From: Pseudomonadota bacterium
GTDB lineage: Bacteria; Pseudomonadota; Gammaproteobacteria; Pseudomonadales; Pseudohongiellaceae
Assembly (NCBI GenBank): GCA_027621405.1
Contig: JAQCBT010000009.1
Location: forward strand, 62,001 to 126,000
Length of the DNA stretch: 64,000 nt
Direction of reading: 5' to 3'
The notes beneath the pieces were generated by a model, which was given only the letters and a program-made list of their open reading frames with translations, searched no databases and was not told the origin of the DNA. This document shows, piece after piece, positions 1 to 64,000 of this stretch. Position 1 is the first letter of the stretch. Every line of letters begins with the position of its first letter. A program made the translations under genes and the position numbers.

Positions 1-1166
1 TTCTCGGAGAATGCGTACTTTGACTCGATAAAGAAGCTTAGGCTCTCATTGATCTCGAAGCTGCCATTAAAATTGATGGAGTAGCGATCCTGCTCCGGCA
101 GAATCGTCTGGCGCGTAGACTGCAATCCATCACCGATACCAAAAGCCTGGTTTACGTTGGTCGGCAGGCCGGGATTGTATGGACGCGGAATACCATTGAA
201 TGGACTATCGACCACCTGGGCCACGAGAATCTGTGTGCCCGGTATGAATGGGACGCCGTTTCCGTCACGGACACCATTTACCGCCGGGATGATCGAATCG
301 AAGAATGAGTCGCCGGACGCGATGTTGAACACACCCTGTGCCGAGGAGATCGGGTTGGTGGTTGGGGTCACGTAGAGACGAGTCGCGTTCGGGTTCAAAC
401 CGTTAGCCGCAGCAATCGCAGGAGTGGCATTGATGTCGTTGCCCAACCAGGGACCCGCAAAGGGGCGCTGGTCCTCGAGCACCTCAGCTGTAGTGAGCGC
501 CTCAAAGGCGACTACCGCTTCACCTCGGCCATCTGCAAATTCGAAACCCGTACCCAGTGACAGATAGTGTTCGTTGGTATCCCAACGATCGGAAACGCCT
601 GTTTGCGCGGTCATCTCTATACCGTCGAAGTCGCCACCATCACGCAGGATGAAGTTGACAACTCCGGATACGGCATCGGCACCGTATACGGAAGAAGCGC
701 CACCTGTCAGTGTTTCAACGCGCTGGACCATTACAGTAGGGATAGAATTCACGTCAACGGCAGCTGAGCCCTGGCCACCTGCGACGTGGCGGCGGCCATT
801 TACAAGGGTCAAGGTACGCACTGTACCGAGGCCGCGGAGGTCGAGCAAACCCAGACCTACGTCAGAGTCTGTGGTACCCGCATCATTAATGGCAGAGAAG
901 TTCGCTGGCAGAGAGTTGTTCAGTGCCGGAGATTCACGAAGCAGTTCGCCGAGGTCCGCCTGGCCAGCGGTACGAATCGTGTCTCCACCCAGCACAGCAA
1001 CTGGACTGGCTGCGGCGGTCGCGCTGTCCCTCGCAATACGGGAACCGGTGACGACTACCTCTTCGATCTGTGCTTCCTGCGCCCATGTGGTTCCAAGCAT
1101 CGTTGACGCACACAAGGCGCCGATGGCGTGTACCAGTGGTTTCTTGATAAACGGTTTGTGTCTCAT
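1..1166 (-). CDS. TonB-dependent outer-membrane receptor, N-terminal part (runs off window)
   Basis: Reading the minus strand from the ATG at 1166 gives an open frame of 388 codons that continues past base 1. It starts with a signal peptide (MRHKPFIKK then a hydrophobic stretch ending TWAQ). A TonB-box/plug start follows (EEVVVTGSRI), then a plug domain with RGLGTVRTLTLVNGRR, VDVNSIP and GGASSVYGADAVSGVVN, which are the classic signatures of TonB-dependent receptors. The part after about residue 180 is the start of the 22-strand barrel. These receptors import large substrates (siderophores, vitamins, glycans, peptides) across the outer membrane using TonB energy. The substrate cannot be read here; the sequence style resembles the large receptor families of marine Gammaproteobacteria. 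A purine-rich GGGGTAGATACACA precedes the ATG. The C-terminal barrel is missing only because the window ends. Confidence 0.95.
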   Translation of the reverse strand, partial: MRHKPFIKKPLVHAIGALCASTMLGTTWAQEAQIEEVVVTGSRIARDSATAAASPVAVLGGDTIRTAGQADLGELLRESPALNNSLPANFSAINDAGTTDSDVGLGLLDLRGLGTVRTLTLVNGRRHVAGGQGSAAVDVNSIPTVMVQRVETLTGGASSVYGADAVSGVVNFILRDGGDFDGIEMTAQTGVSDRWDTNEHYLSLGTGFEFADGRGEAVVAFEALTTAEVLEDQRPFAGPWLGNDINATPAIAAANGLNPNATRLYVTPTTNPISSAQGVFNIASGDSFFDSIIPAVNGVRDGNGVPFIPGTQILVAQVVDSPFNGIPRPYNPGLPTNVNQAFGIGDGLQSTRQTILPEQDRYSINFNGSFEINESLSFFIESKYAFSE

Positions 1167-1899
1167 TGTGTATCTACCCCTTAATAACGGTATTCAGGCA
1201 GCGGCAAGCATCCGACAACCCTGGTTTCTCAAATAAGTGCGAGTCTGCGAACTTCCAGTGAATGTGGCGTGAACCAATGCCACATCAGCGCGCACATAAG
1301 CTTGCTGGCTTTAACTGCAATAAGAGTGCCAGAACGTTTTCAAGGGGTGATTAAGCAGAATATACGGGGCGATGGGCCAAAACAGGGAAAGGTTTACTGC
1401 TTTCGGCGCGCCAAAAGAGGACATCAGGCTACTTTGTGGGGCAGATATGCCGCCCAAAAACGGAGCGCGTTTTCCATAAAGACTGAAAATAGCGCATAAA
1501 TTTTTTTTGGAACCACCTAACAAGAGAAACAAATCCACTGCTTCTATAGCGCCAGACCAAGTCTCTTTGGTGTCAAAATTGGACCTTTATTTCAATTATT
1601 CATATGCGCCTTATTGGGGATAAAGTTCGAGAGTTGATAACTCCCAACAAGGATTTAGCGCTAAACCTGTTGCTTTTCGGTGCTTTCGTGGGAATGAGAC
1701 AATTCATGTCTACACAGATTTGAACAAACTGGACGAGCAAACGCGGGCTCACCTCCAACATGCACGAAGTATTCACTGGCCCTATCAATACTCAACCCCA
1801 TAATCCAGACATTGCTTGGCATATATATTGCTGCCTGTAAGGCAATCTGAGAAAAACCAATCCTGAATTCTCAATACACTACCTGAAGGGGCGTTAGGA
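1167..1899. other. Intergenic region between divergent TonB receptor and hupE-like gene
   Basis: This 733-base divergent spacer must hold promoters for both flanking genes. Short open frames exist on both strands but lack ribosome binding sites and protein-like composition. An A/T-rich stretch sits near 1495-1515. No clear operator, RNA gene or repeat was recognised. Confidence 0.5.
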
Positions 1900-3066
1900 A
1901 TGAGTCGGGGCAGAGTTATCGCAGCATTAATCCTGATGCTGCTTTCAACAGCTACGAATGCTCATCTGCTGAATATGACGGACCTGCATTTCGATGCATC
2001 CGATCCTGAGGCAGTGTTGCTGCATATCAAGATTGACCTGGGGCAGTCTCTGCTCTCTCCTGTAGATTACTGGCGTGCCGTTAACTCGGATCCCGCTGAG
2101 CAATACGCACTAATTGCGCCTGCGGCTGGTCAATTGCTGAACGGCATGCAGATCCTGATCGGAGGCACGACTGTTTCTGGCAGTCTGCAGTCCTGGAGTC
2201 TGGAGGCGGCATCCCTTGAGGCCATCGAGAATAGCCTCTCTCCCCAGATGGCGATCCTGTCCTTCGACTTTGGGCGCCTGGATATCTCCCCAACAAGTGA
2301 ACCAGCTGACAGTAGCCTGGAACTATTCTTAGACGAGCAACTTGAGATTCCCTGGCCGGCCCTGCTTCGCGTCGATACTTCCACCAGAGCTTTACCCGTT
2401 TCTCGGCTACTTACGGCCAATGACCGCAGGAGTCGCCCAATCTCGTTGATTGACAACATTGAGACTACCGGCTCCTCGGCCATGGCAAGGCTCGCAATTT
2501 CGTTCCAGGCATGGGTACCGGGATTGAGTTGGCTCGCCATAGGGTTTCAGCACATCATCCCCTGGGGTCTCGATCACATCGCCTTCGTTCTGGGTCTGTT
2601 CTTTCTTTCAACACGAATTTCTACCCTGTTCTACCAGGTCAGCTGCTTCACGGTAGCGCATTCGCTCACCCTTGGACTTGCCACCCTGGGCTGGATATCA
2701 GTGCCTGCGAGCATCATTGAACCACTGATCGCCGCCTCCATAGTTTTTATCGCTGTGGACAATCTTTACAACGATCTTTTGGGGCGCTGGCGACTACTGG
2801 TCGTGACCCTGTTCGGCTTGTTACACGGCCTCGGTTTCGCCTCGGCGCTGTCGGAGCTCATGCTGCCAGCGGAAAACTTTTACATGGCACTGTTGATGTT
2901 CAATCTCGGCGTGGAAGCGGGGCAACTCACTGTTTTGGCACTGGCGTTTGCAGCGGTCGGCTGGCTGCGCGGGCGTGCTGCCTACAATGAGCGCGTGGCC
3001 CGCCCAGCCACAGTCACTATCGCCGGCGTTGGCACTTATTGGTTATTAAAGCGAGTAGCATTTTGA
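1900..3066 (+). CDS. HupE/UreJ-family membrane protein
   Basis: This 388-residue protein has a signal peptide (to about residue 21, ...TNAH), a roughly 170-residue extracytoplasmic domain, then a C-terminal multi-helix membrane domain. That domain carries the HupE/UreJ hallmarks: GFQHIIPWGLDHIAF around residues 216-230, FTVAHSLTL near 250, HGLGFA near 310 and FNLGVEAGQ near 332. The conserved His/Asp residues are those proposed to bind Ni or Co in the HupE/UreJ permeases. The version with an extracytoplasmic N-terminal domain is common beside uncharacterised secreted enzymes, and its substrate is not established. Its stop codon overlaps the next ATG (TGATG at 3064-3068), so it is translationally coupled to the metallo-beta-lactamase-fold gene. 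This suggests a metal-supply or assembly partner, which is inference. Confidence 0.85.
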   Translation: MSRGRVIAALILMLLSTATNAHLLNMTDLHFDASDPEAVLLHIKIDLGQSLLSPVDYWRAVNSDPAEQYALIAPAAGQLLNGMQILIGGTTVSGSLQSWSLEAASLEAIENSLSPQMAILSFDFGRLDISPTSEPADSSLELFLDEQLEIPWPALLRVDTSTRALPVSRLLTANDRRSRPISLIDNIETTGSSAMARLAISFQAWVPGLSWLAIGFQHIIPWGLDHIAFVLGLFFLSTRISTLFYQVSCFTVAHSLTLGLATLGWISVPASIIEPLIAASIVFIAVDNLYNDLLGRWRLLVVTLFGLLHGLGFASALSELMLPAENFYMALLMFNLGVEAGQLTVLALAFAAVGWLRGRAAYNERVARPATVTIAGVGTYWLLKRVAF

Positions 3067-4055
3067 TGAGTTTTACTAAACCCCCTGAGCAACTGCGGAC
3101 CTTTGCAGGCATCGCTTGCGTGGCCGCGGTATTGTTGGCATTCGATGTCGCATTCTCTGCCATGGCGCCAGCGCGCATCTCCTTCCCCCTCGATGAACAG
3201 GCACCGGGGGAATTTCCCGCAGAATGGATACATGGCTCCAAGTCGGCCATGGACAATACGGATCCACCTGTACAGGTACACGCTTACAACGAACACACCT
3301 ATATTCTTCGCGAAAACAAGGCGATCAACTATGAGGGTGCATTCATGTACCTGTTCTTTGGCAATGGAGTCGCCATGTTAATCGATCAGGGTTCAACATC
3401 TTCCCCCGCCCTGTTTCCACTTCGGGAAGTGGTAGATGGCGTGATCGACGAGTGGCAGGAGCGTAACGGTCAACATGACATCGAGCTGATCGTCGCCAAC
3501 AGCCACCTGCACGGAGACCACTATGCGGCGTGGAACCAGTTCGTAGACAGGCCCAATACGGTGATGGTGGGCCTGACCCATGAAGAAGTGATGAATTTCT
3601 GGGGCATCGACAATTATCCTCAACAGATCGTCACATACGATCTGGGGGGTCGAGAGCTTGTTGTGACCGGATCGCCTGGCCATCAGGGTTCCGAAATCGC
3701 AATCTACGATGGCTGGACCGACCTGCTGTACACCGGCGACATGTTCTATCGCGGTCGTCTGTATCTGGAAGACTGGGATGCCTGGGTTACCAGCATTCGC
3801 AAACTCCGGGACATCGCGGACCAGAACCCTGTCGTACACCTGGTGAACAATCACATCGAGATGACCACAACACCCGGGCTTGATTATCCGGTGGGTACAA
3901 CCTGGCAACCGGACGAACCCCCGATGGAGATGACCCTTGAGATGCTGGATGAGGCAGTCGAGGCAACGTTCGAAATCGACCGCCCCGGCATCTACATCTA
4001 CGACGATTTCCTGATCTACAACGAAATACCCTGGGGATACACAACGGATCCATAG
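3066..4055 (+). CDS. Metallo-beta-lactamase-fold hydrolase, exported
   Basis: This 329-residue protein has one N-terminal hydrophobic segment (residues 12-33), a probable signal peptide or anchor. The start at 3066 is chosen because TGATG couples it to the gene upstream; an in-frame upstream ATG at 3039 lies deep in that gene. The active-site signature HLHGDH is complete (H147, H149, D151, H152). H206 (GSPGHQG), D225 (YTGDMF) and H263 (NNHIEM) fit the remaining ligands of a binuclear zinc site. The fold is used by beta-lactamases, lactonases, glyoxalases and others, and the substrate cannot be inferred. The following gene is a paralogue that has lost the site. All three genes from 1900 to 5045 look like one operon. 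Confidence 0.88.
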   Translation: MSFTKPPEQLRTFAGIACVAAVLLAFDVAFSAMAPARISFPLDEQAPGEFPAEWIHGSKSAMDNTDPPVQVHAYNEHTYILRENKAINYEGAFMYLFFGNGVAMLIDQGSTSSPALFPLREVVDGVIDEWQERNGQHDIELIVANSHLHGDHYAAWNQFVDRPNTVMVGLTHEEVMNFWGIDNYPQQIVTYDLGGRELVVTGSPGHQGSEIAIYDGWTDLLYTGDMFYRGRLYLEDWDAWVTSIRKLRDIADQNPVVHLVNNHIEMTTTPGLDYPVGTTWQPDEPPMEMTLEMLDEAVEATFEIDRPGIYIYDDFLIYNEIPWGYTTDP

Positions 4056-4058
4056 AGC

Positions 4059-5045
4059 ATGGCAATGAAAAAATTTACTACTGCGCTGGCGCTGTTACTG
4101 GTCAGTTCGAGCATTCAGGCACAGGTTTCCTTTGAGCGTGATACAGCAGCACCGGGAAATCTCAGGTTTACCTGGATTCACGGCAGCATATCCGCGAAAG
4201 CGAATACCGATGTACGTATTCAGGTGCATCGCTACAACGAACATACTTACATCCTCCGGCAAAATCCCGCTATACATTGGGAAGCGCCTTTCATGTATCT
4301 ACTCATGGGCAGCGAGCGAGCCGTGCTTCTCGATGCTGGTGCGACGGAAGAGGCGGAGTATTTTCCGTTGCGCGAAGTGGTGGACGGCGTATTGATGAGA
4401 TGGGCTCAGGCACAGGACATGGAAATGCCTGAGCTGATTGTACTGCCACTCGGTTCGGATCAGTCCCAGACCGCGGCAATCGGGCAATTCAGTGACCGGC
4501 CCAACACTGTGGTTGTGCCTCCCACCGAAGAAGCACGCAGCGAGCTACTGGGAGCAGAATGGTTGCAGGGCAGTGAACTCGATCTGGGCGGGCGTGTGCT
4601 CACAGCGCTGCCGACACCGGGGCTGGATGCTAAGGCTATGAGCCTGTATGACCCATGGGCACAGCTCCTGTTCACGGGAAACGCCTTCTATCCCGGCCGA
4701 CTGGTCATCAGGGACTTTCCAGCTTACCAGCAATCGCTTTCAGATCTGGTGGCCCTGGTTGATGAACATCCAGTCAACATGATTTTTGGTGGCCGCATCG
4801 AAATGACCAGACAGCCAGGATTGGACTACCGGCTTCGCGCCAATTACCGACCCAATGAACGCGCACTTGAAATGGGTCCCAGGCACCTTGACCTCGCTTT
4901 GCAGGCGGTTAACTTGATTAACGGCTCAACCGATATCCGCATCCTGAATGACTTCATTCTGATGCACGGTGTTGGGCGCGGCGCACGCGATTACGGTTTC
5001 CCAGCGTATACTCCGGAACGATTTCTGGCACCGAATACCCGGTAG
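4059..5045 (+). CDS. Metallo-beta-lactamase-fold paralogue with all metal ligands replaced
   Basis: The 328-residue protein starts 3 bases after the upstream stop (ATG at 4059; a second ATG at 4065 is equally possible) and begins with a signal peptide ending ...SSIQAQ. It aligns with the preceding gene along its whole length, sharing RYNEHTYILR, PLREVVDGV, DRPNTVVV, PGLDYR and the C-terminal NDF. At the metal site, however, HLHGDH is replaced by GSDQSQ (residues 132-137), the third His by L189, the bridging Asp by N208 and the last His by R246. The fold is therefore kept while metal catalysis is almost certainly lost. It may be a binding protein, regulator or heteromeric partner of its neighbour. 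There is no frameshift and coding quality is good, so it is not a decaying pseudogene. Confidence 0.85.
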   Translation: MAMKKFTTALALLLVSSSIQAQVSFERDTAAPGNLRFTWIHGSISAKANTDVRIQVHRYNEHTYILRQNPAIHWEAPFMYLLMGSERAVLLDAGATEEAEYFPLREVVDGVLMRWAQAQDMEMPELIVLPLGSDQSQTAAIGQFSDRPNTVVVPPTEEARSELLGAEWLQGSELDLGGRVLTALPTPGLDAKAMSLYDPWAQLLFTGNAFYPGRLVIRDFPAYQQSLSDLVALVDEHPVNMIFGGRIEMTRQPGLDYRLRANYRPNERALEMGPRHLDLALQAVNLINGSTDIRILNDFILMHGVGRGARDYGFPAYTPERFLAPNTR

Positions 5046-5100
5046 GCATTCATCAATCGCAAGCCACCTCTCATTTCGCAAGGAGACGCAGTGGAATTAC

Positions 5101-5409
5101 TCAGCGACGCATTTCGTTCTGGGTGCTGACCACTGGAAGCCGGTTGATCACACTCAGTTTGCGTAGCTCGAAGGAGCGTTCCTTCTCAATCTCGCGCACT
5201 GTCATGCAAACATTTCTGGGAATCCGCGAAGCGGGTCTTCGTCGATCTTCACAAACAACCTGATCCATGGGGGCTTTGTCCAGGTTATAAATGTAGAGCT
5301 CATCGCTCGTCATGTTTGTGAAGTTATAACTGTAGTAACTGTCCTGGTTGCTACTGCAGGCAGTAAACACAAGCAGGAAAGCTCCCCCAAACCAATAGGT
5401 CGCTTTCAT
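5101..5409 (-). CDS. Small predicted lipoprotein, unknown function
   Basis: The 102-residue protein starts at the ATG at 5409, which has a strong ribosome binding site (GAAGGAGTACGAA) just upstream. The longer frame to 5496 has none. The N-terminus MKATYWFGGAFLLVFTACSS is a type II signal peptide with lipobox FTAC, so it should be lipidated and anchored in the envelope. The mature part has two further cysteines (QVVCEDRR and NVCMTV) that could form a disulfide, and an acidic/basic mix without recognisable domain. It is convergent with the metallo-beta-lactamase-fold pair. Function unknown. Confidence 0.75.
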   Translation of the reverse strand: MKATYWFGGAFLLVFTACSSNQDSYYSYNFTNMTSDELYIYNLDKAPMDQVVCEDRRRPASRIPRNVCMTVREIEKERSFELRKLSVINRLPVVSTQNEMRR

Positions 5410-6544
5410 TTCGTACTCCTTCAGGAGAATCTTATCTGTCTTGTTTGTCTTTCGTGCTTTGGGCAAGGGGGATATTAACGCGATTCCCCACCCCATCGTC
5501 TATCGCTTTTTTGATTTAATCACGTACGAACGATGCCAGGGCGGCGATAGGCTGGTTGGGAATAAACGAAGTGACGAGAAAAGCCTACGGGTGTTACGCA
5601 GTTACCCATAGCTTGCACTATGCTGGTGCCTTCTTGTGCCCCAATAGGGATGAGATTGAAACTGGATTATTGTTGTTACTCTGATCCTATCCGCGGCAAG
5701 CTGTCTTCCCGGTATCTACCTGTTGGATTCAAGCTGGTGTGCCAGATGCGGCCACTGTGAGCGAGAGACCGAGTAGCGCCCCCAGGCGCTCCTGGCCCCC
5801 GGGTCGTCTTTCCTGGCGAGTTGCATGACGCCAAATGCCATCTTCATAGAGGCCACGGCACCCAGTAGTGCATTGTTGTCATACTCCCACTTCAGATTGG
5901 AAATAGCAGAATTGCGGCGAATATCAAAAATATGGCCCTTCGTCTGCCTGGAGAGTTTTCTTCTTGCCCGCTCTGTCATTCCTCTAACTCCAGGTACAAA
6001 TTTTCGTCGAGCACCATCGACCTGTGATCTGGCAACGCGGATTGTTTGCCCCGAACCTTGTGCACCTGCCAAAAAATCCATTTCTGGCCTGCTAATTGCA
6101 ATATCAAGCAATCGAGCCACTAAATCCAGACTAAGCAATCTCTATAGCAGCACCAAGAAACAAGCATGTTTGATATCCATTACTGCCTGCAATCGGTTTT
6201 GAAGCCGTCCTTTTCCCCAATTTCGCATCCCGTTCGCAAGACAACATTAACCTTGCCCGAGCTACTGCCTGTTGCCCCGGCACTATTGAAAATGCCGGGA
6301 GGCAAGAGCTTGCACGCCCATAATGGGTGCGCGATGCACCAGATAAGTTCGCCCAGGCAGTCATTTCCCAGGTTTGTATTTCTTGAGCTAAGGGACTAAG
6401 TGACTAAGGGACAGTGAGATTACACGAACAGATTTACCCGGCCGTAAAGGCATTCGCGCTGTGAATCTTGCGCAATAATTTCGAACAAGTATCAGGCACT
6501 GGACCTGCCTGATTCTGCAACCACAATCCATACAGGAGAAAACC
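5410..6544. other. Long intergenic region without a convincing gene
   Basis: About 1.1 kb separates the lipoprotein from the next supported gene. Open frames of 77 to 140 codons occur on both strands (for example 5716-6138 minus, TTG start; 5825-6202 plus), but they lack good ribosome binding sites, overlap one another antisense and match no family I recognise. They could be a degraded gene. A short repeat of CTAAGGGACT-like sequence lies near 6389-6412, next to a GGGACAG motif also seen near 25.6 and 29.9 kb. No RNA gene was recognised. Confidence 0.45.
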
Positions 6545-6733
6545 ATGAAACAGGAATTTACCGTCGAGTTACACGAATCCCAGAACGAGTATCTTAATGA
6601 AATTATCGCTAACTACGGTATCAGGGGCCTTGGCAAGGCGTTGCGGTGCCTCGTTGATTTTTCGATGGACCGCAAAGACCTGGAAGAAGAAATATTCAAG
6701 ACCAAACGTTGCAAGACCTGCAGTAAGGATTAG
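6545..6733 (+). CDS. Small conserved-looking protein with C-terminal CxxC
   Basis: The 62-residue protein has a good ribosome binding site (ACAGGAGAAAACC before ATG). The N-terminal half (MKQEFTVELHESQNEYLNEI) resembles the strand-helix start of a ribbon-helix-helix-like protein. The C-terminus ends in KRCKTCSKD, a possible metal-binding or redox CxxC. It is charged and soluble. Its stop codon overlaps the convergent stop of the pilin-like gene by 3 bases. Function unknown; a small DNA-binding or redox role is only a guess. Confidence 0.7.
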   Translation: MKQEFTVELHESQNEYLNEIIANYGIRGLGKALRCLVDFSMDRKDLEEEIFKTKRCKTCSKD

Positions 6734-7254
6734 TCGTCTTCGGAATCACTAGCGCTCCGGCAGGTATCAGGAAGATAGCGATCCGACAGGGCATAGATTG
6801 TTACAGGGTCAGCCTTACAATCCCATAGAATCGTCCCATCTTCCTGTACTCTGGCAATCAACAGATACGCTGATTCAGTTGCTTCGAAGCGCGCACCAAA
6901 CTCGCCAAGATCAACTATCGCATTGAGGGTACCGGTGAGCTCCGTGTCGGAGCCGGGCTCACCGAGTGCGCCGGTCTGCCAGGTGAAACCCCTGAGAACA
7001 CCGACAGGCGCAAACTCGTCCAGTCCCACTTCGGCCGCAGTCTGCGGCAGAACGCCCTCGGATTCGAAGTAGGCTTCAATTTGCGCCTTCTGTGCCATTC
7101 CTGAATCGACTGCCTCAGCGATGGCATTTTCCAGGCTGTAGTTGAAGTAGAAGCCGTATGCGGTGCTGGCAGCTACGATAACGATGAGTATGTAGGTAAA
7201 TATTTCAGCGGTTGATGCACCTGTTTGTTTGTGCGCAGAGATCAATGCGTTCAT
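6730..7254 (-). CDS. Type IV pilin-like protein with non-canonical processing site
   Basis: The 174-residue protein opens with a short basic leader MNALISAHKQTG, then ASTAEIFTYILIVIVAAS, a roughly 20-residue hydrophobic helix. Cleavage after G12 would place Glu17 at position +5, exactly where type IV pilins carry their conserved Glu. The first mature residue would be Ala, not the usual Phe/Met. The C-terminal pair of cysteines (DCKADP and PDTCRSA) matches the disulfide loop of PilA-like pilins, and the size is typical. It stands alone here with no pil assembly genes nearby, so it would depend on machinery encoded elsewhere. It could be a minor pilin or pseudopilin. It converges with the 62-residue gene, the stop codons overlapping. 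Confidence 0.72.
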   Translation of the reverse strand: MNALISAHKQTGASTAEIFTYILIVIVAASTAYGFYFNYSLENAIAEAVDSGMAQKAQIEAYFESEGVLPQTAAEVGLDEFAPVGVLRGFTWQTGALGEPGSDTELTGTLNAIVDLGEFGARFEATESAYLLIARVQEDGTILWDCKADPVTIYALSDRYLPDTCRSASDSEDD

Positions 7255-7607
7255 CAGTGTGGATCCAATACAAAGTTACGAATGTGAACACCACTGGGGT
7301 GCAAAATTTGTTATGCAACTTTCGCACCAAACAAAGTGTCAGTATGTGTAACTCGGCGCTTCGATTTCTGCCAGGAATAGACTGCGAAAGAGGTTGAATG
7401 GCATCGCTATGATTTGCTTCGAGTAGCAGGCGAACCAATGCGCTGATCCAGAACTTACTGCTCACCTGGACCGATGGTGGAGTTGGGCGACAGGAAGAGA
7501 GTTAGAAGCGCGACTTTGGGCAGCGTGCCATTCCTGTTCACCATTCATGTCCTGGTAATCGGCACCACGATCCGTGGCACCGGTTACTGGTCAAGGAGTG
7601 ATGCTTG
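7255..7607. other. Intergenic region upstream of the pilin-like gene
   Basis: About 350 bases between two minus-strand genes. The segment near 7260-7340 is A/T-rich relative to the genes and probably holds the pilin promoter. The open frames inside it are short and unsupported. Nothing else was recognised. Confidence 0.4.
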
Positions 7608-8261
7608 CTAGGAAGGTTGCTTCGTAGTCCGCAGGTAAGGCAGTTTGATGTCAATGTCACCAAACTTTTCCCTGGCCTGTTCATCATTCAGCGACAGCGC
7701 GACAATCACATCCTGCCCCTGCTGCCAGTTCGCTGGTGTGGCAATCGGCGTGCCATAGGTAGTCTGTAGCGCATCCAGTGCTCGCAGCACTTCGGCGAAA
7801 TTTCGGCCGACTGACATTGGGTAAGTCATGGACAACTGCAGCTTCTTGTCCGGACTGAAGATAAATACCACTCTCACACTGGCGGAATCGGCCGCGGTTC
7901 GACCATCTGGCAGATAGGCGTCCGCTGGCAACATATCGAGGGCTTTGGAAACCGCCAGATTGTCATCCGCAATGATCGGGAACCCGGCTTTGGCTCCTGA
8001 AAAACTTTCGATGTCCGCCTTCCATGCCTTGTGCTCCTCGACACCATCGACAGACAGCCCGATAACCTTGGTACTGCGTTTTTCCCATTCCGCGGCCAGC
8101 TGCGAGACGGCTCCGAATTCGGTGGTGCATACCGGCGTAAAATCCTTGGGGTGACTGAACAGGATCGTCCAGCTGTCACCGATGAATTCGTGGAGTGAGA
8201 AGTTTCCCTGGTCCGTTACAAGGTCCAGATCTGGTACGACATCGTTAATTCTTAGGGCCAT
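7608..8261 (-). CDS. 1-Cys peroxiredoxin (Prx6 family)
   Basis: The 217-residue cytosolic enzyme reduces hydroperoxides using the peroxidatic Cys45 in HPKDFTPVCTTE, preceded by the conserved FSHP. The long C-terminal extension (from about residue 165, TYPMSVGRNFAEVLRALDAL through TPANWQQG) is diagnostic of the Prx6/1-Cys group and mediates dimerisation. No resolving Cys is seen elsewhere. The start MALRINDVVPDL at 8261 has GAGGTAGCACG upstream; the longer frame to 8369 adds a non-homologous stretch. It is monocistronic here and divergent from the repeat-protein gene. Confidence 0.93.
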   Translation of the reverse strand: MALRINDVVPDLDLVTDQGNFSLHEFIGDSWTILFSHPKDFTPVCTTEFGAVSQLAAEWEKRSTKVIGLSVDGVEEHKAWKADIESFSGAKAGFPIIADDNLAVSKALDMLPADAYLPDGRTAADSASVRVVFIFSPDKKLQLSMTYPMSVGRNFAEVLRALDALQTTYGTPIATPANWQQGQDVIVALSLNDEQAREKFGDIDIKLPYLRTTKQPS

Positions 8262-8512
8262 CGTGCTACCTCGCTGCATAAAAAGCCTTGGGTAAAAGAC
8301 GATAGCACAGATAGTGCTTGGCCCGAACCCACGTAAGGAGAGGAATCCACACCCTGGCCAGGAGTGCATACATAGGCGTGGACCCCGGCGATTTGCGAAC
8401 TGGTTGGCGTTTCAGGCCGCCATTTTTCCCCGGAAACTGCTTGGTCGCTGCTATACTTGAAGGCAACCTAGCCCCCCAATTGACCTGAACTGGGCATCCT
8501 GAGGGATATCTC

Positions 8513-10360
8513 ATGCACGCAACACCAACTGCCCTTGTGCTCGATCCCGATCGCCATTCCCCCACTGCACCCTTGAAGCTGCTGGTCCTCGCCTTGACCT
8601 CGCTGGTGATGCTGTTTTCAGCCAACAATACAAGGGCACAGAATCTGGATTCCGAGCCGCTATTAGGGTCGGTCAGTCTGGAGGCAGGATTCAGTTCGAC
8701 TCCCTACACAGTCGAAGTGTCGCCGGGTGGCGAAGACGGGTCCGCACAATTGGGCGACAATTGCTTTGGCTACATCCGCTTTGCGCAGCCGGACTTCGTG
8801 CTCTCTTACCGGGCTGGCGAGAATCCACTCGGGATATTCGCCGTCTCGGATCTCGACATCACGATTGCCATCAACGATCCCGCAGGCAACTGGCACTGCA
8901 ACGATGACAGCCCCTATCTAAGTGATACCAACTCAGGCATCCAGTTCAGTGATCCCCTTTCGGGCGACTACCAGATCTGGGTTGGCAGCTATGATAGCGG
9001 CGCCGAATCGATTACTACCCTGCTGGCCATTACCGAAGCCGACGAAACCGAATGGGCTTCCTTACCGGTTGGCCTCGAAGACTCGGTTTATGCAGCCAAC
9101 TTCGATCTTAATGGCGATATCATCTTCGGTGACGACAGCAGCGGATTTGCCAATGAAGGTGAATGCGACGATCCGCGCTTCCAGGGTCCGGGCGCGGCTT
9201 TCGGCTCCAGCAGCAGTCATCTGTTCAAGGATGCCAGCGACTGCCGCAGCCAGTTCCAGGCTGGCATGGTTACCCTGGCTGAGCCCGAAGACATGAATCT
9301 GAGCGGCGACTTTGACTCGGGCCTGATTGCTGGGGATGCGAGCCTATTTCCCGGAAATACGGTTGGCGTTAACCCGGCGTCCATAGCCGATGCGGGCCCG
9401 TTCGGCGAAGTGATGTCTGCCCTGTGGCAAGCGTTTCAGGCCATCCCCGGCGATAACGCGCCCGCCACGCCACTGCCTTTTGAGTTGGGAGGAAATAACC
9501 TGGCCGACTATGATCGCAACGCCATGACCGCACTAACCGGCATCAATTTCGGCGAGAACAGCGGACCGTTTATCGATGACGGTGAGTGCGATGATCCACG
9601 CTTCGAAGGGCCGGGAGCTTCCGGCATTGATTTCGAGGGCGGCGAATTGACCGACGCCGCCGACTGCAGCAGCCTCTACCTCGAAGGTTCACTGACCTAC
9701 CTGGAGCCCGGGATCGCAGAACCTGAAATGATCGTAGACAGCAACGGTATCAATTTTGGCGACAACAGCAGCGTGTATGCCGATGACGGCGAATGCGACG
9801 ACCCGCGCTTCGAAGGACCCGGAGCCGCATCATTCAACTCCGAAGACGATGAGATGCACGATGCCAACGACTGCCGCAGTTTGTATGAAGCTGGCCGGGT
9901 AAGACTGTTAGAGGGAATCTCCAATCGGGATTCGTCAGCGTCGCTCTCATCTTCGGCGCGATCAAATAGCGCAGCAGGTAACACGCCAGCCGCCCCGCAG
10001 CAGGAGACTTACACGGTCGGTGTTCCACGCGGTGACGTCAACGGAGCTACCCAGGCATACGGTTCCATCTACGCCAGCGGCACAGTGTATGGCAGCCCGA
10101 TCAACCCCGGTGAGCGCGGCCTCAGCTTCATGCCTGATGTGACGAGCTACGCGCCACCCCCTACTCGACCGGAACCCGAAATCGATTTTGGCGATAACAG
10201 CAGCGTATTCGCCAACGATGGTGAATGCGATGACCCCCGTTTCGAAGGCGAAGGTATGGCCTTCGCCAGCTTCGATGAATACCTGGGCAGAGATGCGGAT
10301 GACTGCCGCACGGCCTTTGAAGCGGGGACCATAACCCTGATCCGGGATGAGCAACCATGA
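8513..10360 (+). CDS. Secreted protein with PPC-like domain and four ECDDPRFEG repeats
   Basis: The 615-residue protein has a long N-terminal leader whose hydrophobic core ends LFSANNTRAQ, so it is exported. Residues about 55-170 (LGDNCFGYIRF, DITIAINDPAGNWHCNDD, SGDYQIWVGSYDSG) look like a pre-peptidase C-terminal (PPC)-type beta domain. The rest contains four copies of a roughly 54-residue module, near residues 200, 344, 413 and 557. Each has the pattern (I/N)FGDNSSxxANDGECDDPRFEGPG, a variable stretch, then DAxDCRxxYEAGxxxL. Each copy has two Cys, consistent with one disulfide per module, and clustered Asp/Glu/Asn that could bind calcium. A Ser/Pro/Thr-rich linker lies near residues 470-545. 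The stop overlaps the next ATG (ATGA), so it is coupled to the DUF945 gene. Function unknown. Confidence 0.82.
   Translation: MHATPTALVLDPDRHSPTAPLKLLVLALTSLVMLFSANNTRAQNLDSEPLLGSVSLEAGFSSTPYTVEVSPGGEDGSAQLGDNCFGYIRFAQPDFVLSYRAGENPLGIFAVSDLDITIAINDPAGNWHCNDDSPYLSDTNSGIQFSDPLSGDYQIWVGSYDSGAESITTLLAITEADETEWASLPVGLEDSVYAANFDLNGDIIFGDDSSGFANEGECDDPRFQGPGAAFGSSSSHLFKDASDCRSQFQAGMVTLAEPEDMNLSGDFDSGLIAGDASLFPGNTVGVNPASIADAGPFGEVMSALWQAFQAIPGDNAPATPLPFELGGNNLADYDRNAMTALTGINFGENSGPFIDDGECDDPRFEGPGASGIDFEGGELTDAADCSSLYLEGSLTYLEPGIAEPEMIVDSNGINFGDNSSVYADDGECDDPRFEGPGAASFNSEDDEMHDANDCRSLYEAGRVRLLEGISNRDSSASLSSSARSNSAAGNTPAAPQQETYTVGVPRGDVNGATQAYGSIYASGTVYGSPINPGERGLSFMPDVTSYAPPPTRPEPEIDFGDNSSVFANDGECDDPRFEGEGMAFASFDEYLGRDADDCRTAFEAGTITLIRDEQP
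9112..10342 (+). repeat. Four in-frame ECDDPRFEG modules
   Basis: Copies at about 9112-9279, 9542-9703, 9749-9910 and 10181-10342 encode the same roughly 54-residue motif. Copies 2 and 3 are nearly adjacent (about 45 bases apart), while copies 1-2 and 3-4 are separated by about 260-270 bases of unrelated sequence. The invariant core is G-E-C-D-D-P-R-F, followed 25-30 residues later by D-x-x-D-C. Confidence 0.85.
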
Positions 10361-11682
10361 AAAAACGAATCTTGTACGGAGTCCTGGGCCTGGTTACCGT
10401 AGTTGTGATCGCCGCAGCCGCCGCGCCAATGGTAATCGGCAGAGGCGTGCGCGATGCCACCATGAACAGCTTGCTGGAAATGCTGCCGCCTGAAAGCCGT
10501 AGTCAGCTGGTTATTACCGAGACTCGCTTTGACTCGGGCTGGTTCAGCAGCGAAGGCGAATTGGATCTGCGCTACGTTGCGCTGGCTGATGACGATGACC
10601 TGGCCATGCGCCTGCTGTTTGACATCTCCCATGGCCCCTTGCTGTTTACCCCGGACGGGGTTCGCCTGGGCCTGGCTTATGCCGAGATCATACCTTCTTT
10701 CACCAGCGCGGAACTGACCCAGGCCATGACCGATTTGCCAATCGAACTGCCTGATGTGCGCATGGATTTGCTGGCGGGTCTGGACCAGTCACTCCTCATA
10801 TCGCTCAACATCGAGCCCTTCAATTATTCCAATGAATCGGCTCAAGTATCCTTCGCGGGGATGCGGGGAAGTATATTGACGAACCCGGATTTATCCGCCG
10901 AAATACTGTTCAACATGGGTCAACTGCAGGCTGCACAGCCGACTACCCAGATGGGATTTAACCTGGCCGGCATGACCCTGGAGAGTACGACTCAGCAGGT
11001 GAACGACCTGCTGGCGCCCAGCATGGCCATGCTGGCGATCCCGGCTATCAGCAGCGAAGCGCCCTACCCTTTCAATATCAGCAATATCAGGGCCGATGCC
11101 AGCGTACAGCCTTCCGGCGCTGGACCGGAGCGTATCGACATCCGCCAGGGTTTTCGCGTCGCCAGTATCGATGCCGACATTCCCGTCACCTCGGTAAATC
11201 TCACAATGGATCTTTCCGAGTTGCATAGCGAACTTGTTCGCGGCTACTACGAGATGATTGCAGAGATCCAGAACGCGATTAATACCAATCCCCAGACGGG
11301 CACCAGCACTATCGAAGAGTCTGCCGAGGCAATGGCAATGATCGCCATACAGAACAGCCTGGTGTTCGGCTACCTGGTCGAAGCCAATGCCTTCGACGGC
11401 GACCACAGCATCAATCTGCGCATCGACTGGCGTGGCATGCCCGGGGTCACCGACCTGGACAGCATCGAGGCCATGCAGATTCTTGAAGTGTTGAGCTTCG
11501 ATGTTTCCGTGTCCCTAGATGAAGCGGCCATCATGCGCTCCCCCATGGCCGAGATGGTGGACCCTTACGTACAGCAGGGCTACCTGCGCATCGACGGTGG
11601 TCGCATCCTGATGGATATGAGTCTTCGCGATGCCGAGCTGACGGTGAATGGCGAAACCGTGGCACTTGAGCAATTCCTTTAA
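10357..11682 (+). CDS. DUF945 (YdgA-like) family protein
   Basis: The 441-residue protein has a single N-terminal transmembrane helix (residues about 5-27). A large extracytoplasmic region follows with the DUF945 pattern: FDSGWFSSEGELDL near residues 57-70, ISHGPLLF near 92, repeated beta-rich segments and a C-terminal YLRIDGGRILMDMSLRDAELTVNGE. These proteins are inner-membrane-anchored periplasmic proteins of unknown biochemical role. ATGA overlap with the repeat-protein gene indicates translational coupling, so the two may act together in the envelope. This is established only as co-expression by position. Confidence 0.85.
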   Translation: MKKRILYGVLGLVTVVVIAAAAAPMVIGRGVRDATMNSLLEMLPPESRSQLVITETRFDSGWFSSEGELDLRYVALADDDDLAMRLLFDISHGPLLFTPDGVRLGLAYAEIIPSFTSAELTQAMTDLPIELPDVRMDLLAGLDQSLLISLNIEPFNYSNESAQVSFAGMRGSILTNPDLSAEILFNMGQLQAAQPTTQMGFNLAGMTLESTTQQVNDLLAPSMAMLAIPAISSEAPYPFNISNIRADASVQPSGAGPERIDIRQGFRVASIDADIPVTSVNLTMDLSELHSELVRGYYEMIAEIQNAINTNPQTGTSTIEESAEAMAMIAIQNSLVFGYLVEANAFDGDHSINLRIDWRGMPGVTDLDSIEAMQILEVLSFDVSVSLDEAAIMRSPMAEMVDPYVQQGYLRIDGGRILMDMSLRDAELTVNGETVALEQFL

Positions 11683-11730
11683 ACCATTCTCACCTCCTGC
11701 AGTAAGTGGAAAATAGCAGGGGTCAGGTGC

Positions 11731-11772
11731 CTGACTTACATCAATATACTCTCCTGCCAGTCAGGTGATACT
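11731..11772 (+). promoter_or_regulatory. Putative FNR/ANR-dependent class II promoter of the ompW-like gene
   Basis: CTGACTTACATCAA (11731-11744) matches the FNR consensus TTGATNNNNATCAA at 8 of 10 fixed positions. Its centre (11737.5) lies 41.5 bases before a predicted start at about 11779, and GATACT (11767-11772) sits exactly where the -10 element should be. The same arrangement precedes the monooxygenase gene at 24189. Caution: the weaker left half-site also belongs to a palindrome GTCAGGTGCCTGAC (11722-11735). Confidence 0.5.
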
Positions 11773-11821
11773 TGTGCTGTTTGCTGCCAAAGCAAACAAC
11801 ACAATATGTGGAGAGTGGACT

Positions 11822-12514
11822 ATGAATCGACTGGCTTTTCCCGCCATTGCTGTCATCACAGCATTAACTACAAATTTCAGCCCCGTTGTTCTCGCCCATG
11901 AAGCGGGAGACATAATTCTCAGGGTAGGTGCTGCGCAGGTGGCACCTGACGACAGCAGCAGTGTCGTCAATACGGCGACCACCGGCCCTCTCGCCGCTAC
12001 CTCAGTCGGTGTAGAAGACAACACCCAGCTCGGTCTCAACCTGGTATGGATGTGGACGGATTCGATAGGACTGGAGGTACTTGCGGCGACGCCGTTCGAC
12101 CATGACCTCAAGGTATCCGGACTGGATCAGTACGGATTCAATACGGTTGACCTGGGTAGCACTAAGCAGTTACCACCAACCCTCAGTGCGCTATATTTCT
12201 TCGGCAGCAGTAGCTCCCCGATTCGACCCTATATCGGTGCCGGGATTAACTACACGACCTTCTTCAGCAAGGATTTCACCGCGAAGGCGGAGGCGGAACT
12301 GGGAGCCAATGGGCTTGACCTTGACGACTCCTGGGGCCTGTCCGGACGAGTAGGTATCGATATAGATCTTTCCGATAACTGGATTCTCAATGCATCAGTC
12401 TGGGCGATTGATATTGATACCGATGCCAGTTTCAACTCAGCCCTGGGCAGGGTCAATGCGGCAGTGGATATCGATCCCCTGGTCTACATGATCTCGCTGG
12501 GATTCCAGTTCTAG
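11822..12514 (+). CDS. OmpW-family outer-membrane protein
   Basis: The 230-residue protein has a signal peptide (cleavage after ...PVVLAHE region, residues about 20-25) and an 8-stranded barrel pattern. OmpW family features include TQLGLNLVWM, PFDHDLKV, the LPPTLSALYFF motif near residue 117, RPYIGAGINYTTFF near residues 138-151 and a C-terminal aromatic Phe (SLGFQF) for barrel assembly. The start at 11822 follows TGTGGAGAGTGGACT; the longer frame from 11765 would hide the signal peptide. OmpW forms a narrow hydrophobic channel, and in enterobacteria it is regulated by oxygen through FNR. That agrees with the FNR-like box upstream. A paralogue lies at 22343. Confidence 0.92.
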   Translation: MNRLAFPAIAVITALTTNFSPVVLAHEAGDIILRVGAAQVAPDDSSSVVNTATTGPLAATSVGVEDNTQLGLNLVWMWTDSIGLEVLAATPFDHDLKVSGLDQYGFNTVDLGSTKQLPPTLSALYFFGSSSSPIRPYIGAGINYTTFFSKDFTAKAEAELGANGLDLDDSWGLSGRVGIDIDLSDNWILNASVWAIDIDTDASFNSALGRVNAAVDIDPLVYMISLGFQF

Positions 12515-12619
12515 CGGAAAACGGGGCACTGACTAACGGGGCAATTGGCGCTTCTATCCGCCAGTAAAGGCTTACCCGGTTTTCAGTGCCCGCGCTTTCG
12601 TCGCCTCCGCCTGGCCTGA

Positions 12620-13207
12620 TCAGAATTCCGGCACGTTACGCTGGAAGACCCGCCAGTAGTGCCACTCCTCTGTAACGTATTCGTTTCCGTCGGCATCCAG
12701 CGCTGTCACGATCGGGTCTCTGCCGCCACGCAAGCGGGCAACTTCGGCCCGATCCTGCACCAATACCACCGTCATTTCATAGATCTTGCCGCCAATCTTC
12801 AGGCGCACGCGCGGATCGCGTTCGACGTTTCTCCACCACGCCTTGCCGTTTGGGAACTCCCTGTTCAATCTGAAAGTTTGCGCGCTGGACTGCAGGTAGA
12901 GTCTGTCCCCCCGTGGAACCAACAGGACGGTAACGGAGTGTGGTATTCCGTACCAGGTACGGGTTTCAAGTTCGGTTGCGTTTGCTGCGAACGCGTCGTT
13001 GTAGTCGTTAACCCAATCCCAGTCCGTCACCGCTTCCCTGACAACTTCCCCGGTCAGCCACAAGCCTGGCCGGGCCGAGCGGCCAGCATTGGCGTAATTC
13101 TCAGCGCTGGGGTGCCCTGGCGGCAACCCGACTACCCGCAACGTCAAGAGCGTGCCCACTACCAGTGCCGTAATAGCCAATAGTCCGAGCTTTAATGGTT
13201 TCATCAT
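12620..13207 (-). CDS. Membrane-anchored split-barrel flavin/F420-type protein
   Basis: The 195-residue protein begins with MM followed by one transmembrane helix (residues 7-25). The soluble part (RTWYGIPHSVTVLLVPRGDRLYL, FPNGKAWWRNVERDPRVRLKIGGKIYEM) has the pattern of the deazaflavin-dependent nitroreductase / pyridoxamine-phosphate-oxidase-like split beta-barrel superfamily. There, a WWRNVxRDPxVxLxxGG segment lines the cofactor. The actual cofactor and substrate are unknown. It lies 59 bases downstream of pntB on the same strand and could be co-transcribed with the NADPH-generating transhydrogenase. Confidence 0.65.
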   Translation of the reverse strand: MMKPLKLGLLAITALVVGTLLTLRVVGLPPGHPSAENYANAGRSARPGLWLTGEVVREAVTDWDWVNDYNDAFAANATELETRTWYGIPHSVTVLLVPRGDRLYLQSSAQTFRLNREFPNGKAWWRNVERDPRVRLKIGGKIYEMTVVLVQDRAEVARLRGGRDPIVTALDADGNEYVTEEWHYWRVFQRNVPEF

Positions 13208-13266
13208 CTTTGATTTCCTCGCAGATTGATTTTCCCGGCGGACACTACATGGCTACAAAGACTCGA

Positions 13267-14706
13267 TCAGTCCAGCTCCCGCAGCAAATCATCCATGGAC
13301 GCCTTGGCATCACCATAGAACATGCGTGTGTTGTCTTTGAAGAACAGAGGATTCTCGATTCCGGAATAGCCGGTGCCGCGACCACGTTTACAGACGAACA
13401 CATGGCGTGACTTCCAAACCTCCAGAACCGGCATGCCAGCAATCGGGCTGCCGGGGTCATCCTGCGCGGCAGGATTAACGATGTCGTTGGCGCCGATGAT
13501 GATAACTACATCGGTCTCGGGGAAATCATCGTTGATTTCTTCCATCTCCAACACGATGTCGTAGGGTACCTTGGCTTCCGCCAGCAGTACATTCATGTGC
13601 CCAGGGAGGCGCCCGGCAACCGGATGAATCGCGAAGCGTACCGTCTTGCCCTGTGCGCGCAAACGTTTGGTCAACTCTGACACTGAACCCTGGGCCTGGG
13701 CCACGGCCATGCCATAGCCCGGTACGATAATCACACTATCGGCATCCTGGATTGCCTGGGCAACCGCATCGGCCTTCGCCTCGATCATCTCGCCCTCTAC
13801 AGCGGCGGAAGACTGTGTCTCACCACCCCAGCCCCCGAGAATCACCGACACGAAAGAACGATTCATGCCCTTACACATGATGTAGGAAAGGATGGCACCG
13901 GAAGAACCCACCAGGGCGCCGGTTACGATCAACAGGTCGTTGCCCAGAGTGAACCCGATCGCGGCCGCCGCCCAACCGGAATAGGAATTAAGCATCGAGA
14001 CTACGACGGGCATGTCGGCACCGCCGATGGCGAGGATGAGATGACAGCCTATCGCTCCCGAGATCAGCGCAACGAGCAGCATGGTCCAAAGCCCGGCACC
14101 GCTGAGATAGAGATAGCCCAGGAAGAAGCAGGCTAGCAAGGCGAGCAGGTTAAGCGCGTGTCGGCCCGGTAGGGTCAGTGCCGCCGAGCTTAGTCTGCCA
14201 GCCAGTTTGCCGTAGGCAATGATGGAGCCGGTAAAGGTAATGGCACCGATCAGTATGCCCAGGAACAACTCCACCTTGAGGATGCTGAGTTCTACATCGG
14301 ACTTGGCGGCAATTGTCGCGGCGAAGCCAGCCAACTGATCGACGGTTCCATCCGCGCGGGCGGCAAGTGCCGAGCCCATTTCAAGATCGGCGTTAATACC
14401 GATGAATACAGCAGCCAGGCCCACCAGACTGTGAAAGCCGGCTACCAACTCTGGCATCTGGGTCATCTGCACACGGTTGGCTACAATCCAGCCACCAATG
14501 CCGCCGGCGATGATCATCAAGCCGATCAGGAATGACTGACCACCTGCGGCGTTGATCGTCGCCGCAACCGCCAGGGTCATGCCGATGATGCCATACCAGA
14601 TGGCACGCTTGGCTTTTTCCTGATTGGACAGGCCACCGAGGGCCAGGATAAAGAGAACGGCTGCTACTATGTAGGCAGCGGTAACGAGTCCTTCGTTAGT
14701 ATGCAT
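13267..14706 (-). CDS. pntB: Proton-translocating NAD(P) transhydrogenase, beta subunit
   Basis: The 479-residue inner-membrane protein has about nine helices in its N-terminal 280 residues (domain II) and a C-terminal NADP(H)-binding domain III. Domain III carries the nucleotide signature [15 protein letters not shown] (around residue 322), [19 protein letters not shown] and [15 protein letters not shown]. Length equals the E. coli subunit (about 462) plus a small extension. With PntA it couples proton re-entry to NADPH formation from NADH. It starts 3 bases after the pntA stop. Confidence 0.97.
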
Positions 14707-14709
14707 CGC

Positions 14710-16284
14710 TTAACTCCGTTGGAACATCGCGAGCATGCGACGCGTAACCAGGAAACCACCGAAAATATTCACCGAGGCCATCAGCACCGAGAGCGCAGCC
14801 AGCAGGATCACGAGGAAGCTGCCGGAGACGATCTGCAATAAGGCACCTACGATGATGATCGAGGAGATGGCATTGGTAATGGCCATCAAAGGCGTATGCA
14901 GCGAGTGCGCCACACCCCAGATGACATGGAAACCGATAAACACCGAGAGCACGAAGACAATAAAGTGCTGCATGAAACTTGGCGGTGCCACCGTACCCAG
15001 GGCAAGACAGAGCACACCACCTATGCCGAGCAATAAGCCGGTGCGGTTGAGAGACTTCTTCAATTCAGCCAATTCACGTGCGGATTTCTCTGCAGCCGTC
15101 TCTACCACTTCCTTCTTTTTGGGGGCTGCGGCGGCAACCGCCTTGATCTTGGGCGGTGGTGGCGGCCAGGTGATCTCGCCCTGGTGCGTGACCAAAGCCC
15201 CGCGAATCACATCGTCTTCCATGTTGATGACCGGCACACCATCTTTCTCGGGAGTAAGATCATCCATCATGTGACGAATGTTAGTGGCGTAGAGATTGGA
15301 GGACTGGGTGGCCATGCGGCTGGGGAAGTCGGTATAGCCGATGATGGTGACGCCGTTATCTGTGACCAGCTTCTCATCGGCCTTCGTGAGCGTGCAGTTA
15401 CCGCCACGCTCCGCCGCCAGGTCCACGATCACCGAACCGGGCTTCATGGCCTTGACCATGTCTTCGGTCCACAGCTCTGGCGCAGGACGATTGGGTATCA
15501 GTGCCGTGGTGATAACGATATCAACTTCCGGCGCCAACTCCCGAAATTTTTCCAACTGCTTCTCGCGAAACTCAGGGCTGGAAGGGGCTGCATAGCCACC
15601 GGTTTCGGCGCCATCGGTCTGCGCCTCTTCGAAGTCGAGGAATACGAACTCCGCTCCCATGGACTCGATCTGTTCCGAGACTTCCGGTCGCACATCGAAT
15701 GCCATGGTAATGGCCCCGAGGGATACGGACGTGCCGATGGCAGCCAGACCTGCAACACCGGCACCGACCACCAACACTTTCGCCGGGGGCACTTTGCCCG
15801 CCGCCGTCATCTGGCCCATGAAGAAGCGGCCGAAATTGTTACCCGCCTCGACCACCGCGCGATAGCCGGCAATATTGGCCATGGACGACAGTGCGTCCAT
15901 CTTCTGCGCGCGACTGATGCGCGGCACCATGTCCATGGCCAGCGCGGTTATGTTCTTGGCCCTCAGTTTTTCCAACAGATCTTCGTTCGCTGCCGGCCAG
16001 ATAAAGCAGATAAGAGTTTTTCCGTCTGCTGCGCTTTCAACTTCTTCCACGGAGGGCTCACGCACCTTGACGATGACGTCTGCTTCGCTCCACAGCTCAG
16101 CCGCCGAGCCCACAAGCTTGACTCCGGCCGCCTCATAGGCTGCATCGGTTATGGAGGCAGCCGCCCCGGCGCCGGCCTCCACCAGGCATTCATAGCCCAG
16201 TTTCTGCAGTCGCTCTGCACTCTCGGGTGTCAGCGCAACCCGCGCCTCGCCTTTTGCGGTTTCCTTGGGTGCTCCAATCTTCAT
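14710..16284 (-). CDS. pntA: Proton-translocating NAD(P) transhydrogenase, alpha subunit
   Basis: The 524-residue protein starts with MKIGAPKETAKGEARVALTP (start at 16284, with CAGGAGTTTGGTA upstream; the longer frame to 16320 is not supported). Domain I holds the NAD(H)-binding Rossmann segment VLVVGAGVAGLAAIGT near residue 173 and the alanine-dehydrogenase-like DMVPRISRAQKMDALSSMANIAGYRAV. An Ala/Lys linker near residues 390-410 leads to four C-terminal transmembrane helices. This is the fused alpha1+alpha2 architecture of E. coli, not the split form of alphaproteobacteria. It forms a tight operon with pntB. Confidence 0.97.
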   Translation of the reverse strand: MKIGAPKETAKGEARVALTPESAERLQKLGYECLVEAGAGAAASITDAAYEAAGVKLVGSAAELWSEADVIVKVREPSVEEVESAADGKTLICFIWPAANEDLLEKLRAKNITALAMDMVPRISRAQKMDALSSMANIAGYRAVVEAGNNFGRFFMGQMTAAGKVPPAKVLVVGAGVAGLAAIGTSVSLGAITMAFDVRPEVSEQIESMGAEFVFLDFEEAQTDGAETGGYAAPSSPEFREKQLEKFRELAPEVDIVITTALIPNRPAPELWTEDMVKAMKPGSVIVDLAAERGGNCTLTKADEKLVTDNGVTIIGYTDFPSRMATQSSNLYATNIRHMMDDLTPEKDGVPVINMEDDVIRGALVTHQGEITWPPPPPKIKAVAAAAPKKKEVVETAAEKSARELAELKKSLNRTGLLLGIGGVLCLALGTVAPPSFMQHFIVFVLSVFIGFHVIWGVAHSLHTPLMAITNAISSIIIVGALLQIVSGSFLVILLAALSVLMASVNIFGGFLVTRRMLAMFQRS

Positions 16285-16424
16285 TACCAAACTCCTGTAA
16301 TTCCTGGCCGGGCCAGACAACAGGGTCGTTTATACCAATAATTCGGCTTGTCTGGAATCGATGACATCATTAGGTGTTAGGCCCGAGGGCCACATTGACC
16401 AGAAAAATCTGGTGTCCAAATAAA

Positions 16425-16457
16425 AAAAGGCCAGGGTCGAATGACACCTGGCCTTTT
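16425..16457 (-). terminator. Rho-independent terminator after the minus-strand cytochrome c-monooxygenase gene
   Basis: AAAAGGCCAGG / CCTGGCCTTTT form an 11-bp perfect stem with an 11-base loop. On the minus strand the stem is followed by a T tract (GGCCTTTTTTTATT). It lies about 50 bases beyond the stop at 16506. Confidence 0.9.
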
Positions 16458-16505
16458 CTAATCATTGCGACTTGCACAAATGTGCTTTGGAAGTCTTCAG
16501 ATCGC

Positions 16506-17831
16506 CTAGTCGTCAGACCCTGCAAGACTTCGCTGATCGCGCTCCGCACGCTCGGCAACCAGTTTCTCATAACCCTCTTCGTCCAGATGGGTTACGGCGA
16601 TCCAGGCATGAGACATCTCATCCGTAGTACGCTGACCGGCTCCGACCCACTGGTCCGGATCCGGATTCATTGGATTATCGGCGGTGTTATCGTACCAGGC
16701 AGAGATGATGATGGTCGCGCCAGCCGGAATCAGGGGCTGATAACCTTCTTCATAGGTGTGGCTGTGGTTCCAGGCAGCAGTCCAGTTGGACGCCTGGCTC
16801 AGCACTTCGCGACGGCCGGTTTCCGGGTTGAACATCTCGAGCGACATGGCAACACCGCGCAGGTGCATGTGTGGCTGCCAGCTGTCGATGCGAACAGGAT
16901 GGTCAAAAGAATGGAAGCCCTGGGTCATCAGCTTGCCATGAGGTGGAACCATGTAGTCGCCACCACCTTCCAGGCGATACGCACGCAGGTCCTGCCTGTA
17001 GGCTTCTTCTTCGTTGAAGTTATCTTCTTCGTCGTAGAACCAGATACCTACCTGAACCTGATCGTTAGGTACTGCATTGCCATCAGGGAAGTAGTGAATC
17101 TCCCACTCAACCTTGGAGTTGGCGGGTGCTTTTCGGCAGGCACCTGCAGGAACTTTCTCGCCGAGCTTGCCCAGCGCGAACTCGGACAGACGGTCGCTAT
17201 CAACCCATTCGCCCTCGTCGTTCAGAATCTTGAAGTGAGAGTTGGCATGGTGGGTGGAACCCATCGCGGCGGCTGATGGCAGTGTCTCCACGGCCTTGAT
17301 GCAGCGGCTTTCGGTGATACCGGAATCAACTACCGGCTCCCACCACAGGTCCTGACCCTGGGCTGGAACATTCCAGGCAGCGGATTTGATGATGTGATCG
17401 GGTGGGCCCAGGTCTTCTGCCAGACGCCATTCACCCTTCTTAGGGTATTGTCTTGGTGGAGGCAGGTCTTCTGGATTACCCATAGGAGAACCAGCATTCA
17501 CCCAGGCAACGATCGTATCGATGTCTTCCTGGGACATACGCCAGTCGTTCTTCAATTCCTGCACGCCGATATCGTGATCATACTGATACGGAGGCATGGC
17601 ACGCTGTGCCACCTTGAGCTGAATCAGGGGCGCCCAGGGGCGCACTTCCTCGTAGCTGGTGAAAGACATAGGGCCGATCGCACCAGGCTGGTGGCAGATC
17701 TGGCAGTTGTCTTGAATAATTCGGGAAACTTCCTTCGCATAGGTGGGGTGGGCGGCCTCATCCTGTGCGCTGGCTACTGCTGGCAATAAAGCCAGGGCTG
17801 AGCCCAATCCAATCAATCCTGCAATTCTCAT
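16506..17831 (-). CDS. Cytochrome c fused to PHM/DBH-type copper monooxygenase (paralogue A)
   Basis: The 441-residue exported protein has a signal peptide (cleaved after ...ASAQ, about residue 23). A cytochrome c domain follows with heme motif CQICH (C43, C46, H47) and a candidate axial Met (M79, RAMPPYQ). Next is a two-domain copper type II monooxygenase. The copper sites expected from animal peptidylglycine hydroxylating monooxygenase are all present: CuH ligands H194-H195 (STHHANS) and H246 (EIHYFPDG); CuM ligands H321 and H323 (WQPHMHLRG) and M406 (TTDEMSHAW). The heme domain probably supplies electrons in place of ascorbate (inference). About 75% of residues match the copy at 24189, but this one lacks an FNR-like box and has no lyase gene beside it. 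Ribosome binding site GAGGAAAAGCAA; own terminator. Confidence 0.85.
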   Translation of the reverse strand: MRIAGLIGLGSALALLPAVASAQDEAAHPTYAKEVSRIIQDNCQICHQPGAIGPMSFTSYEEVRPWAPLIQLKVAQRAMPPYQYDHDIGVQELKNDWRMSQEDIDTIVAWVNAGSPMGNPEDLPPPRQYPKKGEWRLAEDLGPPDHIIKSAAWNVPAQGQDLWWEPVVDSGITESRCIKAVETLPSAAAMGSTHHANSHFKILNDEGEWVDSDRLSEFALGKLGEKVPAGACRKAPANSKVEWEIHYFPDGNAVPNDQVQVGIWFYDEEDNFNEEEAYRQDLRAYRLEGGGDYMVPPHGKLMTQGFHSFDHPVRIDSWQPHMHLRGVAMSLEMFNPETGRREVLSQASNWTAAWNHSHTYEEGYQPLIPAGATIIISAWYDNTADNPMNPDPDQWVGAGQRTTDEMSHAWIAVTHLDEEGYEKLVAERAERDQRSLAGSDD

Positions 17832-18215
17832 TTGCTTTTCCTCAAGCTAGCCAGGGATTTGTAGACATACTACCGCTTACGTATTTCCAGCCGCAGTGGG
17901 TCATATATTGCGGATTCGACACGCAAATTCCAAGAAACTATTTGTCACAATTTGTAGGCTAATTGTCTCCGAATAGTTACAAATTGGGCTGGTTTGCGCG
18001 TATAACCATGTAAAGAGTATAGTTATTTCCATTGGTCGCGGTTTTATCAGGAAAACCAAATACTTGCACACCTCCTGAGGACGGGTGAACTGGCTTGTGC
18101 AAAATCATGCTGCGAACGCCAGCCAGCGAGCTACTCAGAGCTAACGACCCAAGCATCGTGCACATAGCTGGAGCTTCTCAGGTTCCCAGCCTTATTTTCG
18201 GAAAACATGATGTGA
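17832..18215. other. Intergenic region between two minus-strand genes
   Basis: About 384 bases separate the ppsA stop from the start of the monooxygenase gene. It must contain the latter's promoter. I see no FNR-like box, no supported open frame and no strong terminator hairpin for ppsA. Confidence 0.4.
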
Positions 18216-20591
18216 TCAGCCTTCCTCCCTGGCCACGATTTTCTTCACCTTGATAAAGCTGTCCGGGCTTACCGAGATCGAGTCTATGCCGGCTCTCACC
18301 AGCAGTTTGGCAAAGGCGGGTCTGTCGCTCGGTGCCTGGCCACAGAGCCCGATTTTTCTATTCGCCAGGTGTGCCTCCTTGATGACATGCTCAATGCTGG
18401 CGAGGACGGCTGGATCTTCTTCGCTAAACAGCGTGGATAACAATTCAGAATCCCTGTCGATACCCAGGGTCAACTGGGTGAGATCATTGCTGCCAATCGA
18501 GAAACCATCGAAGCGCTCGGCGAACTGTTTGGCAAGAATGACGTTCGAGGGTACTTCACACATGATGTAGACCTGCAGACCTTTCCTGCCGCGCCTCAGC
18601 CCATTACGTGCCAGTTCCCGGATGACCCTGTCGGCCTCTTCCAGTGTGCGACAGAATGGAATCATGATGATGATGTTATCGAATCCAATTTCTTCCCGGG
18701 CTCTGCGAATGGCCTGGCATTCGAGGGCAAAGCCTTCGCGGTAGCCTGCACTATAATAGCGGCTCGAGCCACGCCCGCCGATCATCGGATTGTCTTCCTC
18801 CGGCTCGAAGGCCTCGCCGCCCAAGAGGTTGGAGTACTCGTTAGTCTTGAAATCGCTCATCCTGACGATCACCGGGTGTGGATAGACTGCCGCAGCGATC
18901 TTGGCGATTCCGCAGGCCAGGGTATCGACGAAGAATTGTTGCCTGTCCTCAAAGGGGGCAGTGATGCTCCGGATCTGCCTGCGCAAAGCGGGGCTCTGCT
19001 CCTGCTCCCTCTGCAGCAGGGCCAGCGGGTGAATCTTGATGAGATTATTGATGATGAACTCCATGCGGGCCAGGCCAACGCCGTCTGCTGGAAGCCGCCA
19101 CCATTTCAGGGCCGCCGCCGGATTCGCCAGGTTTAACATGATTCTGGTCCTGGTCTCGGGAATCTTCTTCAGATCGATGACATTTACAGAGAAATCGGCG
19201 ATGCCTGCATAGACAAAACCGTCCTCACCTTCCGCACAGGAGACAGTGACTTCTTGCCCGGTCTTGAGCACAGCGGTCGCATCACCGCAACCGATGATGG
19301 CCGGTAAGCCGAGTTCCCGACTGACGATTGCTGCATGGGAGGTACGTCCTCCGTGATCAGTAATAATTGCTGCTGCCCGTTTCATCAGCGGCACCCAATC
19401 CGGGTCCGTATTACCAGTCACCAGTATCCCGTCGGCAGGAAATTTGTCGATGTCCCGGGGACTGTCCAGGCGGCAGACCTTGCCTGTGGCAATGGCATCA
19501 CCAACGCTGAAGCCTGATGTCAGTAGCTTGCCTCTGCTGCGCAGCTGGTAACGTTTCAGTCCATGGCCAGACTTGCGTGCCTGCACTGTTTCCGGCCGCG
19601 CCTGAACGATGAACAGCTCACCAGTCACTCCGTCCTTGGCCCACTCCATGTCCATAGGACAAGCGTAATGCGTTTCAAGGACACAGGCCCAGCGAGCCAG
19701 TTGCACTATCTCACGCTCATTCAGTACGAAACTGGCCTGTTCTTTCCTGCTGGTCTTACGGGTTGCTGATGGGGATGTCTTGCTGCGTGCATAGACAATT
19801 TTCGAGGCTTTGGCGCCGCGGGTTTTTTCGATGATCGGTACCAGGCGTTTCTGCTTTAATAGTGGCTTGAATACCCTGTACTCATCCGGATCTACCGTGC
19901 CCTGCACCACAGCCTCACCCAATCCCCAGGCGGCGCTGATCAATACGGCATCGGGAAAACCGGTCTCGGTATCGATGGAGAACATGACGCCGGCACCCGC
20001 CTTGTCTGCGCGAACCATGAGTTGCACGCCGACGGAAAGTGCCACATCCATATGACCGAAACCCATGTTCTCCCGGTAAACGATTGCACGGTCGGTAAAC
20101 AGCGAGGCATAGCAACGGCGGCAGGCATTGAGCAGGGCCTGCTGGCCGCTGATATTGAGGAAGCTCTCCTGCTGGCCGGCAAAGCTGGCTCCGGGTAAGT
20201 CTTCGGCCGTCGCACTGCTGCGTACGGCAACACTGGCAGTGGCCGATTTACCACCCAGTTTGCGATAGGCCTGCCTGATATCCTGCTCCAGCAGCGGCGG
20301 GAATTCGGTATTGGCAAACAGCTTGCGCACCGTCTTGCCGATGGACGCCAGATTGCTGTTGTCGGCTTTGAGCCTGGCGAGCTTGCTGGCGATCCTGTCC
20401 CTTATCTTGTTGTGTTCGAGAAAGTCCCGATAGGCGTCGGCGGTAATGGCAAAACCGCCGGGAACCCGAATTCTACTGGCGGACAATTGACTGATCATCT
20501 CTCCCAGCGATGCATTCTTGCCACCAACCGTGCCCACATCAGAATTACGAATCTCGGAGAACTGCTTCAGGTATTGCTTGTGCTCGACCAT
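18216..20591 (-). CDS. ppsA: Phosphoenolpyruvate synthase
   Basis: The 791-residue cytosolic enzyme (E. coli: 792) converts pyruvate, ATP and water to PEP, AMP and phosphate, the entry step of gluconeogenesis. The N-terminal ATP-grasp domain shows VGGKNASLGEM and VAVRSSATAEDLPGASFAGQQ. The mobile phospho-histidine domain shows TDHGGRTSHAAIVSREL with the catalytic His. The C-terminal PEP-binding barrel shows RMSDFKTNEY, MCEVPSN, GSNDLTQLTLG and GLCGQAPSD with the catalytic Cys. The start at 20591 is supported by ACAGGAGAGGGTG. It lies downstream of the class I aldolase gene on the same strand, fitting a gluconeogenic pair. Confidence 0.97.
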   Translation of the reverse strand: MVEHKQYLKQFSEIRNSDVGTVGGKNASLGEMISQLSASRIRVPGGFAITADAYRDFLEHNKIRDRIASKLARLKADNSNLASIGKTVRKLFANTEFPPLLEQDIRQAYRKLGGKSATASVAVRSSATAEDLPGASFAGQQESFLNISGQQALLNACRRCYASLFTDRAIVYRENMGFGHMDVALSVGVQLMVRADKAGAGVMFSIDTETGFPDAVLISAAWGLGEAVVQGTVDPDEYRVFKPLLKQKRLVPIIEKTRGAKASKIVYARSKTSPSATRKTSRKEQASFVLNEREIVQLARWACVLETHYACPMDMEWAKDGVTGELFIVQARPETVQARKSGHGLKRYQLRSRGKLLTSGFSVGDAIATGKVCRLDSPRDIDKFPADGILVTGNTDPDWVPLMKRAAAIITDHGGRTSHAAIVSRELGLPAIIGCGDATAVLKTGQEVTVSCAEGEDGFVYAGIADFSVNVIDLKKIPETRTRIMLNLANPAAALKWWRLPADGVGLARMEFIINNLIKIHPLALLQREQEQSPALRRQIRSITAPFEDRQQFFVDTLACGIAKIAAAVYPHPVIVRMSDFKTNEYSNLLGGEAFEPEEDNPMIGGRGSSRYYSAGYREGFALECQAIRRAREEIGFDNIIIMIPFCRTLEEADRVIRELARNGLRRGRKGLQVYIMCEVPSNVILAKQFAERFDGFSIGSNDLTQLTLGIDRDSELLSTLFSEEDPAVLASIEHVIKEAHLANRKIGLCGQAPSDRPAFAKLLVRAGIDSISVSPDSFIKVKKIVAREEG

Positions 20592-20907
20592 CACCCTCTC
20601 CTGTTCCCGTGGACCAGTTCTTCGCCCTGAATGGGCGACATGAGTCGCTGCTGTGGAAATGCAGAAGTCCTGCCTTCCAACCTTGCCACAGTATAACCGC
20701 CTGACCCGATGACATCGGCAGTCCGGTTTTGTCTTCAATCAAAGTTTCTGCAATTACCGGGCAGGTAGCGGACAGACTCGACCCAGGTTTCCCTGCCCGG
20801 GTATTCCAGGAAGTTAGACTGAGAGAGAGGGGGGCGCTGCGACCCTCATTCGTAGAAGGTCCCGTATGTCTTTCGGAGGACGGGCAATTTGATCGAGATA
20901 AACCTGA
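20592..20907. other. Intergenic region upstream of ppsA
   Basis: 316 bases between the aldolase stop and the ppsA start, probably holding the ppsA promoter. No supported open frame, repeat or clear terminator. A G-rich run (GAGAGAGAGGGGGGCGC) lies near 20820-20836. Confidence 0.4.
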
Positions 20908-21930
20908 TTAGTCTTCCCCTTCCATTTCCCTCGTGTAACTTCCGCCCATGGCCAGGTGATTCAGCCGAGCCCGCTTCAGCAAGGCCTGCTGAGCTGCCGC
21001 CGCATTCTCGGCCTTACCCCGCCAGGCCTGCAGCGCCGGCTGCTGCAAGGCCCTGCCAAAGGAGATACTGAGCTGCCAGGCAGCCCGCGGTGTGAGCTGA
21101 TTGAGCGCATTCAGATTGGCCGTAGATTCTTCCGGCCCCATGCCTCCGGATAGAAAATTGATACTGGGCACAGCCGCTGGCACGGTGCGCTGAATGACTG
21201 CAAGAGTCGCCTGGGCAACTTCATCAGGCGCAGCGCGCCGGCAGTCCTTACCGGGCAGAACCATATTGGGTTTAAGTATCATCAGCTCCAGTACGACCCG
21301 GTGCCGATGCAGGGCATGGAATACCGCATGCTGCACGCGTTCGGTTACATCGGCATGGCGATCGATATCGTGATCCCCGTCCATCAGCACCTCGGGTTCC
21401 ACGATAGGTACGATTCCTTCACTCTGGCAAACGGCGGCATAGCGCGCCAGCATCTCCGCATTAGCCTCTATGCCGTGGCTGCTGGGGGCGTCGCCCTTCA
21501 ACGCATAGACTTCACGCCACTTGGCAAACCGGGCGCCGGCATTTCTGTATTCACGCAGGCGCTCTGCCAGCCCGTCCAGGCCATAGGTGATGAGATCACC
21601 CGCAAAGAAAGGCAAGTCGCCTTTACCCTTATCCACCTTGATACCGGGCACAATACCCTGTTGCCAGGCTGCTTCTGGAATGGACAAGCCGGTATCGGTG
21701 TTTTGTGCCAGGGTCTCTTCAAACAGGATAACGCCGCTGATGAACTCACCCAGCCCGGGAGTCGTTACCAGCAGCTGTCGCCAGAAGCGTCGATGTTCCT
21801 CAATGGATTCAACATCAATCTGTGCGAAACGTTTGGCAATGGTGCCAGCGCTTTCATCAGCCGCCAGAATGCCACGCCCCGGTTGCACCATGTCCCTGAT
21901 AGTTCGTTCCAGTTCGTCCAGATGCTCCAT
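20908..21930 (-). CDS. Class I fructose-bisphosphate aldolase
   Basis: The 340-residue enzyme reversibly condenses DHAP and glyceraldehyde 3-phosphate. Eukaryote-like class I features are clear: GRGILAADESAGTIAKRF near residues 19-36, PGIKVDKG, VPIVEPEVLMDGDHD and LKPNMVLPG with the Schiff-base Lys. Further features are INFLSGGMGPEESTANLNALN and WQLSISFGRALQ. The start at 21930 has a near-perfect ribosome binding site (CAGGAGGGAGCTAT); an upstream ATG at 21957 has none. The upstream gene of a likely gluconeogenic pair with ppsA. Confidence 0.96.
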   Translation of the reverse strand: MEHLDELERTIRDMVQPGRGILAADESAGTIAKRFAQIDVESIEEHRRFWRQLLVTTPGLGEFISGVILFEETLAQNTDTGLSIPEAAWQQGIVPGIKVDKGKGDLPFFAGDLITYGLDGLAERLREYRNAGARFAKWREVYALKGDAPSSHGIEANAEMLARYAAVCQSEGIVPIVEPEVLMDGDHDIDRHADVTERVQHAVFHALHRHRVVLELMILKPNMVLPGKDCRRAAPDEVAQATLAVIQRTVPAAVPSINFLSGGMGPEESTANLNALNQLTPRAAWQLSISFGRALQQPALQAWRGKAENAAAAQQALLKRARLNHLAMGGSYTREMEGED

Positions 21931-22342
21931 ATAGCTCCCTCCTGTTTCGGCAGACATTGTTCTGATACCCCATGACTCATGACCAGGAAGCATCAACTGC
22001 AGACCAGCGTATTCAAATGTATAAAAAGTATCCCTGACTCGGGATATTGTCCAGTGAGCCACTATGCAGGAAACAACAACGGCTGCATAGAATTGAAGAC
22101 TCTGCCTGTCAGAGAAGCAGGGGGGCTTAGCTATACGGAGAGGTAGTTGAAGACACCCTGCCCCCACCGACACAGGGTTCGATTTCGTTTTACAGGCAAT
22201 CTGTTGATTGAACTTATCTCAGCTATTACCGCATTATTGTCAATTCTATATTCGCTATTATCGAAGAGTCGAACAGTCTATTTCGAATAGATTTCGGCGC
22301 CCAGCAAGATACTATCTGGATAGCCCAAAACAGGAGGAATGT
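21931..22342. other. Divergent intergenic region between aldolase and ompW-like gene
   Basis: About 412 bases holding promoters for both genes. TTGATTGAACTTATC near 22203 has one half of an FNR-type site only, so unlike the other ompW-like gene this one has no convincing FNR box. No RNA gene or repeat was recognised. Confidence 0.4.
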
Positions 22343-23086
22343 ATGAACAATGTTTCCCGTGTTGAGTGCTGCGTGTTGAAGCCGGGTCTGACCCAGCAAC
22401 ACGCAGCTTTCATGGCAGCCTTTCTGGCTGCGTTGGCCCTGTTTACACCCTCGGTAGACGCTGCCGAAGAAGGTGACTGGTTGTTTCGCCTGGGGGCCAT
22501 GCATTTCGATCCGCAATCCAGCAGCCGACCCGTAACCACCCCGGGTTCCGGGGCGCTGGGAAGCTCCGGTGTCGGATTCGACGCGAATTCCCAGGTGGGG
22601 CTGAGCCTGAGCTATATGCTCAGCAATTCCTGGGCAGTAGAAGCCACGATGTCAGCTCCTTTCGAGCACGACCTGTCAATCTCCGGGCTGGATGCCTATG
22701 GCTTGAACACCAACAACCTTGGGGAGGTGAAGCAGGTCTCTCCCGGTCTGAGCGCACTCTACTATTTCGGGACTGCCAATAGCAGGTTCCGTCCCTACCT
22801 CGGTGCGGGCTTCAACTATACGACCTTCTTCGATGACTCATTGTCCACCCAGGTCAGATCGGAGTTGGACGCACAGGGGCTGGAACTCGATGAGCACCTG
22901 GCAATCTCCGCACGGGCCGGATTCGATTTCCGCCTGGGCAATGGATGGTTTCTCAATGCTTCGGTGTGGCGAATGAATATTGATACCAATGCCAGTTTTG
23001 ACTCACGGTTCGGAAGAATATCAACCTATACCGAGATGGATCCCTGGGTGTACTCAATCAGTGTCGGCCATGACCTTGAGTGGTGA
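22343..23086 (+). CDS. OmpW-family outer-membrane protein, second copy
   Basis: The 247-residue protein starts at 22343 behind CAGGAGGAATGT; the longer frame from 22208 is not supported. The signal peptide is unusually long (about 50 residues, hydrophobic core AAFMAAFLAALALF, cleavage after VDAA). The barrel matches the copy at 11822: PFEHDLSISGLDAYGLNT, VSPGLSALYYF, RFRPYLGAGFNYTTFF, NGWFLNASVWRMNIDTNASF. It ends in Trp (DLEW), an aromatic C-terminal barrel signal. Likely a small hydrophobic-solute channel. It lies close to the second cytochrome c-monooxygenase gene, as the first copy lies near the other. Confidence 0.92.
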   Translation: MNNVSRVECCVLKPGLTQQHAAFMAAFLAALALFTPSVDAAEEGDWLFRLGAMHFDPQSSSRPVTTPGSGALGSSGVGFDANSQVGLSLSYMLSNSWAVEATMSAPFEHDLSISGLDAYGLNTNNLGEVKQVSPGLSALYYFGTANSRFRPYLGAGFNYTTFFDDSLSTQVRSELDAQGLELDEHLAISARAGFDFRLGNGWFLNASVWRMNIDTNASFDSRFGRISTYTEMDPWVYSISVGHDLEW

Positions 23087-23136
23087 GCGCGTGAGATGGG
23101 CGAGTGTTGTCCACGCACCAGACCCCGACCGCCTCT

Positions 23137-23940
23137 TTAGAGGCGCCGGGTAAACGCTGCCACTATGAAGAACTGTGTAGTTTCAGAAGTCAGAGAACTG
23201 TCACCGGCGTCTCCTACCAACTCTCCTGCCCTAGCGACACCGGTAAACCGCCACTTCGAACCCACTGGAAAACTCAACAATCCCTGTATCGCAGCGCTCT
23301 CCAGGCCACTCTCCGCGTTGAAGGCGGCGAGACCGCTGGCCAGGCTCTCGTCGGGTGTTACACCATAAAGTGCTGACATGTAATTCGTGTTGCCAAAGCG
23401 CAAGCTGGGTCCAATGCCAACAAAAGCACCGCGCCCCAGCACGAAGCGATAACTTGCCGACAGGTTTCCGTACAGCCCCTCGTGCCCGGAGGCAACCGCC
23501 TGCGCGAGTCCTGCCTGAAACGACCAGGGGCCAGTGTCATATTCCGCACCAAGCCGGGCTTCGATACCGAGCCCAAAAGTTTCCAATCCAGCGAAGTCAT
23601 CGGTATCCCTGTTCTGGAAACCTGGCGCCACAGCACCAGAAACGGCGAAGCGATCTCCGTTGCCCAGACGTTCCCTGACGAAGTAGCTACCAAATCCTTG
23701 TGGCACGTTGAAGAATGTCTTCGTGCCCCTTTCGTCCACATAGCGCACATCAAAGTATGGAACCGGCAAGAGGCGGTAATTATCGCTTCCCTGATATTCT
23801 GGATTCGCGATTAATCCCAAGCCCAGATCATATTGCCAACCCGTTGGCACGACAGGCCGACTCGGAGCCTCACCGGCCGTAGCAGTCGTCGCGAAAATGA
23901 AAAGTATGCCTACGATCCAGCATTTATCGCGGTAGCGCAT
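23137..23940 (-). CDS. MipA/OmpV-family outer-membrane protein
   Basis: The 267-residue protein has a signal peptide (WIVGILFIFATTATAG). A MipA/OmpV barrel follows: YDLGLGLIANPEYQGSDNYRLLPVPYFDVRY near residues 35-66, GFGSYFVRERL, and a closing strand ending ...FTRRL. In E. coli MipA scaffolds MltA with PBP1B; OmpV homologues are also implicated in uptake and osmotic response. GTGGAGGAGAAATACG precedes the ATG. It is convergent with the ompW-like gene and divergent from the monooxygenase gene. Confidence 0.9.
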   Translation of the reverse strand: MRYRDKCWIVGILFIFATTATAGEAPSRPVVPTGWQYDLGLGLIANPEYQGSDNYRLLPVPYFDVRYVDERGTKTFFNVPQGFGSYFVRERLGNGDRFAVSGAVAPGFQNRDTDDFAGLETFGLGIEARLGAEYDTGPWSFQAGLAQAVASGHEGLYGNLSASYRFVLGRGAFVGIGPSLRFGNTNYMSALYGVTPDESLASGLAAFNAESGLESAAIQGLLSFPVGSKWRFTGVARAGELVGDAGDSSLTSETTQFFIVAAFTRRL

Positions 23941-24076
23941 CGTATTTCTCCTCCACAGCCAGGGATCAGGTAGATTCCGTGTTAAGTCAACGAGTGACTA
24001 ATACGCAGGCTGGGCGCGATTGGATTCTTGGCGTCAAGCTGCCCCATCACCAGGAAAGACTCTGCGCATGGGATTA

Positions 24077-24118
24077 CTGATTTACATCAATAACCTGAGG
24101 CACACACTGTTCTAGACT
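24077..24118 (+). promoter_or_regulatory. Putative FNR/ANR-dependent class II promoter of the monooxygenase gene
   Basis: CTGATTTACATCAA (24077-24090) matches TTGATNNNNATCAA at 9 of 10 fixed positions. The centre (24083.5) is 41.5 bases before a predicted start at about 24125, and TAGACT (24113-24118) falls exactly at -12 to -7. Geometry and the spacer TTAC are the same as in the box at 11731. Confidence 0.65.
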
Positions 24119-24188
24119 GATATCTGGGGAATGTACACCCACGAGTGGCTTACTGCCTGGAACAGGCAGAAAATTTACGGAGAGTAGT

Positions 24189-25511
24189 ATGAAAATAGTC
24201 AAAGCGGCAGGGCTTTTCTCAGCCATGGCTCTGGTGCCCGCGTTCGCTAACGCCCAGGACCAGAGTGATCACCCAACCTATGCGAATGAAGTATCGCGAA
24301 TCATTCAGGACAACTGTCAGAGCTGCCACCAACCTGGCCAGATCGGGCCCATGTCCTTCACTTCCTATGAAGAAGTGCGCCCCTGGGCACCGTTGATCTC
24401 CTTGAAGGTGGCCAGCCGTGAGATGCCTCCTTATCAGTATGACTCGGATAAAGGAATCCAGGAACTGAAGAACGACTGGCGCATGTCCCAGGAAGATATC
24501 GACACAGTCGTAGCCTGGGTAAATGCGGGCTCCCCCATGGGCAACCCCGAGGATTTACCACCGCCACGGCAATATCCGGAAAAAGGCCAATGGCGCCTTG
24601 CAGCCGAGTTGGGCCAACCCGATCACGTCATTATGTCCACACCCTGGGATGTGCCAGCCAATGGTCAGGACCTGTGGTGGGAGCCCAGGGTTCCAACCGG
24701 GGTTACAGAGAATCGTTGCATCAAGGCCATCGAGACCTTGCCATCAAAAGAGGCTCATGGATCGACGCACCATGCCAATTCCATGTTCGTAGTCCAGAAT
24801 GACAGCGGTGCGTGGATGCCGGTCGGCATGCTTTCCGAATTTGCCTTCGGCAAATTGGGTGAGAAGATACCCGAGGGTGCCTGCAGAAAAATTCCAGAGG
24901 GCGCAGAAGTCAGCTGGAGCATCCACTACTATCCGGACGGAAAGGCGGTACCAAATGACCAGGTATCGGTAGGTATCTGGTTCCACGATGAAGACGAAGG
25001 CTTCGACGAAGAAGAGACCTATCGTCAGGACCTGAGTCTCTATTTCCTAGAGAGTGGCGGAGACTATCTGATCCCACCCCACGGTACATTAATGACCCAG
25101 GGTTTCCATTCCTTCGATCATCCAGTTCGCCTGGACAGCTGGCAACCTCACCTGCATCTGAGAGGCGTGGCCATGGCTATCGAGATTTTCGATCCTGAAA
25201 CTGGACGCCGCGAACTGGTGAGCCAGGCTTCCAACTGGAATGCCGGCTGGAACCACAGTCACACCTATGAAGATGGTTACCAGCCACTGGTTCCCGCGGG
25301 TGCCACCATCATTCTGACGGCTTGGTATGACAACACGGGTAATAACCCACGCAACCCTGACCCTGATCAGTGGGTAGGTGCCGGCCAGCGTACCACCGAC
25401 GAGATGTCACATGCCTGGATTGCTGTGACCCATCTGGACGAAGAAGGCTACGAGAGAATGCTGGCTGAGCGTAAAGAACGCGACGACCGCACCCTCGCCG
25501 GTTCAGACTAG
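24189..25511 (+). CDS. Cytochrome c fused to PHM/DBH-type copper monooxygenase (paralogue B)
   Basis: The 440-residue exported protein has a signal peptide to about residue 22 (FANAQ), cytochrome c motif CQSCH (C43, C46, H47) with M79 as likely sixth ligand, then the copper type II monooxygenase fold. Expected ligands are all there: CuH site H194, H195 (STHHANS) and H246 (SIHYYPDG); CuM site H321, H323 (WQPHLHLRG) and M406 (TTDEMSHAW). Animal enzymes of this family hydroxylate the C-alpha of peptidyl-glycine or the benzylic carbon of dopamine using ascorbate; here the attached heme could be the electron donor (inference). The next gene resembles the PAL lyase that completes peptide amidation in animals. 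FNR-like promoter upstream, GGAGAGTAGT ribosome site, strong terminator after the stop. Confidence 0.87.
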   Translation: MKIVKAAGLFSAMALVPAFANAQDQSDHPTYANEVSRIIQDNCQSCHQPGQIGPMSFTSYEEVRPWAPLISLKVASREMPPYQYDSDKGIQELKNDWRMSQEDIDTVVAWVNAGSPMGNPEDLPPPRQYPEKGQWRLAAELGQPDHVIMSTPWDVPANGQDLWWEPRVPTGVTENRCIKAIETLPSKEAHGSTHHANSMFVVQNDSGAWMPVGMLSEFAFGKLGEKIPEGACRKIPEGAEVSWSIHYYPDGKAVPNDQVSVGIWFHDEDEGFDEEETYRQDLSLYFLESGGDYLIPPHGTLMTQGFHSFDHPVRLDSWQPHLHLRGVAMAIEIFDPETGRRELVSQASNWNAGWNHSHTYEDGYQPLVPAGATIILTAWYDNTGNNPRNPDPDQWVGAGQRTTDEMSHAWIAVTHLDEEGYERMLAERKERDDRTLAGSD

Positions 25512-25547
25512 TGTAACTGCCCTCCCAGGCAAGCAGGACGCAAGTCC

Positions 25548-25588
25548 AAAAAGGCCCCCGCGAGCGATGCTCTCGGGGGCCTTTTTTT
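25548..25588 (+). terminator. Rho-independent terminator after paralogue B
   Basis: AAAAAGGCCCCCG pairs with CGGGGGCCTTTTT (the stem extends 4 bp further with one mismatch). A short loop and a run of seven T follow, starting 36 bases after the stop of the monooxygenase gene. It implies that the lyase-like gene downstream is at least partly expressed from its own promoter. Confidence 0.93.
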
Positions 25589-25608
25589 GGTTCTTCGCAG
25601 ATTTCCGA

Positions 25609-25680
25609 GAAAATAGGGACAGATAGAAAATAGGGACAGATTTATTTTTTTTTAAAAAAAATAAATCTGTCCCTATTTTC
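25609..25680. repeat. Perfect 27-bp inverted repeat with extra direct half-copy (GGGACAGAT element)
   Basis: Positions 25626-25652 and 25654-25680 are exact reverse complements around a single central T. Each arm contains TAGGGACAGATTTA next to an eight-base A/T run. The first 16 bases of the arm are also repeated directly at 25609-25624. Related half-elements appear near 29942 (CAGGGACAGATTTTTT) and 6405 (AAGGGACAG). The structure resembles interspersed extragenic palindromes or a miniature mobile element. No transposase is adjacent. Confidence 0.85.
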
Positions 25681-25812
25681 ACAGACGCGGGCAGGACTAC
25701 ACCCTGCAGATTAGCCCCTGCAGACAGGCCTGAGAGACGGTGGTTTATGGCCAACAGAGCTTGGTTCCCAAGGGCTCCCTGCTATACTGATCGGGTTTTC
25801 AGGAGAAACATA

Positions 25813-26781
25813 ATGAAAAAAACATTCCTGGCCTGCCTTATTCTCATACTGATTTCGCCCCATGTATCGGCCCAGCGCCCCATACGTCAGTTATTCCCGC
25901 TGCGCGCCTACAACCTCCAGGGCTACGTACCGGTGCCCTTCGAAGAAGCCTTCGCGCTGCCGGCCAGCATGGAGACGGCGTCCTATGCCGGCGTGGCGAT
26001 GAACGCCAGAGGCAATCTGGTCATTCTGAGTCGCGGCAGCCCTACCTTCCTCGAATTCCAGACCGACGGCAGCTTCGTGCGTTCGTTCGGGGCCGACGGC
26101 CTGCTGGCTCGTAGCCACGGAATGCATATCGATCGGGAGGACAACATCTGGGTGACCGATGTGCGCGATCATGTCGTGATGAAGCTGGACTCGAACGGCA
26201 ATGTGCTGATGACTCTTGGCACCAAGGGTCAATCAGGCGAGTGGGATGAGGCAGCCGGCGCGCGCCTGTTCAGCGAACCCAACGATGTCGCACTGGATTC
26301 AGCGGGCAATGTCTATGTTGCCCAGGGCCATGGCGGCGAATTTCCCCGGGTCATCAAGTTCAGTCCAGAAGGCAACTTCATAACACAGTGGGGCAGTCGC
26401 GGTTATGGCCCGGGGCAGTACGTTGCTGCCCATTCCATCGATGTCGATGAGAACGACATCATCTATGTGGCTGACCGTGAAAACATGCGCATCCAGCGCT
26501 ACGACACCGAAGGCATTATGCTGAGAACCTGGGATTTCGACGCCATGGTTTGTGCCATTTACTGGCACGACGACGGGTACCTTTATATCACTACTGGCTT
26601 CGATGGCGAGATGGCCAAGGTCGATAACGTCGGCAAGGTAATCGGCGCGATCGGCAGCCCCGGAAATGGTAATGGGCAATTTGGCGAGGCCCATCACCTT
26701 ACCGTAGACGATGAAGAAAATGTGTACGTGTCTGACGTGATTCTCAGGCGTGTCCAAAAATTTGAGAACGTACAGAGATAG
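25813..26781 (+). CDS. NHL-repeat beta-propeller resembling peptidylglycine amidating lyase (PAL)
   Basis: The 322-residue exported protein has a signal peptide to HVSAQ (about residue 21), then NHL-type beta-propeller blades. Segments match the PAL domain of animal PAM closely: LSRGSP (R74, matching the catalytic Arg), RSHGMHIDREDNIWVTDVRD (H102), FSEPNDVALD, KFSPEGNFITQWGSRG, AAHSIDV (H207), VYVADREN-type IIYVADRENMRIQRY and EAHHLTVDDEENVYVSD (H294). The three His align with the PAL zinc ligands. The PAL catalytic Tyr position is not conserved (QGHGGEF near 171-177). PAL cleaves alpha-hydroxyglycine peptides to amide plus glyoxylate. Its place behind a PHM-like gene supports a linked reaction. 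Start at 25813 behind AGGAGAAACATA. It could instead be a generic NHL hydrolase/lyase. Confidence 0.8.
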   Translation: MKKTFLACLILILISPHVSAQRPIRQLFPLRAYNLQGYVPVPFEEAFALPASMETASYAGVAMNARGNLVILSRGSPTFLEFQTDGSFVRSFGADGLLARSHGMHIDREDNIWVTDVRDHVVMKLDSNGNVLMTLGTKGQSGEWDEAAGARLFSEPNDVALDSAGNVYVAQGHGGEFPRVIKFSPEGNFITQWGSRGYGPGQYVAAHSIDVDENDIIYVADRENMRIQRYDTEGIMLRTWDFDAMVCAIYWHDDGYLYITTGFDGEMAKVDNVGKVIGAIGSPGNGNGQFGEAHHLTVDDEENVYVSDVILRRVQKFENVQR

Positions 26782-26837
26782 AAGTACCTGGTACTCAAGC
26801 CACCTGTACCATCCCGAAACAAGAAGGAGACACCGAG

Positions 26838-28475
26838 ATGCGGATCTTCCCCCGCTTCAAGTCACTCATAGTCATTCTGGTCCTGTCGCTGTGCACTCTC
26901 GGCAGCGTTGCCCAGGAAGCAAGCAAGCAGGTCGTGATGGTTCCCATGCGCGACGGCATCAACCTGGCGACAAATATTTATCTCCCGGACGGCGAGGGCC
27001 CGTGGCCGGTAGTATTGACACGAACCCCCTACAACAAGAATGGCGCAGACCGCAGTGCCGCGACTTACAACGAGGCGGGTTACGTACTGGTGTCACAGGA
27101 TGTCAGGGGGCGGTATGAGTCCGAGGGCGAGGATCAGCCTTTCGAAGTAGACATGCCAGACGGTTTTGACACGGTGGAATGGATAGCGGAACAACCCTGG
27201 AGTAATGGCAAGGTTGGAATCTTTGGTACATCTGCGCCAGGGATCACATCCAACCTGGCGGCAGCAGCAGCACCTCCGCATTTGACTGCGGCCTACGTGA
27301 CTGTCGCGCCCGATAGCCTGTTTTACCGCTCACGGTTCGTTGGTGGTGTATTCAAGGAGAGCCATTCGGGTGGCTGGTTGCGCGGACAGGGCATCAGCGA
27401 AGAACGTATTGCTGCTTACAAGGCCCGGGCAGTGCTTGACCAGGGGTGGAAGGATACAGATTTCCTGTTCCATCGGGACCATGTACAGATTCCGATATAC
27501 AACGTGGGTGGCTGGCATGATATCTACGCTGAAGGATCCCTCTATAACTATCTTTACCTGCAGGAACAGGGAGCCGGTCTCGCTGCAGGAAATCAGAAAC
27601 TGTTTATGGGAGCGTTTGGTCATGGCGCCTTGCAGGGTGACCTGGTTTACCCTGATGGCGGTTTCATAACCGGCAGCATGGACGAACAGCTCCGCTGGTG
27701 GGACTACTGGCTCAAAGGTGAAGACAACGGCATCATGGATGAACCACCTGTCAGCTTTTACATGATGGCATCTGCGCGCAAGGACTCCCCCAGCAATAAA
27801 AACCGCCTGATTCAGACTGATCACTGGCCACCGCAGCATGAGAAGACCCGCTTTTATCTTCTCCCCGGCGGCACAATAAACACCTCACCACCGACAGCCG
27901 ATTCGGCGTCCATCACCTACCAGTTCGATCCGGCCAACCCGGTCCCCACCGTTGGCGGACAGAACCTCGGCAGCGATGTCGGACCCCGAGACCAGCGTGA
28001 GATTGGCGAGCGACAGGATTACCTGAGATTCCAAACGCCGGTTCTGGAAGAAGATGTTGTGGTGGCCGGACATATCGACATGGAGTTATATGTATCGACG
28101 GATGCCCTCGATACCGATTTTGTCGTGAAACTCGTGGACATCTATCCAGACGGCTATGAAGCGCTCATCCTCGACTACCCGCTACGCATGCGATTCCGTG
28201 ATGGCCAGAATGCCGAGGATGTAAAGATGATGACGCCGGGCGAGGTTGAGAAGGTCACTATCAATATGTGGAGCACAGCCCAGACCTTTGAAGCAGGCCA
28301 CCGTATCGGTATCCATGTGAGCAGCAGCAACTACCCACGCTTTGCAGTGAACCCAAACAATGGTGCCGCCCTGGATGATCTGGATACACCTGCAAAAATC
28401 GCGACCAACACGATTTATTTTGATGCGCAGCATCCATCCGCGATGATCCTGCCGGTGGTTACTGAGGATCTATAG
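26838..28475 (+). CDS. CocE/NonD-family (S15-like) hydrolase, secreted
   Basis: The 545-residue protein has a signal peptide (ending GSVAQE, about residue 27). An alpha/beta-hydrolase domain follows with VPMRDGINLATNIYLP, TRTPYNK and the nucleophile motif GTSAPG (Ser near residue 131; the family usually has GxSYxG). The Asp motif GGWHDIY and the His motif FGHGALQGD complete the triad. The C-terminal jelly roll (DTDFVVKLVDIYPDG, VEKVTINMW, HRIGIHVSSSNYPRF) is the X-Pro dipeptidyl-peptidase C domain. Members hydrolyse peptides, amino-acid esters, acyl-cephalosporins or cocaine. Good ribosome site (AAGAAGGAGACACCGAG). It lies 56 bases after the PAL-like gene and is probably co-transcribed, so it may process the same substrate class (inference). 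Confidence 0.9.
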   Translation: MRIFPRFKSLIVILVLSLCTLGSVAQEASKQVVMVPMRDGINLATNIYLPDGEGPWPVVLTRTPYNKNGADRSAATYNEAGYVLVSQDVRGRYESEGEDQPFEVDMPDGFDTVEWIAEQPWSNGKVGIFGTSAPGITSNLAAAAAPPHLTAAYVTVAPDSLFYRSRFVGGVFKESHSGGWLRGQGISEERIAAYKARAVLDQGWKDTDFLFHRDHVQIPIYNVGGWHDIYAEGSLYNYLYLQEQGAGLAAGNQKLFMGAFGHGALQGDLVYPDGGFITGSMDEQLRWWDYWLKGEDNGIMDEPPVSFYMMASARKDSPSNKNRLIQTDHWPPQHEKTRFYLLPGGTINTSPPTADSASITYQFDPANPVPTVGGQNLGSDVGPRDQREIGERQDYLRFQTPVLEEDVVVAGHIDMELYVSTDALDTDFVVKLVDIYPDGYEALILDYPLRMRFRDGQNAEDVKMMTPGEVEKVTINMWSTAQTFEAGHRIGIHVSSSNYPRFAVNPNNGAALDDLDTPAKIATNTIYFDAQHPSAMILPVVTEDL

Positions 28476-28589
28476 CTGCAACAGCCTTCTGTCCCATTGG
28501 ACCCCTGTGGTAACAGCCCGGCGTTGCCATTTATAATGACGTGCTTTTAGAAATCCCCAAACCAACGGATACGCAGGGAAAAACTTTTC

Positions 28590-29315
28590 ATGGGTAGAGC
28601 TTACCAAAACCGCAAAGAGTCCATGGCCAAAACCGCCGAGGCGAAGACCAAGGTCTACAGCAAATATGCGCGGGAAATCTACGTCACCGCCAAGTCGGGC
28701 GGAACGGACCCGGCAGGTAACCTGGCCCTGCGCGGATTGATCGAGCGCGCCAAGAAAGACCAGGTTCCAACGCACGTCATCGACAGGGCCCTGGAGAAGG
28801 CATCCGGCGCTGGAGGCGAGGATTTTGCACTGGCCCGCTATGAAGGCTTTGGCCCTGCTGGCAGCATGCTCATAGTGGAATGCCTGACCGATAATCCGAA
28901 CCGGACTTTCGGCGATGTCCGCCAGTGCTTCGTCAAGACAAAGAACAAGATTGGTACACCAGGCAATGTCAGTCATCTATTCGATCACTGCACAATCCTG
29001 AAATTCCGCGCCGACGACGAAGAGGCGGTACTGGAAGCCCTGCTCAATGCGGATGTCGATGTGATCGATATCGAGAACGAAGACGGTCATATCACGGTAT
29101 TCGCACCCGATAATGAATATGGTCAGGCGCGTCAGGCCATCTGCGAGGCATTCGGAGACGATGAGGGTGAAGTTGAGTTTGAGGCTGACGTCATTCAGTT
29201 CCTGCCGCAGGCTACGGTTTCGCTGCAAGGTGAAGATGTCGACGTGTTCGAGAAGCTCATCGATATGCTTACTGACCTGGATGATGTGCAGAACGTTTAT
29301 CACAACGTCGCCTGA
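28590..29315 (+). CDS. YebC/PmpR-family protein, YeeN-like
   Basis: The 241-residue cytosolic protein has the family start [20 protein letters not shown] followed by [75 protein letters not shown] and [12 protein letters not shown] are the three-domain YebC core. The N-terminus (MGR...KYAREIY rather than MAGHSKWANI) places it with YeeN, the second YebC paralogue. Members act as transcription regulators or, in recent work on YebC/YeeN, relieve ribosome stalling. No ruv genes are adjacent, as expected for YeeN. Confidence 0.93.
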
Positions 29316-29363
29316 TCGCTGGGCACCAGGTTCCTTATAGCGCTTTACGAGCCAACACGCCCT

Positions 29364-29927
29364 ATGAAACAGTCCGTCCTCAACAGATACGAGCGGGATT
29401 CCAGCGGCCGTATTCTTATTGACGTCAGTGCCGACGCGGTTGAGGACCTGTTCAGTCACTGGGACCGCACGGCACCCTACATCCGGCGTGACCTCGACGA
29501 GGAACTCACAGACTACTTGATCGATAGCGCGGTCGAGCTCGAGAGCCAGCCGTTTGGCATTCGTTTTTCATTTCATAAGCCTGTGGATGGGGAAGCACTC
29601 GAGCGGGTTACTCGAAGTACTAATGTCTATTTCCAGTACCGGGCCGAAAAAGAAGGGCAGCAGATCAATAAGATGTTGCGAAAATCACTCATCTTTCTGC
29701 TCATCGGCCTGCTTATCATGGCGACCGCCGTGTGGGTCGGCGGTCGTATTGGCAGAGAACCCTCTGTACTGGCCAATGTGCTCGAACAGGGTCTTATCGT
29801 CGCGGCCTGGGTATCCATGTGGGAATCAGTAGCCACCTATCTGATCGAATGGCTACCACAGCGCAAGCAACGCCGGCTCTTTCGCCAGTTATCGGAGGCT
29901 CCCCTGAGCTTTCGCCAGCTTGCCTAG
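29364..29927 (+). CDS. Hypothetical protein with two transmembrane helices
   Basis: The 187-residue protein has an N-terminal cytosolic domain (VSADAVEDLFSHWDRTAPYIRRDLDEELTD), a hairpin of two hydrophobic helices (about residues 110-128 and 140-160) and a basic C-terminal tail (LPQRKQRRLFRQL). This layout is typical of small inner-membrane proteins of unknown function. It follows yeeN by 48 bases in the same direction and precedes tspO. No domain was recognised. Confidence 0.7.
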   Translation: MKQSVLNRYERDSSGRILIDVSADAVEDLFSHWDRTAPYIRRDLDEELTDYLIDSAVELESQPFGIRFSFHKPVDGEALERVTRSTNVYFQYRAEKEGQQINKMLRKSLIFLLIGLLIMATAVWVGGRIGREPSVLANVLEQGLIVAAWVSMWESVATYLIEWLPQRKQRRLFRQLSEAPLSFRQLA

Positions 29928-29982
29928 GTCACGGTTGAAGCAGGGACAGATTTTTTAATTCACCTCGCTCGGGGACCAACAC

Positions 29983-30489
29983 ATGGAATCTACTGCAGCC
30001 CTCTCAAGGAACAGACGCCTGGCAGGCCTCTCCGGCTGGTTGTTACTGTGCTTTGCAGTATCCGCCATCGGTGCATTGGCGTCCATTCAGGCCCAGGCCT
30101 TCTATGGGCATTTAGTCCAACCTGACTGGGCACCGCCAGGCTATGTGTTTGGGCCTGTGTGGACCATCCTCTATGCCATGATGGCAATCGCCGCCTGGTT
30201 GGTGTGGTGCAAAGGGGGGTTTAGGGAGAACCGGTTGGCGCTGAGTTTGTTCCTGGCTCAGCTCGCGGTGAACGCACTCTGGAGTTGGCTGTTCTTCGCC
30301 TGGTTTCTTGGCGCTCTGGCTTTCGCCGACATCATGCTGCTTTGGCTGCTCATTGCCACCACTCTGTGGGCATTCTGGCGCAGGCACCTCCTGGCCGGGA
30401 TGCTAATGCTGCCTTACCTGTTTTGGGTTAGCTTCGCCGCCATGCTTAATTTCTCGGTATGGCAGCTTAACCCTGGACTATTGGGATAA
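29983..30489 (+). CDS. tspO: TspO/MBR-family membrane protein
   Basis: The 168-residue protein has five transmembrane helices and TspO signatures: QPDWAPPGYVFGPVWTILYAMMAIAAWLVW (residues about 46-75), NALWSWLFF near 103, and a C-terminal MLNFSVWQLNP. TspO binds porphyrins and other hydrophobic ligands and modulates tetrapyrrole metabolism and oxygen-linked regulation. The short upstream gap carries a GGGACAGATTTTTT half-element like the repeat at 25.6 kb. It is convergent with the H-NOX/kinase pair. Confidence 0.95.
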   Translation: MESTAALSRNRRLAGLSGWLLLCFAVSAIGALASIQAQAFYGHLVQPDWAPPGYVFGPVWTILYAMMAIAAWLVWCKGGFRENRLALSLFLAQLAVNALWSWLFFAWFLGALAFADIMLLWLLIATTLWAFWRRHLLAGMLMLPYLFWVSFAAMLNFSVWQLNPGLLG

Positions 30490-30570
30490 TAGAGCGACAC
30501 TAAAGTCCCTGCACCCGATTCAACAACGTAAGATGACGATCGCAACTGGGTGTCGAATCAGCTGCAGCGA

Positions 30571-32205
30571 TTAATCAGCCTCAGTAAGCTGCTCTTCTTC
30601 TATGAGGTGGCGCTCACAGAACTTGATAATTGCAGCCTGTGATGCAGGCTTGGCTAGCATATCGTTGATGCCAGCCTCGAGATAAGTATCCACATCCTCG
30701 CTGGATACATTGGCAGTGAATGCGATGATGGGCACACCACGATTGCGCCCTTCCTTGCGAATCTTGCGTGTCGCCTCCACGCCATTCATAACTGGCATGG
30801 CAATATCCATGATGATCAGATCGAAATCGATACGCTGCTCGTCCTCTACCGCCTGTTTGCCATTGGCCGCGGTCGTCACGCCCAGTCCGAGCTTGGTCAG
30901 CAGAATGCGCGCCAGCTCAAGATTGATCTGGTTATCATCCACCAACAACACCTCCCCCTTGAATACTGGATGGGCTGCATGGCGCGGTGAACGATTAACA
31001 GTCTGGGATTTCGGAGCGGGCGCGATTTGCACCGAGCAGGCGAAGGTAAACGTAGAGCCTCTGCCAGTTTCCGAGACGGCGGTCACAGACCCTCCAAGTC
31101 CCACAGCCACGTTTCTGGCAATAGAGAGCCCCAGCCCCATGGAATAGTGGCCCGTCATTTCTTTGCGCCCCGTCCAGAAAGGCTCAAAACACTTTTCGAT
31201 ATCCTCCTTCTGGATACCCACACCAAAATCCCGCACCTCCAGCTTCAGGGTAAGAGCACGGTTCACTGTCGCGCCCGGCGAGACCTGCAGCTCGATGACT
31301 TTACTGTGCGAATGCAAAATGGCGTTCTCGAGCAAACTGTTAAGCACCTTGGTGAGTGCTGCGCGGTCAGCGGTCACCCACTCTGGCGTTTCCGGGGCAA
31401 TCTGCAATCGCACCTGTATATCCTGCCGCAGTGCCTCAACGCTATGCGCAGCGAAGAGCTCATCCAACAGCGCCCTGCTATTGAATACCTGCGCCTTGAT
31501 GGGGAACGTCCCCTGCTCCAACTTTGAAAAATCCAGCACATCACCCACGAGGCGCGTCAATGACTTGGCCGACTGCTCGATCATGTTCAGTAATTTTTTC
31601 TGCTTGTTGCGATCCTCTTCATTCGCCATCAATTCGACAGAATTGATGATGCCATTGAGAGGCGTTCTGATCTCATGACTGACGTGCCTGACAAATCGCA
31701 TTCGGGCCTCGTTTGACGCATCTGCTTGCTGACGCTGTTCCACCAGGTCTTTCGACAGGTCTTCTATGTCAGCCAGCAGCTGGTCTCTCATCGAAGCGCT
31801 AAGCTGGGATTCCAGCTGGTTGTCCAGCAATGCCAACCCCATATTCTCAGCATCGATTGGCTTGTTGTTCTTCCTGAACCATTCCAGCCAGGGAGTTGCC
31901 ACCAGAAAATAGGCTTCTGCGTCAGGGGAATCACAGCGCAATAATTTGCCGCGCAGCGCATAGGCATCATCCTTAGTGGATAAGAACAACTCCTCGTCAA
32001 ATACCTCATCGCTGACCGCTTCGAGGTCCAGACCGGGAAGAGGTTTCTCGCTCTTGAAGATGTCGAACAGTCGTTTGCCCGCCAGCTCGGTGCCAGTCCG
32101 TTCGGTCAGCAATTGGCTGGCATAGGTCAGATGCCAGCTGGCGTCCACACAGGCCAGAACCGGATAGCATTTCTCAAAACAGTTCCACCGGATTGATTCA
32201 GGCAT
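30571..32205 (-). CDS. H-NOX-associated hybrid histidine kinase
   Basis: The 544-residue protein has no membrane segment. Residues 1-165 (VLACVDASWHLTYAS, TGTELAGKRLFDIF, LRGKLLRC, FLVATPWLEWFRK, then a coiled coil) match the HNOBA domain that accompanies H-NOX sensors. HisKA follows with H177 in FVRHVSHEIRTPLNG. The ATPase domain has N-box NSLLENAILHS, G-boxes RDFGVGI and MGLGLSIARNV. The C-terminal receiver has VDDN, phospho-acceptor D467 (IIMDIAMPVMNG), AFTAN and Lys in AKPAS. The hybrid form implies phosphorelay to a histidine phosphotransfer protein or second regulator not in this window. Start overlaps the end of the H-NOX gene by 8 bases. Confidence 0.93.
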   Translation of the reverse strand: MPESIRWNCFEKCYPVLACVDASWHLTYASQLLTERTGTELAGKRLFDIFKSEKPLPGLDLEAVSDEVFDEELFLSTKDDAYALRGKLLRCDSPDAEAYFLVATPWLEWFRKNNKPIDAENMGLALLDNQLESQLSASMRDQLLADIEDLSKDLVEQRQQADASNEARMRFVRHVSHEIRTPLNGIINSVELMANEEDRNKQKKLLNMIEQSAKSLTRLVGDVLDFSKLEQGTFPIKAQVFNSRALLDELFAAHSVEALRQDIQVRLQIAPETPEWVTADRAALTKVLNSLLENAILHSHSKVIELQVSPGATVNRALTLKLEVRDFGVGIQKEDIEKCFEPFWTGRKEMTGHYSMGLGLSIARNVAVGLGGSVTAVSETGRGSTFTFACSVQIAPAPKSQTVNRSPRHAAHPVFKGEVLLVDDNQINLELARILLTKLGLGVTTAANGKQAVEDEQRIDFDLIIMDIAMPVMNGVEATRKIRKEGRNRGVPIIAFTANVSSEDVDTYLEAGINDMLAKPASQAAIIKFCERHLIEEEQLTEAD

Positions 32206-32764
32206 TCTCGTTAACCCCCTCCACAGAGATCAGGAAGACAGCGCCGTACTCTGTGGCAGGCGTGGCCTTGTTATCCGTCTCGATCCTTATGCTCTTGTCA
32301 TACAGGTTCGCCACACCGAAGAGCATACCCCGCACGAAGGCCACCATGCCTGGTCGGGTACTAACGTACTCCATTCTGTATCTGCCCTCGCCCAGCCGTG
32401 CCGCAGGAAAACGGCCCAAACTGAAGTTCGGCATCGATTTATTGAGCGTTGATATCCAGCTTGAGAACCCCAGTATGGCACGCTCGAATCCGGGCCGGGT
32501 GCCCATGGTCAGGGTATCTCTGATTGACGCGGCTGATTCCATGATGAAAAACGCACCGAGCTTTTCCTTGAGCCGCTCGAGTGGAATGTCAAGCTCCTCT
32601 GCCGCAGTTTCGAAGAGCCTGAAGGACAGGGTGTCGTCGTAGTCTTTAGCGCGCAGCAGATGATGTTCAGCCAGACCGGCTCTGCTGGCGATGCGCTGCC
32701 ATTGCGTGCGATCGAATTTGCTGCTGATCATGTCTCGCAAGGCGGTGTGAAATATCCCATACAC
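32198..32764 (-). CDS. H-NOX-like (heme NO-binding fold) protein lacking the proximal heme histidine
   Basis: The 188-residue protein is read from the GTG at 32764, giving MYGIFHTALRD, the usual H-NOX start; a TTG at 32770 is possible. It carries the H-NOX pattern LSFRLFETAAEELDIPLERLKEKLGAFF and, near residues 130-140, MEYVSTRPGMVAFVRGMLFG with the YxSxR pyrrole-binding motif intact. An ungapped comparison with Thermoanaerobacter H-NOX places Ile (segment GFSSWISTLN) where the proximal heme His should be. No His occurs between residue 40 and the YxSxR motif. Heme binding is therefore doubtful or unusual. It overlaps its partner kinase by 8 bases, so it is likely a sensor subunit that controls it. 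Confidence 0.82.
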   Translation of the reverse strand: MYGIFHTALRDMISSKFDRTQWQRIASRAGLAEHHLLRAKDYDDTLSFRLFETAAEELDIPLERLKEKLGAFFIMESAASIRDTLTMGTRPGFERAILGFSSWISTLNKSMPNFSLGRFPAARLGEGRYRMEYVSTRPGMVAFVRGMLFGVANLYDKSIRIETDNKATPATEYGAVFLISVEGVNENA

Positions 32765-32770
32765 GCTCAA

Positions 32771-33075
32771 AGGATACTGTTATTTAAATCTGTATAAATC
32801 AGTTTTATACAAGCCTTAAATAACTTGGGCATACTACATCACAACTCGACAAAACTAGAATAGAATTTTACTGAATGTCTATACTGAGCATTCAGCAGAA
32901 AGACATATTCATAACTTATGACATATATGCAACATTATTATGCTCAGAAGGTGACAGCGCCTTAATCCCGAATGCTCATCAACCGATTAAATTCGGCAAT
33001 CGCATAAAGCTGCCGAGGTGGTGTGTCGATTGGCATGAATGAGAGTGACCATTATCTGGCAGGCCGAAAATCACC
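32771..33075. other. Divergent A/T-rich intergenic region
   Basis: About 300 bases between the H-NOX-like gene and the plus-strand gene at 33076. It is markedly A/T-rich (32770-32940) and must hold promoters for both directions. No supported open frame, and no operator that I can name. Confidence 0.4.
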
Positions 33076-33459
33076 ATGACTGAGGAGCAGCTTGTTTATA
33101 ACACCCGTGGCAAGACCGCCGGCAGCAGCGGTGAAGATCAGAACACAGACCATCATAAACGCTCGCCGTCCGAACTCGATCCACCCGGGGTAAAGAAGGA
33201 CAACAGCACCACCTACGCGGACAACGCTGTTACGGCCGCTCTCCCAGCGAGCGAGACGCTTGCGCCAGAGCGGCTCACACTGCCACGCGACCCGATCATG
33301 GGCGTGAGAATTTATAGTCATGCGCTGGATCGGACATACCGCGGGCAACTTGATAACTACAAACAGCAGCTCCGGGCCAGGTTGGAAGCATTGGAAGCCC
33401 GTATAAGCGCTAAAACCCAACCTACAGGCCGAGAAGCCTCTGAGGACAACCATGAGTAA
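33076..33459 (+). CDS. Hypothetical charged protein, coupled to the coiled-coil gene
   Basis: The 127-residue protein is hydrophilic, with a low-complexity N-terminal half (GKTAGSSGEDQNTDHHKRS) and a C-terminal helix rich in Arg, Glu and Leu (RGQLDNYKQQLRARLEALEARI). No known domain. It is supported mainly by its 8-base overlap with the next gene (ATGAGTAA at 33452-33459). The ribosome binding site for its own ATG is weak, so the start is uncertain. Confidence 0.55.
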   Translation: MTEEQLVYNTRGKTAGSSGEDQNTDHHKRSPSELDPPGVKKDNSTTYADNAVTAALPASETLAPERLTLPRDPIMGVRIYSHALDRTYRGQLDNYKQQLRARLEALEARISAKTQPTGREASEDNHE

Positions 33460-34543
33460 CGAACAGGAAACTGGCACAGAAAAGCCCTTAACGGACGCCG
33501 AAGAGCTGCCTGTAGAGGAGCAATCAGCCACTAGCGAACAACAGCCTGAGAGCCAGAATGAGCAAGAGTCTTCTGATGACGACAATGTAGAGACTCAAAC
33601 CGACGAGATCGATCTTTCCGACGACGGCCAGACTGCAAGCAATGAACCTGTGCAGGGTGAAGTGCCGGGTGCGATACCCGAGTCCGGGGTACACGAATTC
33701 TCAGCAGACGATATCGACCTCACCGAGGTCGAGTCTCAACTACAGTCACTGGTGCCAGCCGTTCTCGACCTGACAGAGCACGTCACGCGAACCACAGAGT
33801 TGAATGGGGATTTGCGGGACGAGCTGGAGCAGACCAGAGCCTATACAGACGCGGCCATACGACGCTATCAAGCAGCTGCAGAGCAGCAAAAAAAGCTGGT
33901 AACCATCATGCTCGGTGTCAGCATAGCCGTGCTCGTAATCTGTTCCGGATTAATCGGCATTACCGCCGTGAGTTATGGCAAACAGAGCAATAATATGAAC
34001 GCCATGTCCCTTGCCTTGAGCAAGCGCATCGGCGAGGTAAGCAGCGGTCTGGCTACCTTTGAGCAAATTAATTCCAATCTAGCCCTCATGAATCAATCGA
34101 TCGAAGCACTCCAACTGGATTCGGAGTTGATGCGAAACGATTACGAAAACCTCAAGGCCGAGAATCGAAATCTGATCAATAGCAGCCTGGCCGCCCTCAA
34201 TGAGCAACTGGAAACCCAGGCCCAGAACATATCGGATCGATTCGCCGCGGCCGAAAGTCAGTACCAGGCGACCAACGAGAGCCTCGCACAGGCTTCGGAT
34301 GCCATAGGAAATCTGGGTAACCAGGTAGTGGCCGCATCGAGCAAAGCCGAGCAGTTACTGGGGGTCCAGGAAGCGCTTGATGCCCTGGTTGTGCTCGAGC
34401 AGGAAAAGTATCTCGAACAGATGCGCGCCCAACTGGAGGCTACTCGGGCCGAAAGTGGATCAGAAATCGCTGACGAAACCGACGCCGGCGTGGTTCAGTA
34501 TTCGAGATCAGGTGAGTACTTGGCCACCGGAAAAAGCGAGTAG
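33452..34543 (+). CDS. Single-pass membrane protein with long C-terminal coiled coil
   Basis: The 363-residue protein has a very acidic N-terminal 100 residues (many Glu, Asp, Gln), then a helical segment (ESQLQSLVPAVLDLTEHVTRT). One transmembrane helix follows near residues 148-172 (LVTIMLGVSIAVLVICSGLIGITAV). About 150 residues of heptad-like coiled coil (LATFEQINSNLALMNQSIEALQLDSEL...) end with Tyr/Ser-rich residues. No family was recognised. It sits between the H-NOX/kinase operon and the flagellar cluster. GAGGACAACC precedes the ATG. A structural or scaffold role in the envelope is only a guess. Confidence 0.68.
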   Translation: MSNEQETGTEKPLTDAEELPVEEQSATSEQQPESQNEQESSDDDNVETQTDEIDLSDDGQTASNEPVQGEVPGAIPESGVHEFSADDIDLTEVESQLQSLVPAVLDLTEHVTRTTELNGDLRDELEQTRAYTDAAIRRYQAAAEQQKKLVTIMLGVSIAVLVICSGLIGITAVSYGKQSNNMNAMSLALSKRIGEVSSGLATFEQINSNLALMNQSIEALQLDSELMRNDYENLKAENRNLINSSLAALNEQLETQAQNISDRFAAAESQYQATNESLAQASDAIGNLGNQVVAASSKAEQLLGVQEALDALVVLEQEKYLEQMRAQLEATRAESGSEIADETDAGVVQYSRSGEYLATGKSE

Positions 34544-34576
34544 GGAAAGCGTGCATTTTTAATTCGTCTGCTTACG

Positions 34577-35200
34577 CTACGGTGCTGCAAACAGACGATC
34601 CAGCAACTTGATGATCGATGGCCCATTACGTGAACCAGCCGCCGCTTGTCTGATCTGATCCAGTATCTGCTCGCCCGGAATCTCTATCTCATGCTCGTCC
34701 AGAGCAGGTTTGAACATGGGCAGCACATTTTCAGCCGCAGCCGTTGGCAAACTTGTACTGAACAAACAAGCAAGATTTATGGCCGGGAAGTCTTTCAACA
34801 GGTAGCGAAGTGCCTCTTCATTCTCCCGCCCAAGGTTCTCGACGTCGGTGACGATCAAGCATCGCCTTGACACCGAAGAGTCTGTCAGGGAAACAGCCTG
34901 CTCCAGTCCAACATCCTCTATTTGCCGGTTAATGGCGTCCAAAAAGCCGTCTCCGCTGGATGCCGGCACGATTTCGACATCGATAGCGGCATGATCATCT
35001 GCGCCATTACTCAGCATGAGTAATTTTGAGATTATTCGCACATAGTAATTCAGTAACGCCCGGTTCTCGCACCGCACAATACAACGATCCGCACTGCGCA
35101 GCGTTCTCATAACGCTCTTCACCACCTGCAGGTGTCCCTTGGTGAGAAAAAGATTGCGACCAATTACATGATTGGCCAACTTCCATCGTTCAGTGCTCAT
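34577..35200 (-). CDS. Degenerate AAA/ExeA-like protein without Walker A
   Basis: The 207-residue protein follows flhB by 39 bases on the same strand. Its layout resembles the ExeA/MshM type of AAA ATPase: FLTKGHLQVVKSVMRTLRSADRCIVRC where the P-loop should follow, RRCLIVTDVENLGRENEEALRYLL at the Walker B/helix position, and FPAINLACLFSTSLP at the sensor-1 strand. The P-loop itself (GxxGxGKT) is replaced by CENRALLNYY and the Walker B acid pair by DV, so nucleotide hydrolysis is unlikely. Function unknown; position suggests co-expression with the export apparatus. The family assignment is inference from pattern, not a search. Confidence 0.6.
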   Translation of the reverse strand: MSTERWKLANHVIGRNLFLTKGHLQVVKSVMRTLRSADRCIVRCENRALLNYYVRIISKLLMLSNGADDHAAIDVEIVPASSGDGFLDAINRQIEDVGLEQAVSLTDSSVSRRCLIVTDVENLGRENEEALRYLLKDFPAINLACLFSTSLPTAAAENVLPMFKPALDEHEIEIPGEQILDQIRQAAAGSRNGPSIIKLLDRLFAAP

Positions 35201-35239
35201 AGTTTATGTCTCTTGTTCTTGACTCAAATGTATCACACC

Positions 35240-36388
35240 TTACTCAATCGGCTTGCCGTCACTATTGAACAGCATCGAGCGCGGTAACTGGGGATCAGGT
35301 TTCTTTAATGGGCGATTGTGCCGCCTGAAGGTATTGATATTGAAAATATAAGCAATAACTTCGGCCACGGTATGATAGAGATCTTCAGGAATTATTCCGT
35401 TAACGGGCGTGGTGAAATACAAAGCACGCGCCAGCATGGGCGCCTCGAAGATTGGAACGTTATGTGACTCTGCCTTGCGCCTGATGCTGAATGCTATATC
35501 GTTCTTTCCTTTCGCTACCAATTTAGGTGCTTCGCTCGATCCGGGGCTGTAAGACAGGGCCACGGCAAAGTGAGCCGGGTTGGTGATCACCACATCTGCT
35601 GTCTCAATGGCGGCCATCATCTGCCCCATTGCCACTTCACGCTGACGCTGCCGTATGCGCTGGCGCACTTCCGGCCTGCCCTCTGACTCCTTCAACTCAT
35701 CCTTGATATCCTGCTTGGACATGCGGAGTTTCTTGCGATGCTCATGTAATTGAAAAGGCATGTCGATCATAGCGATCAGAACCAGGGAAAGGGCAATGGC
35801 CAGGGTGCCGACCATCACAATCTCGCCACTACTGAGCAGAGATGGACCAAATGGCAACACACTCAGACTGCCCAATCGCTCAAGGAAGTAACTAACTGTC
35901 AAATAAATAGACCCGGCGATAATGGCCGACTTAAACAGACTCTTGGCGAGCTCAAACAAGCTCCGGGTGCTGACCATGCGCTTGATTCCGCTGAGAATAT
36001 TGAGCTTGTTGAACTTCGGCTCTATCGCCTTCCAGGTAAAGCCAATACCTCCAAAGCTAGCCGCTGCCAGCACAGCGCCAAGCACCGTGATCGCCATGAT
36101 CAACAATACACCGGGCGACAGCATGCCGACCGTACCCGACAGGCGCTCCATCATCTCGCCCGAATCTACCGTGACGTTACTATCGAATGTCAGATTGTAG
36201 CGGAACGCCCGGGTAAGCAGTTCGACGAAATAGCCCCCGAGAAACCAAAAGCTCGCGGCTACCGCGATCAGTACTACCGCCACCGAGAATTCCTGGGACC
36301 GGAGAATCTGACCCTCCTCCCGGGCTTTTTCCAGTCGCCTGGTGGTGGGTTCCTCGGTTTTACTATCCTGATCCTGATCGCTTTCCAA
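35240..36388 (-). CDS. flhB: Flagellar type III export switch protein FlhB
   Basis: The 382-residue protein has a conserved N-terminus (TEEPTTRRLEKAREEGQILRSQE), four transmembrane helices within residues 33-215, and the cytosolic specificity-switch domain. The autocleavage motif reads N270-P-A-H (VITNPAHFAVALSY) where almost all FlhB proteins have NPTH. Asn and Pro, which carry out cleavage, are kept. FlhB sets the export order from rod/hook to filament proteins together with FliK. It starts 1 base after the fliR stop. flhA, the usual next gene, is not here. Confidence 0.96.
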   Translation of the reverse strand: MESDQDQDSKTEEPTTRRLEKAREEGQILRSQEFSVAVVLIAVAASFWFLGGYFVELLTRAFRYNLTFDSNVTVDSGEMMERLSGTVGMLSPGVLLIMAITVLGAVLAAASFGGIGFTWKAIEPKFNKLNILSGIKRMVSTRSLFELAKSLFKSAIIAGSIYLTVSYFLERLGSLSVLPFGPSLLSSGEIVMVGTLAIALSLVLIAMIDMPFQLHEHRKKLRMSKQDIKDELKESEGRPEVRQRIRQRQREVAMGQMMAAIETADVVITNPAHFAVALSYSPGSSEAPKLVAKGKNDIAFSIRRKAESHNVPIFEAPMLARALYFTTPVNGIIPEDLYHTVAEVIAYIFNINTFRRHNRPLKKPDPQLPRSMLFNSDGKPIE

Positions 36389-36389
36389 A

Positions 36390-37160
36390 CTAGTCTCCCA
36401 TTAATCCTCGCATGACCTGGTAGCCATCTGACCACAGCATCTCAATGGCCTGCATCATCCCAGGAAGAGCAAAATTCAATAGCACCAGCCCCGCCAACAA
36501 GATTGCAGGAAAACCAACGGAGATAATATTCAGAGCCGGCGCAGAACGGGTCACGATACCCAGCCCGATATTTACCAAAAGAATCGATACGATGAGAGGC
36601 AAGGAAAGATTCAGGCCCGCGATAAACAGCATAGGCAGCCAGCTCATCAAGGTAGCCGGCCAATCCTGAAACGGCGGCACACTGCCAAGGGGTACCAGAG
36701 CAAAAGATTCAAGTAGCAGACCAATGACCAGCAGATGACCGCCTACACTCAAGAAGATAAATGTGGCGATGATAACCAGAAATTGCGAAACGACCGGAAT
36801 ATTGCCCATTGACGGGTCCACCAGATTGGCGAAACCCAAGCCCATCGAATTGGCGATGGCCTGCCCTGCCAAGGCTACCGCTGCAGTCACTATCTGTAGA
36901 ACGAAACCCATCATCAACCCGAGATAAATCTGCAGAATTATCTGACCAACCCCCTCCAGACTTAAGGGGTCAATACTCGGCGCGTCTACCACACCGTATG
37001 TCATGAGGGTCAATCCCACCGCAAAAAGGATTCTTACCCTCAGTTGAACCGCATCAATGGAAAACAGTGGCGCCGCAATGAGAAATGCGCCAATTCGCAG
37101 GAACGGCCAGAGAAAGCCAGCCAGGACTTCTGACAAGGCTATGAAGTCCGTTGAGATCAT
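36390..37160 (-). CDS. fliR: Flagellar export gate protein FliR
   Basis: The 256-residue inner-membrane protein has about six hydrophobic segments and FliR features: LAGFLWPFLRIGAFLIAAPLF at the start, LEGVGQIILQIYLGLMMGFVLQIV, and GLGFANLVDPSMGN near residue 105. With FliP and FliQ it builds the helical export gate core. It overlaps fliQ by 4 bases. Confidence 0.96.
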   Translation of the reverse strand: MISTDFIALSEVLAGFLWPFLRIGAFLIAAPLFSIDAVQLRVRILFAVGLTLMTYGVVDAPSIDPLSLEGVGQIILQIYLGLMMGFVLQIVTAAVALAGQAIANSMGLGFANLVDPSMGNIPVVSQFLVIIATFIFLSVGGHLLVIGLLLESFALVPLGSVPPFQDWPATLMSWLPMLFIAGLNLSLPLIVSILLVNIGLGIVTRSAPALNIISVGFPAILLAGLVLLNFALPGMMQAIEMLWSDGYQVMRGLMGD

Positions 37161-37426
37161 TGCATCAATTCTGGAATCAGCTCCAGTAATCTTTCAAAGT
37201 AATCGATGAACGTTACTATCTGCCAGTTTCCAATCAGTGCAATAGCTAATACCAGGCAAATAAGCTTTGGCACAAAGCTTAATGTCATTTCCTGCACCGA
37301 CGTTGCAGCCTGGACGACACCAATCACTACCCCCACAATAAGTATCACCAGCAGGAGAGGCCCCGCCAGCAGACTGGCAGTCCAGAGTGCCTCTCGACCT
37401 ATAGTGAGCGCCATCGTCGTGTCCAT
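37157..37426 (-). CDS. fliQ: Flagellar export gate protein FliQ
   Basis: The 89-residue protein has two transmembrane helices (AGPLLLVILIVGVVIGVVQA and LICLVLAIALIGNWQIVTFI) and the family motif QAATSVQEMTLSFVPK. Normal length. Between fliP (4 bases upstream) and fliR (overlapping). Confidence 0.96.
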   Translation of the reverse strand: MDTTMALTIGREALWTASLLAGPLLLVILIVGVVIGVVQAATSVQEMTLSFVPKLICLVLAIALIGNWQIVTFIDYFERLLELIPELMQ

Positions 37427-37430
37427 AGAG

Positions 37431-38234
37431 CTACCCTGTAAAACTCGCCGTTATCGATTGCATGACCAGTAGCCAGCCGTCTGCCAGCACGAAAAGCATT
37501 AACTTGAAAGGCATCGAGATCATCATGGGTGACAACATCATCATACCCATGGACATCAATACACTCGCCACCACCAGATCGATAATCACAAAGGGTATAT
37601 AGAGCAAAAATCCTATCGTGAAGGCCGTCTTTAATTCCGAAGTCATGAAGGCAGGGATCAGTATAGACATAGGCACAGTACTATAGTCCCCTTCCAGTTG
37701 AGTATCTGAAATATCGAGAAAGACGCCCACGTCTTCTTCTCGCGTTTGCGCCAGCATGAATTCACGTAACGGGTCGGCAGCCAGTTCTACTGCCTCGGTC
37801 GCCTCAATCTGGTCGTTCATATAGGGCGTCAGTGCATCATCATAGATGCTCTGCAATACCGGACTCATGATGAATATACTAAGGAACAGAGCAATGCCGA
37901 CCAGCACCTGATTAGGCGGAGTCTGGGCAGTACCGATTGCCTGCCGCAAGAGTGACAGCACTATGATTATTCGTACAAACGAGGTCATCATAATGAGGAA
38001 TGACGGCAGCAAGGTTAGCACCGTCATCAACAGTAGTATCTGCAGGGTTAGACTGTATTCAGTTCCACCGGAAGCCGTTTCACTGACACTGACTATGGGT
38101 AAAGCATCCTGGGCAAAGGCCGGAATGGGCAAGAATGCAACAAGCAAGGCAGCAACCACTGTGCCTGTTGCCACTAAATAATTCCATACTGGGTTGGACT
38201 GTAGGACGCTAGCTATCGGATTTGCCGACATCAT
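37431..38234 (-). CDS. fliP: Flagellar export gate protein FliP
   Basis: The 267-residue protein has a cleavable signal-like helix (ending IPAFAQD), then LTLLPSFLIMMTSFVRIIIVLSLLRQAIGT and PPNQVLVGIALFLSIFIMSPV. GFLLYIPFVIIDLVVASVLMSMGMMMLSPM, close to invariant in FliP, follows. The start may be at 38234 or the adjacent ATG at 38231, and it overlaps fliO by about 25 bases. Confidence 0.97.
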   Translation of the reverse strand: MMSANPIASVLQSNPVWNYLVATGTVVAALLVAFLPIPAFAQDALPIVSVSETASGGTEYSLTLQILLLMTVLTLLPSFLIMMTSFVRIIIVLSLLRQAIGTAQTPPNQVLVGIALFLSIFIMSPVLQSIYDDALTPYMNDQIEATEAVELAADPLREFMLAQTREEDVGVFLDISDTQLEGDYSTVPMSILIPAFMTSELKTAFTIGFLLYIPFVIIDLVVASVLMSMGMMMLSPMMISMPFKLMLFVLADGWLLVMQSITASFTG

Positions 38235-38478
38235 TCCATGACTCCAACAGTGTGATTTGCTCCTGACTGATTGCCAGCAGCAGTTTCCTTTCAGCCATTT
38301 TCACTACCATCAGCCGCTGCCGCGGCCCAACTGGTAGCTGCTCACAAATCTGCATATCTCCTTGACTACGCAGTAAAAAACGATTCCGGTAAACAGTCAG
38401 CCCGTAAAAAAAAAGGACCAGCAGCCCTGCTACAAGCAGCAAAGCGAGCACCGAATCCAGAGTCACCACGCTATTCAT
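38209..38478 (-). CDS. fliO: Flagellar export assembly protein FliO
   Basis: The 89-residue protein has one N-terminal transmembrane helix (residues 8-27). A short cytosolic part contains EQLPVGPRQRLMVVKMAERKLLLAISQEQITLL, the FliO signature (GPRQRLxVVxxxxxxLLLGVTxxxIxLL). FliO helps assemble the FliP-containing gate. It overlaps fliP. Confidence 0.92.
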   Translation of the reverse strand: MNSVVTLDSVLALLLVAGLLVLFFYGLTVYRNRFLLRSQGDMQICEQLPVGPRQRLMVVKMAERKLLLAISQEQITLLESWNDVGKSDS

Positions 38479-38505
38479 GAATACGTCTTCAGCGGTTATT
38501 GTCTG

Positions 38506-38844
38506 TTAAAGGTCTTTGATTCTTTCCGCTGGTGGAACCACCTGCGTCAGTCGGATTCCATAGCGCTCATTGACCAGTACCACTTCGCCCTGAGCCACGA
38601 GCGTGTTATTAACCAGCAGATCCAGCGGTTCACCCGCCAGTCGATCGAGTTCAACGACAGATCCTTGTGTTAGTCGCATCAAGTCCTTTATCTTGAGCGA
38701 AGTGCGACCCACCTCCACAGAGATTGTTATTGGAATATTGTCAAGCAGCTCGCTATTAATGGAAGTCCGCGACGCTCCCGCCATGGCCGCTCCATAAGCA
38801 GCGGATCCGGATTCAAGCAATACATCACTCTCAATTTCGCTCAT
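38506..38844 (-). CDS. fliN: Flagellar motor switch protein FliN
   Basis: The 112-residue protein contains the SpoA/surface-presentation domain: NIPITISVEVGRTSLKIKDLMRLTQGSVVELDRLAGEPLDLLVN then GEVVLVNERYGIRLTQVV. It forms the lower C-ring with FliM. Shorter N-terminal extension than E. coli FliN (137). It overlaps fliM by 14 bases. Confidence 0.96.
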   Translation of the reverse strand: MSEIESDVLLESGSAAYGAAMAGASRTSINSELLDNIPITISVEVGRTSLKIKDLMRLTQGSVVELDRLAGEPLDLLVNNTLVAQGEVVLVNERYGIRLTQVVPPAERIKDL

Positions 38845-39850
38845 GACTGGCGTTCTCCCTGTCTTGTTTTTTCAATTCAATAAAATCGTTTACTTTTACG
38901 GCAACGTTCTTGCCAACACTGCCGATCTCCGCCGTAAATACCGGCAGACCATTGATTTCAGCCCACGCATCCTCAGGCTTGTTGAAGTACAGAACGTCGC
39001 CTTCTTTCATGGCCTTTAGCGCCTGAATAGAGGAAGGCATCTGGGCCAGATTTATACGGATATCGAGCCTGGAATCGAGACAGGCCTCACGCATCTCACC
39101 GCGCCACTTCCTGTCTTTTTCGTCGTTCTCTTCAGTTGTTTGTACGCGGCTTCGCAACAGGTCACGAATAGGCTTCAAGGACACAAAGGGCATGACTATG
39201 TAGATGCTTCCTTCAACCCCTTCCGACAAGGCAAGTGTCACTTTGCTCACAAGCACGAGATCGTTGTCATCAGCAATCTGCGCAAATTGAGGATTTATCT
39301 CCGACGCAATCTGGGTAAATTCAATGGGCAGTATGGGCGCATAGGCCTCTTTCATGGCGCCAAAAACCAGACTCAAGAGAATACGAATTATCGATTTCTC
39401 GGTAGGTGTAAACATGCGCCCGGAAGGTATATTCACATTGGAGCTGCCAAATCCACCAAAAAAATTATCCAATGAAGAAAATATGACATTGGGCTCAATG
39501 ACAATCAGCGAATAGCCGCGCAGCGGATCCACCTTGACCGTGTTGACAGACAACGGCGGCTTAAGGGTCTGCAAAAAGTTCTGATAACGCAGCGTTCGCA
39601 CCTTCTCGACGCTCAAGCGGGGTGTCGACCTCAGCACATCAACAAGTCCAACACGTAGCTGACGCGCGAACCTTTCGTTGATCATGTCTATAGAAGATTC
39701 ATTGAAGCCAAGAAATGACTCCTCGCTAGCCAGATCATGTTTGACGACGATGTATTCACGCTCACTCTGCCCAGCTAAATCGGACTCATGCGTTTCATAT
39801 CTTATCGCTTCCAGCTCCTCTGGGGTGATCTTGTTATCCAAGTCAGACAT
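38831..39850 (-). CDS. fliM: Flagellar motor switch protein FliM
   Basis: The 339-residue protein shows the middle CheC-like domain (MINERFARQLRVGLVDVLRSTPRLSVEKVRTLRYQNF, VFGAMKEAYAPILPIEF) and a C-terminal FliN-homologous domain (CLDSRLDIRINLAQMPSSIQAL, GDVLYFNKPEDAWAEINGLPVFTAEIG). The N-terminus SDLDNKITPEELEAI is the region where FliM usually carries the CheY-P-binding motif; here it is somewhat diverged. C-ring component setting rotation direction. Confidence 0.96.
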   Translation of the reverse strand: MSDLDNKITPEELEAIRYETHESDLAGQSEREYIVVKHDLASEESFLGFNESSIDMINERFARQLRVGLVDVLRSTPRLSVEKVRTLRYQNFLQTLKPPLSVNTVKVDPLRGYSLIVIEPNVIFSSLDNFFGGFGSSNVNIPSGRMFTPTEKSIIRILLSLVFGAMKEAYAPILPIEFTQIASEINPQFAQIADDNDLVLVSKVTLALSEGVEGSIYIVMPFVSLKPIRDLLRSRVQTTEENDEKDRKWRGEMREACLDSRLDIRINLAQMPSSIQALKAMKEGDVLYFNKPEDAWAEINGLPVFTAEIGSVGKNVAVKVNDFIELKKQDRENASHERN

Positions 39851-39868
39851 GTCTACCTCATCTATCCT

Positions 39869-40438
39869 CTACTGTACGAGGAATTCGGAAAACAGAACCT
39901 TCTCGATCCCACCGAAGTCTTCGTATTGTTCCAGCACCGAGTTAATCGCAATCCGCAGATCTTCCGCCAAGTCATCCTTAAAGGCAGGATTAGTCAGGTC
40001 ATCTTCCGTGGTACCCGTCAACACCGACAGCATTGCGGACCGCACAGACAGCTCATGCTTGGTAATATTCGCCACAACACTTTCATCGTAATGGGTCATC
40101 ACGGCAACGGTTATCTGCATTACCTTGCGGGATTCCGACACATTAGCAGTGAGTGGTCGGGCGATTTCGTAATACAAGGTGTCCAGACGGGAAGGATTGG
40201 GCGTCTCCAGCAGCTCGGGGGCAGCTTCCTCTTCCGGCTCTTCAGCTACTTCCTCGGCTTCAATCCTGGCCAACTCAGCCTCTAACTCACTTTCGCTGTC
40301 GAAGAATCCTGTGAAATACAATGTCGCAAACACTGCGCCAATACTCACCACTACCGATGCCAGGACGGCGATCAATATGGGAACTATGGAAAGTTTGCTC
40401 TTCTCCTCGCCCGATTCTGCAGTTTTTTCTTCAGCCAT
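39869..40438 (-). CDS. fliL: Flagellar basal body-associated protein FliL
   Basis: The 189-residue inner-membrane protein has a short charged N-terminus, one transmembrane helix (residues 20-41), an acidic stretch (SELEAELARIEAEEVAEEPEEEA) and the periplasmic FliL domain (LDTLYYEIARPLTANVSESRKVMQITVAVMTHYDESV ending VLFSEFLVQ). FliL supports stator function around the motor. It precedes fliM by 18 bases. Confidence 0.94.
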   Translation of the reverse strand: MAEEKTAESGEEKSKLSIVPILIAVLASVVVSIGAVFATLYFTGFFDSESELEAELARIEAEEVAEEPEEEAAPELLETPNPSRLDTLYYEIARPLTANVSESRKVMQITVAVMTHYDESVVANITKHELSVRSAMLSVLTGTTEDDLTNPAFKDDLAEDLRIAINSVLEQYEDFGGIEKVLFSEFLVQ

Positions 40439-40449
40439 GATTCAACCTC

Positions 40450-42444
40450 TTAAACGTAGGTGTCCAGTCCACCTGTGGAGGACACCGTCACTTGATTGGA
40501 CTTATCAGTATTCTCAGCCTCTTCATTGACTGAAAGAGCGCCATTGGACTGGGATTGATTTTCGCCACCGGCAGATGCACTCCCTGCCTGTTGCTCGCCT
40601 GCAACATCAACCTGGACCTGCACTTCATTTCCGTTAGCCAGCATATCTTTCAGAAGACTGTTGCCATCCCGCAATAGCCGCGCGATTTGAGCTGTCTCGG
40701 CCACCAGCTGAACATGAAGACCCTCGTTGGTCTCGCTGATCGTTGCATCAATCTGACCCAGATTCTCCGGAAAGAGTCGGATGCGTATCTGCTTTCCAAC
40801 GTTGTCACTGCCTTCACGAATAATTTCTGCAACAAATTCCTGCATATCCCTGGAGAATGTCGCGGCGTCCGTAAACCTGTAGGTTATATCCCTGCTGCTC
40901 GGGGCCGGCGGCGCTGCGGTATCAGCCGCTTGCAGAGCAAGGCCTCCCGCCAGCCTGCTTTCCTGCACCGTCTGGCTGGCAATGGATCGATCAGTGCCCG
41001 GCCCGTCGCTATATTCGCCAGCGCCGCGCGCCAATCCCGGATCCGACAAGCTCACGACTGACTGCTGAAACGTCTGATAACTCTTCTCGACAAGACGCGA
41101 ACTGCCCTCCAGGGCTTGTCCGCGAAAATCTGTTTTTGATTCAAGCCCATCCGCAGGTTCGTCGAAATCCAGAGACGCCAGCAGTTCCGATTTTTCATCG
41201 GCTCTCTTGATCTGCCTGGAGGCGGCCATCTGCACGTGTTCAGCAACTCGAGTGGGTGTATCCAGGTGGCTGTGCTTCCAGGCAGGAAGCAGTTCCCGCA
41301 ATCTTTGCGTATCATCCAGCCGCTCTTTTAGTTCCGAACCTACCTCAGCAAAAACCTGTCCCTGATGCGCTGTCTGTTTCAACGCGGCAGTGAGTTCCGC
41401 CTGCCGCAACATGCGTGAAGCGCTTGTCGCTGCGGGACTGGCAGACTCCGCATTACTGCCAGCCAGCTTTGGCAGAGCCTGTTCTGACCCGGACCGTGCG
41501 CTGGCACGCTCTTGGGCCGCCAATGCGCTGCTGCCTGTAATCGAAAGACCTGACTCGGTGCCACTATCCTCACCTATCAGGGCTCCAGTATCGGCAATAA
41601 TGTTCCGGCCAGCTGTATCAATTGGTATCGCCTGCACTGGCGTAATCGTCGCCTCTAGAGTGTCTGGCCCCACTTTCAACGAGGACGATGGAGTCGCCGT
41701 GCCCACGCCTGGCAAGGTTGATTTATCGGTGCTCTGGCCGTTTCCAGACACTTGCTCCAGGACCGCGCTATTCGAAGATCCATGAGATGGAGCATGAAAT
41801 GATTCTTGAATCGCGCTGTGGATCGAATCCTGAATTGCAGCCCTTGTCGCCTGCACGGACTGATCTATCTCCAGACTGTTAATGCGAGCGCTCACCTCAT
41901 CGGTGCTCTGGCCGTTTCCAGACACTTGCTCCAGGACCGGACTATTCGAGGATCCATGAGATGGACCATGAAATGATTCTTGAATCACGTTGTGGATCGA
42001 ATCCTGAATTGCAGCCCTTGTCGCCTGCACAGACTGATCTATCTCCAGACTGTTAATGCGGGCGCTCACCTCATCCTCCTGCAAATCGGAGTACCAGGCG
42101 CGCAGTACCTCATCGATGCCCACCTCAAAGCGCGACGTCAGTACCTGTCGACCATTGAACAGGGACAGGGTCTGCAGCTCCATGGGTGACTCTTCCTCGG
42201 CTTTCGTGACTTCTGCTGCTGCAGATTCATCTTCCAGCTCAGCACTATCAACGCCACTTTTGCCGCTTGCGGCTAAAGTGGCAAAAGCGGCAAACCCGGA
42301 CTGGCGCTCATTCTGCTGCCGGAACAGCGCTTCAAAATCCGTGCCTGCTGGGTCCAGGGCGTCTGCAGAAGCCCCTGAGACAGGGCCACCTGGCGCTAAC
42401 TGGCTAATTATGGATTTCAGATTGAAATCGGTTTGTATGGTCAT
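40450..42444 (-). CDS. fliK: Flagellar hook-length control protein FliK with internal duplication
   Basis: The 664-residue secreted ruler is long and poorly conserved for most of its length, as expected. The C-terminal FliK domain is clear: IRIRLFPENLGQIDATISETNEGLHVQLVAETAQIARLLRDG near residues 540-585, followed by VQVQVDVAGEQQ. Residues about 124-239 consist of two near-identical 58-residue copies starting DEVSARINSLEIDQSVQATR. Longer than E. coli FliK (405), closer to Vibrio/Pseudomonas forms. FliK measures hook length and triggers the FlhB switch. Confidence 0.93.
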   Translation of the reverse strand: MTIQTDFNLKSIISQLAPGGPVSGASADALDPAGTDFEALFRQQNERQSGFAAFATLAASGKSGVDSAELEDESAAAEVTKAEEESPMELQTLSLFNGRQVLTSRFEVGIDEVLRAWYSDLQEDEVSARINSLEIDQSVQATRAAIQDSIHNVIQESFHGPSHGSSNSPVLEQVSGNGQSTDEVSARINSLEIDQSVQATRAAIQDSIHSAIQESFHAPSHGSSNSAVLEQVSGNGQSTDKSTLPGVGTATPSSSLKVGPDTLEATITPVQAIPIDTAGRNIIADTGALIGEDSGTESGLSITGSSALAAQERASARSGSEQALPKLAGSNAESASPAATSASRMLRQAELTAALKQTAHQGQVFAEVGSELKERLDDTQRLRELLPAWKHSHLDTPTRVAEHVQMAASRQIKRADEKSELLASLDFDEPADGLESKTDFRGQALEGSSRLVEKSYQTFQQSVVSLSDPGLARGAGEYSDGPGTDRSIASQTVQESRLAGGLALQAADTAAPPAPSSRDITYRFTDAATFSRDMQEFVAEIIREGSDNVGKQIRIRLFPENLGQIDATISETNEGLHVQLVAETAQIARLLRDGNSLLKDMLANGNEVQVQVDVAGEQQAGSASAGGENQSQSNGALSVNEEAENTDKSNQVTVSSTGGLDTYV
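41726..42073. repeat. Tandem 174-bp duplication inside fliK
   Basis: Two copies, 41726-41899 and 41900-42073, differ at only a handful of bases (encoding for example HNV/HSA, HGP/HAP and SPV/SAV). The unit is an exact multiple of 3 (58 codons), so the frame is kept. The low divergence suggests a recent event. In a molecular ruler such a unit would lengthen the ruler. Confidence 0.95.
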
Positions 42445-42518
42445 ATCTCTTGTACCTGACTACTAATGTGGCAACTTCGGCAACTAGCCAGGTATTACGT
42501 TGCAATTAACGCGCCATT

Positions 42519-42959
42519 TCATGTTTCACACTGTCGTGACTGATTAAACAGGGCAATATTAAGCTCATCCGACTCTTTCGCTTGTAGCTTGTCTTCCTGG
42601 CGCTGCAGTTTCTGTCGCGCCAATTCCTCAAGCTTTCCGAATTTTCGCTCCTCATTCGCATACGCCCGAAGACAGGCATTGCTCTCGAGAAGTTCTGCAT
42701 GCAGTCGCTCTTCTTCCTGCTGCAACTGATGTCTCATCGTCAGCAACTGCCGCATATAACCCGACTGCGTCGACAGATGATTTCCATTCAACGCCGAACC
42801 GGAAATTTCCGTCGCGCTATCGGCGATGACCGACTCAAGATACCGCCGCCTGTGCTGCACCCGATCGAGATCGCGCTGCAGTTCCTGCTGTCGGGCAAGC
42901 TCGTTCTGACGATTCTTCTCTTGCCGCAGGGCCATCAATTGCCATAGCTGAGGACTCAT
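42519..42959 (-). CDS. fliJ: Flagellar export chaperone FliJ
   Basis: The 146-residue protein is almost entirely coiled coil (RQEKNRQNELARQQELQRDLDRVQHRRRYLE, HQLQQEEERLHAELLE, LEELARQKLQRQEDKLQ), matching the FliJ antiparallel helices that sit in the FliI hexamer. ATGA overlap with fliI. Confidence 0.93.
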   Translation of the reverse strand: MSPQLWQLMALRQEKNRQNELARQQELQRDLDRVQHRRRYLESVIADSATEISGSALNGNHLSTQSGYMRQLLTMRHQLQQEEERLHAELLESNACLRAYANEERKFGKLEELARQKLQRQEDKLQAKESDELNIALFNQSRQCET

Positions 42960-44338
42960 CGATCACCACCGAGCAATAAATCAAGCTGTCGCCAGCCTTC
43001 CTGGAAAGAAAACTTCTCTTCATCGCGCTGCTGCAAGAAGAGTGACATGTCCTGTCGGTAGCGGATGGCCTCATCCAGGTCCGGATTGCTATTGGTTTCG
43101 TAAGCCCCGACATTGATGAAATCTTCCTTCTGAGCATACAAGGTCCACAATCGCCTTAACTTTTGCGCCAATTTAAGTTGTGCAGGCTGCAGCAATGTAT
43201 TTGCGACCCGGGAAATCGAACCCGCCAGATCGATCGCGGGGTAATGCGCCGCATCAGCAAGCTCCCGGGTCAGCATGATCTGCCCATCCAAAGACGCGCG
43301 ACTGATATCGACAATCGGGTCACTCCTGTCGTCGCCTTCCGCCAGCACCGTATAGAAACTGGTAATAGAACCTCTACCACCCCGACCAACTCCAGGCCGT
43401 TCAATAAAATTGGGTATCAGGCTGAAGACCGAGGGTGGGTAGCCCTTCGTCGTTGGAGGCTCTCCCGATGCCAGGCCAATCTCCCGCTGTGCGTGCGCGA
43501 CGCGGGTGAGGCTATCGAACAACAGCAGAACGTTCTTGCCCTGATCACGAAAGTATTCGCTGATCAGATGGCTCAATTTTGCGGCCTTGATACGTTCTAC
43601 CGGTGAGACATTGGCCGGCGCTGCGACTACTATCGCCCTCGCCATACCTTCTCTGCCCAGGGTGTCGCTGATAAAGTCTTTGACTTCGCGTCCACGCTCT
43701 CCGATGAGCGCGATTACAACCACATCGGCTTCCGTGTTGCGTGTCAGCATGCCGAGCAGAACACTTTTGCCAACCCCGGATCCGGCAATCAGGCCAATAC
43801 GCTGACCTCTCCCGATGGTCAACGCGGTATTGATCGCCTTGATACCTGTATCCAGTACTTCCTTGATCGGCCCTCGTTCCATTGGGTTCAGCGCAACCCC
43901 GTCAAGGTCGGCTTTTTCTGCATAATTAATCTCACCCCTGCCATCCAGAGGATTGCCAAAACCATCTATTACCCGGCCAATCAGCTCAGCCGATAGCCTC
44001 CCGGTTGAGCTGGCATCTCTCATGATTATTCGGGCGCCGGGACTGAGCCCACCGACACCCTGAAACGGGATCAGGAGTGTGGTGTCTCCCACAAACCCAA
44101 CGACCTCGGCCGGCAATTGCTCCTTGCCTCCAAGAATTTCGATTGAACAAAGCGCGCCAACAGGTGCGGTCAGGCCTCTGGCTTCTATGGCAGCACCAGT
44201 AACCCGTGTTACCTTTCCAAAAACCGGGGACTCCACAGGTTCCAGCTCACCCTTGTTCTGCGCTAACCAGTGAGACAGCTGGTTTCCGTGTCTCGAAAGC
44301 TCACGCCAGCCACAGAAAAGAGGCGGTTGCCTGGTCAC
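42956..44338 (-). CDS. fliI: Flagellum-specific ATPase FliI
   Basis: The 460-residue protein starts at a GTG (44338) that forms a GTGA overlap with fliH. It has the F1-like core: Walker A GLIAGSGVGKSVLL near residue 180, ALIGERGREVKDF, Walker B NVLLLFDSLTRVAHAQREIGLASGEPPTTKGYPPSVF, and FYTVLAEGDDRSDPIVD. It energises substrate unloading at the export gate. Confidence 0.97.
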   Translation of the reverse strand: MTRQPPLFCGWRELSRHGNQLSHWLAQNKGELEPVESPVFGKVTRVTGAAIEARGLTAPVGALCSIEILGGKEQLPAEVVGFVGDTTLLIPFQGVGGLSPGARIIMRDASSTGRLSAELIGRVIDGFGNPLDGRGEINYAEKADLDGVALNPMERGPIKEVLDTGIKAINTALTIGRGQRIGLIAGSGVGKSVLLGMLTRNTEADVVVIALIGERGREVKDFISDTLGREGMARAIVVAAPANVSPVERIKAAKLSHLISEYFRDQGKNVLLLFDSLTRVAHAQREIGLASGEPPTTKGYPPSVFSLIPNFIERPGVGRGGRGSITSFYTVLAEGDDRSDPIVDISRASLDGQIMLTRELADAAHYPAIDLAGSISRVANTLLQPAQLKLAQKLRRLWTLYAQKEDFINVGAYETNSNPDLDEAIRYRQDMSLFLQQRDEEKFSFQEGWRQLDLLLGGDR

Positions 44339-45408
44339 GTCAGATCCTCATCGGATCCGGGTTCAGGCTCAGACTCCCCTGGCTCTTGCGTGTCTTGCAA
44401 AGACAAACTCATGTCATCTGTATCCGCCACAGGAAGTGGCATGGGATCACCTTCAGGTGCAGTCGAAACGGCTGGTTCCACCAGGTCTTCAGCATGCAAG
44501 TTGTCCGTTGTCGCCGACAACGGGACAGACAGGGCATCGGGACTACTCGCTGTATCTCGATTAGCATCAGCTCCTGTTTCTGTGTCAGTGTCAGTGTCAG
44601 TTATATCAGCCTGGGCAGCTGGATGATCGAAAAGAGCGCTCGCAAGCTTGCGGATTTTTTCGCTCACCGATTCAATTCCCTCTGTGTCTCCCATCCTGAA
44701 CACAAAGTCTCCGTCGCCAAGATGCCTATCTTCCAGAAGTGTTGGCATGGCCTCCTCATCCAGCACTGCCTGCCTCAATACCTCCAGAGTTCTGGCATTG
44801 GCACGAATCTCAATTTCGGATTCGGTATCGGGGCCGAGGCGCGCAATCGCGTCTTCGACGAGTTTCTTGATCTTGTCCGCAGAATGGACCAGCTCCGCTC
44901 GCACGACTTGTTCGGCCAGTAGCACGGCCAGCTCTCGCGTAAAATCAACATAGGTGCCAAGGTCAACCCGGGCACTGGAGATTGCTTCCAGAACGGACTG
45001 CAGCTCTTGCCGCTGCTGTGCGTAGCCCTGCTCCAGCTCCGCCATGGCGCGGGCATAGCCGCTACTTTCTCCTGCGGCCCTGGCATTGGCTACGAGAGTT
45101 TCGAGATCCGGATCGGCTTCCTCGGGTTCCTGCTCCGCATCGACTCGATCCGTCGATGATGCCTCTTCCACAGCAGAGTGCGCTTCCGGTTCCTCCTGAC
45201 TCGCATCGAATTCCCGCGTTTCCGGATCTGGCTGCTCTATGTCCAGCTGCAGAGGCGACCAGGGAGCGAAACTGTCCGCGGCCGGTAGCCCCGGCTGCCC
45301 GGATTGACGGGCATACTCTCGGGCCCGCCTGTCGGCCGCCAACAGCTCGTTTAGCTTCCAGTCAATCTTGGTTTGAGGCTTAGACAAAATCGTCTCCACG
45401 TCCGGCAA
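44335..45408 (-). CDS. fliH: Flagellar export ATPase regulator FliH
   Basis: The 357-residue protein is longer than usual (E. coli 235) because of acidic low-complexity extensions at both ends (PEAHSAVEEASSTDRVDAEQEPEEADPD and a tail rich in D, T, E). The core ARAAGESSGYARAMAELEQGYAQQRQELQSVLEAI, FTRELAVLLAEQVVRAEL and ARTLEVLRQAVLDEEAM is typical FliH. There is no ATG near the start: the frame opens with TTG at 45408 or GTG at 45399, both inside the 3' end of fliG. A run of TCAGTG repeats encodes DTDTDTET near 44585. Confidence 0.88.
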   Translation of the reverse strand: MPDVETILSKPQTKIDWKLNELLAADRRAREYARQSGQPGLPAADSFAPWSPLQLDIEQPDPETREFDASQEEPEAHSAVEEASSTDRVDAEQEPEEADPDLETLVANARAAGESSGYARAMAELEQGYAQQRQELQSVLEAISSARVDLGTYVDFTRELAVLLAEQVVRAELVHSADKIKKLVEDAIARLGPDTESEIEIRANARTLEVLRQAVLDEEAMPTLLEDRHLGDGDFVFRMGDTEGIESVSEKIRKLASALFDHPAAQADITDTDTDTETGADANRDTASSPDALSVPLSATTDNLHAEDLVEPAVSTAPEGDPMPLPVADTDDMSLSLQDTQEPGESEPEPGSDEDLT

Positions 45409-46450
45409 GCACTATCTCGCCCTTGTCGGAGAGCTTACGAGCGATACGCATAATATTCTTCTGGGCCTCTTCAACGTCCGTGATACGGATCGGGCCCTTG
45501 GCTTCCATCTCGTCGAGGAACATAACCTTCGCCCTTTGCGACATATTGTCGAGGAACTTGTCCTTGACCACTTCATCGGTGGCCTTCAACGCCGTCATCA
45601 ACATATCATTCTCAATATTGCGCATTAGAGTCTGGATACTGCGATTATCCAGACTGGACAGATTCTCGAAGGTAAACATATTGTCCTGAATCTTCAGCGC
45701 GAGCTCCTCGTCCATGGTGCTTACGCCTTCCATGATCTTGCCCTCGAGCTCCACCTTGGTGAAGTTCATAATCTTGGCCGCAGCCTTGATCCCACCGAAG
45801 TTGGATGATTTGGCTGTGGAGCTGTTGGAGAACTGCTCCTTCATGATCGACTCCAGCTCTTCCATTGCGGACGGTTGTACGGTGTCGAGCATGGCCACCC
45901 TCTGAATAACCTCAGGCCGAATATCGGGATCCAGGAAATTCAGAACATCGGCGGCCACATCGTATTCGAGCACCGACAGAATAATCGCGATGACCTGAGG
46001 ATGTTCATCCTGGATCATTTCGCCAATTGATCGCGCATCCATCCATCTCAGAATTTCGAGACCCTTGCTTGAGGAGCCCGGCATAATACGCCCCAGCACC
46101 GTGGCAGCTTTTTCAGCTCCCAGCGCTCGCTTGAATACACTTTCAACGTAGTCGACTGTGCCAAGTCCAAGATTGGTTTGCTTCTTGATAGTTGCAACAA
46201 AATCATCAAGAACCACATTCACGGTCTCCTGTGACAGGTCTGCCACACCAACCATGCTCGCTCCCAGTGCCTGTACTTCTCGGGGCGAGAGATACTTGAT
46301 GATGTCAGCAGCCTGCTGCTCACCTAGCAGCAACATGATGACCGCTGCACGTTCGGTATTTGTCATTACCTCCAGTTCCTGCCGGACGTTGTCAGGCAGT
46401 TCCTTTTCATCAGTTGCAACTGGAAGCTCAATGTTGGAATCTTCAGCCAT
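45380..46450 (-). CDS. fliG: Flagellar motor switch protein FliG
   Basis: The 356-residue protein has the armadillo-like N and middle domains (TNTERAAVIMLLLGEQQAADIIKYLSPREVQALG, EHPQVIAIILSVLEYDVAADVLNFL). The torque-generating C domain follows (FTFENLSSLDNRSIQTLMRNIENDMLMTALKATDEVVKDKFLDNMSQRAKVMFLDEMEAKGPIRITDVEEAQKNI), with the charged residues that meet the stator. It has about 20 extra acidic residues at the N-terminus. Confidence 0.97.
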   Translation of the reverse strand: MAEDSNIELPVATDEKELPDNVRQELEVMTNTERAAVIMLLLGEQQAADIIKYLSPREVQALGASMVGVADLSQETVNVVLDDFVATIKKQTNLGLGTVDYVESVFKRALGAEKAATVLGRIMPGSSSKGLEILRWMDARSIGEMIQDEHPQVIAIILSVLEYDVAADVLNFLDPDIRPEVIQRVAMLDTVQPSAMEELESIMKEQFSNSSTAKSSNFGGIKAAAKIMNFTKVELEGKIMEGVSTMDEELALKIQDNMFTFENLSSLDNRSIQTLMRNIENDMLMTALKATDEVVKDKFLDNMSQRAKVMFLDEMEAKGPIRITDVEEAQKNIMRIARKLSDKGEIVLAGRGDDFV

Positions 46451-46469
46451 ATCGTCAACACCTGGCCCA

Positions 46470-48275
46470 TTAGGCGGGCTTGATCATCTTCTTCAATACG
46501 TTCGCGACCCGGCCCGAGTCTTCCGCAACCAATAAACGAATCAGTGCTACCTTGTCGTCATAGGTATTTGCGGTATCGAGCATGTCCGCAGAGATGGTCG
46601 ATTTCTTGGGTTTCAACTTGGCCTTGATCTCTTCAAGAGACTCACCCTCTCCCAGACTGATCATTTGCAGCTCCTCCGGCGACAGTTCGCCATCCGCCAG
46701 CGCCTTCGCCCGCTCCTCGACCTCGTTAGCCTTCTGCGGCAGATACAGTTGAATGACCGGTCGCATCACGAACAGGGCGATGATCAGGAATGCCAGCACA
46801 CCCGAGCCATATTTGATCAGGGACAGAATGGCCGGATCCTCATACCAGGGCGTTACCAGGCTGATCTCCTGTTCCGGACGGAACGGCGCCGTAATCACGG
46901 TCACCGAGTCACCGCGATTGGCATCGAAACCAACCGCGGCACGAACCAGTTCAGTCATTTCTGTACGCATCTCCTCGAGATCGGCGAGCGGTTCGTCACC
47001 CCCGGTTTCGGAATCTGCGAAGGCCTGGTCGTTGATTACCACCGCAATGGAGAGGCGGGTCAGGCTCCCTGGCTGGTTGCGAACATAGCGGATCGAGCGA
47101 TCCAGCTCATAGTTGCGCGTGGTACGGGAGCTACGCACGCCACTGTCGGCGCCAGTCGCAGCACCCAACTCGGCGGTGTTGGCTTCGGCCAGATTGGTGC
47201 CCTCTGGCGCGACGTTGGTTGCCGCGCCAGGCACGCCACTGGCTGTCAGGGTCTCACTACGATCCTCCACCAGTATTTCGGACCGTGTTTGCGGTCCCTG
47301 CTCATTCTGATCGAAGTCTTCGAAGGTGGTTTCGAGCTCAGTGAAGTCGAGCTGCACATCTACATCTGCTCGCACATTCTCCATTCCCACCATGGGAGCC
47401 AACAGGCTCTCCACCCGCTCTCTGTAGTTTTCCTCTACAGAGCGTTCGAAATTGGATTGCATGGACGCCTCGGTCAGCAGTGGCGACAGGGTGCTGGTTA
47501 ACAAATTGCCCTGCTGGTCTACGACGGACACATCACTGGCGGACAGGTAGGGCACACTGGAAGCAACCAGATGAGTGATGGCCTGAACCTGACCGGGGCT
47601 GATACTCCGACCTGCATAGGGCACGACCACAACCGATGCCTTGGTTTGTGCGCGATTTCGAATGAACGCACTCTGCTTCGGTGTGGCAAGGTGGACACGC
47701 GCCGATTGAATGCTAGCGATCTGCACGATGCTCTTGATCAGCTCATTTTCGATAACTGCGGCATAACGCGCCTGCTCCATGAACTGGCTAGTGGTCATTG
47801 AACTCTGGTTGTTGAAATACTCCATGGCACTGCTGGACGCTTCCCGCGGCAGACCCGCTGAGGCCAGCGCCATGCGTGCCTCGTAGTAGCGATCTACCGG
47901 TACCGTGATGGAGCCGGTGCTGGTATCGATTCGCGCGTCGATACCGGCCGCGCTGAGCGCTTCAAACGCCTCTCCCCGATCGAGATCTGACATGCCGGGG
48001 TAGAGCGCACGGTAATCACCCTCGTCCACCCAGAGGAATACCAGCGCGAATCCCGCCATGATCAGGACCGCCATGATTGCAGGTAGCGATTTACGCACCA
48101 GCGGCTGGGAAACGATCTCGGTGACGGTGGGGAACGCGCCCTCGCGGGATTCGGCAGTTGGCAGATTCGCGCTGTTTGCTGCGCCCTCCTGATTGGCGGG
48201 GGCAGGCATCGTGGTAGCACTTTCCATCCTCTGCGGCTGGAAAGTAGTCATGCTGTTATCCTGTATGGCTTCCAT
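46470..48275 (-). CDS. fliF: Flagellar MS-ring protein FliF
   Basis: The 601-residue protein has an N-terminal transmembrane helix (AIMAVLIMAGFALVFLWV, near residue 70) and ring-building motifs (YRALYPGMSDLDRGEAFEALSAAGI, VPVDRYYEARMALASAGLP, QARYAAVIENELIKSI). A second membrane helix lies near residue 495 (SLIKYGSGVLAFLIIALFVM). The C-terminal FliG-binding tail ends DDKVALIRLLVAEDSGRVANVLKKMI. It is the base of the motor. Confidence 0.97.
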   Translation of the reverse strand: MEAIQDNSMTTFQPQRMESATTMPAPANQEGAANSANLPTAESREGAFPTVTEIVSQPLVRKSLPAIMAVLIMAGFALVFLWVDEGDYRALYPGMSDLDRGEAFEALSAAGIDARIDTSTGSITVPVDRYYEARMALASAGLPREASSSAMEYFNNQSSMTTSQFMEQARYAAVIENELIKSIVQIASIQSARVHLATPKQSAFIRNRAQTKASVVVVPYAGRSISPGQVQAITHLVASSVPYLSASDVSVVDQQGNLLTSTLSPLLTEASMQSNFERSVEENYRERVESLLAPMVGMENVRADVDVQLDFTELETTFEDFDQNEQGPQTRSEILVEDRSETLTASGVPGAATNVAPEGTNLAEANTAELGAATGADSGVRSSRTTRNYELDRSIRYVRNQPGSLTRLSIAVVINDQAFADSETGGDEPLADLEEMRTEMTELVRAAVGFDANRGDSVTVITAPFRPEQEISLVTPWYEDPAILSLIKYGSGVLAFLIIALFVMRPVIQLYLPQKANEVEERAKALADGELSPEELQMISLGEGESLEEIKAKLKPKKSTISADMLDTANTYDDKVALIRLLVAEDSGRVANVLKKMIKPA

Positions 48276-48293
48276 GTTCAGTATCTCTCGCTA

Positions 48294-48644
48294 TTACACA
48301 GGCATATTCATGATGTCTTCATAAGCCTTAATGACTTTGTTGCGAACCTGCACCGTTGCTTCGAAGGCCAGTGACGACTTCTGCATGGCCAATACGACAT
48401 CTGTAAGAGGAACGTCTTCACCTGACTCATAACGGGAGATCATCTCGGCAGACCTTGCCTGCATCGTGTTGACCTGGTCTATGGAGCTCATCATGGCATC
48501 CACCATTCGCGCATTGAATGGCTTGGCTGCCGCTGTGACAGATTCCGTATTCACCTCGGCTGGGCGCAGATCACTAATCTTGTTCTGGTATGCGCGTATC
48601 TGCGCCAACAGGGCACCGCCTTCTTGAATGGCATTACTATTCAC
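48294..48644 (-). CDS. fliE: Flagellar hook-basal body protein FliE
   Basis: The 116-residue protein ends with the FliE signature: DQVNTMQARSAEMISRYESGEDVPLTDVVLAMQKSSLAFEATVQVRNKVIKAYEDIMNMPV. The start codon is GTG at 48644 with an excellent ribosome site AGGAGGGAAACCA. It joins the MS ring to the rod. 15 bases after the regulator gene, so transcribed with it. Confidence 0.95.
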   Translation of the reverse strand: MNSNAIQEGGALLAQIRAYQNKISDLRPAEVNTESVTAAAKPFNARMVDAMMSSIDQVNTMQARSAEMISRYESGEDVPLTDVVLAMQKSSLAFEATVQVRNKVIKAYEDIMNMPV

Positions 48645-48659
48645 TGGTTTCCCTCCTGA

Positions 48660-49763
48660 TTAGCGCGAGTAAGCTTTGGGAACATCGAAGCCATCGCTGC
48701 GCAACTGCTGTAACTTATGGCGCAAAGTGCGTGTGCTAATACCCAGGCTACTGGCGGCTTCTTTACGGTTACGTGCACTGCGCAGGGCTTTGATGATGGA
48801 GTTCGCCTCATCCGACGATTCCGGATCCAGCCTCGATTGGCTCATAGTCACGGGCGCCAGTTCAGCCTTCGGAGTAAACCCCATGTCTGCATGCAGCTCT
48901 TCTTCGTCGAACACAATATCCTGCAAATCGATAAGCTGGCCCTGAGACAACACCACCGCCCTGGCCATCACATTCTCCAGCTCTCTCACATTGCCCGGCC
49001 AGCTATGCCCGAGCAGTTTATTCAGGGCTTCTGGCGTCAATTGCACAGGCCGCGCGGCGGCACCGTATTTTTGCAGCATCAGCAACGCCAGCGGCTTGAT
49101 GTCCAGGGGCCGGGCAGCAAGACTGGGAAGCGCCAGACGGAAAGCGCTCAATCGGTAATAGAGATCTTCGCGGAAGCGACCGGCTTCCATCTCCTGCCGC
49201 AGGTTAAGATTGGTCGCCGCGACAACACGCACATCGACATCGATCGCGCGTGTGCTTCCCAGCCTGGTAATTTTCTTCTCCTGCAGGGCCCTCAGTATCT
49301 TGGGCTGCAAGTCCAGCGGCATCTCGCCGATCTCATCCAGAAACAATGTGCCGCCATTGGCCTGCTCGAAATAGCCCGCGCTAGCCGACTGCGCACCCGT
49401 GAAGGCGCCTTTCTCATGGCCAAAGAACAAGGCCTCGGCGAGACTGGCCGGAATAGCCGCCGCGTTGACCGGCACAAAGGGCGCGTTGGCGCGTGGCGAC
49501 GCCTCATGCACAACCTTGGCTACGATCTCCTTACCGGCACCTGTGGGTCCGCAAATCAACACCGGCACATTGGTCAGGGCCACTCTGGTGGCCATGGAAA
49601 ACACACGGGCGCTGCCAGGATCGACAAACACAAAGGGTTGATCTGAATCTACCGAATCTGTTGTGGATTCGGCACTATCGGGATTCTGTAGGAGAGACTG
49701 CATGTGTCGCATGTTCTTCGCCGTTGCTTGATTAACATCCGTGGCGAATAAAGCAAACACCAT
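48660..49763 (-). CDS. Sigma-54-dependent flagellar activator, FleR/FlrC-like, without receiver domain
   Basis: The 367-residue protein has the AAA+ domain (Walker A GPTGAGKE, sigma-54 contact loop GAFTGA, Walker [24 protein letters not shown]). A C-terminal Fis-type helix-turn-helix follows ([23 protein letters not shown]). Its position directly before fliE is that of fleR/flrC. FleR and FlrC are response regulators of about 450-480 residues with an N-terminal receiver; here only about 50 non-receiver residues precede the AAA+ domain, so no phosphorylation site exists. The ATG at 49763 has a poor ribosome site, and ATGs at 49709 and 49700 are alternatives. None would restore a receiver. Confidence 0.88.
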
Positions 49764-50010
49764 GCCATTAACATTTTTTATATATTAATCAGATAGATAG
49801 AGGTCACTTGGCAAAATTCTGACAATGCCGGAATCGCAACTGTTATTTGCCTGACAGTGCCCGCGTCCGGACGAAACAGGCTATTCAGTCCCGGGACAGG
49901 GCCGCATAAATCAGGTGAATGAGTGACCCCTGACGCCCTGCAAACAGCAACAGTCTTGTGAGAGATAGAGGACAGCAAGATCAGAGCCGAAAGAGGATTC
50001 GGCGAAAAGA

Positions 50011-51126
50011 TCAATTGAGATTGTACTTCTCGATCTTCTGGATGAGGGTTGTGCGCTGCAGATTTAGCAGTCCAGCTGCCTTGGAGACATTACCGTTGGA
50101 CTGTGTCAGGGCAACCTTGATGAAGCTGCTTTCGAGTTCCTGCAGGATTTGCTTGGTTTCTATTCCCTGACTCGGCAACTCACGCATGCCCTGGGCCAAC
50201 GCCACCAGTTCCTCGGCTCGTTTTGGCGTCCAGTCAGCGGCTGAATCTTGCTCGGCAGCTACCGGAGCGGGCTCCTTCTCGAGCCATTTGAGCAAGTTTA
50301 ACTCGTCTGCATCTGAACCCGGGTCGAGATGAGCGAGCATGTCGGTGGTTAGCCGCGCCAATTCTGGCGGCATAGCAGAGTGTGGTACCTGCGCCAGATC
50401 GATACGATTCCCCGCAAACAACACGCTGAATCGCATGATCAGATTAGACATCTCTCGCACATTACCTGGCCATGAGTAATGCTCCAGCACCTTGTAAGAG
50501 CGTGCGGTAAAGCTGATGCTCTTGCCATTGACGGCATGCAGTTCGGTGAAGTGTCGACAGAGCGTGCCAATATCCTCACCGCGCTCACGTAATGGCGGAA
50601 TGGTGAGAGGAATTACATTGAGGCGGTAGTAAAGATCTTCCCGGAATTCGCCGCGTTCCACCATGGCCTGCAAATTCTGGTGCGTCGCAGCGATAACCCG
50701 TATGTCAACCGGGCGTGAATCACCGCCACCCAGAGGCTCGATGCAGCGTTCCTCGAGCACCCGCAGCAGCTTCACTTGCAGGTCCAGCGGCATGTCCCCG
50801 ATCTCGTCCAGAAACAGTGTGCCACCATTCGCCATCTCGATGCGGCCGATACGATCATTCAAGGCACCGGTAAACGCGCCTTTGCGGTGACCGAACAATT
50901 CGCTCTCGAGCAGTGCGCCGGGTATAGCCGCGCAGTTTAGCGGCACCAGAGGCTGGTCGGCGCGGTCAGACAGGGCGTGCAGCTGACGGCAGACTACTTC
51001 CTTGCCAACCCCGGTCTCCCCACATATCATCACCGACGCATTAGAGGGTGCACAGGCAGCCAGCATTGCCTTGAGCTCGCGCATGGCTGCGCTGGTGCCG
51101 ATCAGTTGACCTTTTTCCTGTGACAT
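50011..51126 (-). CDS. Sigma-54-dependent flagellar master activator, FleQ/FlrA-like, without N-terminal domain
   Basis: The 371-residue protein begins almost directly with the AAA+ domain ([34 protein letters not shown]). [23 protein letters not shown] and a FleQ-style C-terminus follow ([36 protein letters not shown]). FleQ and FlrA are about 490 residues and carry an N-terminal receiver-like domain; it is absent here, with the upstream stretch only 171 bases before fliS. In Pseudomonas and Vibrio this protein turns on the class II flagellar genes and FleQ senses cyclic di-GMP through its AAA+ domain. Whether that holds here is unknown. Confidence 0.87.
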
Positions 51127-51297
51127 CGAATTACGTTCTTATAATTGTTGAGGCGCAGCTTAGGAGCTCACCAGCGATCTATGGATGAATCGATTCTACT
51201 GGCTGTCTGCGCAAGAACAAGCTTGAACGTGACGCAAGGTCCTGCAAATTGGTATCAATCGGTATCGAAAAGCCGACAAGGAATGGTCGACGCAGGC

Positions 51298-51705
51298 TTA
51301 CTGTTTGCCGGGCATCTCACGGGTAGGCATCAATTGCCAGGCTTCCCTGATTTCAGACATCAGGCTCGCAACCTCAGCCAATGCTGCCTCATTGTTCTCT
51401 GCATTCGCTGACGACAGACGGCGCAGGCAGTAGTCATAGAGAGAATCAAGACTCCGGGCCAGCTCACCGCCCTGCTCAAAATCAAGCGTACTGCGCAGGC
51501 CATAGAGAATTTTCTGCGACCGGGTGACCTTCTCGCTTTTATGAACAAGGTCTTTATCCTGCAGGTGTCGCCGTGCATCGGCCAATGCGTCCAGCAAGGC
51601 ATTGAACAACATACCAACCAGCTGATGTTGATCGGAAAACTCCACTGCGGAGTCAAAGCCTGTTGATTGATAGACATTCAGTGCGTTTCTTGCCAATGCA
51701 TTCAC
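51298..51705 (-). CDS. fliS: Flagellin export chaperone FliS
   Basis: The 135-residue helical protein shows the FliS pattern: ALNVYQSTGFDSAVEFSDQHQLVGMLFNALLDALADARRHLQ, KSEKVTRSQKILYGLRSTLDFEQGGELARSLDSLYDYCLRRL. The start is GTG (51705) behind TAGGAGCGGGAATC. It caps new flagellin before export. It is divergent from the flagellin genes. Confidence 0.95.
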   Translation of the reverse strand: MNALARNALNVYQSTGFDSAVEFSDQHQLVGMLFNALLDALADARRHLQDKDLVHKSEKVTRSQKILYGLRSTLDFEQGGELARSLDSLYDYCLRRLSSANAENNEAALAEVASLMSEIREAWQLMPTREMPGKQ

Positions 51706-51742
51706 GATTCCCGCTCCTACGCTTCGCTAATCAGTACTTTTC

Positions 51743-51770
51743 CCATCGTCTTTTATTGTCTCTGACTTTA
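51743..51770 (-). promoter_or_regulatory. Possible sigma-28 (FliA) promoter of fliS
   Basis: On the minus strand TAAAGTCA (51770-51763) is followed after 12 bases by GACGATGG (51750-51743), compared with consensus TAAAGTTT-N11-GCCGATAA. It lies 38 bases before the GTG. Spacing is one base longer than consensus, as in the divergent flagellin promoter. Confidence 0.4.
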
Positions 51771-51830
51771 TAGCCCGCGATGAATAATTTGCCGGAAGTC
51801 ACTCCCGCCTAAACATCTCCCCGGCATGCA

Positions 51831-51858
51831 TAAAGCTCGCGCTCACAAGTGTCGATTT
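51831..51858 (+). promoter_or_regulatory. Possible sigma-28 (FliA) promoter of the first flagellin gene
   Basis: TAAAGCTC (51831-51838), 12 bases, then GTCGATTT (51851-51858) compares with TAAAGTTT-N11-GCCGATAA. It would give an untranslated leader of about 100 bases before the ATG at 51966. No comparable match precedes the other two flagellins. Confidence 0.45.
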
Positions 51859-51965
51859 GCGAAATAACACATTGCAGGATGGATCAGGCCAACCCCCTGG
51901 AACATCAAAATTAACTCGCCGCACCTTGGTGTGGCAGCACTAAAAAATGAAGTCGGAGTACTACT

Positions 51966-52913
51966 ATGAGCGTCATCAATACCAACATCTCAGCAACACT
52001 CGCCGCCAACGCCCTGGCCAAGAACGAGCGTTCCATGACTACCAGTATGGAGCGCCTGTCCACAGGCCTGCGTATTAACTCCGCTAAGGACGACGCCGCC
52101 GGCCTCGCCATCTCGGCACGCATGACCGGCCAAGTCCGCGGTCTGGAACAGGCGGCGCGCAATGCCAACGACGCCATCTCCATGCTACAGGTTGCCGAAG
52201 GAGCCACACAGGAAATCTCCAACATGCTGATTCGCATGCGCGAACTCGCCGTGCAGGCCGCCAACGGCACCTACAGCGCAACAGACCGTGATGCCCTCAA
52301 CCTGGAATTCGGCGAACTGATGTCCGAGATCGACCGCATCGCCAAGAACACCCAGTGGAACGGTATGAGCATCCTTGATGGCGATGGGCAACATGACGAG
52401 ACCACTGCAGACACCTCAGTTACCGTACAGTTGGGACCAAGCGCCTCCCAGACCATGACCGTTACTTTAAAATCATGGGTGCCCACCATGGCCGTCGATG
52501 CTGATGCAACCGACGCAGCAGGCACTGCTTCCGATGGTGCCGAAGCCACCGCCAATGGTGATTCAGCCTTTGGTGATACCGCCATCCTGTACTGGGGTGG
52601 CGTGCCCACCCGCATCGGGATCGATACTGCGGACGAGGCCACATTTGCCATCACCCAGCTCGACCGCGCTATCAATGGCGCCACCGCCGAGCGCGCGCAG
52701 TATGGCGCCTACATCAGTCGCCTCGAGCACGCCAGCGACAACTTGCTAAACGTGGCCCAGAACACCGATGCCTCGCGCAGCCGTATACAGGATGCCGACT
52801 ACGCCAAGGAGACCACAGAACTGGCTCGTAACCAGATCATCGCCCAGGCCGGCACCGCCATGCTCGCCCAGGCCAACCAGGTCAAGCAGACAGTGTTGTC
52901 ACTGCTGCAGTGA
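51966..52913 (+). CDS. fliC: Flagellin 1
   Basis: The 315-residue protein begins MSVINTNISATLAANALAKNERSMTTSMERLSTGLRINSAKDDAAGLAIS and ends with the flagellin C-terminal helix (LDNLLNVAQ-like SDNLLNVAQNTDASRSRIQDADYAKETTELARNQIIAQAG...). The exposed middle part (residues 140-235) is short and rich in Ala, Thr and Asp (MAVDADATDAAGTASDGAEATANGDSAF), so the filament surface domain is small. The largest of three paralogues and the only one with a recognisable sigma-28-like promoter. Confidence 0.97.
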   Translation: MSVINTNISATLAANALAKNERSMTTSMERLSTGLRINSAKDDAAGLAISARMTGQVRGLEQAARNANDAISMLQVAEGATQEISNMLIRMRELAVQAANGTYSATDRDALNLEFGELMSEIDRIAKNTQWNGMSILDGDGQHDETTADTSVTVQLGPSASQTMTVTLKSWVPTMAVDADATDAAGTASDGAEATANGDSAFGDTAILYWGGVPTRIGIDTADEATFAITQLDRAINGATAERAQYGAYISRLEHASDNLLNVAQNTDASRSRIQDADYAKETTELARNQIIAQAGTAMLAQANQVKQTVLSLLQ

Positions 52914-52982
52914 ACGAACTTACATAAACCAACAAAGTTATACAAATTTTAAAGAGTGCAAACTAATAGATGTACTAACAAG

Positions 52983-53995
52983 TAATTACATAAACCATCC
53001 CTAAACATGGAGACTAACTAATGAGTGTTATAAACACTAATATCAGCGCCACGCTGGCGTCTAACGCGCTCGCGAAAAACGAGCGAGTCATGACGAATGC
53101 CATGGAGCGACTTTCTACCGGTATGAGAATCAACTCGGCCAAGGATGACGCCGCCGGCCTCGCAATTTCCGCCCGCATGGCCGGCCAAGTCCGCGGCCTG
53201 GAACAAGCGGCGCGTAATGCCAACGACGCGATCTCTATGGTGCAGACAGTGGAAGGTGCGTCCAAGGAAATCATGAATATGCTGATTCGCATGCGCGAGC
53301 TAGCCGTTCAATCAGCCTCTGAGACCTACTCATCCACCGACCGTACAGCCCTACAACTGGAGTTCGCCGCATTACGATCGGAAATTACCCGAATTCAAGA
53401 AAATACGCAGTGGAACGGTATGGCCGTAATGGATGGCGGCACTACAAAAGCCATTCAAGTCGGACCCAGCGCCAGTCAAACCATGTCAATAACATTCGCC
53501 GACTGGAGTGTGGCTGATGCCTTGGTTTATGGCACAGCGACCGCAGGCTCTCATGCGGGCGCAACCTCCACAGCTATTAGCGCGCTAACAATTGCAACTT
53601 CTGCAACTACAGCTGCTGATGCAATACACACGCTGGATATTGCTATTAACGGGGTTGCATCCGAGCAAGCTACATACGGGGCCTATCTCTCGCGACTTCA
53701 GTTTGCCAGCGATAACCTTTTGAACGTGGCTCAAAACACGGATGCCTCCCGCAGTCGTATAGCGGACGCCGATTATGCTAGCGAAACGACGGAACTTGCG
53801 CGCACGCAGATCATCGCCCAAGCCGGTACCGCCATGCTCGCTCAGGCCAACCAGATCAAGCAGACAGTGTTATCACTGCTGAAATAAACAAACCCACACA
53901 AAGGAGACAAATTTACACACATTAAAAAGAGTTTGAATAAAGAGATCTATTAATGAGCAATTACATAAACCATCCCTAAACAAGGAGACTAAGCA
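52983..53995 (+). repeat. Duplicated leader sequence before flagellins 2 and 3
   Basis: The roughly 35 bases ending about 5 bases before each ATG (AATTACATAAACCATCCCTAAACA then GGAGACTAA, near 52984-53017 and 53959-53992) are nearly identical. They contain the ribosome binding site GGAGA. Together with almost identical first codons this marks flagellins 2 and 3 as a tandem duplication including the leader. Confidence 0.85.
53021..53887 (+). CDS. Flagellin 2
   Basis: The 288-residue protein shares N- and C-terminal assembly helices with flagellins 1 and 3 (MSVINTNISATLASNALAKNERVM..., NLLNVAQNTDASRSRIADADYASETTELARTQ). It has a different, shorter Ala/Thr-rich surface region (TAGSHAGATSTAISALTIATSATTAADA). 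CATGGAGACTAACTA precedes the ATG. A/T-richer third positions in the middle part than in flagellin 1. Confidence 0.97.
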   Translation: MSVINTNISATLASNALAKNERVMTNAMERLSTGMRINSAKDDAAGLAISARMAGQVRGLEQAARNANDAISMVQTVEGASKEIMNMLIRMRELAVQSASETYSSTDRTALQLEFAALRSEITRIQENTQWNGMAVMDGGTTKAIQVGPSASQTMSITFADWSVADALVYGTATAGSHAGATSTAISALTIATSATTAADAIHTLDIAINGVASEQATYGAYLSRLQFASDNLLNVAQNTDASRSRIADADYASETTELARTQIIAQAGTAMLAQANQIKQTVLSLLK

Positions 53996-54838
53996 ATGAG
54001 TGTTATTAACACTAATATTAGCGCCACGCTGGCGTCTAACGCGCTCGCTAGAAATGAACGCGTAATGGCAACAGCCATGGAGCGACTTTCAACCGGCCAG
54101 AGAATAAACTCGGCCAAGGACGATGCCGCCGGCATGGCGATTGCTGCCCGTATGACCGGCCAAGTCCGCGGATTGGAACAAGCGGCACGCAATGCCAACG
54201 ACGGTATCTCAATGGTCCAGACCGTGGAAGGCGCGTCCAAAGAAATCATGAATATGTTGGTGCGTATGCGTGAACTCGCAGTACAAGCCGCATCTGAAAC
54301 CTACAGCGACACTGACCGTGATGCTTTGGATTTGGAGTACCAGGCATTGGAAGCTGAGATCACTCGTGTTGCGACTGCTACGCAGTGGAATGGCTCTAAC
54401 CGCATGGATCTGGCAGCCGCTTCGGACGACTTCGACGTACAGATAGGTGCCAATGCTTCTCAGAATATGAATGTTGTTTTTCTTAGCTGGGATATAGCAG
54501 ATGCAGCAGCCACCGCTTATGGGGTTGACCTGAGTGGTGACGACCTGCAATCTGTGGCTAACGCTACCACTGCGATCACGAATTTAGATACGGCCATAAA
54601 CGGCGCGGCTGCCGAACAGGCGAAATATGGTTCCTATATTTCACGCCTGCAGCATGCCAGCGACAATCTGATGAACGTAGCCCAGAACACCGATGCTTCC
54701 CGCAGCCGTATCGCCGACGCCGATTACGCCAAGGAAACCACGGAACTGGCGCGTACCCAGATCATCGCGCAGGCCGGTACCGCCATGTTGGCTCAGGCGA
54801 ATCAGGTGAAGCAGACCGTATTGGCGCTGCTGCAGTAA
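53996..54838 (+). CDS. Flagellin 3
   Basis: The 280-residue protein is the smallest of the three. The conserved ends match flagellin 2 (MSVINTNISATLASNALARNERVMATAMERLSTGQRINSAKDDAAGMAI and RSRIADADYAKETTELARTQ). The middle (SDDFDVQIGANASQNMNVVFLSWDIADAAATAYG) is distinct. AGGAGACTAAGCA ribosome site. Multiple flagellins in a row, as in Vibrio, suggest a mixed filament. Confidence 0.97.
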   Translation: MSVINTNISATLASNALARNERVMATAMERLSTGQRINSAKDDAAGMAIAARMTGQVRGLEQAARNANDGISMVQTVEGASKEIMNMLVRMRELAVQAASETYSDTDRDALDLEYQALEAEITRVATATQWNGSNRMDLAAASDDFDVQIGANASQNMNVVFLSWDIADAAATAYGVDLSGDDLQSVANATTAITNLDTAINGAAAEQAKYGSYISRLQHASDNLMNVAQNTDASRSRIADADYAKETTELARTQIIAQAGTAMLAQANQVKQTVLALLQ

Positions 54839-54948
54839 AAGTCTGGTAGTTTCAGGCATCAGACTCGGTGGGTCAGTGACACTGGCCACTGAGCCTGGGC
54901 CTGAGTGATACATTAATCTGCTACTTCTGAGTTTCACAAGGAGGCACA

Positions 54949-55359
54949 ATGAGTACCATCAATGTGAATACTCTACCGACAGCCCGGCCTGTATCGACAG
55001 GCGCCGGCTCTGAGGAAAGCCCGGTCACACCGGACAGAGTCCGCGCCGAGATCGACAAGACCGTGCAGTCGGTTGAGCAGGTGAACTCACGCATACTGGA
55101 TCAGCGATCCCGTTCTGCGGAAAAGATGCAGAGCTTGCAGGAGAGTCTCGACGAGGCGATTCGCACGCTCAATGACAAGATGGCTATTAGCCCGAAAAAT
55201 CTGCGCTTTTCCGTCGATGAAGTATCCAATCGCTACCTGGTGGTCGTCACCGACGAGAGCAATGGCGATGTGATACGTCAGGTGCCCGCCGAAGCAGTGT
55301 TGCGTGTCGCTCACAACATTGAAGCACTGAAGGGTGTATTGTTCGACAAGGTTCTCTAG
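54949..55359 (+). CDS. flaG: FlaG family protein
   Basis: The 136-residue protein has a variable N-terminal half and the FlaG domain: LNDKMAISPKNLRFSVDEVSNRYLVVVTDESNGDVIRQVPAEAVLRVAHNIEALKGVLFDKVL. FlaG affects filament length in polar flagella and normally lies between flagellin and fliD. Here fliD is about 7 kb away on the other strand. CAAGGAGGCACA precedes the ATG. Confidence 0.94.
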   Translation: MSTINVNTLPTARPVSTGAGSEESPVTPDRVRAEIDKTVQSVEQVNSRILDQRSRSAEKMQSLQESLDEAIRTLNDKMAISPKNLRFSVDEVSNRYLVVVTDESNGDVIRQVPAEAVLRVAHNIEALKGVLFDKVL

Positions 55360-55378
55360 CCCCGCTAGAGAACCTTGT
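55346..55378 (+). terminator. 14-bp perfect hairpin overlapping the flaG stop
   Basis: ACAAGGTTCTCTAG (55346-55359) pairs perfectly with CTAGAGAACCTTGT (55365-55378) around a CCCCG loop. The flaG TAG is the last three bases of the left arm. The T tract after it is weak (GTTCTCCCTTCC), so it is either a terminator or an RNA-stabilising 3' hairpin. Confidence 0.7.
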
Positions 55379-55433
55379 TCTCCCTTCCTCAACTGTAGAC
55401 TCACTGCGAAACAACGGGTGACCCACTAATTCA

Positions 55434-57128
55434 ATGTCCGGGCGAGTATTCAAGGAACTGCTGCTGATTCTCGTTATTGGCAGCTTCATCGGCCTGCTAA
55501 TGGCCGTGATAGCCAATCAATTTGTACTGGGTGTGCAGTTCGCGAAGGAAGTGCGTGAATCGAGCCAGTGGCTGGAGTTCAATCTGCCATGGGGTCGCTA
55601 TTCACTGGCACCGGTGGTATTCCTCACCGGCGCGGCGCTCGCCGTGGTCTGGCTGCGCAAGCTCCTGCGGCTGACCGCCTGGGCAGGCCCCGCCGACAGC
55701 ATCTATGCGGCCCACGCGCCGCACCACGAACTCAACCTCAAGCAGGGCGCAGCTTCGACGCTCGCCGCCTTTATTTCAGCCGCCGGCGGCGCCTCGGTGG
55801 GCCAGTACGGCCCCCTCGTTCATTTTGGGGCAACCGTGGGTTCAGGCTTTCGCCGGGTATTCAAAGATTTCCTGAGTCCTGACATTTTTCTCGGCTGCGG
55901 CGTGGCCGCCGCCATCGCTGCCGGATTCAACGCCCCCCTGGCCGGCGTTGTCTTCGCTCACGAGGCGGTGCTGAGACACTTCTCGCCACGCGCCATCGCG
56001 CCCATATTTATCGCATCCGTCAGCGCCAGCACCTTTGACAGCCTGTTTTTCAGTGCCACCGAAAAAACCTTCTCCCTGCAGCAGGCCGTGCCGCCTCTGG
56101 CTGAAGTCGTGCCCGTGCTGCTGCTGCTGGCACCCTTCGCATCGCTGGTGGCAATCAGCTTCATGCTGGCCCTGCGTAGCACCACGGCACTGGGTAAACG
56201 TCTGCCCATGCCTGCCACTTCACTCACCCTGCTGGCTGCCGTCATTTGCGGTTGCGTAGGCGTGTTTATGCCGCAGATTCTCGGCATCGGGGTAGACGGC
56301 ATCAATATGATGATAGCCGGCGAGGCTGATCTGTCCTTGTTGCTGGCTTTACTGCTTGGCAAGCTGACCATGACCGCTCTGTGTATTGGTTTCGGCCTGT
56401 TCGGCGGCGTGTTCTCCCCGGCCTTGTTTGTCGGGGTTGCCACCGGTGCCATCGCCGCCCAGGTGTTGGCGAGTTTCGGACTGGTCGGCATGCAGGAAGT
56501 GATCAGCGTGGCGGCCATGGCTGCCGTCAGCGCGGCAGTTATCGGCGCACCGATCACCTCTGTATTGATTGTGCTCGAGTTAACGGGATCCTATGAATTC
56601 GCCGTGGCGGCTATGATCGCGGTGATTGTCTGCACCCTGCTGACCAATCGCTTATTCGGACAATCTTTCTTCGATCGCCAGTTGCTCGACCGTGGCATAG
56701 ACCTGCGCAAGGGCCGCGAATCCCTGGCCCTGGATGGCACCCGGGTCGGAGACTACATCAGCGCCCACTTCCTGACCGCAGCGGCCAGCATGAGCGGCCA
56801 GCGCTTGATGCAAGCGATGGCCGAGGGTGGCTTTACCGAGGCCTACGTCGTCGACCCGGAAGGGCGCTTGCAGGGCAAGGTCTCTGTATTCGACTGTGCC
56901 CAGGCGACTGACAAGCCTGTATCAAGCTGTATGGATGTCAATCCTCTGCGTTTTAGCGAGACTGAATCCCTGACCAACGCCATGCACAAGGTGAGTCGCT
57001 TCGTAGGCGAGAGTATCCCCATCCTGGCAGAGGATTCCGGTCGTCTGCTGGGGGTTGTGACCGAAGGCGATCTGTTTCAGGCTGTATTGAAAGTTCAGGA
57101 CAGTGTCCGCCAACTGGAGAGGAATTAG
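55434..57128 (+). CDS. Clc-family chloride channel/transporter with C-terminal CBS domains
   Basis: The 564-residue inner-membrane protein has the Clc fold in residues 1-420 and two CBS motifs in residues 435-560. Key segments: GGASVGQYGPLVHFGATVG (residues about 119-136), GFNAPLAGVVFAHE (E177), GLFGGVFSPALFVGVATGA near 325 and GAPITSVLIVLELTGSYEFA near 370. In E. coli ClcA the first segment reads GREGP and its Glu is the gating/proton residue; here it is Tyr125. The selectivity segment GSGIP is also altered (WAGPADSIY). This argues for a channel or an unusual anion rather than 2Cl/H exchange (inference). The ribosome site is weak. The Sel1 gene starts 3 bases later. Confidence 0.92.
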   Translation: MSGRVFKELLLILVIGSFIGLLMAVIANQFVLGVQFAKEVRESSQWLEFNLPWGRYSLAPVVFLTGAALAVVWLRKLLRLTAWAGPADSIYAAHAPHHELNLKQGAASTLAAFISAAGGASVGQYGPLVHFGATVGSGFRRVFKDFLSPDIFLGCGVAAAIAAGFNAPLAGVVFAHEAVLRHFSPRAIAPIFIASVSASTFDSLFFSATEKTFSLQQAVPPLAEVVPVLLLLAPFASLVAISFMLALRSTTALGKRLPMPATSLTLLAAVICGCVGVFMPQILGIGVDGINMMIAGEADLSLLLALLLGKLTMTALCIGFGLFGGVFSPALFVGVATGAIAAQVLASFGLVGMQEVISVAAMAAVSAAVIGAPITSVLIVLELTGSYEFAVAAMIAVIVCTLLTNRLFGQSFFDRQLLDRGIDLRKGRESLALDGTRVGDYISAHFLTAAASMSGQRLMQAMAEGGFTEAYVVDPEGRLQGKVSVFDCAQATDKPVSSCMDVNPLRFSETESLTNAMHKVSRFVGESIPILAEDSGRLLGVVTEGDLFQAVLKVQDSVRQLERN

Positions 57129-57131
57129 ACC

Positions 57132-57851
57132 ATGCGCTGCAAGGCACGAAAACTGCTTCTACCTACCCTTATCGCCGTTTGCTTCTGCGGCAGCGCCCTG
57201 GGCCAGCAGGGCAGCTTCGAGGCGGGGCTTGCAGCCAAGGAGCGCGGCCATTTCGCGACGGCGATCCGCGCCTGGCGGCCACTTGCCGAGGCCGGTGTGG
57301 CCGAGGCACAAAATAATCTTGGTCACATGTACGAAGAAGGCTTGGGCGTAGCCCAGAACTATACCGAGGCCATGCGCTGGTACCGCGAAGCGGCCGATAA
57401 TGGTCTCGCCGAGGCACAGCACAATATCGGCCTGCTCTATTACAACGGCTACGGCGTCGCCGAGAACCCGCGCGAAGCGGTCCGCTGGTTTCGACAGGCG
57501 GCGCTCGAAGACATCGTCCCCGCTCAGTACATGCTGGGCCTGGCCTTTCAGCAGGGCAAGGGGGCCGATGTTGATTACAGCGAGGCCAGACGCTGGTTCC
57601 TGCAGGCGGCCCGCCTCGGATCAGTCAACGCCCAGTTCATGTATGCCTACATGCTGCAGGCGGGAGAGGGGGCCGACTCGAACCCCTTTGGCGCCTATGT
57701 CTGGGCCAGCGTAGCGGAGAGAAGCGGCTTCGGCGACGCCACGGATATTTCAGCCATCTCCATGATCCTGCTGGAAGACGATGAGCTTGCCGAAGCCGAA
57801 ACTGTGATCGCGGCCTGTCTGGGTCAGGGTCTTATAGACTGCCCCGAGTGA
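57132..57851 (+). CDS. Sel1-repeat (TPR-like) exported protein
   Basis: The 239-residue protein has a signal peptide (LPTLIAVCFCGSALGQQ) and four to five Sel1 repeats: AEAQNNLGHMYEEGLGVAQNYTEAMRWYREAADNG, AEAQHNIGLLYYNGYGVAENPREAVRWFRQAALED, PAQYMLGLAFQQGKGADVDYSEARRWFLQAARLG and NAQFMYAYMLQAGEGADSNPFGAYVWASVA. Such solenoids mediate protein contacts in the periplasm. It follows the Clc gene by 3 bases, clearly the same operon. Confidence 0.93.
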   Translation: MRCKARKLLLPTLIAVCFCGSALGQQGSFEAGLAAKERGHFATAIRAWRPLAEAGVAEAQNNLGHMYEEGLGVAQNYTEAMRWYREAADNGLAEAQHNIGLLYYNGYGVAENPREAVRWFRQAALEDIVPAQYMLGLAFQQGKGADVDYSEARRWFLQAARLGSVNAQFMYAYMLQAGEGADSNPFGAYVWASVAERSGFGDATDISAISMILLEDDELAEAETVIAACLGQGLIDCPE

Positions 57852-57887
57852 GCGCTTGCGCTGCGGTCTGCGACAGCAGGCGCGCGT

Positions 57888-59063
57888 TTAGCTGGACCCA
57901 GCACCATCGACGATGATTTCAATACGGCGGTTGTTGGCTCGTCCCAGGGCAGTGTTGTTGTCCGCCAACGGGCGTGAATCAGCAAAGCCCTTGATACTTA
58001 TCCGCCCAGCCTGCACGAAGTCACCATTGACGAGATAGTCGGCAACCGCTGCGGCGCGCGCAGCCGACAGGTCCCAGTTGGATCGATAGCGACTGCCAAA
58101 ACCGATGGGTACATTATCCGTGTGACCCTCAATACTGACTCGACCTGGCGCCCCGGCAATCGACGCACCGACCGAATCGATGAGGGAAAAGAAATCGGGC
58201 TTCAGTTCGGCCTGTCCACTGTCAAAGGTGCCCTGCTCGGCGAGGCGAATGATGATCAGGTCACCGTCGCGCTCCACCTCTGCCAGACCGTCGCGTATCT
58301 CCTGCGAGAGATTGGCGCGGATCTGTTGGTACTGGTCTTCCAGTGGGGAACTGCCACCACCCGCCGTCTGACCTGTACCGGCAGCCGATTCCTGTTGATT
58401 GAGAATTGTACTGATGCGCGGGTCGACAACCTCGATGAGCGTGTCAGTCTCGATTTGCGCGGCCGCCACCATGGCGTAGATCTCCAGGGTATCCTGATCC
58501 ACCTGACCACGCGGGTTGCCAGCATCCAGCCCTCTCTGTGACCCTTCCTCGGTTTGCTCCAGCACTTCCACGCGGACGCTATTGTCCTCGGCCACCACCC
58601 GCACCCGCCCCCGGGCGAGTTGTTCAGCGAGTGCCTGCTGCAAGGCCTGTTCTGCCGCATTGGTGTCTGATTCACCTGGCGCGGTGTCGCTCCTGAGCTC
58701 GACGTTATCGGGCTGCGGCTCGTCGGTCTTCTGCTCTTCAACAGTCTGCACCGGCGTCGGATCGACCCTTGCTGTTCGGTACTGCTGCGCGATGATGTTG
58801 TCCGCTGTGGGTGGCTCTATCACCGGGATTTGCGTCTGCACGCCAAACGCACTACGCATCGACCCGCTCACCTGCTTGTACTTGGGCACATTGACGTGAG
58901 CGAAGGACAGGATCAGCACAAAAAACGCCATGAGCAAGGTGGCCATGTCGGCGAATGTTGCCATCCATGCTGGCGCACCCGCTTTGCAAGGCGGACAGTC
59001 CTCGGCGGGGGCCTCCGGTGGGGCCGCCGCTTCTTCCAATTCCAGTTCGTCTTCGTCAGCCAC
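57888..59063 (-). CDS. MotB/PomB-like stator protein, second paralogue
   Basis: The 391-residue protein starts at the GTG at 59063, 7 bases after the stop of the first motB-like gene, with AGGTG upstream. It has a short acidic N-terminus, CPPCKAGAPAWMATFADMATLLMAFFVLILSF with the ion-carrying Asp39, and a roughly 200-residue periplasmic linker rich in Glu/Gln. The OmpA-like peptidoglycan-binding domain follows (VSIEGHTDNVPIGF, NWDLSAARAAAVADYL, GRANNRRIEIIVDG). The membrane segment is almost identical to its neighbour, but linker and N-terminus differ. Part of a motA-motB-motB operon. Confidence 0.92.
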   Translation of the reverse strand: MADEDELELEEAAAPPEAPAEDCPPCKAGAPAWMATFADMATLLMAFFVLILSFAHVNVPKYKQVSGSMRSAFGVQTQIPVIEPPTADNIIAQQYRTARVDPTPVQTVEEQKTDEPQPDNVELRSDTAPGESDTNAAEQALQQALAEQLARGRVRVVAEDNSVRVEVLEQTEEGSQRGLDAGNPRGQVDQDTLEIYAMVAAAQIETDTLIEVVDPRISTILNQQESAAGTGQTAGGGSSPLEDQYQQIRANLSQEIRDGLAEVERDGDLIIIRLAEQGTFDSGQAELKPDFFSLIDSVGASIAGAPGRVSIEGHTDNVPIGFGSRYRSNWDLSAARAAAVADYLVNGDFVQAGRISIKGFADSRPLADNNTALGRANNRRIEIIVDGAGSS

Positions 59064-59070
59064 AGTGCAC

Positions 59071-60345
59071 CTAGTTATCCACGATGATTTCAATACGCCG
59101 GTTTCGCGACCGACCCTCGGCACTGGCATTCGACTCCAGCGGCCTGGTATCAGCAAAACCCAGCACCTGCAAGCGATCCTGGCTTATATTGAGCCGGCTA
59201 TTGAAGTAGTCGGCAACCGAGGCTGCGCGGGCAGCAGACAGGTCCCAATTGGAATCGAACTGCTCACTGAAGGCGATGGGAATATTATCGGTGTGGCCTT
59301 CGACGTTGATACGACCCGCTCCGACGGCAACACTCTCACCCACCCTCGCCAACAGAGGTAAAAATTGATCTTGCAGATCGGCACTGCCGGAGACAAAGGT
59401 TCCCTGGCTGGCCAGCCTCACCACAACGGCATCACCCTGTCGCTCAACTTCGACGCGCCCCTGTTCTATATCGGTATTCAAGGCAGCCGTGATGCGCTGG
59501 TAGCGTTCGATCGCGCTGCTCTCTCCTGTGCTTCGGCTGGCTTGCCCCGATTGCCCAAGCGCATCGGCCTCGGCATCGCCAGCACCCGGCGCGGAGACGA
59601 AGAGTTGAATCTCGGCGCTGACCTGGGACTGCACGGCGACCACCTGTGCGGCCACGTCGAGCAGGCGCTGCTCCACGCTACCCGCCTCATTAAGCTGACG
59701 GCCGGCTTCCCCTGTGCCTCCGGCACTGCGTGCCGAGTTCATTTCCACAACAAGCTTTTCATCCGCTATACGCAGACTGACTTCGCCACTTTCAATGGCC
59801 TCGGCCAGTGCGTTCTCCACGACACGGTACTGCTCCTCGATCGGGAAATCCTCCGAGAAGTCCTCTGTCTTCTTCTGGACGAAGGGGTCAGTGGGATTCT
59901 CGGCCCGCTGCTCGGGGTTATCGATGACCGTCGCTTCGGCCAGCGCGGGCGTGAAGTCTTCGACGATGATGCTGCGCGCCATGGGGAGTGTAATGGTCGG
60001 GATTATCTTCTTGATCCCAAAGGCGGCCTGGATTGAGCCGTTTATTTGCTCGAATTTTGGCAACTCGGTATCAGAAAAAGACAATATAAGTACGAAGAAC
60101 GCCATTAAGAGCGTTGCCATATCGGCGAATGTGGCCATCCAGCCCGGCGCGCCCCCCTTGCAGGGCGGACACTCCTCTACCGGTTCCTCGGCCGCCATAC
60201 CGCCACCGGCAGGTGCCGCCGCTTCTGCTTCAGCCTCCGACTCAGGTGCAACCGCCTCATCGACAGGAGCCTGCTCCTGTTCTGTAACCACCTCGGGCGC
60301 CAGCTCGGATTCAGATTGTTCCAGTTCGTCGCTGCTGTTAGCCAT
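59071..60345 (-). CDS. MotB/PomB-like stator protein, first paralogue
   Basis: The 424-residue protein has an acidic, Ala/Glu-rich cytosolic N-terminus (about 58 residues). ECPPCKGGAPGWMATFADMATLLMAFFVLILSF follows, with the channel Asp at residue 75. A long periplasmic linker contains a Gly/Ala-rich tract, and the OmpA-like domain shows INVEGHTDNIPIAF, NWDLSAARAASVADYF and EGRSRNRRIEIIVDN. Longer than PomB (about 315) owing to the linker. It starts 25 bases after the motA/pomA-like gene. Confidence 0.93.
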   Translation of the reverse strand: MANSSDELEQSESELAPEVVTEQEQAPVDEAVAPESEAEAEAAAPAGGGMAAEEPVEECPPCKGGAPGWMATFADMATLLMAFFVLILSFSDTELPKFEQINGSIQAAFGIKKIIPTITLPMARSIIVEDFTPALAEATVIDNPEQRAENPTDPFVQKKTEDFSEDFPIEEQYRVVENALAEAIESGEVSLRIADEKLVVEMNSARSAGGTGEAGRQLNEAGSVEQRLLDVAAQVVAVQSQVSAEIQLFVSAPGAGDAEADALGQSGQASRSTGESSAIERYQRITAALNTDIEQGRVEVERQGDAVVVRLASQGTFVSGSADLQDQFLPLLARVGESVAVGAGRINVEGHTDNIPIAFSEQFDSNWDLSAARAASVADYFNSRLNISQDRLQVLGFADTRPLESNASAEGRSRNRRIEIIVDN

Positions 60346-60369
60346 GGCTCAGAGTACTGCTCCGCAAAA

Positions 60370-61125
60370 TCAGGCCGCGGCTTCCAGCTTGGCGCGAACC
60401 TTGGGTGCAACGAATGAGGCCAGATAGTCGGTCAGTACCCGGGGGTTACCACCGCTCTGTATGAATAGAACGCCTTCAATGATCAACTCACAATTCGAGG
60501 CTTCCAGGTCTGATTGATTGCGCAACTTCATCGAAATGGGCAGACAGATTACGTTCGCGAGAATAGCGCCATACATCGTCGTCAACAGTGCCACCGCCAT
60601 GGCTGGTCCGATAGCTTTGGGATCAGACATATTACCGAGCATCTGAACCAGTCCGATCAAGGTACCGATCATGCCCATGGCAGGCGCAATCTCACCCCAG
60701 GCCGAGAAAATGTCTGCGCCCATTCTGTGCCGTAACTTCATCGAAGCGATGTCTTTATCCAGCGATTTCTTGATCATGTCGGGGTCGGAGCCATCCACCA
60801 GCATACTAATGCCTTTCGCCATGAAGGGATTGGATATGTCCTGTCCTTCCAGGGCGATCATGCCGTCTTTACGCGCGATGGTTGCCAGCTCCACGAGCTT
60901 GTGCACGAGCTCCTCAGGCTTGTCCAGCTTATTCTTGAAAGTCTTGCCCATGACACTGATGGCGCTGAGGAACTCGGCAAGAGATGAGCGGAACAGTACC
61001 ACCATTATTGAACCGGCAACGACGATCAGCATCGAGGGCGTATCGATAAACGCCGATGGCTGACTGATTGACATCGCAATCATGCCGAAAGCGCCCAATA
61101 TGCCAATGATCGTTGCGATATCCAT
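60370..61125 (-). CDS. MotA/PomA-like flagellar stator protein
   Basis: The 251-residue protein has four membrane helices. FSAWGEIAPAMGMIGTLIGLVQMLGNM and GPAMAVALLTTMYGAILANVICLPISMKL are the pore-forming helices 3 and 4. The cytosolic loop carries KLRHRMGADIFSAWGEIAP with the charged residues that meet FliG. Length and sequence are closer to PomA of polar sodium-driven motors (about 253) than to E. coli MotA (295). The ion itself cannot be proven from sequence. Confidence 0.94.
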   Translation of the reverse strand: MDIATIIGILGAFGMIAMSISQPSAFIDTPSMLIVVAGSIMVVLFRSSLAEFLSAISVMGKTFKNKLDKPEELVHKLVELATIARKDGMIALEGQDISNPFMAKGISMLVDGSDPDMIKKSLDKDIASMKLRHRMGADIFSAWGEIAPAMGMIGTLIGLVQMLGNMSDPKAIGPAMAVALLTTMYGAILANVICLPISMKLRNQSDLEASNCELIIEGVLFIQSGGNPRVLTDYLASFVAPKVRAKLEAAA

Positions 61126-61347
61126 TACTTGCTTACTCCCGAATTTCTGGTGTCAGGTTACAGTGATGGCGCGTGTTTAAGGGCGCCATGGTTACAATTC
61201 TTGCATCGGCCGTGTTGCCTTCGCCTAGCAACACACTGCATCAATTGGTATCAATGCCTAATGCAGGCTTGCTTTGACAGAACAATCACGTAGTTTGAGT
61301 CCCACTATCTCGATCCTGTGGAATCTCTCCATTTGCTGCGCTTTATC

Positions 61348-61884
61348 ATGGCCAATCGACACAAGCTTTTGAAAACTGTAGTGCTACTAGGCCTTGGCTC
61401 CGCGCTTTCGACTTGCGACTTCGTTGCGGAACCCCCGCTCTGTGGCGATTACTTCGGTGGCGGAGAAACACCGGGCTTCAGCATCAACGCCAATGGCCTT
61501 GCCCAGCACCTGGATACTGGCACCAGCTGGTATCGATGCCCGGCAGGCATGACCTTTGCGGCAAGCCGGTGTCGCGGCGAGATGCTGCTCGCCACCTGGG
61601 ATGAAGCGATGGCCTATGCCCTTGAATTCTCAGAATCCAGTGGTCGCAACTGGCGCCTGCCGGAAAATGACGAATTACTCGCTATTCAGGAAAGCAGCTG
61701 CCGTAATCCCGCAATCAATCATTTCGTGTTTCCGGGCATTGATGTTGCCAATCACTGGACATCCAGCGAGACCTGGCACAACGAGGCCTTTCGCTGCGCC
61801 GTCTATACCTACCAGGGAGATCTCTCCTGCCGGGAATTCCGCAATAATGCCTATCCCTTCTTGTTGGTACTGGACAACAATTAG
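61348..61884 (+). CDS. DUF1566-like (Lcl C-terminal domain) exported protein
   Basis: The 178-residue protein starts at the ATG at 61348; a GTG at 61318 would add ten residues. A hydrophobic leader ends LGSALSTCDF, a possible but imperfect lipobox. The mature part has WRLPENDELLAIQES and NHWTSSETW, the DUF1566 motifs (WRLPxxxEL...YWTSS), plus several Cys pairs. Such domains are found in surface and secreted proteins with no known activity. It stands between motA and fliD on the opposite strand. Confidence 0.8.
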   Translation: MANRHKLLKTVVLLGLGSALSTCDFVAEPPLCGDYFGGGETPGFSINANGLAQHLDTGTSWYRCPAGMTFAASRCRGEMLLATWDEAMAYALEFSESSGRNWRLPENDELLAIQESSCRNPAINHFVFPGIDVANHWTSSETWHNEAFRCAVYTYQGDLSCREFRNNAYPFLLVLDNN

Positions 61885-61892
61885 GCCTTGAA

Positions 61893-62168
61893 TTACACCT
61901 TGAGGTTGATGCGATTGGATTTCCTGCCTCTCGATGACTTGCCGGCGTCTTCACCCTGCTCATCAGATCGTGGACTCTGAAAACTATTGCAGTGTCGCCC
62001 ATCTACACTGAATACCACCTGACTAGGCAATTGCTGACTCTTGAAATTGAAAGCGCGACAACCATAGCGCTGGCTCAAATCCCAGGTCATATAGAAATAC
62101 TTGCACTCTGCGCACTGGGGTTCTCTGCCGACACCCTGCCCAAAGTCATCATCGTCGCCAGAATTCAT
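61893..62168 (-). CDS. Small Cys-rich protein of unknown function
   Basis: The 91-residue protein has a conserved-looking core CAECKYFYMTWDLSQRYGCRAFNFKSQQLPSQVVFSVDGRHCNSF. Four Cys could bind a metal, and the CxxCxxFYxTWD...YGCRAFxFKS pattern recurs in uncharacterised small bacterial proteins as far as I recall. The C-terminal tail is basic and hydrophilic. It overlaps the next gene upstream by 20 bases. Confidence 0.75.
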   Translation of the reverse strand: MNSGDDDDFGQGVGREPQCAECKYFYMTWDLSQRYGCRAFNFKSQQLPSQVVFSVDGRHCNSFQSPRSDEQGEDAGKSSRGRKSNRINLKV

Positions 62169-62361
62169 CGTAGGCTTTCCAGGCTACCAAAGCGACAAAG
62201 GCAACACCGATGATGACTGCAAAAATATTGGTGAGCAGTACTCCCTGCAAGGCCTCTGCCTCCTGGCCGAGCATCATCAGTATGACGATCGGCACACCAA
62301 TCATCAGATAGATCCGGATGATACGGCACATCGCACAATCACTCTTGTTGCCTTTTTCCAT
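62149..62361 (-). CDS. Small two-helix membrane protein
   Basis: The 70-residue protein has two hydrophobic helices (IRIYLMIGVPIVILMMLG and LLTNIFAVIIGVAFVALVAW) and a CAMC near the N-terminus. No family recognised. It lies 38 bases downstream of fliD on the same strand and overlaps the Cys-rich gene, so the three are probably one transcript. Confidence 0.65.
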   Translation of the reverse strand: MEKGNKSDCAMCRIIRIYLMIGVPIVILMMLGQEAEALQGVLLTNIFAVIIGVAFVALVAWKAYDEFWRR

Positions 62362-62399
62362 AGCTACCCTGTGTTTCTTAAGCTGTCCTGCGGCATGTC

Positions 62400-63830
62400 T
62401 TAGTTATTACTGTTTCTCATGGCCTCGAATTGGCCCTTCAGATAGTCACCCACGCCCTGGGTTTTTTCGACAAAGGCTTCCATCGCGGCAAATTGCTGCA
62501 CATAGCGCATTCGGGCAGACTCCAGCCTCTCTTCCAGACGATCGAGTTGGGTCTGATAGTCAGTGACCTGATTCTCGGCCGTGTCTATACGTAATTGCAG
62601 TATACCGTTACTCTCCAAAAGCGCCTCGAGTTGATCGGCTGCATCAGACCCAAGGCCCTGGTCACCGCCGCTGTAGCTATCCTCGGCATTGGTCCCAGCA
62701 GACAGCATCTGTATCACATCGTCACTGCTGTCAGCCATGACTTGATCGAACACTGTTTCGTCAAGTGCCAGGCTACCGTCACGCTGGAAGATCAATCCCA
62801 GATCCTTCAGCGTAGAAACCCCGCCACTCGCCGTAGTGGACACTTCTTCAAACAGGTCTCTTACCTGTCGCAGGAGGGAGTTTGTCAGCGACTTGTCTCG
62901 CTGCAAGGACCCAGAGTATTCACTGGCACTGGAATCCGGACTCACCAATTCGGTCACAATGGTTTGCAAGTCATTGTACCTGAGTACCAGATCATCGATG
63001 GCATCACGCAGTGGCTGTGTCGATTGACGTACGCTGATGGTCTGGGCACTACCACCCGCCTCCTTCAATTCCAGGCTCAGACCAGTGATGACATCATTCA
63101 CCGTGTTGCTGGCCCGCTCTATCCCGGTGAGACCGTTGACCGAGAATTGCGCATTCCCGGCACTCACCAACAGATTGGCGGCATCAGCGAAACCGAGGCC
63201 GGCCACATTGGCTATGCTAAAACTGTTATCGGCACCCGTTTCACCTTCCACGAGAATATACCAGTCATCACCTTCAGCACTCTTGTTGACCAGGGTCGCG
63301 GTGAGGCCCGTATCAGACTCGTTTATGGCATCCACGACACCGGCAGGCGTTGTGTCCGATACACTGATGCTATGGCTGACAGGGTCGGTCGCACCCACAC
63401 TCACGGTGAGGGCGAAATCAACGCCTCCGTTCAGGGTCTCGGAGACACTGCTGAAGCTGGCTGATCGCAAGGTCTGGGCGCTGGCGAGTTGCGAGACAGC
63501 GATCTGATAGACACCCGCACGGGCCGTGCTATCCGCAGTCGCGGATAACACCGATGTATCTGCCGCTTCTACCTGATTGGCGATTAAAGAGGAATAATTA
63601 CCCAGACTGCTAAACCCCTGGCGTAGCGAACCCAGCCCCGAAGACACCAGGCCATAGCCAGAAATACTGGCTTCCACAGATGCCTGACGCGCCTTGACCT
63701 GATCGATTCGCGGTGAATTCTCCGCCTCCGCCAGACTGCGGGCCAGCGCCTGCACATCAACTCCAGAGCCCAATTGCAGGGATTGAATAATGGTTGAGGC
63801 CTGGCTTTTAGCGTCATCGACCGTCGCCAT
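62400..63830 (-). CDS. fliD: Flagellar filament cap protein FliD
   Basis: The 476-residue protein has the FliD N-terminal domain (LQLGSGVDVQALARSLAEAENSPRIDQVKARQASVEASISGYGLVSSGLGSLRQGF) and the C-terminal domain (RYNDLQTIVTELVSPDSS, DGSLALDETVFDQVMA, ending MRYVQQFAAMEAFVEKTQGVGDYLKGQFEAM). The pentameric cap folds flagellin at the filament tip. It follows flgL by 25 bases. Confidence 0.96.
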   Translation of the reverse strand: MATVDDAKSQASTIIQSLQLGSGVDVQALARSLAEAENSPRIDQVKARQASVEASISGYGLVSSGLGSLRQGFSSLGNYSSLIANQVEAADTSVLSATADSTARAGVYQIAVSQLASAQTLRSASFSSVSETLNGGVDFALTVSVGATDPVSHSISVSDTTPAGVVDAINESDTGLTATLVNKSAEGDDWYILVEGETGADNSFSIANVAGLGFADAANLLVSAGNAQFSVNGLTGIERASNTVNDVITGLSLELKEAGGSAQTISVRQSTQPLRDAIDDLVLRYNDLQTIVTELVSPDSSASEYSGSLQRDKSLTNSLLRQVRDLFEEVSTTASGGVSTLKDLGLIFQRDGSLALDETVFDQVMADSSDDVIQMLSAGTNAEDSYSGGDQGLGSDAADQLEALLESNGILQLRIDTAENQVTDYQTQLDRLEERLESARMRYVQQFAAMEAFVEKTQGVGDYLKGQFEAMRNSNN

Positions 63831-63855
63831 AGGATTGTTCCTTCAGAGTTTCAGG

Positions 63856-64000
63856 TTATCGGAGATAATTGAACAGACTTAATTGCGTGACCTTGGCAAT
63901 GGTGCTCTGGGCTGCCTCGAGTGCCAGCATCTCCGATGAAAGTTCCGTAACGGCAGTGTTGTAATCCAGATTTCGTTCACTGGAGAGTAAGGACTCCACC
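63856..64000 (-). CDS. flgL: Flagellar hook-filament junction protein FlgL, C-terminal end only
   Basis: The minus strand reads VESLLSSERNLDYNTAVTEL, then SSEMLALEAAQSTIAKVTQL and SLFNYLR before TAA at 63856. This is the flagellin-type C-terminal helix with the FlgL ending SLFNYL. The rest lies beyond the window edge. Its place directly before fliD is consistent with a hook-filament junction gene. Confidence 0.88.
   Translation of the reverse strand, partial: VESLLSSERNLDYNTAVTELSSEMLALEAAQSTIAKVTQLSLFNYLR

Follow-up and report, generated by a model that had tools for sequence, protein, structure and literature searches.

The locus analyzed here raises the question of whether bacteria possess a counterpart of the pair of enzymes that amidates peptides in animals. 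PHM, DBH and PAL are familiar from textbooks as enzymes of animals: copper enzymes of the DBH/PHM type make noradrenaline and peptide amides, and PAL is the partner lyase. Within a 64,000-nucleotide stretch of a Pseudohongiellaceae contig (JAQCBT010000009.1; hereafter the window, to which all coordinates refer), the initial annotation had described a cytochrome c-PHM fusion next to a PAL-like lyase, and had read the two as a functional pair.

The first of these genes (24189..25511, plus strand, as are all its features) encodes a protein of 440 aa which, on the basis of alignments and profile homology, we identify as an exported fusion of cytochrome c with a DBH/PHM-like copper type II monooxygenase. 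It begins with a signal-peptide-like sequence (residues 1-22; 24189..24254), recognized by hydropathy with the cleavage site placed by eye, followed by a CxxCH heme motif (C43/C46/H47, residues 43-47; 24315..24329) and by M79 of an invariant MPP motif (24423-24425), which may be the axial Met. The candidate CuH ligands are H194-H195 (24768..24773), aligned with the HH of human DBH, and H246 (24924..24926), aligned with the His of its HY; the candidate CuM ligands are H321-L-H323 (25149..25157), aligned with its HTH, and M406 in a DEM motif (25404..25406), beyond the DBH-aligned stretch. All ten residues (C43, C46, H47, M79, H194, H195, H246, H321, H323 and M406) are invariant in 59/59 sequences (the window protein and 58 relatives), and this invariance argues that they are not chance occurrences. 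In a second alignment, of the window protein with 22 paralogs that come from three genomes and are 25-77% identical to it, eight of the ten residues are invariant in 23/23 sequences, and H321/H323 are present in 22/23, the sole loss being in paralog L054:17385. The candidate copper ligands lie precisely at the positions given by the initial annotation, which had also noted the CxxCH heme motif.

A PDB search with a profile of the 23 sequences ranked human DBH first (E 4.6e-5), and hhalign matched the family profile to the DBH stretch with 93.3% probability (E 2.6e-7), compared with 0.1% for the exact reversal of that stretch. The PHM chain was absent from the matches of this profile at E 10, and for a second profile, A6, composed mostly of PHMs of the cluster described below, the matches at E 10 included no DBH and no PHM. 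Searched as a single sequence, the window protein matched no PHM/DBH chain, nor did it match Cu2_monooxygen or Cu2_monoox_C at E 1. Pfam Cu2_monoox_C matches 10/23 family members at E ≤0.1; when nine members were tested singly against it, one from the own genome reached 23.3 against a curated threshold of 23, six matched with scores short of that threshold and two gave no match. Judged from sequence, the core homology and the HH/H/HxH/M ligand positions place the family in the copper type II monooxygenase superfamily, and the view of the window protein as a PHM/DBH relative with its own heme motif is borne out by the invariant residues and by the family profile match to DBH.

One of the closest known systems is DBH (PDB 4zel; copper type II, ascorbate-dependent monooxygenase superfamily), whose HH, HY and HxH histidines align with those of the window family. 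The C-terminal Met, invariant in the family, is a further likeness. In contrast to DBH, whose N-terminal domain is a DOMON domain, the bacterial proteins are prokaryotic and exported and carry an N-terminal cytochrome c, preceded in some paralogs by a redoxin; their electron donor is likely to be heme, whereas that of DBH is ascorbate. Electrons from the periplasmic respiratory pool would most likely enter the c-heme (His47/Met79) and be handed on to copper at the H site (H194, H195, H246); copper at the M site (H321, H323, M406) would activate O2 and so hydroxylate a C-H bond of a small periplasmic organic substrate. The likely role of the family is periplasmic oxidation or dealkylation of organic nitrogen compounds.

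The family is abundant in the genus, with 11-35 matches per genome in 25 genomes (own genome included) and the exception of genome G107, which has only 2 in a survey that scored at most 12 candidates per genome; another genome survey scored at most 5. PHM genes also occur in the isolate LSUCC0112 (L121). Zero matches were found in 13 genomes from other families of the order. The own genome contains 19 PHM-family ORFs, two of which are contig-end pieces, possibly of one gene. Named relatives are annotated as cytochrome c, as mono/diheme cytochrome c, as hypothetical protein and even as cytochrome P450, and because of these cytochrome or hypothetical labels their copper domain has gone unrecognized.

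The reading frame of the second gene extends from its first ATG at 25747 to 26781, the likely start being at 25813 (322 aa, signal-peptide-like), from which residues are numbered here as in the initial annotation. Alignments assign its product (25813..26781, plus strand) to the PAL family, as an exported NHL propeller with six blades and in a Tyr-to-His variant (R74, H102, H173, H207, R222, H294). R74, H102, H207 and H294, previously proposed as the catalytic Arg and the three zinc His, are invariant in 60/60 aligned sequences (the window protein and 59 relatives). Relative to PAL (PDB 3fvz), the protein has the propeller and the equivalents of R533, H585, H690, R706 and H786, that is, the three Zn His and both Arg; at the position of the catalytic Tyr654, noted earlier as missing, H173 is found, a His that is likewise invariant in the 60 sequences. 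At the position of M784 of PAL, no bacterial sequence displayed or tallied has a Met. The class was assigned from these residues and not from the raw PDB score, and the PDB match to rat PAL was dropped as proof of class, since other NHL propellers score equally or higher. Some bacterial relatives of PAL are already named peptidyl-alpha-hydroxyglycine alpha-amidating lyase by NCBI. The signal-peptide-like starts of both the PHM-like and the PAL-like protein agree with the earlier claim that both are exported. The CocE/NonD family hydrolase reported downstream is present (26838..28475, plus strand; Peptidase_S15 and PepX_C, TIGR00976, from family model matches).

Do the two genes form a unit? 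They are adjacent on the same strand, 305 bp apart, both products have signal-peptide-like starts, and the PAL-like protein retains the metal His and both Arg, all of which fits a bacterial PAM acting in sequence, in which the cytochrome c-PHM would hydroxylate and the PAL-like protein would cleave by a mechanism changed because the PAL Tyr is His. Against this, the genes are separated by an intrinsic terminator (hairpin and T run; 25550..25588, plus strand; −28.3 kcal/mol, z −4.74), which none of 200 shuffles equalled, although an earlier simple terminator scan did not report it. The spacer also contains a palindromic repeat that includes three copies of AAAATAGGGACAGAT (25610..25679). An ortholog of the window PAL is present in 40 other genomes of the family; among the loci of 22 of these, examined with all ORFs kept, a PHM-like gene, of another subfamily, lay in the flanks of just 2/22. 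A CocE relative lay in none of the 22, and the hydrolase was rejected as a conserved third member. The linkage verdict rests on this set and not on the 1.5 kb flanks of 29 PAL loci besides the own one, which contained no PHM or CocE and in some of which gene picking had missed the PAL itself. In G129, the closest relative with both genes (PHM 87% identical) in the survey of at most 12 candidates per genome, they are on separate contigs. The window-type PAL is retained in 16/20 family genomes without a PHM match, and the window-type PHM shows no association with it (16/41 vs 38/96 genomes, the count leaving out a truncated 74% match of 633 bits in G002).

Proximity of PHM and PAL genes in general was only moderate: with the window PAL as query they lay within 5 kb in 18/61 cases (three genomes), and in the complete genome G024 in 8/29 against a mean of 1.4, after 8/83 PHM rows and 7/68 PAL rows (second gene pieces, weak repeats in long frames) had been left out. 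One locus scan yielded the best 80 of 576, and a PAL-like gene was present in 10/80 named PHM loci. An operon of the two window genes was rejected on account of the terminator, the lack of conserved adjacency and the presence of the PAL in genomes that gave no PHM match. We conclude from the terminator, the 2/22 linkage and the retention of PAL without PHM that the two are probably accidental neighbours, and consider a sequential PAM-like pair in the window very improbable. The initial annotation had itself named a lack of conserved adjacency as one outcome that would refute its proposal, and this lack is seen here; the idea of a bacterial PHM-PAL pair is not supported for the window genes and survives for other paralogs in the same genome, where a PAL with the catalytic Tyr lies beside redoxin-cytochrome c-PHMs.

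This second arrangement is divided in the own genome between two contig ends, C47 and C14. It comprises redoxin-cytochrome c-PHMs, two PAL homologs in which the metal and catalytic residues are complete, an amidohydrolase, transporters and a penicillin-amidase-like acylase; a glyoxylate-aminotransferase-like gene belongs to it in some of the loci. In these Tyr-type PALs the equivalents of R533, H585, Y654, H690, R706 and H786 are all present in 69/70 distinct sequences, the remaining one having an unread X at H690; the Tyr occurs in 70/70, in a set that had been chosen for its similarity to two queries of the Tyr type. In 40 loci hand-picked from the PAL match list, and selected via PAL only, a PHM gene lay within 5 kb of the Tyr-type PAL in 29, against a chance expectation of about 3 calculated from PHM densities. 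Seven of the 11 loci without a PHM are on short contigs, but L217, L230 and L231 span 19.9 kb, and in G024 a Tyr-type PAL is solitary (L242). A strong Tyr-type PAL match (E <1e-120) was found in 105/116 PHM-bearing genomes vs 0/21 others (hand count, Fisher test; at most 12 candidates scored per genome), a co-occurrence confounded by descent, as five PHM-rich genera are compared with three; the PHM-less genomes carry weaker relatives (E down to 3.7e-99). The aminotransferase, which scores below the BhcA cut-off (419 vs 650), is present in 14/45 loci, and PHM, PAL and aminotransferase occur jointly in 10/45, contig ends interrupting many loci; the loci of the c1 count were mostly chosen for holding a PHM, and some entered it twice (82 distinct of 90 sequences).

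The PHM domain of PAM has the same ligand pattern as the bacterial family. With it, cluster PHM2 and PHM3 share an Arg at −2 of HxH and a Tyr at +4 of Met, which we take to correspond to the carboxylate-binding residues R240 and Y318 of rat PHM. Cluster PHM1 (26 sequences) lacks the Arg, and in the window protein the two positions are occupied by Gln319 and Trp410, a difference that speaks further against a PAM-like role of the window pair.

Two other readings concern the chemistry of these proteins. The cluster might not be an amidation-like pathway: its PHM and PAL homologs might act on other hydroxylated intermediates, for example in N-, O- or C-dealkylation or in plain hydroxylation of metabolites from algae, and in other PHM loci alcohol dehydrogenases would complete the reaction. 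This would suit the GMC oxidoreductase or PQQ alcohol dehydrogenase genes that adjoin some of those loci, the retrieval of DBH and not PHM by the family profile, the numerous paralogs, which suggest numerous substrates, and the sister clade HTCC2089, described in passages of PMC8371827 as oxygenase-rich, probably for degradation. The complete PAL residues, the amidase and, in part of the loci, the glyoxylate-aminotransferase-like gene, as well as the Arg and Tyr kept in PHM2 and PHM3, make such a reading rather unlikely, if still a serious possibility. It is improbable, on the other hand, that the PHM-like proteins are heme/copper redox or copper-binding proteins on a DBH scaffold and not monooxygenases. 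Monooxygenase activity is predicted from sequence, the HxH pair is lost in L054:17385, and fusion to heme and redoxin domains would suit a redox relay; nevertheless, all six copper ligands, among them the Met at the site that activates oxygen, are present in 22/23 sequences of the paralog set.

The explanation we prefer, and regard as somewhat probable, is that the genome carries about 19 heme-fused copper monooxygenase paralogs, that the window PAL is a neighbour by chance, and that the true PHM-PAL counterpart is the catabolic C47/C14 cluster. The window PAL-like protein, which has His in place of the catalytic Tyr, would belong independently to a related family of lyases. The cluster is proposed to strip glycine-type groups off N-acylglycines or C-terminal glycines: PHM would hydroxylate the substrate, PAL would free glyoxylate and an amide, the amide would be hydrolyzed and glyoxylate would be transaminated to glycine, for catabolism and not for hormone synthesis. 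More tentatively, and as a claim that falls a little short of probable, we suggest that a PHM-PAL pathway of truly prokaryotic kind operates in Pseudohongiellaceae. Its redoxin-cytochrome c-PHMs would draw electrons from the respiratory chain and not from ascorbate, and the pathway would use N-acylglycines or glycine-ended peptides as food by stripping them of glyoxylate. The window gene would be one of about 19 diversified copies of this heme-copper oxygenase.

Among open-access titles and openings of abstracts, a scope outside which most subscription journals lie, no bacterial cytochrome c-PHM protein or PHM-PAL cluster was found, and the matching passages of PMC6529398 and PMC5461114 contain no bacterial PHM. 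Bacterial proteins that share the copper ligands of the animal enzymes and bring their own heme donor could provide easily expressed models and a way to probe electron entry at the H site without ascorbate, and might hint at the origin of the animal enzymes. With the conserved PHM-PAL cluster, an amidation-like pathway in bacteria is open to direct testing; if the proposal is true, the amidation chemistry of animals has a large bacterial relative that serves catabolism.

The window also contains a second cytochrome c-PHM fusion (16506..17831, minus strand), 77% identical to the first, whose neighbour genes appear by eye to be pntAB-like. Like the terminator and the palindromic repeat, this gene is an addition to the initial annotation.

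The cytochrome c-PHM fusion gene of the window (24189-25511, plus strand) encodes a 440-residue protein with a signal-peptide-like start and a single CxxCH motif; the residues that the initial annotation gave for it are indeed present. Upstream lie genes for OmpW and, divergently oriented, MipA. Downstream is an open reading frame for an NHL/six-bladed propeller resembling the amidating lyase PAL, whose first ATG is at 25747; the 322-residue form starting at 25813, on which the earlier numbering is based, opens with a signal-peptide-like stretch. A CocE/NonD hydrolase gene follows. A second cytochrome c-PHM gene (16506-17831, minus strand), whose product is 77% identical to the first, adjoins pntAB-like genes. 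At 8513-10360 a 615-residue protein is encoded that contains four DDGECDDPRFEGPG-type repeats.

The assignment of the PHM-like protein to the copper monooxygenases rests on its family, because the protein alone matched neither the Cu2_monooxygen and Cu2_monoox_C models nor any chain of PHM or DBH (the animal copper type II monooxygenases). In an alignment of this protein with 22 paralogs drawn from three genomes (identity to it 25-77%), C43, C46, H47, M79, H194, H195, H246 and M406 occur without exception and H321/H323 are retained in 22 of 23 sequences; all ten residues are invariant when compared with 58 closer relatives. The best PDB match of the 23-sequence profile was human DBH (E 4.6e-5), with HH aligned on HH, HY on HY and HxH on HTH, and hhalign of the family profile against DBH gave 93.3% (E 2.6e-7), compared with 0.1% for the exact reversal control. 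The Pfam model Cu2_monoox_C was matched at E 0.1 or better by 10 of the 23 members; when nine relatives were scanned singly, one (the own-genome paralog L044:3286) exceeded the curated cut-off (23.3 versus 23), six scored below it and two gave no match. Profile A6, composed mostly of cluster paralogs, had neither DBH nor PHM among its matches. From these sequence comparisons we conclude that the PHM-like family is a member of the DBH/PHM superfamily, and its proteins presumably bind metal. Given its fusion to the copper domain, the heme is a plausible entry point for respiratory electrons, which would take the place of ascorbate.

One redoxin-cytochrome c-PHM paralog (L054:17385-19118) has RARMN instead of the HxH copper site, and is possibly a dead enzyme retained within a PHM cluster. 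At another locus, L061:3343-8625 encodes an exported protein of 1760 residues that shows NHL-type similarity; a redoxin-cytochrome c-PHM gene lies 149 bp away.

PHM-like matches were found in each of 25 genomes of the genus, our own included (11-35 per genome, some being two pieces of one gene), and in none of 13 genomes from other families of the order. Our own genome has 19 PHM-like ORFs, two of which are contig-end pieces that may be one gene. In a larger genus set all 84 genomes gave a match (G107 with only 2), while full-length matches were detected in three of 299 genomes across the phylum (our own, G408 and G245); the other 72 matching genomes showed partial matches in the cytochrome c region. 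A published account (PMC8371827) describes the genera of both HTCC2089 and Pseudohongiellaceae as little studied, and HTCC2089 as rich in oxygenase genes.

The adjacent PHM-like and PAL-like genes, followed by the hydrolase gene, had been read as a bacterial counterpart of the animal peptide-amidation pair; the evidence indicates that they are not a pair. In the gap between them a hairpin (−28.3 kcal/mol, z −4.74, equalled by 0 of 200 shuffles) precedes a T run, and 3′ of these lies a palindromic repeat. A PHM-like gene lay near an ortholog of the window PAL in 2 of the 22 loci examined (flanks up to approximately 8 kb, some shorter at contig ends), both genes being of another PHM subfamily, and no CocE relative occurred within these flanks. 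Across genomes, the two genes occur together about as often as expected for independent genes: of 137 genomes of the family, 41 contain a close PAL ortholog (at least 350 bits), 54 a window-type PHM (at least 690 bits) and 16 both, so that window-type PHM is present in 16/41 genomes with the ortholog versus 38/96 without it (odds ratio 0.98). The ortholog is also present in 16 of the 20 genomes that lack a PHM match, and in G129, the source of the closest PHM (87%), it is located on a different contig. The palindrome in the gap (25610-25679) is REP-like, with copies of AAAATAGGGACAGAT; there are three copies in the window and none in 100 shuffles.

Alignment of the window PAL-like protein with pieces of rat PAL revealed equivalents of R533, H585, H690, R706 and H786, and a His at the position of Y654, in agreement with the earlier description of R74, H102, H207 and H294 and a missing Tyr. 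Across 60 aligned PAL-like sequences, R74, H102, H173, H207, R222 and H294 do not vary. Three classes can be distinguished in the aligned sequences: (i) Tyr plus three His, (ii) His plus three His, to which the window protein belongs, and (iii) His together with a Glu at the position of the third metal His. Some bacterial relatives are already named "peptidyl-alpha-hydroxyglycine alpha-amidating lyase family protein" by NCBI.

A better candidate than the window pair for a bacterial PHM-PAL system is a cluster with Tyr-type PALs elsewhere in the same genome. Two PAL homologs with Tyr are situated at the very start of contigs C47 (L032:275-1459) and C14 (L044:291-1475, minus strand), and the gene order in relatives suggests that these contig ends abut. 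The order pieced together from our own loci and orthologs, many of which lack parts or are truncated, is CstA - PHM3 - PHM2 - HupE-like - PAL2 - PAL1 - c70 (a neighbour-gene cluster) - endonuclease - (response regulator) - PHM1 - amidohydrolase 3 - penicillin-amidase-like - aminotransferase - GntP permease. The cluster PHMs carry an N-terminal redoxin/AhpC-TSA domain. In 40 further loci, picked by PAL match, a PHM lies within 5 kb of the Tyr-type PAL in 29, where about 3 would be expected by arithmetic from PHM densities; the remaining 11 comprise seven short contigs and four loci of 14.5-19.9 kb (L217, L230, L231 and L232). Equivalents of R533, H585, Y654, H690, R706 and H786 were found in 69 of 70 distinct Tyr-type PALs, which had been chosen for their similarity to two Tyr-type queries; the one remaining sequence is unread (X) at H690, and M784 is not conserved. 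Profile A5 (this class plus two other Tyr-bearing PALs) gives a single-stretch alignment to PAL 3fvz (E 1.1e-28), although the score of another NHL protein is higher.

Of 116 PHM-bearing genomes (PHM at E below 1e-20), 105 contain a Tyr-type PAL (E below 1e-120), versus 0 of 21 others (hand count; Fisher test), although the latter contain weaker relatives (E down to 3.7e-99) and, with five genera set against three, descent accounts for part of the association. The best NCBIfam model for the cluster aminotransferase, present in 14 of 45 loci and together with PHM and PAL in 10, is aspartate-glyoxylate aminotransferase BhcA (419 bits, below the cut-off of 650). Judging from its gene content (PAL residues, amidase, glyoxylate-type aminotransferase), we hypothesize that the cluster might perform amidation-like catabolism. 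A window gene (1900-3066) is related to the HupE/UreJ-like gene of this cluster (69 bits).

An Arg two residues before HxH occurs in 12/12 PHM2, 17/18 PHM3 and 0/26 PHM1 sequences, and the string MFIGY in 11/12 PHM2 and 17/18 PHM3. We take this Arg and the Tyr of MFIGY to correspond to R240 and Y318 of rat PHM, positions at which the window protein, in contrast to the rat enzyme, has Gln and Trp.

Neighbours of PHM-like genes were recorded for named loci, the best 80 of 576 confirmed among 592 pattern matches; neighbour statistics are drawn from close relatives. The commonest, c1 (60/80 loci; e.g. L004:2820-3746 and L051:6296-7246), is an exported protein of approximately 310 residues with a weak PKD match below cut-off (E 0.0011); the window itself gave no c1 match. 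A PHM is located within 400 bp of 88 of 90 c1 copies (80 of 82 distinct sequences), but most of these loci were fetched on account of PHM, and the counts show that PHM is usually accompanied by c1 but leave room for c1 without PHM. The c1 gene likewise comes after PHM in loci from MAGs labelled Gemmatimonadota (L116, L120, L122, L127 and L128), and its product is a candidate partner or copper/electron donor of cytochrome c-PHM. A second PHM-PAL association was observed in L123, L125, L126 and L146, with the order c27 (TonB-receptor-like by eye) - PHM - c1 - c4 - PAL-like - PQQ dehydrogenase; in L119 another gene replaces c27. Both PAL-like genes that were tested, from L125 and L146, belong to the His/Glu class. 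In L132, L136, L138, L139, L141, L143, L148 and L150, consecutive 55%-type PHM genes are followed by genes for the small protein c9 and a GMC oxidoreductase.
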